Shown here piece after piece: positions 1 to 44,751 of a stretch of 44,751 nt of DNA; within the stretch, counting starts at the first letter, position 1; each line of letters begins with the position of its first letter. A program made the translations under genes and the position numbers. This stretch comes from Sphingobacterium thalpophilum (lineage in GTDB: Bacteria; Bacteroidota; Bacteroidia; B-17B0; Aurantibacillaceae): positions 1-44,751 of the forward strand of contig CALPON020000006.1 in assembly GCA_943325195.2 (NCBI GenBank), given 5' to 3'. The notes beneath the pieces are model-generated. The model was not told the DNA's origin and did not search any database. It worked only from the letters and a program-made list of their open reading frames with translations.

Positions 1-816
1 GCCGCTGGTCCTTCCATGCCTGTAAAGGTCCTAGGTCTGAGCGGCGCACCGCAGGCTGGCGACAAGTTTAATGTCATGAAGGATGAGCGGGAAGCGCGCG
101 AAATCGCGAACAAACGTCAGCAATTGCAGCGTGAGCAGGGTATCCGCACCCATAAACACATTACTCTGGATGAAATCGGACGTCGTCTCGCTATCGGGGA
201 TTTTAAAGAATTAAATGTCATTGTGAAAGGTGACGTCGATGGTTCTATTGAAGCACTCGCCGATTCACTCTTAAAACTCTCTACTGAAAAAGTGGCGGTT
301 AACATTATTCATAAGTCAGTAGGTGCCATTAGCGAAAGTGATGTCCTCCTTGCTTCTGCTTCTAATGCAATCATCATTGGCTTCCAGGTTCGCCCTAGTA
401 CCAGTGCCCGAAAACTAGCAGAGGTAGAGGAAATTGATATCCGTCTTTACTCCATCATTTACGATGCGATCAACGAAATCAAAGCCGCCATGGAAGGCAT
501 GCTTGCACCTGAATTCGAAGAGAAAATTGTTTGTAATCTGGAAGTCCGTGAGGTCTTTAAAATTACCCGCGTTGGCACCATCGCCGGCTGTTTTGTGCTG
601 GATGGAAAAATCACACGGAATACAAAAGTGCGCGTGATCCGTGATGGCATCGTAGTCCACACTGGATCCCTTGGTTCACTCAAACGTTTCAAAGACGATG
701 TGAAAGAAGTGGGTAATGGTTACGAATGTGGTCTCGATATCGCCAACTTCAATGATATTCAGGTCCGCGATATTATCGAGGGGTATGACATGATTGAAGT
801 GAAAGCGAAGCTTTAA
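1..816 (+). CDS. infB: Translation initiation factor IF-2, C-terminal part (5' end outside window)
   Basis: Open frame runs from base 1 to the TAA at 816; protein has typical IF-2 C-terminal sequence ([43 protein letters not shown]). Confidence 0.97.
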
Positions 817-836
817 TCAAGTAATTTTTTAATTAA

Positions 837-867
837 ACTCCGGTCAGAACTTGGCCGGAGTTTTTTG
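837..867 (+). terminator. Intrinsic terminator after infB
   Basis: ACTCCGG (837-843) / CCGGAGT (855-861) stem followed by a T run. Confidence 0.85.
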
Positions 868-927
868 TTGCTCACTTTTATGCACCTTTCTCTTTTTTCT
901 GTAACTTGGTCTCTCTATTCTTTGTTG

Positions 928-1914
928 ATGATAAAACCCATTATAACTGCAGCCTGCGTACTCCTCCTCTTGCTGGCCTGCGAAGGTCCTGAACGGGAAA
1001 AAGAACCCATGTCCATTGCGCCGGAAAGTCAGATAACAGTTTATGAAGCCCCCGATACATCCCTGCTAGGAAACGACCTTTACAGCGAGACAGTGCGCTA
1101 CGGTGCGCGCCTAATGGCACACACCGCATACTTTATAGGGCCCGAAGGAACTGTAAGTAAAAATCTTGGTAATAAAATGAATTGCACCAATTGCCATCTG
1201 GAGTCGGGTACCAAAGCCTTTGGTCTGAACTTTTTTGACTCCCACCGCACTTATCCCCAGTACCGCGCGCGCGAAGATGCTATTCTTACTATGTCGGACC
1301 GCGTGAATAATTGCGTGACGCGTCCCCATAACGGCATTGCTTTAAAACTAGATAGTAAGGAAATGACAGCACTTGTCACCTATATCAAATGGGTGGGCGA
1401 AGGCTACAGCGCCGAAAAAAACGAGGGCTATGGACTAAAGCCGATTGCCTGCGACAGTCTGCGTGCGGATTCAAAAAGAGGAGAAGCGGTTTACATAAGC
1501 CAATGTAAGACCTGTCACCAGGCAGACGGACAAGGAGTAATGCTGGCGGATAATTCTACTTACCAATATCCACCACTCTGGGGTAAAAAAAGTTATCAGG
1601 AAGGCAGCAGCATGCACCGTGTGATTAAAGCGGCCAAGTTTATTAAATACAATATGCCGAATCTGATGAGCTCATCGGATAAACCCGTCCTTAGTGATCA
1701 AGAGGCACTGGACGTAGCGGCCTTTATCAATGATGGTAAGATTCACGCTCGGCCAAAGTCACCATTCAAAAGCTACCTAAATCTTAAGACAAAACCAATC
1801 GATTATTTTCAGGGGCCCTATGCGGACCCCTATTCTGAAGATGAACACGCCTTCGGTCCCTGGTACAAAATTGAAAAATACTATGTGGACAATGGTTTAA
1901 AAGTCAATAAGTAA
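928..1914 (+). CDS. Di-haem cytochrome c lipoprotein, TsdA (thiosulfate dehydrogenase)-like
   Basis: ORF track starts at 865, but an ATG at 928 gives a lipoprotein signal (LLLLLAC). Two CxxCH motifs (CTNCH, CKTCH). TsdA-like blocks: NCTNCHLxxGTKAF, PQYRAREDAI, RVNNCVTRPHNG, YPPLWG. Confidence 0.75.
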   Translation: MIKPIITAACVLLLLLACEGPEREKEPMSIAPESQITVYEAPDTSLLGNDLYSETVRYGARLMAHTAYFIGPEGTVSKNLGNKMNCTNCHLESGTKAFGLNFFDSHRTYPQYRAREDAILTMSDRVNNCVTRPHNGIALKLDSKEMTALVTYIKWVGEGYSAEKNEGYGLKPIACDSLRADSKRGEAVYISQCKTCHQADGQGVMLADNSTYQYPPLWGKKSYQEGSSMHRVIKAAKFIKYNMPNLMSSSDKPVLSDQEALDVAAFINDGKIHARPKSPFKSYLNLKTKPIDYFQGPYADPYSEDEHAFGPWYKIEKYYVDNGLKVNK

Positions 1915-1923
1915 TTTCAGTAC

Positions 1924-2742
1924 CTATGCGAGGTCAGCAAAATAGGCCTCCGTCTTTCTGAAATAATAAAAGCCGCAAACTAGGAGAATCATTGCGGAAC
2001 AGAGACCAGGCGCCACACTGCTCCAGTCGAGCTGACTGCCCTGTAAGGGAGCACGAAAAAGTTCAAGTGCCGCTGTCATTGGGTTTAACTGCATAAGGAA
2101 ATGTAGGGCTGGTTGCTTAGCAATGGTTGCAGGATAAATCACTGGCGAGACAAACAACAAAAACTGGATCATAAAGGGAATGATGTAACGGAAGTCCCTG
2201 TACTTCACATTCAGCGCGGCAAGCAGCGCTCCGGCACCAAAAGTAGTTATGCAGGTAAAAAAGAGCGCCAAGGGAAAATAAAAAAAAGCAGTCCAGTGAA
2301 TCTCATATCCTTTCAGGAGACAGGCCACAATAAAAACCAAAAAGGCCATCACGAAATCAAAAACACTGACGAGAATGGCTGAAATGGGAATGATGAGCCG
2401 CGGAAAATAAATCTTCCGAATGATGTTGGCATTAGCGACCATGCTGTTACCAGCATTGTTTAAACCGGTTGAAAAAACACCCCAGAGTACTAGGCCACTA
2501 AAAGAAAATAGTCCGTACGGCATCTGCATATTTGTATACGCGGCCACCGGCTTTCCCAGAAAGTAAGTGAATAGTAAAGCCAGTAAAAGTGGCTGCAGAA
2601 TGGCCCAAGATACGCCCAAAACACTTTGTTTGTATTTTACCTTGATGTCCCGAAGCGTAAAAAAATAAAAAAGCTCGCGGTAGTCCCGCAATTCCTTCAG
2701 TCCCAGTGAAAAAGTGTGCTGAGGTTTAATTTCGCTTTCCAT
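1924..2742 (-). CDS. ABC-2 type polysaccharide/polyol phosphate export permease (Wzm-like)
   Basis: Six-TM permease with FFFTLRDIKVKYKQSVLGVSWAILQPLL and NANIIRKIYFPRLIIPISAI motifs. Confidence 0.9.
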   Translation of the reverse strand: MESEIKPQHTFSLGLKELRDYRELFYFFTLRDIKVKYKQSVLGVSWAILQPLLLALLFTYFLGKPVAAYTNMQMPYGLFSFSGLVLWGVFSTGLNNAGNSMVANANIIRKIYFPRLIIPISAILVSVFDFVMAFLVFIVACLLKGYEIHWTAFFYFPLALFFTCITTFGAGALLAALNVKYRDFRYIIPFMIQFLLFVSPVIYPATIAKQPALHFLMQLNPMTAALELFRAPLQGSQLDWSSVAPGLCSAMILLVCGFYYFRKTEAYFADLA

Positions 2743-3305
2743 TACTTCAGCGCACTTATTTTTAAATAACCAAGGTGTTCTTCGTCCGCAAGGACTGCAT
2801 CTGCAGGACGAATCCGCAGTTCGAATTTATCTTTATCCCCTAAAAGGTCTTCAACACGGTGTATGTCGTCCAGATCAAAACCATACTTATCATCCACATG
2901 TGCAATACCTGCTTTGGTGCCGGTTGCGGCGGATTTAAAGAAGTGGGACTGCCTAGCAATTTTTAAAGCCGCAGCAATGGATTCCGCCACAATTAATTGT
3001 TTACAATGCAGCTCTTCAAATAAACCGGTTTGATAACCGCCCAGATTTATAAAAAATAATTGTAGGTTTTTTGACGGACGGCCCACCTGTTCGCGCGTTA
3101 AGAGCTCAATCGAATACGCACCCACCCTGCTGACTTCGCGCCATGCATCAATATGCAGTGCGCCGCTATCTGGCCAGAATTTTTTCATCTGGGGCACAAG
3201 GTCTTTCAAAGAATGGCCCTGCCCAAAAAACACATCGTGCTGCTCCGTCAGTCGTCCCGCAGGCCTGCATCCCAAAAGCACCATGTAAAGCCGGACCATC
3301 TCCAT
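2742..3305 (-). CDS. DUF1543 domain-containing protein
   Basis: MVLLGCRPAGRLTEQHDVFF ... HIDAWREV motifs recalled for DUF1543; start overlaps the neighbourhood of the Ddl fusion end. Confidence 0.7.
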   Translation of the reverse strand: MEMVRLYMVLLGCRPAGRLTEQHDVFFGQGHSLKDLVPQMKKFWPDSGALHIDAWREVSRVGAYSIELLTREQVGRPSKNLQLFFINLGGYQTGLFEELHCKQLIVAESIAAALKIARQSHFFKSAATGTKAGIAHVDDKYGFDLDDIHRVEDLLGDKDKFELRIRPADAVLADEEHLGYLKISALK

Positions 3306-3329
3306 GCAATGAAATTACGGATTTAAACT

Positions 3330-6038
3330 TTAATGTGTTGTTTCCTTGCTGCGCAAAAGGCGCTGCTGACCGAAGTCCAAAATTCTATCAATAAAGTCGA
3401 ATGGTTTATAGTGATTCATAGCCGCCTGATGAAAAATACAGGTTGCGGGTGTCATGCCAGGTAGAGAGTTCACTTCAATAAAAATAATTTCGGCACGACA
3501 GTCCGGGTACACCCTCACAAAGGCATCAATGCGACAGTAACCACCCACTTTAAGGACCTTTGCTGCACCCATCAGCGCTGCTTTTACCTGTTCTGAGACT
3601 TTAGCGCGGTCAGATGGGGCAGGCGCGTAACGCGCGGGGGTGATGTTTTGACCTTGTCCTGCCAAAAACTTTTCTTCTAGTGATAAGACCTCTCCGTCAG
3701 CTAGTGCTTCACTGGCTTCAAATACTTCGTAGAGCACCTCGCCTTTTTCATTGTAACGGGTGAGCATGCCGCCAGTGACTTCCAGAAAATGTCTCGCATC
3801 CTTTTTGCTAATCAGTTCTTCTACTAAGATGACTTTTTTCTGTGGAAATTCTTCTTTCTGTTTAATGTGTAATTGCTCTGCTGCTTTTTCATCTAATGCT
3901 TCTGTCTGTCTGAACATCAGGGTACAAAAAGCGCTGAACTCTTCAGGCGATTTTATTTTTTTAACCGCGCTGCTGCAGCCATCATCAACTGGCTTAGCAA
4001 TGAAGGGGTATGAGAGGTGGCTTGCAATTTTTTGCAATACCGCCGCGGCATCCTTTGTCCACTCTTCTTCCTGAATCAGTAGGTGTTCAGCGACAAGAAA
4101 ACCATGTGCGCGCAGAATTTCATTCGTGCGGTATTTATCGATGGTGATTTCAGAACTTTCACGGCCTGAACCATTATATGGAAGACCAACTTTTTCGAGT
4201 TCAACCTGTATGGCACCGTCCTCACCAGGACGGCCATGCAGTGCGATGAACACTTCGTCTGCTTTTTCTTTCAGATCGTGAAAGCTTAGTTGTACAGGGT
4301 TTGCTGTAAAGGTTGAACCTGCATACTTTGCCGTAATGGCGCTGCATTGGGACATGATCCCAGCAATTACTGGATGAACGGCATAGTGTTCGACTTTTTC
4401 TTTAATGTCATCTGCATTGTCTTTCAGCAGTAAATTTATGGGTAATTGGTACAATTGATGCTGGGTTGCGCTTCCTGTCAAGAAAACGGGAAAGGCCTCA
4501 TATTTTTCCGAAGAGGCAAGTTTCTCAAAAACATTTCGGCCGCTTTCTACAGAAATATGTCGCTCCGAAGAGTAACCACCAAGAATAACTGCCACTTTTA
4601 TTTTTTTTACTGCGGCGTGTTTTTCTGCTTCAATCTGTTTATCCAGTTGAGAAAGCAAATGTGCATAGCGCAGATTTCCTTTGGATTGCAGGGTACGTCG
4701 TTTCAGAGAAGTGCGAATAATAAAGCTGAGGAACTGTGAAGGATTTAAACCAATTTCTGCGGCCTGATGAAAAAAGAAAGAAGAAGGCATCATGCCACTA
4801 GTGGTATTTGGATCGTTGAGGTAGATCTTACCATCATTGCCTAGAAAGCCGTCAATGCGCGCGTAAACATCAAAGTGTAGTTCGCGGAATAACCGTTCAC
4901 ACTCGCTTCGGATCGCCGTTATTTGTTTTTCAGGCAAATCTATTGGCGTAATTTTTCGCGAAAGTCCGGGTAGGTATTTACTGCGATAATCAAAAAGTTC
5001 TTTTCCTTTGCGAATCTCGGTCGGGGGCAGGGCAATGGCCGTGCCGTTTTCATCTTCCAAGACAATACAGCTGAACTCCCTGCCGGCAATAAAACCTTCT
5101 ATCAAGGCCGTATTTTCTGCATCGAGACTTTCAATTACAAAGCCCTCATTTTTTAAATGTGTATTAAAGAACTTTAGAAGCTCATTGGGATCGGCGATGA
5201 CCGGTGCATTTAAAGCCGCAGGCGAGGTAATTTGCACGGGCATACCGATGCCTTCGCGTATATCCGCCAGTGTTTTGACATAGTCCGTTTTCTCGCCATC
5301 CGTTTTTTTCTGCCACTCAGCGGCATCTAACCAGCGCGTAAATAAGGCTTTTTCCACGGCCTGCTGAAAGGACCCTTCATCTTCTGATTCCAGAATACTA
5401 ATCCCAATACTCGAGCCCTGGTTGGCTGGCTTTACCACGCATGGGAACCCGATTTTTTCTTTGACCTGTCTAAAACTTTCTTTTGCCTGGCCGCTGATCC
5501 ATGCGTCGCGGCTGATGCGCATGTATGCAGGACTGTTAAAGCCCGCTTTCACCATGAGGTCTTTTTGCACGGATTTATCAACACCAATAGCAGAAGGTAA
5601 AATTCCGGAACCGCTGTAGGGAATCTGCAGATAGTCGAAAAGACCCTGAATACGCCCATCTTCACCGAATGGACCGTGAAGACACAGAAAGGCGAAATCT
5701 ATTTTTGTACGCAGGACTTCTAGATTTATTTTTTCTCCAATGCCTTTAAGTAAGACCTCTTGTTCGGCAGTTCCAGCAGGTGCTAGGTTTTCGGCGTATA
5801 ATTGAAAAACACTGTTTTCTGGCAGGAATTCAACTGGAGGGTAAAAGTCGCGGATGGTGCCTTTGTAAACATACTGCCAGTCCAGCTCCACAAAATTTCC
5901 GAAACTATCAACAAACAAGGGAATTGCTTCAAATAGAAATTTGTTGAGATTATCGTAGACCGTTCTGCCGCCTGCAAATGAAATTTCGCGTTCCTTACTT
6001 TGACCGCCGAAGACAATGCCTACCCTTATTTTACTCAT
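3330..6038 (-). CDS. Tandem (fused) D-alanine--D-alanine ligase family protein, two Ddl-like ATP-grasp halves
   Basis: 902 aa. N half: GGQSKEREISFAGG, CLHGPFGEDGRIQG, YSGSG, VKPANQGSSIGIS, ARIDGF. C half: GGYSSERHISVESG, ALHGRPGEDGAIQ, YNGSG, AKPVDDGCSSAV, CRIDAF, IEVNSLPGMTPAT. Confidence 0.9.
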   Translation of the reverse strand: MSKIRVGIVFGGQSKEREISFAGGRTVYDNLNKFLFEAIPLFVDSFGNFVELDWQYVYKGTIRDFYPPVEFLPENSVFQLYAENLAPAGTAEQEVLLKGIGEKINLEVLRTKIDFAFLCLHGPFGEDGRIQGLFDYLQIPYSGSGILPSAIGVDKSVQKDLMVKAGFNSPAYMRISRDAWISGQAKESFRQVKEKIGFPCVVKPANQGSSIGISILESEDEGSFQQAVEKALFTRWLDAAEWQKKTDGEKTDYVKTLADIREGIGMPVQITSPAALNAPVIADPNELLKFFNTHLKNEGFVIESLDAENTALIEGFIAGREFSCIVLEDENGTAIALPPTEIRKGKELFDYRSKYLPGLSRKITPIDLPEKQITAIRSECERLFRELHFDVYARIDGFLGNDGKIYLNDPNTTSGMMPSSFFFHQAAEIGLNPSQFLSFIIRTSLKRRTLQSKGNLRYAHLLSQLDKQIEAEKHAAVKKIKVAVILGGYSSERHISVESGRNVFEKLASSEKYEAFPVFLTGSATQHQLYQLPINLLLKDNADDIKEKVEHYAVHPVIAGIMSQCSAITAKYAGSTFTANPVQLSFHDLKEKADEVFIALHGRPGEDGAIQVELEKVGLPYNGSGRESSEITIDKYRTNEILRAHGFLVAEHLLIQEEEWTKDAAAVLQKIASHLSYPFIAKPVDDGCSSAVKKIKSPEEFSAFCTLMFRQTEALDEKAAEQLHIKQKEEFPQKKVILVEELISKKDARHFLEVTGGMLTRYNEKGEVLYEVFEASEALADGEVLSLEEKFLAGQGQNITPARYAPAPSDRAKVSEQVKAALMGAAKVLKVGGYCRIDAFVRVYPDCRAEIIFIEVNSLPGMTPATCIFHQAAMNHYKPFDFIDRILDFGQQRLLRSKETTH

Positions 6039-6065
6039 GATTTACCTGCAAAGTTGATGAATATT

Positions 6066-6073
6066 CAAAGGTA
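6066..6073 (-). promoter_or_regulatory. Candidate Bacteroidetes -7 element (TACCTTTG) for the Ddl fusion gene
   Basis: Minus-strand TACCTTTG matches TAnnTTTG upstream of the start at 6038; no clear -33 TTG found. Confidence 0.4.
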
Positions 6074-6177
6074 AAAGAAAGACGGCGCAGACCGTCTGTA
6101 CCTTTTGGAATTAATTAACATCAGTTTGTAGATAGAGAGGGCTTTACTTTGCTACTTTCGGTTCTTATTTCAGGATA

Positions 6178-7422
6178 ATGTTTTTAAGATTTTTATTGTT
6201 TTTTATCCTCATCGTTGGCATTGAATTTTATTTTCTGCAAGCGGTGAAGACTTTTGTCCAGGATTTTTCTCAGACCAGCAAGCAAGTCGTGCTTTATACT
6301 GCTTATTTTTTCATGGCCCTGAGTCTCGCTGTGGGACTCGTGTCACTCTTTTATCCCCCGCCGCAATGGAATGTATTCTTCCGTTTTTTTTCCGGCGCCA
6401 TGCTGGTTATTGTGCTGTGCAAGTTAGTGGGCTCTAGTTTTTTGATGGTAGATGATCTCATTCGGTTTTTCCGATGGCTCTTTTCACTCTTTCGTGGCAG
6501 TGCACCGCAGGTGGTGGAGGGGCAAGCCGGTATTAGCCGTCTTAAGTTCTTCAGTCAGTTGGCCGTTACCTTCACTGTAATTCCTGCGGTGGGACTTATA
6601 TACGGTATTGTGCGCGGGGCCTACAAATACAGAGTTCATCAAGTAAAGGTCCCTTCTCCAAAAATACCGGCAGGCTTTGACGGGTTTAAAATTGTACAAT
6701 TGTCAGACATCCATACCGGCTCTTTCTCTGATACCAAAGCTTTGAACCGCGCCTTTGATTTGGTGATGGCTGAAAAGCCGGATCTTATTTTATTTACCGG
6801 CGATCTGGTTAACAATCACAGCGATGAGACTAATGGCTTTGTGGAAACCTTTCAGCGCTTAAAAGCGCCATTCGGAGTGTATTCAGTATTGGGAAATCAT
6901 GATTACGGAGATTATGTTGAGTGGGAAAATGCGGAACAGAAGCGCGCTAATCTAGAGCGTTTAAAGCGCATTCAAGCGGAGTGCGGCTGGCGCATATTGA
7001 TGAACGAACATGTGGCATTGGAAAAGAACGGTGACACGATTGCTTTATTGGGAATTGAAAACTGGGGTGGCAACATGCGTTTCCCTAAATATGGAAAAAT
7101 GAGCGAAGCGCATAAGGATACCGCCACTTTTCCTTTTAGAATTTTAATGAGTCACGACCCCAGCCACTGGGAGCAAGAGGTTCAACCGAATTATCCCGAT
7201 GTGGATTTAACGCTCAGCGGTCATACGCATGGTATGCAGATGGGTATTGAAATTCCTGGTTTTAAATGGAGCCCCTCCCAGTATTTCTATAAGCAATGGG
7301 CTGGACTTTATAAATCCGGCGAGCAGTTTTTATATGTCAACCGAGGACTTGGATTTTTGGGCTATCCCGGACGTTTGGGCATTTGGCCCGAGATTACGGT
7401 AATGGAATTGCAGCGGGTGTAG
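6178..7422 (+). CDS. Membrane-anchored metallophosphoesterase (YaeI-like)
   Basis: N-terminal TM segments then QLSDIHTG, FTGDLVNN, LGNHDYGDY, MSHDP, LSGHTHGMQ. Confidence 0.93.
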   Translation: MFLRFLLFFILIVGIEFYFLQAVKTFVQDFSQTSKQVVLYTAYFFMALSLAVGLVSLFYPPPQWNVFFRFFSGAMLVIVLCKLVGSSFLMVDDLIRFFRWLFSLFRGSAPQVVEGQAGISRLKFFSQLAVTFTVIPAVGLIYGIVRGAYKYRVHQVKVPSPKIPAGFDGFKIVQLSDIHTGSFSDTKALNRAFDLVMAEKPDLILFTGDLVNNHSDETNGFVETFQRLKAPFGVYSVLGNHDYGDYVEWENAEQKRANLERLKRIQAECGWRILMNEHVALEKNGDTIALLGIENWGGNMRFPKYGKMSEAHKDTATFPFRILMSHDPSHWEQEVQPNYPDVDLTLSGHTHGMQMGIEIPGFKWSPSQYFYKQWAGLYKSGEQFLYVNRGLGFLGYPGRLGIWPEITVMELQRV

Positions 7423-7760
7423 CGTTCAAAGGGTTCATTGTAAGTATACAAAAACTAGTTTCCTTCTCAGTTCTGACTATTTATCACTTTCTGGTATTAT
7501 GTTCAGTTACACCTCTAACGATGAAAAAGCGGATTGTACTTTGTGGAGATTCCTTTCGACATTTATTCACAGTTGCAGTTAAAGGAGGCACGCACCTGCT
7601 TTATCAGAGAACCTCTAATTCAAACGATGATCAGTGATGTGCAGGCTATTACAAAAGTGAAGCGATGAAGCCGGAGCAGACTTTGTATCGTTACATTTCG
7701 TGACAGAAAGGGCAGGGTTAAAGTGAGATTGTATGAGGTTCAAAGAATGCCAGGCCCATA

Positions 7761-7794
7761 AAAAAATCCCGCCTCAATGAGAACGGGATTTTTT
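7761..7794. terminator. Bidirectional intrinsic terminator downstream of ahcY
   Basis: AAAAAATCCCG (7761-7771) / CGGGATTTTTT (7784-7794). Confidence 0.88.
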
Positions 7795-7814
7795 AGAGTT
7801 AATTTGAAAACTGA

Positions 7815-9131
7815 TTAGTATCTGTAAGCATCCGATTTGAACGGACCTTCAACTTTTACACCAATATAATCTGCTTGATCTGTGTTTAATGTATCGAGTT
7901 CAACACCAATCTTACCTAAGTGCAGACGTGCTACTTTTTCATCAAGGATTTTTGGTAACACATATACTTTATTCTCGTATGCAGCTGTATTTGTCCACAA
8001 TTCTAATTGCGCTAACGTTTGGTTTGTGAATGAGTTACTCATTACAAAACTTGGGTGACCTGTTGCACAACCTAAGTTAACGAGACGGCCTTCAGCTAAA
8101 ACAATAATGTCTTTTCCATTAATCGTGTACTTATCAACTTGTGGTTTAATGGTGTCTTTTGTTGCACCGTAGGTTTTGTTCAACCAGGCCATGTCAATTT
8201 CAGTATCAAAGTGACCAATGTTACAAACGATTGCACCGTGTTTCATCGATTCAAAGTGACGACCAACAACAATGTCCTTGTTACCTGTAGTTGTCACAAT
8301 GATGTCTGCAATCTTCACTGCATTATCCATTTTTATTACTTGATATCCATCCATAGCCGCTTGCAATGCACAGATAGGATCAATCTCCGTAACAATCACA
8401 CGCACACCTTGTGATGATAAAGACAAAGCAGAACCTTTTCCAACATCACCGTAACCTGCAACAACAGCAACTTTACCCGCCATCATCACATCGGTAGCAC
8501 GACGAATCGCATCTACCAGTGACTCGCGACAACCATATTTGTTATCAAATTTAGATTTTGTTACAGAATCATTCACGTTAATAGCCGGCAATAATAAAGT
8601 ACCCTTAGCCATACGCTCATACAAACGGTGAACACCTGTGGTTGTTTCTTCAGAAAGACCACGAATACCAGCGGCTAATTCAGGATACTGATCAAATACC
8701 ATATTGGTTAGGTCACCACCATCATCTAGAATCATATTCAAAGGCTGACGGCTTTCACCGAACCAAAGTGTTTGTTCAATACACCAGTCAAATTCTTCTG
8801 CAGTCATCCCTTTCCAGGCATATACTTGAATACCAGCAGCAGCAATTGCAGCAGCAGCATGATCCTGTGTAGAGAAAATATTACAAGAGCTCCAGGTTAC
8901 TTCTGCTCCTAATTCAACCAATGTCTCTATCAACACGGCAGTTTGAATAGTCATGTGCAGACAGCCTGCAATGCGCGCTCCCGCCAGTGGTTTTGATGGG
9001 CCGTATTCCTGACGAAGGGCCATTAAACCCGGCATTTCTTCTTCTGCTAATCTGATCTCCTTGCGGCCCCATTCGGCAAGTGAAATGTCTTTTACTTTGT
9101 AGGCGGTGTACTTGGTTGCTGTTACTGGCAT
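7815..9131 (-). CDS. ahcY: Adenosylhomocysteinase
   Basis: Full-length [73 protein letters not shown] at the C-terminus. Confidence 0.98.
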
Positions 9132-9163
9132 GTTGTCTTAATTTATTGTTTTTTTAAGGAATA

Positions 9164-9194
9164 CAAAGATAAGTTATATGTTTGTAATTCTCAA
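9164..9194 (-). promoter_or_regulatory. ahcY promoter, Bacteroidetes -33/-7 type
   Basis: Minus strand reads TTG (9194-9192) - N20 - TATCTTTG (9171-9164), matching the TTG/TAnnTTTG consensus. Confidence 0.7.
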
Positions 9195-9203
9195 CTTGTT
9201 AAT

Positions 9204-9782
9204 TTGATCCGCATTAAGTCCATATCTGAGCAGTTGCGTTTCGGCATTTTATTCCTTCCGGAATTGCAAAAGCAACACTCGGAATTGACGGGTCGTCTCT
9301 TGGAAAAAAAAGGCAGCAAACTACTACTTGAACAGCTTTTAAACACACAAGAAGAGCTTTTGTTCTATGACCCCAAAGGAAAACCGTTTTTAAAGGGCCG
9401 CCAAGAACAGATTTCCATTTCGCACTCACACGATTATTTGGTTATTCTTGTAAATAAAACAAGCAATACGGGGGTGGACATTGAACGCATCCGCGAAAAA
9501 GTGCTGGGCGTTCGCCATAAATTTCTATCGGAGGAGGAGCTCGTTTTTTGCGGAATAGATGTAGAACGACACATCCGTTTCTGGGCTGCTAAAGAAGCAG
9601 TTTACAAATGGTATGGAAAAAAGGAATTGGACTTTAAAACACATCTGCACGTCCCCGCACACGCTAATGTGGAGCGGTTCGAAGCGCAACTTCGAAAAGA
9701 TGGGCAGCTGCTTCGCTTCCAAATGGGATCCGAAAAAATAGATAATTACATCTTAGTTTACCTGCTGCATGAAATTTACTAA
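9204..9782 (+). CDS. 4'-phosphopantetheinyl transferase superfamily protein (Sfp-like)
   Basis: TGVDIERIREKV and FWAAKEAVYKWYGKKELDF motifs; TTG start. Confidence 0.88.
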   Translation: MIRIKSISEQLRFGILFLPELQKQHSELTGRLLEKKGSKLLLEQLLNTQEELLFYDPKGKPFLKGRQEQISISHSHDYLVILVNKTSNTGVDIERIREKVLGVRHKFLSEEELVFCGIDVERHIRFWAAKEAVYKWYGKKELDFKTHLHVPAHANVERFEAQLRKDGQLLRFQMGSEKIDNYILVYLLHEIY

Positions 9783-10482
9783 GTGGACAAAAACGCTAAT
9801 GGCTCAGAAAAATCCGGGGCTGGCCGTTTTGGTCGATCCCGATAAATTTAATCCGGAGCTTATTCGTCTGGCAGGCAAAAAAATCTCCTGCTTTCTGGTT
9901 GGGGGAAGTGTATTAGAAAATGGTAGTACCGGGGATTGTGTCCGGAAAATAAAAAAACTCAGTGACCGTCCCGTTATTCTTTTTCCGGGCGACTTTACCC
10001 AGCTTACGGGCATGGCCGATGGGCTTTTACTTCTTAGTCTGCTCAGTGGTAGAAATCCTGAATACCTGATTGGTCAGCACGTCAAGGCTTCAAAAAAAAT
10101 CCATCAACTGCAATTACCCTGCCTTCCCGTTGCTTATTTGTTGCTTGGGCAGGATCATGTTTCGGCTACACAGCAGGTGACGGGCACTAAAGCAATTCCG
10201 TTTAAAGACACGTCAACCATTTTGAATACTTGTCTGGCTGCACAGCAGCTGGGCTTTAAAGCCATCTATCTTGAAGCAGGCAGCGGGGCTTCAGAGGCCG
10301 TCCCCCCCAGCGTTATTCGTTCACTCAAAAAACATATTCACTTGCCGATCCTTGTTGGAGGCGGCGTCTGCTCCGCAAGACAGGTGCACCTGTTAATAAG
10401 TGCCGGTGCCGATTTAGTGGTAGTTGGGAATGCGCTCGAAAAAAATGTATCTTTATTAATTGAATTAATAGGCGTTGTGTAA
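9769..10482 (+). CDS. Geranylgeranylglyceryl/heptaprenylglyceryl phosphate synthase (PcrB/GGGPS family)
   Basis: AVLVDPDKF, FLVGGSVLENG, VILFPGDFTQL, LLSLLSGRNPEYLIGQHV, YLEAGSGA, ILVGGGV; overlaps the PPTase by 14 nt. Confidence 0.93.
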   Translation: MKFTKWTKTLMAQKNPGLAVLVDPDKFNPELIRLAGKKISCFLVGGSVLENGSTGDCVRKIKKLSDRPVILFPGDFTQLTGMADGLLLLSLLSGRNPEYLIGQHVKASKKIHQLQLPCLPVAYLLLGQDHVSATQQVTGTKAIPFKDTSTILNTCLAAQQLGFKAIYLEAGSGASEAVPPSVIRSLKKHIHLPILVGGGVCSARQVHLLISAGADLVVVGNALEKNVSLLIELIGVV

Positions 10483-10490
10483 CGCACACT

Positions 10491-11123
10491 ATGAGGTTAG
10501 TAGTTATCACTCCCAGCAAGGACGTTCCTGATGAACAATCGCTGGTAACAAAAATGTTTGAAAGTGGACTCAGGACATTGCATTTACGTAAACCCAAACA
10601 TTCTACCACTCAATTAGCGGAATACTTGCGCGAAATACCAGCTCATTTTCACAACCGGATTGTCATTCATTCGCATCATAACTTGGCCCTGAAATTTGAT
10701 CTGAAGGGCATTCACCTGAGCAGAACACACTTAAGTCTTAACTGGCGCTACTGGCTAGTGCGCTGGCGATTACGTCTAAAATTTCAGCATACTTCAAAAA
10801 GCCGCTCCTACAGTAAATTGCAGCAGGTGTACAACCCCGAGGAACAGACATTTGATTATATTCTTATTGGCACCATGTTTAACAACATGACTGGGGAGTT
10901 ATACAGCGGCTTTTACGAAGACGGCGTCATTGCTGCAAATAAAAATTCAGGAAAAAAACTCATTGCCCGAGGCGGGACCAACCCCAATGCTATTCTCAAA
11001 TCAAAGGTATACGGATTCGACGGAATTGCTTTCAATAGTTATATCTGGAAAGCAGAGCTGCCGTATGAAAATTTTATGCAAATTCTTAGAGTGTTTCGGG
11101 ATCACGACATTGAGGTGGATTAA
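10491..11123 (+). CDS. Divergent thiamine phosphate synthase/TenI-like TIM-barrel protein
   Basis: LVVITPSKD, LRTLHLRKP, KGIHLSRTHL, YILIGTMFNN, IARGGTNPNAI resemble the ThiE/TenI order of motifs with changed residues. Confidence 0.72.
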   Translation: MRLVVITPSKDVPDEQSLVTKMFESGLRTLHLRKPKHSTTQLAEYLREIPAHFHNRIVIHSHHNLALKFDLKGIHLSRTHLSLNWRYWLVRWRLRLKFQHTSKSRSYSKLQQVYNPEEQTFDYILIGTMFNNMTGELYSGFYEDGVIAANKNSGKKLIARGGTNPNAILKSKVYGFDGIAFNSYIWKAELPYENFMQILRVFRDHDIEVD

Positions 11124-11668
11124 TGTCGGTACTGGGACTCATAGCACTTATTTCTGGCGTTCTTGGTGTGTGGCTTACAATTCATCAATCGGTCTGGTGC
11201 TGGCCCATGGCGCTGCTTTCTGTCGTTTGTTCGGGCATTGATTTTTATGAGAGCCGATTGTTTGGGGACCTTGGGCTGCAGGTTATTTATTTTGCACAGG
11301 GTGTTTTTGGCTGGTGGGTTTGGCACGCCCGCAGGGAGCAGGCTTTTCCCAGTTCACATATGCCGCGACGCTGGTGGCCATTCATTTTTTTAATTCTGGG
11401 CTTGCTGTGGCTTGGCATGTTTTATCTGCTAGTCTACCTCAAAGGTAATCGCGCGGGACTCGACGCCCTCTTGACGGCTGGCAGTCTGGTTACCACATTT
11501 ATGATGATACGAAAGTGGGCCGAAAACTGGTTATTATGGGTATTGATTGACGGCACGTACATCTTATTGTACACCCTCACCAATTTGTGGAGTTATGCCT
11601 TGCTCTACGCTGTTTACACTGTAATGGCTTGGTATGGATGGACACAATGGAGAAAAATTCGGTCATAA
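11123..11668 (+). CDS. pnuC: PnuC-family nicotinamide riboside/vitamin transporter
   Basis: Multi-TM protein with PnuC features (GVLGVWLTIHQSVWCWPMALLS, FGDLGLQVIYFAQGVFGWWVW, GTYILLYTLTNLW, AVYTVMAWYGWTQW). Confidence 0.85.
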   Translation: MSVLGLIALISGVLGVWLTIHQSVWCWPMALLSVVCSGIDFYESRLFGDLGLQVIYFAQGVFGWWVWHARREQAFPSSHMPRRWWPFIFLILGLLWLGMFYLLVYLKGNRAGLDALLTAGSLVTTFMMIRKWAENWLLWVLIDGTYILLYTLTNLWSYALLYAVYTVMAWYGWTQWRKIRS

Positions 11669-12183
11669 AAATTGCAGTGGTCGGTGCTGAAAGTACCGGT
11701 AAGTCCTGGCTCTGCGCAGCAATGGCGGCGCACTACAAAAGCGTTTGGGTGAAGGAGTATGCCCGGGAGTATTTTAATGACTCTGATATTTATAAGTACA
11801 CGCAAAAGGATTTAGAAGTCATTGCCCAAGAACAATTGCGCCTTGAAAATGAAGGTATGCTAAGCGCTGGTCGATTTTTGTTTTGCGACACCGCCATGAT
11901 TACTTTGCAGATTTGGGCAGAACTAGAGTTTAAAAGCCTAAGGCCTCCACTACAAAAGTTTGTGGAGCAGGGGCATTACGATTTTTATTTACTCTGTGAC
12001 AACTCCATCACCTGGGAGCCTGATGCACAGCGACTGAATAAATTTAGTCGGGATCTGATTTTTGAATTGAATCAGAGTGGCATTGAAAAGTTGGGAGTGC
12101 CTTTTGCGGTGGTAAAGGGCACAGGTGAAGAGCGCATGGTTAATGCATTGAGAGAAATTGAAGCACATTATTTAAAAATCTGA
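11650..12183 (+). CDS. AAA/NadR-like ATPase (probable ribosylnicotinamide kinase)
   Basis: P-loop VVGAESTGKSWL, WVKEYAREYF, FCDTAMITLQIWAE; ATG at 11650 overlaps the pnuC end by 19 nt (track start 11587 lies inside pnuC). Confidence 0.82.
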   Translation, partial: EKNSVIKIAVVGAESTGKSWLCAAMAAHYKSVWVKEYAREYFNDSDIYKYTQKDLEVIAQEQLRLENEGMLSAGRFLFCDTAMITLQIWAELEFKSLRPPLQKFVEQGHYDFYLLCDNSITWEPDAQRLNKFSRDLIFELNQSGIEKLGVPFAVVKGTGEERMVNALREIEAHYLKI

Positions 12184-12237
12184 CACTTTTCAGCGTTGGC
12201 AGCGTAGTTTTTTTGTGCCAAGGTATCGGGAGTCCTC

Positions 12238-12651
12238 TCAAAACTCAACCCCGCCCATGTCGCAGACCCTTACAAACTCCTGTTCATTCACTTTTCCAAC
12301 GCTTAGGCGACCGAGGCGCACCAGATCCATGTTCTGGAGACCCGGCTCGTTTTTAATTTGTTCGAGCGTCACAGGGATTTTCATCTCTTTAAAAGGCGCA
12401 AATTCTACACTGAGCCAGGCTGGATTGTCTGTGGTCGGGTCCTGAAACGCTTCTTTGACCACTTTGGCAATGCCAACAATTGCTAAACCTTCGTTGCTAT
12501 GGTAAAAAAAGGCGAGATCACCTTTTTTCATATCCCGAAGGTTATTTCTGGCCCCGTAATTACGCACGCCTTCCCAGCCGGAGCGCTTGTCTTTCTTAAA
12601 TTGTTGCCAGCTGTAGACAAAGGGTTCGGACTTGATTAGCCAAAAATTCAT
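12238..12651 (-). CDS. EVE domain-containing protein
   Basis: MNFWLIKSEPFVYSWQQF, GVRNYGARNNLRDMKKGDLAFFYHSNEG; start set at 12651 to match the family N-terminus. Confidence 0.9.
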   Translation of the reverse strand: MNFWLIKSEPFVYSWQQFKKDKRSGWEGVRNYGARNNLRDMKKGDLAFFYHSNEGLAIVGIAKVVKEAFQDPTTDNPAWLSVEFAPFKEMKIPVTLEQIKNEPGLQNMDLVRLGRLSVGKVNEQEFVRVCDMGGVEF

Positions 12652-12746
12652 AGTTGGAAGATAAATCCTCAAATTTAGCATGGATGCGGCTTTGCCAGAC
12701 CGCTAAAATTCCTTGTTCAAAACTATTTTATTCCTTAAAAATTACC

Positions 12747-12754
12747 TACATTTG
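12747..12754 (+). promoter_or_regulatory. Candidate -7 element (TACATTTG) of the atp operon
   Basis: TACATTTG matches TAnnTTTG about 36 bp before the ATG at 12790. Confidence 0.5.
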
Positions 12755-12789
12755 CCCCCGAATTGAAAAAATACCAAGCTTTTTTGCAA

Positions 12790-14013
12790 ATGGCCAATAA
12801 AATCAATACATCCGGGACGATCAGCAGTCTTTTTGCACTTATTTTCACACTCTCCAGTTTTTTTGGCTATTCACAGCATGACCAAATCCCCGCTAGCACT
12901 GTAGCATCGCAACCTGCTGAGCACGCATCAGTAGAACATGCAGCAGGGGCCGAAGGACATGGCGATACTGTTAAAAAGAAAGTAGATATTGCAGAAGTAG
13001 CGTTTGAGCACATTCTTGATTCCCACAGCTGGCATTTCTGGGGAGAGGGACATGATGCAGTCAGTGCTCCGCTTCCAGTCATACTAAAAACCAATCAGGG
13101 ATTGGTGATGTTTATGTCCAGCGCTTTTCATCACGATCACCATGCAGAGCACGTTGCGGAAGTAAACAATCAGCGTTTTGTCAATTATAAAGAAGACATC
13201 TTTATTGCTTCTGACACACCAAATGAGCATGGGCAATATCTAACTTACAATGAAAAAGGTGAAGTAGTGAATGCCAAGCCCCTTGATTTTTCCATTACAA
13301 AGAATGTCACCCAGTTACTGATTTCTGCGTTGGTTCTTATTCTCCTGTTTACTTCTGTAGCGCGGTCATATAAAAAACACGGTGTCACCACTGCTCCTAA
13401 GGGCAAGCAGTCCTTTCTGGAGCCGCTCATTGTTTTTGTTCGTGATGACATTGCCAAAGGCAATATTGGTGCCCGCGGTGAAAAGTTCACGCCCTATCTG
13501 CTGACTGTATTTTTTATTATTCTTATTAATAACGTCTTTGGTCTGGTGCCAATTAGTGCTAATGTGACTGGTAATATTGCTTTTACGCTGACCTTATCAG
13601 TACTGACCTTGATTCTGACAGTTTTTAATGGAAATAAAAACTACTGGGGACACATTTTTACGCCGCATGCGCCGAAGGCTCTCTGGATTATTTTAATTCC
13701 GATTGAGATTATTGGTATTCTCACCAAGCCTTTCGCCTTAATGATTCGTTTGTTTGCGAACATCAGTGCGGGTCACATTATTATTATCTCTCTGGTGGGA
13801 CTAATTTTTATGTTTGAGAGCCTGGCCGTGAGTCCGATTTCGGTTGGTTTTGCCTTATTTATTGATGTCCTGGAGGTATTGGTAGCAGTGCTTCAGGCGT
13901 ATATATTTACCCTGTTGACAGCCCTTTTCATCGGTTCAGCGGTGGCAGATCATAACGAAGATGGTCAGCACGACTCTGAAGATGATAAAATGGTAGCAGC
14001 AGGTCACCACTAA
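12790..14013 (+). CDS. atpB: F1Fo ATP synthase subunit a (long, His-rich N-terminal extension)
   Basis: C-terminal core has LIPIEIIGILTKPFALMIRLFANISAGHIIIISLVG; ATG 12790 preferred over the TTG at 12763 because of the -7 element position. Confidence 0.94.
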   Translation: MANKINTSGTISSLFALIFTLSSFFGYSQHDQIPASTVASQPAEHASVEHAAGAEGHGDTVKKKVDIAEVAFEHILDSHSWHFWGEGHDAVSAPLPVILKTNQGLVMFMSSAFHHDHHAEHVAEVNNQRFVNYKEDIFIASDTPNEHGQYLTYNEKGEVVNAKPLDFSITKNVTQLLISALVLILLFTSVARSYKKHGVTTAPKGKQSFLEPLIVFVRDDIAKGNIGARGEKFTPYLLTVFFIILINNVFGLVPISANVTGNIAFTLTLSVLTLILTVFNGNKNYWGHIFTPHAPKALWIILIPIEIIGILTKPFALMIRLFANISAGHIIIISLVGLIFMFESLAVSPISVGFALFIDVLEVLVAVLQAYIFTLLTALFIGSAVADHNEDGQHDSEDDKMVAAGHH

Positions 14014-14016
14014 TAA

Positions 14017-14253
<237 letters not shown>

Positions 14254-14268
14254 TTTGATCTCTTATTA

Positions 14269-14307
14269 AACCAGAGTTTGCACGGTTGGTGCCGACTCTG
14301 GTTTTTT
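14269..14307 (+). terminator. Terminator-like hairpin inside the atp operon, between atpE and atpF
   Basis: AACCAGAGT (14269-14277) / ACTCTGGTT (14295-14303), perfect 9-bp stem followed by more T residues. Confidence 0.75.
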
Positions 14308-14343
14308 ACACAAAACAAAAAATTGACAATAAAACGATAAACA

Positions 14344-14859
14344 ATGACATCACTTTTTATCCTTTCAGGCTTAACAGAACCGGGTGTAGGTTTAATATTC
14401 TGGACTTCCATTGTCTTTCTGTTGCTGGTTGGCATCCTTGGTAAATTTGCTTGGAAACCAATTTTGAGTGCAATAAAGACCCGTGAGCAGGACATTGAAA
14501 AAGCCCTAGCAAGTGCAGAAAGAGCATTGAAGGACATGCGCGAATTGAAGGCCGCAAATGAGGTGATTCTTAATCAGGCGCGCGCTGAACGCGATACCTT
14601 ATTAAAAGAAGCGCGTGACACTAAAGAGGCCATCATATCTGAGGCTAAACAACGTGCCCAATCTGAGGCTGACCGAATTATGAGTGGTGCGCGCGAGCAG
14701 ATCAATGTAGAAAAGAATGCTGCCGTGGCAGAATTAAAGAAGCAGGTAGCTGTTCTGTCGATTGAGATTGCAGAAAAGATTTTAAAGTCTGAACTCAGCA
14801 ACGATGAAAAACAAAAAGCCCTATTGAGTAATTTAATGAAAGACGTAAACCTGAACTAA
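14344..14859 (+). CDS. atpF: F1Fo ATP synthase subunit b
   Basis: N-terminal TM then long charged helix; position in operon; FAWKPILSAIKTREQDIEKALASAE. Confidence 0.96.
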   Translation: MTSLFILSGLTEPGVGLIFWTSIVFLLLVGILGKFAWKPILSAIKTREQDIEKALASAERALKDMRELKAANEVILNQARAERDTLLKEARDTKEAIISEAKQRAQSEADRIMSGAREQINVEKNAAVAELKKQVAVLSIEIAEKILKSELSNDEKQKALLSNLMKDVNLN

Positions 14860-14860
14860 G

Positions 14861-15397
14861 ATGATAGTTGCAAACAGATACGCTCAGTCATTGATGGATC
14901 TCGCTTCTGAACAAAAGAAGGTAGATGCAGTGCGTGCGGATATGAAACTAGTGGTGGGTCTTTGCCATGAAAATCGTGAATTCGTGCTCTTTCTCAACAG
15001 TCCTGTTATTAAGACCGATAAAAAACTGGAAGTGCTCAATGCAATTTTTCAGGGAAAGGTGAGCGATCTCAGTCTGGCATTCATTCAACTGGTTGCCAAA
15101 AAACACCGGGAATCCGTGATTCTAGAGATTGCACAATCATTTGACGAATTATATAAGAAGAATCAGAACATTTTTTCTGCCGTGGTTACAACTGCGAGCG
15201 GATTAGATGCGGCAACAAAAGCAAAAGTTCTGGATTTGGTGAAGGCACAATTGAAAGGCGAAGTCGAGCTGGAAGAAAAAATTGATGCTGACACGATTGG
15301 AGGATTTATTCTGACCATGGGCGACCGTCAGTTAGACCGCTCTGTAGCCCGTCAACTCAGTACTTTAAAGAAAGAATTGATTAATAACGAAAATTAA
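14861..15397 (+). CDS. atpH: F1Fo ATP synthase subunit delta
   Basis: NRYAQSLMDLA N-terminus, DADTIGGFILTMGDRQLDRSVARQL C-terminus. Confidence 0.96.
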   Translation: MIVANRYAQSLMDLASEQKKVDAVRADMKLVVGLCHENREFVLFLNSPVIKTDKKLEVLNAIFQGKVSDLSLAFIQLVAKKHRESVILEIAQSFDELYKKNQNIFSAVVTTASGLDAATKAKVLDLVKAQLKGEVELEEKIDADTIGGFILTMGDRQLDRSVARQLSTLKKELINNEN

Positions 15398-15448
15398 TTA
15401 CCGAAACTACAACCGTTTCGTTTATAAAAAAAGAAACAATTAAATAAC

Positions 15449-17026
15449 ATGGCTGAAATAAAACCGGCAGAAGTATCTGCAATTTTAAGACAACAATTAA
15501 GCGGCTTTAAAAGCGAAGCTGAACTCGAAGAGGTAGGAACTGTTCTAGAGGTGGGTGATGGTATTGCCCGTATCTATGGTTTATCTAAAGTTCAGTCAGG
15601 TGAATTAATTGAGTTTGAAACAGGTGTGCAGGCAATTGTCCTCAATCTGGAAGAAGATAACGTAGGAGCTGTATTATTAGGTTCATCCAAAGATATTCGC
15701 GAGGGTAGCAGCTGTAAGCGCACCAAGCGGATTGCTTCCATTCATGTGGGTGAAGGCATGCTGGGCCGTGTGGTAGATACCCTTGGTAAACCAATTGATG
15801 GGAAAGGCCCTATCACAGGTACAACATATGAAATGCCAATTGAGCGTAAAGCCCCAGGTGTTATTTACCGCCAGCCGGTGACTGAACCACTGCAGACAGG
15901 TATTAAAGCGATCGACGCTATGATTCCTATTGGACGCGGTCAGCGTGAGTTGGTTATTGGTGACCGTCAGATTGGAAAGACAGCGGTGTGTATCGACACC
16001 ATCATCAATCAAAAAGAATTTTACGCTGCCGGTCAGCCGGTATATTGTATTTACGTCGCAATTGGACAGAAAGCATCAACTGTTGCGAACATTGTACGTG
16101 TACTTGAGGAAAACGGAGCAATGCCTTATACGGTTGTAGTTGCAGCCAATGCATCTGATCCTACACCAATGCAGTTTTACGCACCTTTCGCTGGTGCCGC
16201 GATTGGTGAATTTTTCCGTGATACCGGTCGTCCTGCACTGATTGTATTTGATGATTTGTCAAAACAAGCGGTTGCTTACCGTGAAGTGTCTCTGTTGCTC
16301 CGTCGTCCTCCGGGACGTGAGGCGTATCCTGGTGACGTGTTTTATCTTCACAGCCGTTTATTAGAGCGGGCTGCAAAAATTAATGCTTCCGATACCATCG
16401 CACAAAGCATGAATGACCTTCCTGAGTCCATCCGCAGTCTGGTAAAAGGTGGGGGATCATTAACAGCACTTCCGGTGATTGAAACACAGGCAGGTGACGT
16501 TTCTGCATACATTCCTACCAACGTAATTTCGATTACGGACGGGCAGATTTTCCTCGAGTCGAATTTATTCAACTCTGGTATTCGTCCTGCTATTAACGTG
16601 GGGATCTCTGTATCCCGCGTAGGTGGTAACGCTCAGATTAAGTCGATGAAAAAAGTGGCTGGTACATTAAAACTGGATCAGGCGCAATACCGCGAATTAG
16701 AAGCCTTCTCTAAATTTGGTTCTGACCTCGATGCGGCTACTAAATCTGTTCTTGACAAAGGTTCACGTAACACGGAGATCCTGAAACAAGGTCAGTTTTC
16801 GCCATTGCGTGTTGAACAACAAATCGCCATCATTTATTTGGGAACTAAGAATTACTTGAGAAATGTGCCTATTAACAAAGTCACTGAATTCGAAAAAGAA
16901 TTCCTTGATTCATTGGAGCGTAAAAACAAAAACATTCTCGATCAGTTGAAGGCAGGAAAGTACACCGACGAAATTACCGGTGCACTGGAAGCTGCAGCAA
17001 ACGAGTTGTTAGCGAAATACAAATAA
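15449..17026 (+). CDS. atpA: F1Fo ATP synthase subunit alpha
   Basis: [18 protein letters not shown] Walker A, full-length alpha sequence. Confidence 0.99.
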
Positions 17027-17039
17027 AGAAAATGTTAGA

Positions 17040-17064
17040 TTTTAAATTACGAATTAATTTAAAA
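17040..17064. repeat. AT-rich inverted repeat between atpA and atpG
   Basis: TTTTAAATT (17040-17048) / AATTTAAAA (17056-17064), within a low-complexity AT tract. Confidence 0.6.
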
Positions 17065-17090
17065 TTCAAAATTTTTAATTTCAGATAAGA

Positions 17091-17966
17091 ATGCCTAGTC
17101 TAAAGGAAGTCAGAAATAAGATTGTCTCCGTCGGCTCAACGATGCAGATTACCTCTGCCATGAAAATGGTGAGTGCTGCAAAATTGAAAAGAGCGCAGGA
17201 TGCAATCACGCAGATGCGCCCGTATGCGAACAAACTAAAAGAAATCCTGCAGAACGTCAGCAGCAGTGTGGATGTTTCTGAAAACGTTTATGCGCGCCCT
17301 TCTGTCAATAAAAATGTCCTTATTCTGACAATCTCCTCTAACAGAGGTCTTGCCGGAGCGTTTAATGCTAACGTAATTAAAAAAACAAATGCATTAATCG
17401 CTGGAGAATTTAAAGGAGCGGAAGTGACCGTATTACCAATCGGTAAAAAAGTAACGGATGCCTTTAAAAAGACCAAGTATTCTATCAGCGGTCAGGATTT
17501 GCCGAATAATGGCACGCAGTTACTCGATAAACTGAGCTATGAATTAGCGGGGCCCTTTATGCAGATGGTCATTGACGCCTTTCTAAACAAGCAATTTGAT
17601 AAAGTTGTAGTGGTTTACAATCAATTCCGTAATGCAGCGGTGCAGGTCGCCAGTAATGAGCAATTATTACCAATTGTTGCAACAGCGGGGGCTAAAGCTT
17701 CGAATGCAGATTATATTTTTGAGCCTAATCAGGATTATATGGTGAATGAATTAATTCCCCGTTCTGTAAAGACGCAGTTCTACAAAGCACTGCTTGATTC
17801 AGTTGCCAGTGAGCATGGTGCGCGTATGACGGCTATGCACAAAGCAACAGACAATGCGAAAGCCATGCAGCGCGAATTAAAAATCACCTATAACAAAGCC
17901 CGTCAAGCTTCAATTACCAAAGAAATCCTCGAGATTGTTGGTGGTGCCGAAGCCCTCAAAGGCTAA
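17091..17966 (+). CDS. atpG: F1Fo ATP synthase subunit gamma
   Basis: ITSAMKMVSAAKLKRAQ, SSNRGLAGAFNAN, ARQASITKEILEIVGGAEAL. Confidence 0.98.
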   Translation: MPSLKEVRNKIVSVGSTMQITSAMKMVSAAKLKRAQDAITQMRPYANKLKEILQNVSSSVDVSENVYARPSVNKNVLILTISSNRGLAGAFNANVIKKTNALIAGEFKGAEVTVLPIGKKVTDAFKKTKYSISGQDLPNNGTQLLDKLSYELAGPFMQMVIDAFLNKQFDKVVVVYNQFRNAAVQVASNEQLLPIVATAGAKASNADYIFEPNQDYMVNELIPRSVKTQFYKALLDSVASEHGARMTAMHKATDNAKAMQRELKITYNKARQASITKEILEIVGGAEALKG

Positions 17967-17987
17967 TTGAATAAATAATTTTTTTGA

Positions 17988-18020
17988 AGTCCCTTTACCC
18001 TGTGTAAAGGGACTTTTTTA
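17988..18020 (+). terminator. Intrinsic terminator of the atp operon
   Basis: AAGTCCCTTTAC (17988-17999) / GTAAAGGGACTT (18005-18016) then T run. Confidence 0.93.
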
Positions 18021-18102
18021 TTTCGGTAAACCCCGATAGTGCCGCGTTCATATTTTCGATGAACGGGTTTTATGTTAGGATGAAATGGCGTAGCTTTGAG
18101 TT

Positions 18103-18540
18103 ATGCAGAGGAAAAGACACCGTTGCAGGAACTTTTGGAAACACCTGCCCGCCATTTTAATAGCCACTATCTTACAGTCTTCCTGTGCAGTCTACACAGT
18201 AGATCGTCATCATCTGGAAGATCGGATCAAACCTCTGGATGATTGTTGCACTGCCGGACTTAACCGGCTGCTTCACACCGCGAGTAGACAATACAATAAT
18301 CATGTCGACAGCCTGCGCTGCATTCTGGAGGATGGTCAGACGCAAATGAAAAAGCTCAGGGGGGATTCACGCCTGCGGATCACAACAAAAAACCACGATG
18401 TCCATTATTTCTATGCAAGGACCGTCTATATCTGGAAAGAGGAGTTTCTGATTGGGGAACGAAGTACCCTTAGCTGGCGCAATTCACTCTATACGCCCGT
18501 TAGATTGAGGGATATAGTGAGGATAGAAGTAAAAACCTGA
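18103..18540 (+). CDS. Hypothetical lipoprotein
   Basis: N-terminal hydrophobic segment ending in SSC lipobox; no family recognised. Confidence 0.6.
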   Translation: MQRKRHRCRNFWKHLPAILIATILQSSCAVYTVDRHHLEDRIKPLDDCCTAGLNRLLHTASRQYNNHVDSLRCILEDGQTQMKKLRGDSRLRITTKNHDVHYFYARTVYIWKEEFLIGERSTLSWRNSLYTPVRLRDIVRIEVKT

Positions 18541-18588
18541 AAGTGTTCATTAACTAAAGAAGAAAAAGCGCAGAATTTCGGGTTAGCC

Positions 18589-19914
18589 TCAGGCAAACGG
18601 CTTGTCCTGCGCCAGCCCCTCTTTATACACAGCCAGAGCGCGTAAACGAGCAGCAGCATGGTCAAGCATGGGTGCGGGATAGGCAGGGGTGCCGAATTCT
18701 GGAACCCAATGACGGATATATTTAAATTCCGGATCGAATTTTTTTTGTTGTTCTGTCGGATTAAAAACGCGGAAGTAAGGCGCTGCATCACAGCCTGTGC
18801 CCGCTGCCCATTGCCAGCCACCATTGTTGGCACTAAGATCAAAGTCATTTAACTTTTGTGCGAAGTAAGCCTCGCCCCAGCGCCAGTCAATCAGCAAATC
18901 TTTAACAAGAAAACTACTGACAATCATGCGGACGCGGTTGTGCATAAAGCCGGTGGCATTGAGTTCCCGCATACCGGCATCCACTATGGGAAAACCTGTG
19001 CGACCTTCACACCATTTCACGAATGCTTCTTCGTCTTGGCGCCATACAATTTGATTGTAGGCAGGTTTGAATGCGGTCTTGGCCACGTGAGGAAAATGCC
19101 AGAGAATCGTCATGTAGAAGTCGCGCCAGATTAATTCATTGAGCCAAGTCTCACTCAGACCCAGGCAGCGACGGACCAATGATCGCACACTCACCGTGCC
19201 AAACCGCAAGTGCATACTGAGACGAGAGGTGCCTGCTGTTGCGGGATAATCACGCTTCTCTTTGTATTCCTTCAGCAGCTTGTCACTCAGGTCGGGAATG
19301 TGCAAGACTAAATCAGTTTTTATAAAACCCAATTCTTTCAGAGAAGGAAGAGCAGGTGGAGCATACTTTAGGTAATTTGCATTTAGATGCGAGCACTCAA
19401 ATTCTTTATAATCCCCCTCTGTCAGTCTTTTTTTCCATTTGATACTGTAGGGGGTGAAAACGGTGTACGGTTTTTGATCATCCTTGACTACCTCTTGCTT
19501 TTCGAAGATGCATTGATCTTTATAGGTCTTAAAGATCACTTTCTTCGCCGCCAACAATGTTTTAATTTTTAAATCCCGTTCACGGGCATAGGGCTCATAG
19601 TCTTCGTTTGTGTAGACGCTGCTGATGGAATGCTCAGCGGAAAGTCTTTCAAAAGCCTGTTCTGGATCCATGTGAAGGACCCGTAGTCCACTCCCGAGTG
19701 CCAGTAACTTGGCGTGCATTTGCTCTAGGGCCTGATGTATAAAATCCACCCGACGGTCAGAACGGGAAGGCAATTTGTCGAGAATAAGTGGATCAAAAAT
19801 AAAAATTGGAAGTACCTGTTTATTTTCACTCAGCGCGTGAAAGAGTGCTGAGTTATCCTGCAGCCGGAGATCGCGGCGGAACCAGATGATCGCGATGGAC
19901 TTGTCGACAGCCAT
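18589..19914 (-). CDS. phrB: Deoxyribodipyrimidine photolyase (cryptochrome/photolyase family)
   Basis: IIWFRRDLRLQDN, GFPIVDAGMRELNATGFMHNRVRMIVSSFLVKDLLIDWRWGE, NNGGWQWAAGTGCDAAPYFRVFNP. Confidence 0.95.
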   Translation of the reverse strand: MAVDKSIAIIWFRRDLRLQDNSALFHALSENKQVLPIFIFDPLILDKLPSRSDRRVDFIHQALEQMHAKLLALGSGLRVLHMDPEQAFERLSAEHSISSVYTNEDYEPYARERDLKIKTLLAAKKVIFKTYKDQCIFEKQEVVKDDQKPYTVFTPYSIKWKKRLTEGDYKEFECSHLNANYLKYAPPALPSLKELGFIKTDLVLHIPDLSDKLLKEYKEKRDYPATAGTSRLSMHLRFGTVSVRSLVRRCLGLSETWLNELIWRDFYMTILWHFPHVAKTAFKPAYNQIVWRQDEEAFVKWCEGRTGFPIVDAGMRELNATGFMHNRVRMIVSSFLVKDLLIDWRWGEAYFAQKLNDFDLSANNGGWQWAAGTGCDAAPYFRVFNPTEQQKKFDPEFKYIRHWVPEFGTPAYPAPMLDHAAARLRALAVYKEGLAQDKPFA

Positions 19915-20420
19915 CAGTTGCGCATGTGCTGTAACTGTTGCATTAGAATCTTACGTGCAATGAAGATCCGACTTTTAATGGTGCCAAGAGGCAGGTGCAT
20001 CTGAGTGGCAATTTCCTCATATCGAAATCCGTTGTAATAACGAGTAAATGGCACTTTGTACTCATCGGGCAAAGCTTCGATGCGACTCACAATTTCTTTG
20101 GCGTGAAGACGGCTTTCGCTGTGGTCATATGAGTTTTGACTAAAGGCACGGTTCAGCGCCACTTCGTCCCCTTTACTAATCAATTGTTTAGTTTTTACCT
20201 CGCGACGGTAAGCATTGATGAAGGTATTCTTCATAATGGTAAATAACCAAGCGCGAAGATTGGTATTGTCTTCAAACCGAGAACGGTAAGAAAGTGCTTT
20301 CAGATAAGTTTCTTGCAAGAGATCCAGCGCATCGTCTGAATTGTGGGTCAAACTGAGAGCAAAACTTTTTAAAGGCTGTTTTTCGCCTAAGATGCGTGTA
20401 TTAAACTCAATTGCTGTCAT
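19914..20420 (-). CDS. ECF-type RNA polymerase sigma factor
   Basis: Region 2 DALDLLQETYLKALSYRSRF, TNLRAWLFTIMKNTFINAYRR; region 4 FRYEEIATQMHLPLGTIKSRIFIARKIL. Start at 20420 preferred (track 20435). Stop overlaps the photolyase ATG (TGATG). Confidence 0.92.
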   Translation of the reverse strand: MTAIEFNTRILGEKQPLKSFALSLTHNSDDALDLLQETYLKALSYRSRFEDNTNLRAWLFTIMKNTFINAYRREVKTKQLISKGDEVALNRAFSQNSYDHSESRLHAKEIVSRIEALPDEYKVPFTRYYNGFRYEEIATQMHLPLGTIKSRIFIARKILMQQLQHMRN

Positions 20421-20450
20421 GTTTTTTTCCCTCATGACAAACGTACGTTA

Positions 20451-20486
20451 TTTTGTTTAATGTTTTTGGCATAAGATTAAACAAAA
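20451..20486. promoter_or_regulatory. Perfect 11-bp inverted repeat upstream of the ECF sigma/photolyase operon
   Basis: TTTTGTTTAAT (20451-20461) - 14 nt - ATTAAACAAAA (20476-20486). Confidence 0.75.
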
Positions 20487-20571
20487 ATGCTAAGTAGCTG
20501 ATAATTAACAATTTAAAGACATGACTCAGGCACTGTTTTAGTATAAATTATCATTTGTAAGGATAAAACAG

Positions 20572-20579
20572 TAACTTTG
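20572..20579 (+). promoter_or_regulatory. Candidate -7 element (TAACTTTG) of lysS
   Basis: TAACTTTG matches TAnnTTTG 22 bp before the lysS ATG. Confidence 0.5.
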
Positions 20580-20601
20580 CAGCCTAAAATCAAGCCACAA
20601 A

Positions 20602-22143
20602 ATGTCGTACCCCCTTAGTGAGCAGGAGCTTCTCCGCCGCCAAAAAATGCAGGATTTGCGTGCTGCAGGAATAGATCCTTATCCAGCCGATGAATTTATT
20701 ATTAGTGCAAATGCGGCCGACATCAAGGAGAATTATGAGCGGGACAAATTAAACTACAAAGACATTTCTATTGCTGGTCGTCTGATGAGTGTGAGGGATA
20801 TGGGCAAGGCTTGTTTTGCTGTGATACAGGACACGACAGGGCGTGTGCAGATTTATGTGCGTAAGGACGACATTTGTGCTGGCGAAGATAAATCACTTTA
20901 CGATCTGGTGTGGAAAAAGCTCATTGACATTGGTGATATTATTGGCATTCAGGGATACGTTTTTACTACAAAAACCGGTGAAATTTCCATTCACGCCACT
21001 AGCTTCAAAATATTAAGCAAAGCGCTGCGGCCCTTGCCAATCGTGAAGACGGACGATAGCGGAAAATCTTTTGACGAAGTGACGGACCCTGAATTTCGTT
21101 TCCGTCAGCGCTATGTGGATTTAATTATTAATCCACAGGTCCGCGACACTTTCCGTAAGCGCACACAACTGGTGAACTCTATTCGTCGAAGTTTGAATGA
21201 TGCAGGCATGCTGGAAGTAGAGACCCCTATTTTGCAGAGTATTCCCGGTGGCGCTACAGCTAGGCCGTTTGTAACGCATCACAATGCATTAAACATGCCA
21301 CTCTATTTGCGTATAGCAAATGAGCTTTACCTCAAGCGCCTTATTGTTGGCGGGTTTGACGGCGTGTTCGAATTTGCAAAAGATTTTCGCAACGAGGGAA
21401 TGGACCGCACACATAATCCTGAATTTACCATTCTGGAATTTTATGTGGCGTATAAAGATTACAATTGGATGATGAGTTTCACCGAGAAGTTGCTGGAGAA
21501 AGCAGCAACGGATTTGTATGGAATGACGCAGGTGCCGGTCGGAGAGCAGTTAATTGATTTCAAAGCACCGTTCCAGCGCGTTACTATGTATCAGGCCATT
21601 CAGGATCATACTGGAATTGATATCACGGATATGGATGAAGCGCAGCTCCGCGCTGTCTGCGTAAAACTTGGCATTCACGTCGAAGCCAGCATGGGCAAAG
21701 GAAAACTGATCGATGAGATTTTTAGTGAAAAGTGCGAAGGGCAGTATATTCAGCCGACTTTTATCATTGACTACCCAGTGGAAATGAGTCCATTGACTAA
21801 AAAACACCGCACGCAGGCTGGACTGGTAGAGCGTTTCGAGTTGATGATTAATGGTAAGGAAATTGCTAATGCGTATAGTGAGTTGAACGATCCGGTGGAT
21901 CAACGCGAACGTTTCGAAGAGCAGTTAAGACTGCAGGAACGTGGTGATGATGAAGCCATGTTTATTGATCACGATTTTTTACGTGCACTGGAATATGGTA
22001 TGCCGCCGACTGCAGGTATCGGTATCGGCATTGACCGTCTCACCATGTTGCTTACCAACAATGTAAATATTCAGGAGGTGCTGTTCTTCCCGCAAATGCG
22101 GCCCGAAATGAGTGCCTCCGCAGTTGAAGATAGTGCTGAATAA
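20602..22143 (+). CDS. lysS: Lysine--tRNA ligase (class II)
   Basis: Full-length class II LysRS: RFRQRYVDLI, EVETPILQSIPGGATARPFVTHHNAL, FEFAKDFRNEGMDRTHNPEFT, GIGIGIDRLTMLLTN. Confidence 0.99.
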   Translation: MSYPLSEQELLRRQKMQDLRAAGIDPYPADEFIISANAADIKENYERDKLNYKDISIAGRLMSVRDMGKACFAVIQDTTGRVQIYVRKDDICAGEDKSLYDLVWKKLIDIGDIIGIQGYVFTTKTGEISIHATSFKILSKALRPLPIVKTDDSGKSFDEVTDPEFRFRQRYVDLIINPQVRDTFRKRTQLVNSIRRSLNDAGMLEVETPILQSIPGGATARPFVTHHNALNMPLYLRIANELYLKRLIVGGFDGVFEFAKDFRNEGMDRTHNPEFTILEFYVAYKDYNWMMSFTEKLLEKAATDLYGMTQVPVGEQLIDFKAPFQRVTMYQAIQDHTGIDITDMDEAQLRAVCVKLGIHVEASMGKGKLIDEIFSEKCEGQYIQPTFIIDYPVEMSPLTKKHRTQAGLVERFELMINGKEIANAYSELNDPVDQRERFEEQLRLQERGDDEAMFIDHDFLRALEYGMPPTAGIGIGIDRLTMLLTNNVNIQEVLFFPQMRPEMSASAVEDSAE

Positions 22144-22156
22144 TTTTTCGTCTCCC

Positions 22157-22699
22157 GTGAGCCGCTCCCACATAATTGCCTCTCTGCTGGTTTTAATGCT
22201 GGCATTTACCGCTTGTAAAAATGAGCAGGCCGAGAAAACACCTGCTCCAAAAGAGCGAATTTTCAAAGGTTTCCATCCACTTCTGGATGAAATTGTCCGT
22301 TCACCGAAAGGCGTGTTCCGGGGACTGGATCTCAACGCTAGTACTGCACGGATTAAAGAGTTGGAGGGACAAGAGCCTGCGGAAAGTTCCGATGGGCATT
22401 TGTATTATGAGTTTCAGGCCGACAGTAGCACTAATTACTCTGTCGATTATACGATGAACAACGATAGTCTAGAGGAAATTATGGTTCAGATTAACACCAA
22501 TGATTTGGATCTGAGTTCCTATTTATTTTGTGATCTAAAGGATTATTATGCAAACAAGCTACCGAACCCTACAGAAGACAAAGGCTATGTCGTTTATAAC
22601 TGCTTCGAGGGACAACGGAAACCGTTTGTGGTGTCATTGAGTGATAATTCTAGTCCCGCGAAGGGCATCATTAACATGGTGATATACAAGGATAAATAG
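22157..22699 (+). CDS. Hypothetical lipoprotein
   Basis: GTG start at 22157 gives a lipoprotein signal (LVLMLAFTAC); track start 22112 overlaps lysS. Confidence 0.65.
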   Translation: MSRSHIIASLLVLMLAFTACKNEQAEKTPAPKERIFKGFHPLLDEIVRSPKGVFRGLDLNASTARIKELEGQEPAESSDGHLYYEFQADSSTNYSVDYTMNNDSLEEIMVQINTNDLDLSSYLFCDLKDYYANKLPNPTEDKGYVVYNCFEGQRKPFVVSLSDNSSPAKGIINMVIYKDK

Positions 22700-22773
22700 A
22701 TTAATTCTTTTCTATTTTTCATTAGTGCTGGCACGGCGAGCTACAGCGAAATAACCGATTCAGCTAATCAACT

Positions 22774-23976
22774 TTATTCCTTTATAAATCTGTAGGTAGC
22801 GTTTTCTGAATCACTACATAGGCTTAAAGAGTAGAGTCCTGCATCCAAATCAGAAATGTCAATTCTCATAACGCAATCTCGGGTGATTGTTTGCAGAACC
22901 AGATGTCCGGTCATATCAAAAACTTGAATCGTTGCTTCATTCGTTCCGTCGCCATGCCACTTTACGGTGATAAGTGTAGAGGCAGGATTTGGAAAAGGTG
23001 CAGTGGATTGGTTATCGGAATTCTTCTGCAATGCAAGCGGAACATCTGTCATCCAGGTTTCTTTCAGGCGAATGCCATTCTGTAAAATACCACAACTATA
23101 ATAAAAATGGTGACTGTCTCCAAAACTCATCCCACCTTTTCGGCCAGCTGCTGGTAAGGCTGGAGCGGGAATCCATTGCTTTGTTAATGGTTCGTAAATG
23201 ATGGCTTCATTGTAGTAATTCTGTAAGGAATCGTAACCTCCGAAAATAAAGAGACGGTTGTTTATGCCTTGCATGGCAGAGTAGGCGCGACCGAAAGGCA
23301 GAGGCAGACTATCATAAAGCACCCATTGTTCGCTAGCAGAGTTATAGCGGTAGAGCAGTTTGCTAAAGCGACTGGCGGAATCGATACCACCCAACAAATA
23401 ACCATAACCGTTGAGTGTGGCGGAGGCAGCGCGCCAGACAGGAGAGAAGGGGAAGTTGTTTTTTTGTTGCCAGGTGTTGTTAGTCAAACTGTATTCCCAG
23501 ACCTGGTAATTAATGGAGTCGTTATCGCCTTTACCGCCCGCCAGAATTACCTTTTCTCCAAACTGAAAAACAGTCCCCGCCATCACTCCTTTGCCGGGTT
23601 TAGCTGCCGCACTGGTCCAGACTTGCCGTGAGACGCTATACCGATAGGTGCTGGCAAGTGACTTCCCCTGCTGGAGCCCGCACGTAATATAAAAGCTAGT
23701 ATCGCTGCCGAAGGCGCAGGCATATTGGCGTTCTGTTGTGAGCGGCATATTGGGAATACTGCTCCATTGCTGCGTATTCATGTGAAAAACTTTAAAATCG
23801 ATGGTCTCACTCGCTGGGTCCAGTCCGCTGCCAATGAACGCCTTATCGCCGATCACAATCGCCACCCCATCATCCCGAATACTGCCTGGAAAATCAGCAA
23901 GCTTAACCCAAGCTTGCGAAATGGCGAGCGTTGAAGAGAGGAGAAAGATAAAAAAGAGACGCAGTTTGGACATCAT
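22774..23976 (-). CDS. Secreted Kelch-repeat protein with T9SS type A C-terminal sorting domain
   Basis: Kelch-like repeats (GYGYLLGGID, NRLFIFGGYD) and C-terminal FPNPASTLITVKW ... GLYSLSL ... FIKE. Confidence 0.88.
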   Translation of the reverse strand: MMSKLRLFFIFLLSSTLAISQAWVKLADFPGSIRDDGVAIVIGDKAFIGSGLDPASETIDFKVFHMNTQQWSSIPNMPLTTERQYACAFGSDTSFYITCGLQQGKSLASTYRYSVSRQVWTSAAAKPGKGVMAGTVFQFGEKVILAGGKGDNDSINYQVWEYSLTNNTWQQKNNFPFSPVWRAASATLNGYGYLLGGIDSASRFSKLLYRYNSASEQWVLYDSLPLPFGRAYSAMQGINNRLFIFGGYDSLQNYYNEAIIYEPLTKQWIPAPALPAAGRKGGMSFGDSHHFYYSCGILQNGIRLKETWMTDVPLALQKNSDNQSTAPFPNPASTLITVKWHGDGTNEATIQVFDMTGHLVLQTITRDCVMRIDISDLDAGLYSLSLCSDSENATYRFIKE

Positions 23977-24070
23977 GTATCAACGAAATTCTGGACTAAA
24001 AACAGCAAGGTCCTATAACACGAAAGGACCACATTTCTGCAGTCCTTCCAAAAAAATAACAACCGGGGAA

Positions 24071-24610
24071 TTATGCGGTACCGGTTTTACGGACGCCCGT
24101 GGTCTTCTTAACACCCGTTGAGGTTTTCTGTTTGCTCGTATCTTTGGAATTCGATTTTTTTACTTTCGCTTTTTCGTCCGCTTTTGGAAGTTTCGCTTTT
24201 TCTTCGCCTTCTGGTTTTTCCTCTTTCATTTTCAGATTATTGGACACTTGAAGAGCATTGTACCAGCCAAATAATTTACGCATATTACTAACGTATACAC
24301 GGTCTTTATCGAAATCAGGCACAACCTGACCGAAGTACGCTTCAATCGCTTTGTCATCTGACTTATTATCGATTGCAACACCACCTTTTTCTTTTTCGAA
24401 AATATTGGTCATTATTTCCTCTAGGGGCTTATCGTCCCCAGTTGTAAACATACTAATATCGGAAAGTGTAGAGACCTTGGTAGAGGCATACACATTTAAC
24501 CGTTTTTTATCAGAAAGGCCCTCCACAATGATGCCATTCTTGCTTTGCGCAATGATTTTAAAGAGTCCGGGCTGTCCCGAAATAGAAATAATGCCGCTGA
24601 GATCAATCAT
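24071..24610 (-). CDS. DUF5606 domain-containing protein with lysine-rich tail
   Basis: DLSGIISISGQPGLFKIIAQSKNGIIVESL-like N-terminus; low-complexity K/S/T-rich C-terminus. Confidence 0.8.
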   Translation of the reverse strand: MIDLSGIISISGQPGLFKIIAQSKNGIIVEGLSDKKRLNVYASTKVSTLSDISMFTTGDDKPLEEIMTNIFEKEKGGVAIDNKSDDKAIEAYFGQVVPDFDKDRVYVSNMRKLFGWYNALQVSNNLKMKEEKPEGEEKAKLPKADEKAKVKKSNSKDTSKQKTSTGVKKTTGVRKTGTA

Positions 24611-24629
24611 AAATTCAAGTTATTGAAAG

Positions 24630-24637
24630 CAAAGATA
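24630..24637 (-). promoter_or_regulatory. Candidate -7 element (TATCTTTG) of the DUF5606 gene
   Basis: Minus-strand TATCTTTG 20 bp before the start at 24610. Confidence 0.45.
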
Positions 24638-24784
24638 AACTTTTCCGCTAATAATTACTGATCTCTTTCGATTTTTAAAGGCCGATTGACGGCGAATGCA
24701 CTAAAAATTGCGCTGGCATAGCAGCTGTATTGCAGGTGAGGTCAAATTCAGTAACTTAGCAACATTTCAAACTCTTCTTTTATT

Positions 24785-26080
24785 ATGAAATACGCAGCAA
24801 TAGATCACAATCTGTTTACGGGGAATCGCGCTAAATTTAAAAACTATATCAAGCCAAACGCTCTGGCTATTTTTATCAGTAATGACATTATGCCAACCAA
24901 TGCTGATGGTAGTATGGGTTTCCGTCAGAACAGCGATCTTTTTTACCTCACCGGTGTCGATCAGGAAGAGACCATTCTGGTCGTTTTTCCAGACGTGAAA
25001 GACGGGCGGCATAAAGAAATTCTCTTTATAAAAGAAACCAGCGAACTCATCGCTATCTGGGAAGGGGCCAAATTGAACAAGGCGGAAGCCTATGCTGTGA
25101 GCGGTGTTGAGAATATCTACTGGTTTCATGAGTTTGATAAAATCATGCAACCTTTCTTTGCGCAGGCAGAACACATTTATTTAAATTCTAACGAACATAC
25201 ACGCCGGAGTATTCAGACTGAAACGCTGCAGGATCGCTTTAACAAAAGTGTCATGAGTCGTTTTCCGCTTCATAAATATGAACGCAGCGCTCCCGTTATG
25301 CACCGAATCCGCGCCATTAAAAGCACTCAGGAAATTGAGTTGATTCAGCAGGCCTGCGATATTACTGAAAAGGGATTTCGGCGCTTGCTTGACTTCGTAA
25401 AGCCGGGCGTGTGGGAGTATGAAATTGAAGCGGAGTTAATTCATGAATTTATCCGCAACCGCTCTCAGGGCTGGGCTTACGGACCCATCATCGCTAGTGG
25501 TAAAAACGCCTGTGTACTGCACTATGTTGAAAACAACAAACAGTGTCAGGACGGGGAGGTGATCCTTCTGGATGTGGCAGCCGAATACTCCAATTACGCC
25601 AGCGATCTCACGCGTTGCATACCGGTGAGCGGAAAGTATACCAAGCGCCAGCGTGCAGTGTATGATGCAGTTTTGCGCGTACATCGTGCGGCCACAAAAC
25701 TATTGGTGCCGGGACAGACCTTTGATAAGTATAACAAGGCCGTGGGAGAGTTGATGACAGAAGAGCTGCTTCAATTGGGCCTCATTACTTCGGAGGCGGT
25801 TAAGAATCAAAATCCTGCATGGCCAGCTTATAAGAAGTACTTCATGCACGGCACCTCTCATTTTTTAGGTCTCGATGTGCATGATGTTGGATTCTTCCAT
25901 GAGCCAATTCAAGCAGGCATGGTCTTCACTGTTGAACCGGGAATTTATATTCCCGAGGAAGGCCTGGGCATTCGCCTTGAGAATAATTTCTTGGTGACGA
26001 CGACGGGTCAGATTGATCTTATGAAAAATATTCCGATCGAAGCGGAGGAGATTGAAGGGCTGATGGCCCGTCTTTCCTAG
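24785..26080 (+). CDS. pepP: Xaa-Pro aminopeptidase (M24B)
   Basis: GFRQNSDLFYLTGVDQEE, HYVENN, LLDVAAEYSNYASDLTRCIPVSGKYT, HGTSHFLGLDVHDVG, VEPGIYIPEEGLGIRLEN. Confidence 0.95.
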   Translation: MKYAAIDHNLFTGNRAKFKNYIKPNALAIFISNDIMPTNADGSMGFRQNSDLFYLTGVDQEETILVVFPDVKDGRHKEILFIKETSELIAIWEGAKLNKAEAYAVSGVENIYWFHEFDKIMQPFFAQAEHIYLNSNEHTRRSIQTETLQDRFNKSVMSRFPLHKYERSAPVMHRIRAIKSTQEIELIQQACDITEKGFRRLLDFVKPGVWEYEIEAELIHEFIRNRSQGWAYGPIIASGKNACVLHYVENNKQCQDGEVILLDVAAEYSNYASDLTRCIPVSGKYTKRQRAVYDAVLRVHRAATKLLVPGQTFDKYNKAVGELMTEELLQLGLITSEAVKNQNPAWPAYKKYFMHGTSHFLGLDVHDVGFFHEPIQAGMVFTVEPGIYIPEEGLGIRLENNFLVTTTGQIDLMKNIPIEAEEIEGLMARLS

Positions 26081-26221
26081 TTCTTTGCCATCCTATCAGA
26101 ACCAACGTAACATCTTGACCCTGAAAAGCAGACAATCGCGTTAGTGACAGATTAAAGAGTAAAGCTCTGGAACAGCAGTTGCTTTTTTCTTTATCTTAGT
26201 CTTAATTTTAAAGATTCGGAC

Positions 26222-28951
26222 ATGAAGAAGAAGTTCACACAGCGAATGCTGACAATTATTTTAGGACTAGGTTTAACACTGCTTGTTTCAACTACAGCGA
26301 CAGCGCAGCAGTCCTACACTTTTACCAATGCAGGAGCAACGGGGTCATTAGGACCTCTGGCGGCAAATATTGCCACTGCCTATGGGGCTTCTAATCTGAA
26401 TGGCAGTGTGGCCATCAGTCCAACCCCCGGGGTTCAGACGTTTACTGTGCCCACGACCATGGGGTATCGTATTCAAGCTTTTGGTGCCCAAGGCTACGGT
26501 CCTTTCGGGGGACGGGGCGCCAGTATGGCGGGTGATTTTACATTAACTGCAGGTACAGTTTTGAAAATATTAGTGGGACAAATGGGTGTCCTTTCGGCTA
26601 ACGCTTCTGCCAATTTTCAGTACGGTGGCGGCGGTGGTTCTTATGTAACCAATCTCGCTAACGTTCCCTATGTTGTAGCTGGCGGCGGGGGCGGATCTTG
26701 GGCTGGAAGTTTCGGGGGACTCTCTGACGGAACGGTGACTGCGAATGGCAATCCCGGAACCAATGGTACCACCATGGGGATTGGCGGCATTAATGGCAAC
26801 GGGGGTAGTCCCGGCAACTCTGGCGACGGTGGTGCAGGTATTATTGGCGATGGAATCAGTTCAAACGTTAACGCTGTTCCAGCTAAATCTTTTATCAACG
26901 GAGGTACCGGCGGCACTTATCTGACCTATGGCGTAGGCGGCTTCGGCGGTGGCGGTGGGACCAGTAGTTTCAACAACACGCGCGGCGGCGGTGGCGGTGG
27001 CTATAGTGGTGGCGGAGGAACAGATGGCGGCAGCGCGGGAACACCTCTTGGCGGTGGCGGCGGTTCCTGGAATGCAGGCATCAACCAGACAAATACCTCA
27101 GGTGCAAATATTGGTCAGGGGCGCGTTGTAATTACCGAATTATGTAATGTTCGAATTACTAGTTCAGGGACAAACAGTTTAAATCCTTCTATTTGTGCAG
27201 GAACTTCATTAACACTAACCACCAATGCAGTAAGCGGTTATAGCTGGAGCACTGGTAATACGACCAATTCAGTCATTGTGGTATCACCGGCAGCTAGCAC
27301 GGTCATCACGGTGTTAGGTACATCCAGTCTGGCCTGTCAGGCCCTTGGCTCAATTAGCATCACCGTCAGCAATGCACTTCCTTCTCTAACGGTTGTAACA
27401 GGTCAAAATCCAATCTGTCCCGGCGCCAGCAGTTCTCTTTCCGCTACAGGGGCCGTGACTTATACGTGGTCAGGTGGCATCACCAACGGACAAACAGTAA
27501 CTCCTGTCACAACAACCAATTATACAGTAACCGGCCAGAACGGCTGTGGCATAAGTTCTACCGTGCGGACAATCACGGTTACACCTTTGTCTGTGAGCAC
27601 GCTCGCAAATCCAACCCTTGTATGCCAAGGCTATACAGCTGCTGTGACTGCAGTGTCTTCTGTGAATGGTTACACTTGGACAACACCAAGTGGACAGTTA
27701 GTCGGATCCAGTGTCATTGTTTCTCCTATCGCCAATACAATTTATACTGTCAGCGCAAGTGATGGCACCTGTGTTGGAACAGAAACAGTGCTTGTTACCA
27801 CAAAAACGACACCAACTATTGTTCCTTCCACCACTTTTGTAACCATTTGTGCAGGCGAATCAATCAGTCTCTCTGCTTCCGGCGCAGGTGTGGGTGGCAC
27901 CTATTCATGGTCTCCAGGAAATTTAGGCACACAGACAATAACTGTAGCACCTGGCACTTCTACTTTTTTTACCGTGATTGGGACCAATACTGTAAATTGC
28001 GCTGCGAATTCCGGTATTCCGGTGCAGGTGGTACAAGGGCCAAGTGTCAATGCAATTACCAATCGTAATATTGTCTGCGCAGGCAACTCCGCAACTCTCA
28101 CGGCATCAGGGGCACCATCGTATACCTGGTCTGGAGGACCTCCGACATCTAGTTTTGTTGTGACACCAGCAAGTACAACCATTTATAGCGTCACCGGTGC
28201 GAATGCTACCAATACTTGTCAGTCTACTGCTACCGTGCAGGTGGCAGTATTTACCCCAAGTGCGGTCATCAGTCCTTCCATACAAGTTTGCTCAGGAGCA
28301 AGTACAACAGTGAGTGCAACAGGTGCTAATTCTTATACGTGGGTCGGGATTGGGCTGACCTCTAGTCTGATTGTGACACCTGCTGTCACCACCGTCTATA
28401 CGGTGATAGCACAATCACAATCCCTGACCGCTACTTGTAATAGTACTTTAACGACTACGGTAAAGGTGAACGCATTGCCAAGTGTGAGCATTGCACTTAC
28501 CAGAACGACGGCGATTTGCAAAGGAAACACAAATACACTCACCGCAAGTGGCGCTAGCACCTATTCATGGAGCAACGCCTCCAGCTCAACCAGCATTGTG
28601 GTGAATCCAACTAGTACTACCATCTACTCGGTTACAGGCACTGATGCCAATGGCTGCGAAGATGCTAAACAAGTTACTGTCCTTGTGAGTCAATGCAATG
28701 GAATCAGCGAATATATAGGCGGACAACAGCTAAGTGTTTATCCCAATCCAAACGCAGGGGAATTTACTGTGCGTGGCGACAAGGAGCTGAACCTGAAACT
28801 ATATAATGCTGCTGGCCAAGAACTGCGGCTATTTCAGCTTTCAGATCACAATGGCTATGAGGTTAAAATCAGCGAGCTTAGCAATGGTTTTTATTTCATT
28901 CGCAGCATCACAGAGGCAGGTGCAGGTATTAGGATAGTTGTAAATAAATAG
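26222..28951 (+). CDS. Large secreted protein: ALK-like glycine-rich domain, Cys-paired Ig-like repeats, T9SS C-terminal domain
   Basis: Signal peptide; FTNAGATGxxGP ... VPxxxGYRIQAFGAQG ... LKILVGQMG ... GGGGGS; about seven repeats with CxG-SYTWS-TxYTV pattern; C-terminal LSVYPNPNAGEFTV ... GFYFIR. Confidence 0.85.
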   Translation: MKKKFTQRMLTIILGLGLTLLVSTTATAQQSYTFTNAGATGSLGPLAANIATAYGASNLNGSVAISPTPGVQTFTVPTTMGYRIQAFGAQGYGPFGGRGASMAGDFTLTAGTVLKILVGQMGVLSANASANFQYGGGGGSYVTNLANVPYVVAGGGGGSWAGSFGGLSDGTVTANGNPGTNGTTMGIGGINGNGGSPGNSGDGGAGIIGDGISSNVNAVPAKSFINGGTGGTYLTYGVGGFGGGGGTSSFNNTRGGGGGGYSGGGGTDGGSAGTPLGGGGGSWNAGINQTNTSGANIGQGRVVITELCNVRITSSGTNSLNPSICAGTSLTLTTNAVSGYSWSTGNTTNSVIVVSPAASTVITVLGTSSLACQALGSISITVSNALPSLTVVTGQNPICPGASSSLSATGAVTYTWSGGITNGQTVTPVTTTNYTVTGQNGCGISSTVRTITVTPLSVSTLANPTLVCQGYTAAVTAVSSVNGYTWTTPSGQLVGSSVIVSPIANTIYTVSASDGTCVGTETVLVTTKTTPTIVPSTTFVTICAGESISLSASGAGVGGTYSWSPGNLGTQTITVAPGTSTFFTVIGTNTVNCAANSGIPVQVVQGPSVNAITNRNIVCAGNSATLTASGAPSYTWSGGPPTSSFVVTPASTTIYSVTGANATNTCQSTATVQVAVFTPSAVISPSIQVCSGASTTVSATGANSYTWVGIGLTSSLIVTPAVTTVYTVIAQSQSLTATCNSTLTTTVKVNALPSVSIALTRTTAICKGNTNTLTASGASTYSWSNASSSTSIVVNPTSTTIYSVTGTDANGCEDAKQVTVLVSQCNGISEYIGGQQLSVYPNPNAGEFTVRGDKELNLKLYNAAGQELRLFQLSDHNGYEVKISELSNGFYFIRSITEAGAGIRIVVNK

Positions 28952-28967
28952 GGTCAATCAAACTTTA

Positions 28968-28997
28968 AAAAAAGCTGCAGAGACTTCTGCAGCTTTT
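28968..28997 (+). terminator. Intrinsic terminator after the glycine-rich protein gene
   Basis: GCTGCAGA / TCTGCAGC stem (28974-28981/28986-28993) flanked by A and T runs. Confidence 0.9.
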
Positions 28998-29067
28998 TTG
29001 CTTCTTCATTTTTCCTGCGAAATGCTTATGCTCCGTTAAAGGGATTTAAGAAAGGACCTTGCCTCCA

Positions 29068-29355
29068 TTAATGATTTAACACTTCGTCCATCTTAGGGTT
29101 CAATGTTTCCATCCCACTGACCTCTATAATCACCCTGAGTGTATCATTTGTGAAGTGTAAATCCAAGGCCAGGTCATAGTAATGCCAGTACTCCACCTTA
29201 GCATCCGTCTCTTTGCCGGTCTCAACTGCATCGGGACGACCCATGATTTCGAGCACTTGCGGACCGGTCATTTCACCGGTTTTTAAATCATGATACGTTT
29301 TGTTTTTGCAGGAAAAAAGCAGACTGATTAAATAAATAGCGATTAGTTTTTTCAT
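29068..29355 (-). CDS. Small hypothetical lipoprotein
   Basis: MKKLIAIYLISLLFSC lipobox; 95 aa. Confidence 0.7.
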   Translation of the reverse strand: MKKLIAIYLISLLFSCKNKTYHDLKTGEMTGPQVLEIMGRPDAVETGKETDAKVEYWHYYDLALDLHFTNDTLRVIIEVSGMETLNPKMDEVLNH

Positions 29356-29429
29356 GTTTTTGTTTTAAGGAGTATTTATTTTCGCACTATTCTATTTCTA
29401 AATTCGGAAAGCTATCCGAGTTAAATATT

Positions 29430-31577
29430 CTATAGGTTATCAATAAAATAATTACAAATCTTCTCCATCAAATGCGCTCTGTCCTTTCCCAGCACATTGT
29501 GCAGATGACCAGGATATATATAATAATCCATTTGAACACCTTTGTCCACCGCCTTCTTTTGGTACATGATGCTGTGCTGCCAAACGACCACATTATCCTG
29601 TGCACCATGAATCATCAGTAATTTACCTTTCAGTTTGTCTACATGATTGAGCAGATTATTTGCAGCGTAACCATCTTTGTTTTCCTGTGGTGTATCCATG
29701 TAGCGTTCGCCATACATAATTTCATAATAGGACCAATCAATAACGGGTCCGCCTGCTGCACCCACTTTAAATACACCTGGATTTCTGCTCATTAAGCTAG
29801 TTGTCATGAACCCACCAAAGCTCCAACCATGCACACCAAGCCGGTTGGCATCTACATAGGGTAGGGACTTCAAATAGTCTACACCTTTAAGCTGATCTTC
29901 CATTTCTTTAGTGCCGAGCTGACGGTGGATGGCTTGTTCAAAAACTCTACCACGATAAGAAGTCCCGCGGCCATCTACAGTGAAAACGATAAAGCCTTTT
30001 TGTGCCATGTACTGGTACCAGAGCTCTCCACCTGCCATCCAGGTATTGGTCACGAGTTGTGAGTGCGGGCCATTGTACAAGTAGACGAGAACAGGATATT
30101 TTTTGGTGGAGTCGAAATCAACCGGACGAAAAAGTCTGCAATATAAATCTGTGCCTTCAGAATTTTTAATGGTGAACATATTCCAGCGTCCTCTTTTGTA
30201 GTCCTTTGTCGGATCGTCTGCTTTATAAATTGTGGTGTATTTACCGTTACTGGTCAGACCCAGTCGGTATTCTCTCGGGACATAACAGGCACTGTAATTA
30301 TCAAGAAAACAATCGCCAGAGGGACTCAGAAGGGCCGCATGAAAGCCGTCACCTTGTGTTAGACGGACCATTTTTGTTGTTTTTAAATTCACACTGTAAA
30401 AATCCTGATTGACTGGTTGTTGTTCATTGGCATGAAAGAAAAGAACGTCTCCCTTCGCATCAAAACCATTTTCCTGTTTAACTTCCCAGGGCCCTTTTGT
30501 GAGCTGGCGAATCAGGCTGCCATCTGTGTTGTAGAGGTAGAAGTGATTAAAGCCATCGCGGCGGCTCTGCCATATGAATTGCGAAGGATTATTTTTCAAA
30601 AAGAGCAGCGGATTCAGCGGTTCAACGTAGTGTTCATCTTTTTCTTCAAACAATGTTTTTATGAAGGCTCCCGTTTGAGCATTGTATGCATTAAGTTGCA
30701 TGGCATTCTGCGCTCGGTTTACGATCGCAATGTAGATTGTTTTTTCATCGGGACTCCAAGAGATATTTGTCAGATACTGGTCTTTCGGTCCTTCTGTTTT
30801 AATCTGGATCTTTGCGCGGGTTTTCATATCGTGTACCCAAAGCGTTACATAATGACTACTGTTACCAGCCATCGGGTATTTGATGTTTTTATTTTCTGCT
30901 GGATACTTCGTCCAGTCAATAATTGGATAATCCTTGACATCACTTTGGTCCATCCGGTAATATGCAAGATAGTTTCCTTTAGGACTCCAGTAGGTGCCTT
31001 TGTGAATCCCAAACTCGTCCTGATGCACACTTTTACCGTTTACAAGCGTGTAAGAGCCATCGGTGGTGACTTGGACCGCCGTGCCATTCTCGGACACAAA
31101 TAAATTATTCTCGGAAACCCAAGCAAAGGTGAGCCCCTCTTTATAGACATCTATATTTTCAAGAGACGCATCCGTTGTGGGACGATCTGATTTTTGAACT
31201 GTTTTTTTAACGAGCTCGTATTTTAATTCACCTACTTTATTCTGGAAATAAAATGTAGTAGCATCCGCCCATTTAATTCCTTCAAATGAAGCGACCGTGT
31301 CCTTAGCAGCAGCTTTCAGATTTTTATTAAAATCTAGGACACTTAGCGAAAAAGTAGGCTTACCGGTTTCGGCACTTAGCACCTGAAGCACATTGTTATC
31401 TGTAAACGAAAAGTTTTTCGTTCCCGGTATAAAAGTGGTATTAAGCAGGCGCTTTGGCGCTAGACTGCTGCGACCTTTGAGAATCGCCTCTTGAATACTT
31501 AAAAGTTTTGTTTGCGAATTTGCAATAGATGCGCTGAGCAGCAGCAAAGCGAAAGTAAATCTAGGGATCATTATCAT
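29430..31577 (-). CDS. Dipeptidyl peptidase IV-like S9 family peptidase
   Basis: Signal peptide, DPPIV N-terminal propeller, catalytic GWSFGGFMT, later IHGAQDNVV and HLHNV. Confidence 0.95.
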   Translation of the reverse strand: MIMIPRFTFALLLLSASIANSQTKLLSIQEAILKGRSSLAPKRLLNTTFIPGTKNFSFTDNNVLQVLSAETGKPTFSLSVLDFNKNLKAAAKDTVASFEGIKWADATTFYFQNKVGELKYELVKKTVQKSDRPTTDASLENIDVYKEGLTFAWVSENNLFVSENGTAVQVTTDGSYTLVNGKSVHQDEFGIHKGTYWSPKGNYLAYYRMDQSDVKDYPIIDWTKYPAENKNIKYPMAGNSSHYVTLWVHDMKTRAKIQIKTEGPKDQYLTNISWSPDEKTIYIAIVNRAQNAMQLNAYNAQTGAFIKTLFEEKDEHYVEPLNPLLFLKNNPSQFIWQSRRDGFNHFYLYNTDGSLIRQLTKGPWEVKQENGFDAKGDVLFFHANEQQPVNQDFYSVNLKTTKMVRLTQGDGFHAALLSPSGDCFLDNYSACYVPREYRLGLTSNGKYTTIYKADDPTKDYKRGRWNMFTIKNSEGTDLYCRLFRPVDFDSTKKYPVLVYLYNGPHSQLVTNTWMAGGELWYQYMAQKGFIVFTVDGRGTSYRGRVFEQAIHRQLGTKEMEDQLKGVDYLKSLPYVDANRLGVHGWSFGGFMTTSLMSRNPGVFKVGAAGGPVIDWSYYEIMYGERYMDTPQENKDGYAANNLLNHVDKLKGKLLMIHGAQDNVVVWQHSIMYQKKAVDKGVQMDYYIYPGHLHNVLGKDRAHLMEKICNYFIDNL

Positions 31578-31647
31578 ACTATTATAAAAGCCCTAAAATA
31601 TTAAAAATTGAGCGCAGGAGCACTATGTCTTCCGCAAGAGAATGTGT

Positions 31648-32661
31648 TTAATTTGGATCAAATTCCAGCAAGGTATTGTTACTGATGAGGGTCCCATCGA
31701 GGTAGATACTCATCTGCACGCCGTCCCAAGCTTTATTTGTCACCTTGTCATCTGCGGTCAGAAGATAGGTATAAGGATACTTTTTATTGAATACATCATC
31801 GAGAACTTGTTTTTTCCAGGGCTCTGTCGCGGCGGCTGAAATGGATTTAACATTTTGCGGAAAGGCTGCAGGTGAGACTTTGGTTTGCAGCACACACAAG
31901 GCGGTTTGTATTGCAAGATCATTCATTTCGTTTGTTTCCTTCAGAATGTACTCTTTAATGGTTGCGAGAGGACCTTGTTTACTGTACAAAGCACAGATAA
32001 CATCTTCCAGCATGGCTTCTTTCTTAAGTGCAAACAAGTTGGCCTTCAGGTTGGCGGTAACGACCGTATCGCTGGCGAGGGAAGCGGCCAGACAGGCATA
32101 GTGATTAATAATGACCGGATTTTTGCTGCGTTGAATAGTAGATGCCAGCGTCATCTTGTATAAGATCTTTGTCGTTTTTTCTGGATTGATGAGCATGGCC
32201 AGCAATAAAGCATTGGAGGAGATCACGGGATCATTCGTTTTAAATTCATCTGTAAGTGCAAGAAAAGGCGCCACATCAATCTTGCTAGCCTGCAAAAAAT
32301 TCATGGTTCTTTCCAGGACTGCAATCTTGGTCAGATGAAAAACGTAATAATTTTGTTTCGGGGGAAGATAGTTAACACCCACAAAGGCATAGCCTATTTT
32401 TTTTAGCATGAGGTAGAAAAGCTGCACCTTTTCTTGTCCGCTGCGGCTCTTATCTTCGAGCACATCTTTTAAAAATGTATTAAAATAATCATCATTAAAA
32501 AAGTCTTCGCGCTTCTGCTGATCAATGTAGTCGCGCAATGACTTACTAATGTCCACTTGACTGTAAGTGGTCTGCATTGTTAGCTTATTAATCGGTCTGC
32601 TTTGAGAGAATGTGGCGAGCCAAGCCAGAGAACAAACGACAAGCAATAGATTTCTTTTCAT
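31648..32661 (-). CDS. Hypothetical secreted protein
   Basis: Signal peptide MKRNLLLVVCSLAWLATFSQS; 337 aa, no motif recognised. Confidence 0.7.
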   Translation of the reverse strand: MKRNLLLVVCSLAWLATFSQSRPINKLTMQTTYSQVDISKSLRDYIDQQKREDFFNDDYFNTFLKDVLEDKSRSGQEKVQLFYLMLKKIGYAFVGVNYLPPKQNYYVFHLTKIAVLERTMNFLQASKIDVAPFLALTDEFKTNDPVISSNALLLAMLINPEKTTKILYKMTLASTIQRSKNPVIINHYACLAASLASDTVVTANLKANLFALKKEAMLEDVICALYSKQGPLATIKEYILKETNEMNDLAIQTALCVLQTKVSPAAFPQNVKSISAAATEPWKKQVLDDVFNKKYPYTYLLTADDKVTNKAWDGVQMSIYLDGTLISNNTLLEFDPN

Positions 32662-32711
32662 GCTTTATTTTGTTACTGAGGGTACAGCACAAAAAAAACA
32701 TATTTTTTGAA

Positions 32712-34715
32712 TTAGAACAAGTTTTCGAGTAATTTGTTTTCGACCAGATTCGGTAAAGTCACTTTCAGGCCCGGAGAGCGCTCCATCTCACGCTTTATTG
32801 TGAAAACAGCTTCTTCATTCCGCGCCCAGCTTCTGCGGGCTATCCCGTTATTAACATCCCAGAAAAGCATTTGCCGCAATTTTTCATCGGCTTCTACGCT
32901 ACCGTCGAGTACGAGCCCAAATCCCCCGTTAATAACTTCTCCCCAACCTACACCACCACCGTTGTGCAGACTTACCCAGGTAGCGCCTCTGAAAGCATCA
33001 CCCACAAAATTCTGCACCGCCATGTCCGCAGTAAATTTACTTCCGTCGTAAATATTCGATGTCTCACGGTAAGGACTATCTGTGCCGCTGACATCGTGAT
33101 GATCTCTTCCTAATACGACGGGCGCTGAGATTTTACCTTCACGAATCGCGGCATTAATTGCCAGTGCAATACCGATGCGTCCTTCACTGTCGGCATATAA
33201 GATGCGCGCCTGAGAACCAACTACGAGGTTATTTTGTTGCGCATCTTTTATCCAGATAATATTATCGGCTAATTGCTGTTTGATTTCCGGCGGCGCATCT
33301 TTATAAATTTCTTCTAGTACACTACAGGCAAGTCCGTCCGTCACAGCAAGGTCTTTAGCGTCTGCTGAGGTGCAGACCCAGCGAAACGGACCAAAGCCGT
33401 AATCAAAGCACATGGGTCCAAGTATATCCTGCACATACGATCGGTATCTGAATTCAGAGGACGAACCTGGCGCAAACACGTCACCGCCAGCTCTTGAAAC
33501 TTCCAAAAGGAAAGCATTGCCATAGTCAAAAAAGTACATGCCTTTTTCAGTGAGGGTATTGATGGCGTTAATGTGGCGGACCAGTGTTTTTTGTACTTCA
33601 GTTTTAAAACGAACCGGTTCTTCTGCCATCATGGTGTTACTCTCATCCAGACTAAAGCCGCTTGGATAATAGCCACCAGCCCAGGGATTGTGGAGAGAGG
33701 ACTGGTCACTACCAATATCTACTTTTATATTTTCCTGCACGAGACGTTCCCAGAGATCCACCACATTGCCCTGATATGCCAAACTCACTGCTTCACCTTT
33801 AGCTTGTGCAGCGCGTGTGCGGGTAATTAATAAAGTCAAATCGGTAAACACTTCATCCACCCATTTCTGAGAGTGGCGGGTTTGTACAGCTTTTTGATTT
33901 AATTCAGCGGTGATGGAAACGAGTCCTGCAATTTTTGCCGCCTTTGGCTGTGCACCGCTCATACCACCCAGGCCGCAGGTGACAAATAACTTACCTTGAC
34001 GTTCTTTTTCCGTCTTGAATTTTTTTCGTGCCGCATTCATGATGGTGATGGCCGTACCGTGTACAATGCCTTGTGGCCCAATGTACATGAAGCTACCGGC
34101 TGTCATCTGTCCGTATTGTGTTACGCCAAGGGCATTAAATTTTTCCCAGTCATCGGGTTTACTGTAATTGGGAATCATCATGCCGTTAGTGACTACCACC
34201 CGCGGAGCCTTACTATGCGAAGGAAACAAACCCATGGGATGTCCGCTGTATAAAACCAAAGTCTGTTCATCTGTCATGGTCGCCAGATACTTCATTGTGA
34301 GCAGATACTGGGCCCAGTTTTGAAAAACGGCGCCATTACCACCATAGGTAATGAGTTCGTGCGGGTGCTGCGCCACAGCATAGTCCAGATTATTACTGAG
34401 CATATGCATGATAGCCGCAGCTTGTAGGCTTTTGTGGGGATAGTCCTGAATAGGACGGGCGTAAATTTTATAATCGGGACGAAATCGGTACATGTAGATG
34501 CGACCATACACGCGTAACTCTTCTGCGAACTCATGTACCAGTTGTTCATGGTGTTGAGGTTCAAAATAACGAAGTGCATTTCGCAGGGCGAGTTTTTTTT
34601 CTTCTGGGGAGAGACTGTCTTTTCGCTTCGGCGCATGATTTACCGAAGGATCAAAAGGTTTTGGCGCTGGCAGTTCAGCTGGAATACCCTGCAATATCTG
34701 AGTTTTAAAATCCAT
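32712..34715 (-). CDS. hutU: Urocanate hydratase (long form)
   Basis: ITYGGNGAVFQNWAQYLLTMKYLATMTDEQTLVLYSGHPMGLFPSH, VTCGLGGMSGAQPKAAKIAG, SLHNGGGVGWGEV. Start at 34715 (MDFKTQIL) preferred. Confidence 0.96.
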   Translation of the reverse strand: MDFKTQILQGIPAELPAPKPFDPSVNHAPKRKDSLSPEEKKLALRNALRYFEPQHHEQLVHEFAEELRVYGRIYMYRFRPDYKIYARPIQDYPHKSLQAAAIMHMLSNNLDYAVAQHPHELITYGGNGAVFQNWAQYLLTMKYLATMTDEQTLVLYSGHPMGLFPSHSKAPRVVVTNGMMIPNYSKPDDWEKFNALGVTQYGQMTAGSFMYIGPQGIVHGTAITIMNAARKKFKTEKERQGKLFVTCGLGGMSGAQPKAAKIAGLVSITAELNQKAVQTRHSQKWVDEVFTDLTLLITRTRAAQAKGEAVSLAYQGNVVDLWERLVQENIKVDIGSDQSSLHNPWAGGYYPSGFSLDESNTMMAEEPVRFKTEVQKTLVRHINAINTLTEKGMYFFDYGNAFLLEVSRAGGDVFAPGSSSEFRYRSYVQDILGPMCFDYGFGPFRWVCTSADAKDLAVTDGLACSVLEEIYKDAPPEIKQQLADNIIWIKDAQQNNLVVGSQARILYADSEGRIGIALAINAAIREGKISAPVVLGRDHHDVSGTDSPYRETSNIYDGSKFTADMAVQNFVGDAFRGATWVSLHNGGGVGWGEVINGGFGLVLDGSVEADEKLRQMLFWDVNNGIARRSWARNEEAVFTIKREMERSPGLKVTLPNLVENKLLENLF

Positions 34716-35092
34716 GGTCATGTGTCTAATACAACGTAACAAAACTCATCAAAAAATAGTTTAAAGACAATAACGATTATCACCAAGCAATAACAAAATT
34801 TATAAATTTTTTCTGTTAAGGGAATACTGGAAATTTTCTGATGACACGCGCGCCACCGCGATAATAAAGGTTGTATCTGCGTTCTTCCACCAAGACCTTA
34901 AGGAGAGTGGATGCATGCAGTTGAGTTATTCCTGAATGAAGCTATTTCTGTAAAAGTTGAGAACTGGGGATACATCCGGCAGACATAGACCGTTTTGCCT
35001 TATCGCTGCGGTTCTATCGGCCTTGTTTCGCTTTTCATATCGTATTCCTCTGTTTCGAGAAAAGGGCAATCCGCTACTCAGACTAAACAGCT

Positions 35093-35897
<805 letters not shown>

Positions 35898-35977
35898 AGG
35901 GGAAGTGTCTTACTAACAAAGTTAGAACATTCAGACACATTCTTGTACTGAACAATGTTAAATTACGCCCTCAGACG

Positions 35978-36982
35978 CTATTTGCCGGACTTGGATCCGT
36001 CGTACGCCCATTTGATATAGACGGCGCCCCAGGTAAAGCCGCCGCCAAAAGCAGAGAGGATAAGGTTATCGCCCTTTTTGAGTTGTTTCTCGTAATCCCA
36101 CAACAAAAGTGGAATGGTGCCGGCGGTTGTATTTCCGTACCGTTCAATGTTCATCATTACTTTTTCAGGTCCCACACCCATTCGCTGCGATGTTGCGTCA
36201 ATAATCCGTTTATTCGCCTGATGAGCAGCTAGCCATTGCACATCGGCTGCTGTCAGATTATTTTTTTCCATGATTTTGGCGCTGACCTCCGCCATGTTGA
36301 CGACTGCGTGTTTAAATACGGCCTGGCCTTCCTGATAGGCAAAGTGCTGGCGATTGTCAACTGTTTCGTGGGAAGCAGGGCGCAAGGAGCCTCCAGCTTT
36401 CATGTGCAGGTGGGTAGCACCATTACCATCTGCATGCAGCATAAAATCAATAATCCCCACCGGTTCTTCGGTCGGCTCCAGCAGCACAGCACCGGCACCA
36501 TCTCCAAAGATGACACAGGTTGCGCGATCAGTGTAATCAATAATGCGGCTCATCATGTCAGCCCCAACGACCACCACTTTTTTATAGCGGCCGGTTTCAA
36601 TAAACTGGCTACCGGTAGTAAGGGCGTAGATAAAGCCGGAGCAGGCAGCACTAAGGTCGTATCCCCAAGCGTTTACCGCGCCCAGCTTGGCACATATGAG
36701 ATTAGAAGTAGCCGGGAACACCATGTCTGGCGTTACGGTTCCACAAATTAAAAGGTCAATTTCTTCAGGCCCAATACCGCGTTTTTTTAGAAGTAATCGG
36801 ACTGCTTCCACTGCCATATCGCTGGTTGCTTTCTCCGGATCGTTTTCAATGTGTCTTTCCTTTATCCCGGTCCGCGTGGTAATCCACTCGTCCGTGGTGT
36901 CGATCATTTTTTCAAGATCTTTATTAGTCAGCACATTTTCTGGAAGAAAGCCAGCAACGGCAGTTATTGCAGCTCTGATCAT
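35978..36982 (-). CDS. fabH: 3-oxoacyl-ACP synthase III
   Basis: AITAVAGFLPENVLTNKDLE, AACSGFIYAL, FGDGAGAVLLE, HQANKRIIDA, YGNTTAGTIPLLL. Confidence 0.97.
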   Translation of the reverse strand: MIRAAITAVAGFLPENVLTNKDLEKMIDTTDEWITTRTGIKERHIENDPEKATSDMAVEAVRLLLKKRGIGPEEIDLLICGTVTPDMVFPATSNLICAKLGAVNAWGYDLSAACSGFIYALTTGSQFIETGRYKKVVVVGADMMSRIIDYTDRATCVIFGDGAGAVLLEPTEEPVGIIDFMLHADGNGATHLHMKAGGSLRPASHETVDNRQHFAYQEGQAVFKHAVVNMAEVSAKIMEKNNLTAADVQWLAAHQANKRIIDATSQRMGVGPEKVMMNIERYGNTTAGTIPLLLWDYEKQLKKGDNLILSAFGGGFTWGAVYIKWAYDGSKSGK

Positions 36983-37920
36983 TACTGGAGTATTTGCGTT
37001 ATTTTATCGTTCAGTTTGGCGTTCGCCACGTCTTGTGCCAGTAGGATCATGTTCTTAAACGCAAGTCCTGTTGATTTGCCATGACCAACCACCACATTGC
37101 CATTTACTCCCAGAATTGGAGCGCCGCCATGGAGTTCGTAGTTAAATTTCTCAAAATATTCATCCGCTCGGCCGCGACTAACAATGAGATCGTAAAAGGC
37201 TTCTGCATTTTTGACGAGTACATTGCCGATAAATCCTTCGCAGACAATGACGTCCGCTTTATCCGTAAACAATTCCTTGCCTTCCACGTTTCCGATGAAA
37301 TTAAAATCTTTAGAATCTCTCATCAGGCCATGTGCTGCTTGTACAATAAGATTTCCTTTTTCTTGTTCCTCTCCAATATTTAGAAGCGCGACACGTGGAT
37401 TCTCAATTTTATAAACTTCTCTAGCGCAGATTGAACCAAGAATACCAAACTGATAGAGGACATCTGGCTTGCAGTCTGCATTAATTCCAATATCTAGTAA
37501 AACACCATAGCCGCCATCTTCTTTGGGCAACAACGATGTAACACAGGGACGAATGACACCTGGAATGGTTTTTACTGTAAACATGGCGCCAACCAACATA
37601 GCACCTGTGTTACCTCCAGAGGCAAACACATCAATTTGTTTTTCCTTCAGAAGTTTATACCCGAGAGAAATACTACTATTCGGCTTTTGAGAGAAGGCCT
37701 TAGTAGGATGTTCAGCCATGTGTATCACCTCTTCTGTGTGGACAAAATCGAAGTCCGCGGTGTTGACACCATTTTTTTCTAAAAATGCTTTTGCAATGTT
37801 GCTGTCACCAATAATAACTATCCGCACGTCTTTTGGCAATTCGTGATACGCCAACAAAAGACCTTCCAGACAATTTTGTGGAGCATGATCACCGCCAAGA
37901 ATATCAAAGCCAATTTTCAT
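36982..37920 (-). CDS. plsX: Phosphate acyltransferase
   Basis: MKIGFDILGGDHAPQNCLEG, ASGGNTGAMLVGAMF, CEGFIGNVLVKNAEAF, GGAPILGVNGNVVVGHGKS; start set at 37920. Stop overlaps the fabH ATG by 1 nt. Confidence 0.96.
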   Translation of the reverse strand: MKIGFDILGGDHAPQNCLEGLLLAYHELPKDVRIVIIGDSNIAKAFLEKNGVNTADFDFVHTEEVIHMAEHPTKAFSQKPNSSISLGYKLLKEKQIDVFASGGNTGAMLVGAMFTVKTIPGVIRPCVTSLLPKEDGGYGVLLDIGINADCKPDVLYQFGILGSICAREVYKIENPRVALLNIGEEQEKGNLIVQAAHGLMRDSKDFNFIGNVEGKELFTDKADVIVCEGFIGNVLVKNAEAFYDLIVSRGRADEYFEKFNYELHGGAPILGVNGNVVVGHGKSTGLAFKNMILLAQDVANAKLNDKITQILQ

Positions 37921-37926
37921 ATTAAC

Positions 37927-37957
37927 CAAACTTAATCTTTATCAAAGTGAACCACAA
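37927..37957 (-). promoter_or_regulatory. Candidate plsX promoter, Bacteroidetes -33/-7 type
   Basis: Minus strand TTG (37957-37955) - N20 - TAAGTTTG (37934-37927), ending 7 nt before the ATG at 37920. Confidence 0.6.
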
Positions 37958-38550
37958 TATTACAATTTTATATGTTTAAAAACACCCCTAATCCTGATTG
38001 CTTTTTTGAAATTTTTCAAGTCAGGGTAAAAAAGGATGTCGATGCGCGCGCCTGCTTCATCCGAAAACCGCAGCGTTATGGCAATTGGTTGTGTTATGGG
38101 TTTAAAAATAATGAGCCGCGAAAAATTATCCGAGAGGCGTCAAGACCTTCTAGAAGTCCCTGTCAATGGTCTTTTACGAGCAAGCGGACCAGTTATTTTT
38201 GCGTGCATACACGCACTTTAAAGGCCCACGAATTCCTGTTTTTCCTCGTAAAGGCAGAGTCCACACTGTTGGATACTAGCGCATTAATGATCGACCGAGG
38301 GGGCGAAAATTATTAACAGCCAGAGAAATTTTGCCTCTTGGCTTTTAAAATTGCAAAAAGAGCGGAAGGGCTATTTAGAACTATAGCCAGTGACAAACTT
38401 GAAAGTAATAAAAGAAACAACCAAACGATTTAATAGACTTAGGCTCGGCCTGCGATTAACGCTAAGACGTTAGTTCCGGCCTCCACCCAGCTCAAGATAA
38501 CTATTGCAGAGGTGCTTTAATAGTGGCGGATGGGCATACAAAAAAATAAG

Positions 38551-38575
38551 GAAAGCAGGCCGGAAGCCTGCTTTC
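38551..38575 (-). terminator. Intrinsic terminator downstream of rpmF
   Basis: GAAAGCAGGC / GCCTGCTTTC perfect 10-bp stem, followed on the minus strand by CTTATTTTTT. Confidence 0.88.
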
Positions 38576-38599
38576 AGTGCATCGCTTTAACAGAAGTGT

Positions 38600-38785
38600 T
38601 TAAGCTTTTTTCTCCATTACTACATTACCCTTGTAGTAAAGTTTCCCTTCAAACCAATGTGCTCTGTGCATCAGATGGGCTTCACCTGTTGCTGAATCTT
38701 TGGTAATTGTCATTGACGGCGCTTTGTATGTGGCACGACGCGAATCCCTGCGGGAACGTGATAATTTTCGTTTCGGATTTGGCAT
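38600..38785 (-). CDS. rpmF: 50S ribosomal protein L32 (cysteine-free form)
   Basis: [23 protein letters not shown]-terminus; located next to YceD. Confidence 0.93.
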
Positions 38786-38796
38786 GATTTTGTACT

Positions 38797-39330
38797 TTAA
38801 TTTTTATTAAACTTTATTTTATTCAATTGTTCCCTCATGGGAGTATTTGGCTCTGGTGTCTCTTCTGTTTCCGTTGCCAGTGCATTCAGCTTATTCAATA
38901 CTTCTTGGTCACATGCAAACTGCTCTTTGTCCAATTCACATGGCACTCTCCGGGCTGGCAAGGCTAAAATGACGTATTCGTATAAATACTGCGCCACATC
39001 AAACTCTTCCTGCCCTTCTGGTATGACCAAAATTTCATCCGTGCTCTCCTCCGTATTCCCGTGCTTGATTACTAGATGCTCACTAGCTTCAATCGGAAAA
39101 TCAAAATCCTTCAAACAACGGTCACACTCTACTCCTACCGTGCCCTCTATCTCAAAACTCATTTGAAGCAAATTGTTCTGCTTCGTTAATAAGGCTTTCA
39201 CTTCCAGATGAGCACGCGCAATCTCACTGTTTTCAATTTTACTAAAGAACGAATCATTTACCTCGAATTCAAACTCGTGTAAACCTACAGGCAGTCCGCC
39301 AAATGGAACTATATACTGACTCTTGCCCAC
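38797..39330 (-). CDS. YceD/DUF177 family protein
   Basis: GECDRCL-type motif ([12 protein letters not shown]) and [26 protein letters not shown] start at 39330 preferred to the track start, which overlaps the next gene. Confidence 0.85.
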
Positions 39331-39437
39331 GCCTAGTTTAAAAAGGACTGCAAAGATACAGGTTTTTCTCTCATTCCGCAAAAAAATATTTAAGTTAAGA
39401 GGCTCAATTTCAGGTGGTCCGGAGGCCTCATTTAGAG

Positions 39438-41018
39438 TTAATAGTCCCGGTAACGGTTCCATAAGGCCGTTTTCAGGGATAAATACACGTAAGGTTCCTC
39501 CAAAGTATAAGCCGCCGAACTGCTGATCCAGCGCTGAATATATCCTCCCTCCAACTTCAACTGCAGGGAAGGAACCAGCAAATAGGCCAGCCTCAGATGC
39601 GACTGCCGCAGGGTATGCAAAACGCCCTGTCCGGTATAATTGCCGTACTCCGCTTGTCTGGTGGTATAAGAGCGGAAAATATCGGAACCGTAATTTAATC
39701 CTGTCCGCGTACTATCCTTTCCCTGTATACTCAGCATCAAGTCCGCCCCAATCTGCCAACGTCCACGCAAATACTGAAGCAATAACAAACCTTCTTTAAA
39801 ATTGGCCCCTAATGGGTGCGCCAGGGGCATACCATAATGTCCATAATTCTGGTCGGTTAATCCATGGCTGTAGGTGTAGGGACGAACCTGATTATATTCA
39901 GCCTGCAGCATGAGGCCTTTCAGCCCAAAGGCCCGCACATATTTCAGCCCAGCCTGCCAGGCTTGCTTATTGGCCCACCAGCCATTCCGGGCTTTGACTT
40001 CTTTTAAATAGAATTCATCCAAGCCTAATTGCCCGTACACCTTCAACCGCCTCGCTACTGTTACGGCCAGGTTCAAGCCTAAAAAAGAGTTGTCGGGCGA
40101 ACCGATGGCGTATTCTTGGGGACGATAAAACACAAGGGGATTCAGGTAGTTCAGCTCATAAATCCGCGACTGACTCGTATCGCTGCCCCGCCAGATGACA
40201 TTTTCAAAAACGCCAATGCTGATGCTCTTATGAGGATTAAAACTTAAATAATGAAAAGCACCATATTTACTACGAAAAGATGCGCGGCGGCCATTCGCAG
40301 CTGTTGGATCAGTAAAAAGTGTGTACCACACATTATATTGTAGTTTCCATATGTTAGCAGCCGCACTCAGATAGGGGTAAGGTGCAGCAAAGTCACTCAA
40401 CAAAATACTCCTGTACCCGTCGCCCACAAAATGCTTGTCTCTGCCGGCCTGCAAATTAAAAACACGGTTCTTACTGGTCCATGATAAATAACCACTCAGA
40501 TCTGCAAAACGGTATTGCCCTCCGTCCAATTTTGCTAAACCAAACTCGGGTAAAATCTTCGCTTCTTTCAGCAGGGTGTCCATATAAAAGGGCAGACGTG
40601 CTTGTCCCGCCAGCAAATTCGTAGAGACCATCAGTTGCCGGCCAGCTTGATAACGAATCTGCAGTCCCCCTGCTGTGTAGGAGCGCAACTGCTGCTCTAA
40701 GGCACTGTAACCAGGCTCCAACTCCAGCAAAGGCAGGAGGGTAAGGGGGCCTGTTTTGCTCTTGCCTGCGGATACGACTTGAGGCTTAAAGCCACAAAAT
40801 TTAAAAGGCACGAGACTGTCTTTGAGCAACAGCAGTGTTTTTCCGGTGTAGGGGCGAAACGCGGAATGAATGCGGACATCGGGCGATTGAATCCCTGCGA
40901 AATCAATTGCTGTTTGAACCTCACGCGACAGCGCGGAGCGATACGCATCACTGTTTTTCTGCGCAGTCAGATTCAGCGCAGCTAAAACAAAATAAATTTT
41001 AAAGAGATGTCGCATCAC
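39438..41018 (-). CDS. Outer-membrane beta-barrel, Wzi/RemB-like
   Basis: Signal peptide; NLQAGRDKHFVGDGYRSILLSDFAAPYPYL motif; alternating barrel strands throughout; ends LKTALWNRYRDY. Confidence 0.7.
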   Translation of the reverse strand: MMRHLFKIYFVLAALNLTAQKNSDAYRSALSREVQTAIDFAGIQSPDVRIHSAFRPYTGKTLLLLKDSLVPFKFCGFKPQVVSAGKSKTGPLTLLPLLELEPGYSALEQQLRSYTAGGLQIRYQAGRQLMVSTNLLAGQARLPFYMDTLLKEAKILPEFGLAKLDGGQYRFADLSGYLSWTSKNRVFNLQAGRDKHFVGDGYRSILLSDFAAPYPYLSAAANIWKLQYNVWYTLFTDPTAANGRRASFRSKYGAFHYLSFNPHKSISIGVFENVIWRGSDTSQSRIYELNYLNPLVFYRPQEYAIGSPDNSFLGLNLAVTVARRLKVYGQLGLDEFYLKEVKARNGWWANKQAWQAGLKYVRAFGLKGLMLQAEYNQVRPYTYSHGLTDQNYGHYGMPLAHPLGANFKEGLLLLQYLRGRWQIGADLMLSIQGKDSTRTGLNYGSDIFRSYTTRQAEYGNYTGQGVLHTLRQSHLRLAYLLVPSLQLKLEGGYIQRWISSSAAYTLEEPYVYLSLKTALWNRYRDY

Positions 41019-41102
41019 ATGCTAAATGTATAAAAAATCAGCAGGCGGAAATTTTCTCACAAAAGATTATCCTTATCTTTAACATTTAAGTTGTGCGTCA
41101 TA

Positions 41103-43256
41103 ATGATTCTGCGTTTATTGATTCCCGTTTTTTTTATTCTCTCTGCCACGGCGCAGCTTCAGGATTTAAGTCACAATTTTCAGCCTCTCAAATCAAAGGG
41201 ACCTCTGCCATCGGAATTCGTCACCAATGTCCGCGAAGTCATCTCGCAGGACATCGATGACATGAAAAAACGGCAGGAATCGGACCGCGAATTAAAAAGC
41301 AATTTCGTCACCGCCTCCAATTATCAAATCGATCGTCTGCTCCGCAGCGGTAACGCGCTCGTGAATGATGAGGTGACCAATTACGTTAATGAAGTAGCAG
41401 ATGGGCTTTTAAAAGAGGATCAAACCCTGCGCAAAAAACTTAAAATCTATACGCTCAAGTCTTCGGTGGTAAATGCCTATAGTTATGACAAAGGTTATGT
41501 CTTCATCAACATTGGTCTCCTAGCGCAACTTGAATCGGAGGCGCAGCTGGCATTTGTGCTTTCCCACGAAATTTGCCACTTTACCAAACAACATCATATT
41601 AATGGTTTTATGCGAAATACCCGCATTGATAAAGGGCGCACTAATGGTAACACAGAAGAGAAGTACATTGAAAAATGTCAGTATAGTAAAGAAAATGAAA
41701 GTGAAGCGGATCTAGAAGGATTTAAAATTTATGAACGGACCAGCTATGATTTAAAGCAGGCTGAGAAAGGCTTTGCTGTGCTTCAGTATTCACATCTGCC
41801 TTTTGAACTCGAATCGATTAAAAAAGAATTTTTTGAGAGTCCGGGCTACCGTCTGCCTGCAGATTATTTTCTGAAAGAATTTAATCCGATTAAGGACAAT
41901 AGTAATGAGGATGATTCCCGAATGACACATCCAAATACCTACAAGCGGCGCAAGGCCTTTGCTGACCTGATTGAAAAACGTGAGGGTGAGCAGCGGGTCA
42001 CGCAGGTACTGGGACAAAAACGGTTTGAATACATTCGTGATTTGTGCCGCATGGAAATCTGCCGTTTGTTTTTGAAGGAACGGGATTATCCAAATGCATT
42101 TTATTCCGCTTACGTTCTCGCACAAAAATATCCCGCCAATCAGTATGTACTGGAGATGGTCAGTAAAGCTTTGTATGGTATTGCTTTGTATGAGCAGGGT
42201 GAGATTCGGTACACTGAAGAGTCCCACCTGTCCTACGGCATGCCACACGCAGCAAAGGTGGAAAGCTATCCGCAGCAGATTTATTATATGATGGAGAACA
42301 TGAGTGCGCATGAATGGACGGTGATGGCGCTCAATAAGGTCTACCGTTATCACCGCAGTTATCCCGAAAACCGACCTTTATCGGTCATCGCGGATAGTCT
42401 TTTTCATCTACTCGACCGCACCTATTGGAGCAGTCATTTTGCGAGAAAAAAACGCCTACCACTTGCAGATACTGCGGCTAAGGCAAGCTCGGTCCAAACA
42501 AAAACAGACTTAATCGCCAGTCTTCAGGAAACGGAAAAGAGTTTGATTGTTGATACGGCCTATTACAGTAATGTTTTTCTCGATTTATTTACAGAGGATG
42601 CGGAGTTTGCTAAAAAATTTCCCAGTGCACACCGCCAGCCAATGGGACAGAGGAATTACACTAACGGACAACGAACAAACAGTGAATCGGATGTTGATTC
42701 GTATTATTACATTCCCTTGCAAAACAAAAAAGCAATTGACACGCTGATAGTTCTTGAGCCATTTTATTATCGGATTGATCAACGCAAACGGAATGCCGTC
42801 AATTATTTGTCGACCGATAAAAAACAGGAAAGTTTTATGAACGGGATTGAATCGGCATCTACACGTTTAAAAATCAGACTCGAAAAACTCGATCCGGGAC
42901 TGCTGGGACCAGAGGATGCTATTAAAATGAACGATCTCTCCGTCGTAAATGACTGGTTTGAAGAGCGCTTTGACTCCGACCTGCAGCAGCGTGTGATTCT
43001 AAATACAAACGAGGTGGAAGCCATCCTGGAAAAGTATAACACCCCTTATATTCTGCGGACCGGAGTCGTCAGCGTTGTCTACCGCATGGGAATCAAACGC
43101 ACGTATTTTTATGGATTTGTATACGATGTACGGAGTAATAAAATGCTCTATCGTCGCTATGATGTTTTTCGGCGTCGTGACAAAGATGATCTGCTGAAAA
43201 GTAAGACGTATCAGATGATGCAGGATTTTCGGAAAGCGCTGCTCGTTAGTAACTAG
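41103..43256 (+). CDS. M48-family metallopeptidase with long C-terminal region
   Basis: Signal peptide MILRLLIPVFFILSATA; HEICH zinc motif and downstream ENESEADLEGF; ATG at 41103 preferred for the signal peptide. Confidence 0.87.
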   Translation: MILRLLIPVFFILSATAQLQDLSHNFQPLKSKGPLPSEFVTNVREVISQDIDDMKKRQESDRELKSNFVTASNYQIDRLLRSGNALVNDEVTNYVNEVADGLLKEDQTLRKKLKIYTLKSSVVNAYSYDKGYVFINIGLLAQLESEAQLAFVLSHEICHFTKQHHINGFMRNTRIDKGRTNGNTEEKYIEKCQYSKENESEADLEGFKIYERTSYDLKQAEKGFAVLQYSHLPFELESIKKEFFESPGYRLPADYFLKEFNPIKDNSNEDDSRMTHPNTYKRRKAFADLIEKREGEQRVTQVLGQKRFEYIRDLCRMEICRLFLKERDYPNAFYSAYVLAQKYPANQYVLEMVSKALYGIALYEQGEIRYTEESHLSYGMPHAAKVESYPQQIYYMMENMSAHEWTVMALNKVYRYHRSYPENRPLSVIADSLFHLLDRTYWSSHFARKKRLPLADTAAKASSVQTKTDLIASLQETEKSLIVDTAYYSNVFLDLFTEDAEFAKKFPSAHRQPMGQRNYTNGQRTNSESDVDSYYYIPLQNKKAIDTLIVLEPFYYRIDQRKRNAVNYLSTDKKQESFMNGIESASTRLKIRLEKLDPGLLGPEDAIKMNDLSVVNDWFEERFDSDLQQRVILNTNEVEAILEKYNTPYILRTGVVSVVYRMGIKRTYFYGFVYDVRSNKMLYRRYDVFRRRDKDDLLKSKTYQMMQDFRKALLVSN

Positions 43257-43329
43257 TAATCAATTGCAAAACAGTCTAAAAGAATCCGCATTGTCTCTTG
43301 CAAGGCAATTTGTCGTTAGGACTAAGCAG

Positions 43330-44586
43330 TTAATCTTTTACAAGTCTCACCGAAAGGCCGCTGCGGCCATCCCATAGCTGCATTGCGGCATTTGCAGACT
43401 GATTTAGTTCCAGACAAAATACTTGTGACAAACTGAGGTACGAGGAAGAGACGAAGTAGGCCGTTGTAGAAGGATTCACGAAGCTGCCATAATAAGCTCG
43501 GTAGCCCATTGGGAGCGCATTAAAGCCTGAAGGATTCATCTTTGCGATTCCGTCCGTCCACTGATCGCTGTCTGCTGATTTCAAAGCGCTGCCTGCCAAT
43601 TCATTGCCCCCCAGGGTATTTATCAAGGTTGTAAATTCCAGCTGTGTGGGCAGGTGCCAGCCCTCGGGTGCAATTAATAAATTGCTGACTGCCGCAAAAT
43701 TATAGTACAAGCCGTTGCGGGGATTAACGGCCTGACCATTAAAACTGCAACTTGCTCCGGTGGTATTGACGGACCAGCTGTAGGAATCACTGATATTTGG
43801 AATAGTTTGCCCCCCTCTGTAGATGGTAGTTCTTAAATTCTCTGCCATCCAGATTTGATTGCCAATCTTAACGGTGTTGTAGGAATTGCCAGCTTGATCC
43901 ACCATGCTGCCGTAATAAGTTTTTACTGGAATCAAGTCACCATAGGATAAGCCTGCCATAGTTCTGGCATAGGCGCGCAGAGAATAAGATGTATTACTCA
44001 ATAAACCATTGATGGTCACGCTAAAAACGCTGCCGACTATGGGGGCAGTCATGTGAGGGCCAGCAATGTCGGGTAGTCCGGAGCTGGACCAGCAAAAACC
44101 GGTTTCTCGAATTTGCGTGAGGTCAGATTCCACATAAGCGGCAAGGCTTATTGAATTAATTGTGATTTCTGAAGGACTTAGGCCTCGCACACTGGCAAGT
44201 TGAATAGGCTCACCACTCCTGAATAACTCGGGAGAACCATAGGCGGTTCCATATTTATTGCTTGCATAAGCTCGGACATAATATGTTGTGACTGGCTTGA
44301 CAGATGTTAGCGCCACTGTATAAGAGCCGGCACCACTACCTGCCGCTTTGCGCGAATGGTTGAGGTCTGGCGTTTTCACCGTCTCTGACCAGCAGATGCC
44401 TTTTTCAAGAATTGGGGCATCTCCCTCGGAATAAAAGATCGCTCCTGCCACCAACTCCTGCGCCTCATTGACAGAAGGCGCCGTCGTGGCCAGCAAGGGT
44501 ATCCTCTTTTCTTTTCTGCATCCGCAAAGCAGACCAGATAGAACACCGAAAATAAAAATTGGAAATAATAAACGCGTGACCACCAT
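43330..44586 (-). CDS. FISUMP-domain lipoprotein with FN3-like repeats
   Basis: NTVKIGNQIWMAENLRT, GWHLPTQLEFTTLINTLGG, SVRLVKD; two FN3-like segments (TTYYVRAYASNKYGTAYG, TSYSLRAYARTMAGLSYG). Start at 44586 gives a lipobox (LLCGC). Confidence 0.85.
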   Translation of the reverse strand: MVVTRLLFPIFIFGVLSGLLCGCRKEKRIPLLATTAPSVNEAQELVAGAIFYSEGDAPILEKGICWSETVKTPDLNHSRKAAGSGAGSYTVALTSVKPVTTYYVRAYASNKYGTAYGSPELFRSGEPIQLASVRGLSPSEITINSISLAAYVESDLTQIRETGFCWSSSGLPDIAGPHMTAPIVGSVFSVTINGLLSNTSYSLRAYARTMAGLSYGDLIPVKTYYGSMVDQAGNSYNTVKIGNQIWMAENLRTTIYRGGQTIPNISDSYSWSVNTTGASCSFNGQAVNPRNGLYYNFAAVSNLLIAPEGWHLPTQLEFTTLINTLGGNELAGSALKSADSDQWTDGIAKMNPSGFNALPMGYRAYYGSFVNPSTTAYFVSSSYLSLSQVFCLELNQSANAAMQLWDGRSGLSVRLVKD

Positions 44587-44751
44587 CTTTTTCAAAAATA
44601 CTAAAAAAAGTCTTCGTGCTAATCCAGCTCCGCTCCTTTGCGGATTCTTTTTAATACATTTGAAGGCCAAAAAAAGACAAACAACTACTTTGAAAAGCTT
44701 CATCCACATCTCGGCCGCCCTCCTCTGCCTTTGTTCGCTTTTGCAGGCACA

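Follow-up and report, generated by a model that had tools for sequence, protein, structure and literature searches.

The window, the whole stretch of 44,751 nucleotides analysed here, carries a tandem D-alanine-D-alanine ligase (Ddl) gene at 3330..6038 on the minus strand, encoding 902 amino acids from an ATG start to a stop codon at 3330-3332 (coordinates of all parts of this gene refer to the same strand). The first-pass annotation, which gave no strand, had described this one frame as two complete Ddl-type ATP-grasp ligases, and the exact open reading frame, Pfam and TIGR01205 all agree with that description. By phmmer and the residue map, the N half (residues 1-450; 4689..6038) is a complete Ddl with N-terminal and ATP-grasp domains, and a gap between its matched stretches marks an insert of ~74 residues in the ATP-grasp domain (232-305; 5124..5345) that DdlB does not have. 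A linker (residues 451-478; 4605..4688), predicted to be a long helix by DSSP on the structural model, joins it to the C half (residues 479-902; 3333..4604), which phmmer and hhalign identify as a second complete Ddl, with an altered acceptor pocket.

Pfam assigned two Dala_Dala_lig_N domains to the 902-residue protein, together with Dala_Dala_lig_C in four stretches, and the NCBIfam model TIGR01205 scored 377 bits across its whole length. Searched separately against the PDB, the two halves retrieved the same solved Ddl structures: the closest phmmer match of the N half was Salmonella Typhimurium DdlA (3i12, E 2e-39), and those of the C half were the DdlB-type enzymes of Yersinia pestis and Escherichia coli (3v4z/1iow, E ~1e-22 to 1e-21). 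Compared with single Ddls by hhalign, the C half matched at 100%. An AlphaFold model of the tandem protein, built on a 57-sequence alignment, had a mean pLDDT of 84.7 and a pTM of 0.86, with pLDDT below 50 only in the two omega-loops (residues 345-361 and 780-798); the N-half insert was predicted to be folded (pLDDT 82-93). The best 50 Foldseek matches to this model in the PDB were all Ddl or Van-type ligases.

Upstream of the gene, we read a candidate promoter element, TACCTTTG, at 6066..6073 (minus strand), which we take to fit the Bacteroidota -7 promoter consensus TAnnTTTG. At 6077-6100, close upstream of the ddl start, lies a terminator-like element, a hairpin (GACGG-N6-CCGTC) with a T-rich run after it. 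Directly downstream of the gene are reading frames for a DUF1543 protein (2742-3305) and an ABC-2 type exporter permease (1924-2742), which overlap by one base; near 80 related loci, homologues of the permease occurred at 13 and of the DUF1543 protein at 4.

To compare the active sites half by half, we split 127 tandem proteins into their halves and aligned them with 20 single Ddls and with E. coli DdlA and DdlB (MG1655 record). The 127 homologues have a minimum identity of 41% to the window protein, and residue numbers below are those of E. coli DdlB unless a position in the tandem protein is given. In the N half, the GSSIG serine loop (5403..5417) places S209 at S150, the FDYRSKY omega-loop (4974..4994) places K354 and Y355 at K215 and Y216, and the metal/substrate loop NDPNTTSGMM (4788..4817) places D409 at E270, N411 at N272 and S414 at P275; each of these holds in 127/127 homologues. 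Across the same homologues the N half keeps E15, K97, K144, S150, E187, K215, Y216, R255, D257, N272, G276 and S281, and it is canonical apart from Asp at the metal ligand E270 and Ser at P275, each in 127/127. The N-half metal loop is thus altered and not lost, E270 to Asp being conservative and N272 being kept.

The C half diverges at other positions. Its serine loop, GCSSA (3966..3980), has C688 in place of S150, its omega-loop, SLEEKF (3666..3683), has K790 and F791 at K215 and Y216 (both 127/127), and its metal/substrate loop, IEVNSLPGMTPAT (3441..3479), has E855 at E270, N857 at N272 and T866 at S281 (126/126 readable rows). Fixed changes in the C half are S150C, Y216F and E17H (each 127/127) and S281T (126/126), and every equivalent of the ATP/Mg ligands, K215 and R255 is retained in 126-127 of the 127. 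By comparison, S150, Y216, E270, P275 and S281 are present in all 22 single Ddls. The changed residues S150, Y216 and S281 belong to the serine loop, the omega-loop tyrosine and the acceptor-binding serine, and the equivalents of the latter two in Burkholderia pseudomallei Ddl, Tyr221 and Ser286, contact D-Ala-D-Ala (PMC6899670).

All motifs named in the first-pass annotation are present (N half: GSSIG, FDYRSKY, NDPNTTSGMM; C half: GCSSAV, EEKF, IEVNSLPGMT), and its by-eye placement of EEKF is borne out by the alignment of K790 and F791 with K215 and Y216 in 127/127 homologues and in the PDB alignment. The complementary divergence of motifs that it reported between the halves is a fixed property across the 127 homologues; S281T and E17H are further C-half changes that it did not list. 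Its concern that both halves might keep all catalytic residues holds for the ATP/Mg ligands, which are present in both, and does not hold for S150, Y216 and S281, which are changed in the C half. Catalytic positions were at least 99% conserved at 18/18 sites in the C half and 17/18 in the N half, against ~21% of all positions (the P values for this contrast assume independent positions and serve as a rough guide), and mean pairwise identity was equal between the halves (0.620 and 0.623). The rate of evolution is the same in the two halves, and both are under strong constraint; because of this catalytic conservation and equal identity, a decaying pseudo-domain is unlike the data.

To survey the fusion across the Bacteroidetes, as the first-pass annotation had proposed, we sampled 244 Bacteroidia genomes and counted by hand, a few of the genes counted being cut by contig ends. 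A tandem Ddl was present in ~112 of the 244, spread over 35 of ~69 family codes, and the remaining sampled Bacteroidia had a single Ddl of ~330-400 residues. The sample from other classes of Bacteroidota, ~150 genomes, contained none. In the family of the source organism the tandem gene occurred in 59 of 60 genomes, fragmented at contig ends in a few of these, and the single genome without it is 56% complete. Carriers include a cultured, named species, Marivirga lumbricoides CGMCC 1.10832 (L126). A search for a separate ddl of ~330 residues found no other Ddl in the source genome (2.9 Mb, 98% complete), and by TIGR01205 a second full Ddl was absent from 79 of the 80 tandem genomes checked, a list that includes one genome of a truncated family (G287; see below). 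The one genome with a second Ddl (G014, L188) has a standalone 336-residue protein besides the tandem one, on a 6-kb contig, for which contamination is possible.

Three other loci in the survey were irregular. A contig labelled Candidatus Saccharibacteria (L070) encodes a tandem Ddl 69% identical to that of the window and is probably mis-binned or mislabelled Bacteroidota. In a single-contig genome (L210, G133) the tandem Ddl is broken near residues 69-77, by a frameshift or a sequencing error. Two contigs of one genome (G298, C49 and C50) each carry at their edge a C-half copy 64-65% identical to that of the window, a possible strain mixture or duplication.

One set of relatives, family f66, has a shortened protein. 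It comprises 41 genomes, mostly of 4-8 Mb (L213, L215, G287 and G482-G521), with proteins of 555-677 residues, most of them 555-640, that match the window protein over residues 1 to ~575 only and so consist of the N half and a remnant of the first subdomain of the C half. In some f66 proteins this remnant keeps the GG motif of the Ddl N-terminus (FGGFNVDAKEDS, FGGYDAEIREES), and in others the motif is eroded; this graded erosion suggests that the C-half ligase was lost from a tandem ancestor. The f66 protein was the only strong Ddl match in 33/33 genomes tested, with an extra weak Ddl-like reading frame (326-337 residues, 69-81 bits) in 4 of the 33. Its N-half active site is canonical, with D270 invariant in the 27/27 proteins examined and Pro at 275. 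An Asp at 270 is compatible with serving as the cell's Ddl and so is probably functional. Tandem N halves differ from f66 proteins at positions 274, 275 and 278, which makes f66 an imperfect stand-in for them.

As to how the tandem gene arose, a native ddl was most likely duplicated in tandem and then fused early in the Bacteroidia, as inferred from derived residues shared by the halves, and duplication in place would be the simplest reading. The N and C profiles align over 401 columns by hhalign. We found 43 columns in which both halves are fixed on residues that are rare in single Ddls, and at 14 of these the two halves are identical; this exceeds what we would expect of halves drawn from unrelated Ddls, on an informal comparison without a computed null, and suggests common descent of the two. 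In trees each half formed one clade, and the long branches meet, so that the trees speak neither for nor against a sister relation of N and C. The gene neighbourhood of the tandem gene (HAM1 / PASTA-protein / RluD) is common to the single-copy ddl of other Bacteroidia. Two further fusions were seen: a 1200-residue frame (G465; L206 842-4441 / L257) that joins a PASTA domain, normally encoded by the neighbouring gene in this class, to a tandem Ddl, and a 669-residue frame (G150, L208; G150:C33 near 44410-45147) that combines a SAM methyltransferase domain with a Ddl-like ATP-grasp domain.

Ddl is an essential enzyme that D-cycloserine targets, and it is regarded as a ~330-residue homodimer. Our preferred reading, to which we give about an even chance, is that the tandem protein would be the sole D-Ala-D-Ala ligase of the cell, an asymmetric single-chain pseudo-dimer with an ordinary N half and a C half that would be a second ligase with a different or broader acceptor. 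Residue conservation and the N-half-only relatives point to an N half that would use ATP to join two D-Ala and so supply peptidoglycan synthesis. Because the f66 protein is the sole strong Ddl of its genomes and carries D270, the N half is most likely a working D-Ala-D-Ala ligase, its odd metal loop notwithstanding. For the C half, a second ATP-grasp site whose acceptor specificity has changed is the probable reading: its ATP/Mg site is complete, the catalytic Lys and Arg are present, and S150C, Y216F and S281T, which appear to re-tune the acceptor pocket, are held invariant. A second active ligase site for a different or broader acceptor is our best guess for this half, the Y216F change alone being weak evidence for a changed acceptor. 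The first-pass annotation suggested a built-in heterodimer in which one half is specialised, and this agrees with the differing residues fixed in more than 100 genomes, the constraint on both halves and the usual lack of a separate Ddl.

Less likely than a C half with an altered acceptor, and possible at best, is a C half that does not ligate and acts as a regulatory or structural pseudo-subunit, binding ATP and perhaps D-Ala, stabilising or allosterically gating the N half and taking the place of the homodimer partner. Such a role would agree with the change of all three residues of the triad S150, Y216 and S281, with the fact that f66 proteins without the C-half ligase core still retain a portion of the N-terminal subdomain of that half, which hints at a structural need for it, and with the normal dimerisation of Ddl (PMC6899670). 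However, the invariance of the ATP/Mg ligands, R255 and K215 in 126-127 of 127 homologues goes beyond structural need, and the rate of evolution is no higher in the C half than in the N half.

We consider it rather doubtful that the C half acts as a second ligase dedicated to a different D-Ala-X dipeptide or depsipeptide. If this were true, a single bifunctional enzyme would give many Gram-negative Bacteroidia two different peptidoglycan precursor termini, or else a soluble D-dipeptide. Phe at position 216 is diagnostic of depsipeptide ligases in lactic acid bacteria (PMC5996685), and the C half conforms to this rule. The link to D-Ala-D-Lac ligation made in the first-pass annotation stands as far as Phe at the Tyr216 position is concerned (127/127); as a sole basis Y216F cannot establish the use of D-lactate, and S150C and S281T have no citable counterpart. 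Against the NCBIfam equivalogs for D-Ala-D-Lac and D-Ala-D-Ser ligases the whole protein scored 195 and 203 bits, below the cut-offs of 550 and 520. The tandem C half has Phe at Tyr216 in common with Phe-type depsipeptide ligases such as Leuconostoc LmDdl2 (1ehi) and differs from them in also having C150 and T281 and in lying within a Gram-negative tandem protein.

It is improbable that both halves make D-Ala-D-Ala in similar roles and that their residue differences are neutral historical variants that followed the duplication. The metal sites are intact in both halves and changes in the triad need not abolish ligation, a Phe-bearing Leuconostoc-type Ddl being active (PMC5996685), but every homologue, over wide divergence, has the same fixed differences, without drift, and the changes fall together on three acceptor-side positions. 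More improbable still is a reversed assignment in which the C site and not the N site makes D-Ala-D-Ala: although the canonical E270/P275 metal loop is found in the C half and not in the N half, the 41 genomes of f66 keep only the N half as a strong Ddl, with D270 invariant, and it is the N half that keeps S150, Y216 and S281, as do 22/22 single Ddls. That a sequencing or assembly error fused two adjacent ddl genes can practically be dismissed, since the same uninterrupted frame is shared across ~35 family codes, cultured M. lumbricoides included.

Genes whose products might use a second product of the tandem enzyme were also sought. The source genome encodes two MurF-type ligases (G000:C51:6795-8045 and G000:C57:14778-15953), one of them in a 799-residue frame, the size of the class-wide MurF-Alr fusions. 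A second MurF was rejected as the user of a second product, as the MurF-Alr fusion occurs in nearly all Bacteroidia tested, whatever their type of Ddl. A VanX-type peptidase (Peptidase_M15) had no match in the source genome, a result that is uninformative.

Tandem ATP-grasp halves with distinct jobs are known from CarB, the large subunit of carbamoyl phosphate synthetase, which belongs to another family with another chemistry and serves as an analogy only. With the canonical homodimeric Ddl (E. coli DdlA/DdlB, 3i12) the tandem protein has fold, domains and ATP/Mg ligands in common, and its N half matches all the key residues except for E270D and P275S; it differs in having two copies per chain, the 74-residue insert in the N half and the fixed S150C/Y216F/S281T changes in the C half. 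Other larger cell-wall proteins with a fused Ddl are PASTA-fused Ddl and the chlamydial MurC-Ddl fusion (NCBIfam NF011171); their fusion partner is a different one, whereas here Ddl is fused to Ddl. The tandem family is certainly in public databases, most likely under the plain name D-alanine-D-alanine ligase, and our searches of open-access PMC papers turned up no description of a tandem Ddl in bacteria.

The closest precedent is the plant plastid DDL (Arabidopsis At-DDL, Physcomitrella PpDDL), which also has two Ddl units per polypeptide. At-DDL and its moss homologue each come from one gene in which two putative DDL enzymes are fused, an arrangement found throughout the plant lineage (PMC9954125), and the moss Ddl is closest in sequence identity to the Fibrobacteres-Chlorobi-Bacteroidetes group (PMC9434261). 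The plant gene is nuclear and eukaryotic, unlike the bacterial tandem, and we liken the two by description. The plant DDL literature leaves the functional difference between the plant halves unsettled.

About half of the sampled Bacteroidia use a single-chain Ddl with two fixed, non-equivalent active sites. Family f66 appears to have later discarded the second site, and this natural series makes the role of that site directly testable. The tandem Ddl is a candidate bacterial counterpart of the two-domain DDL in plant plastids, which is itself unexplained.
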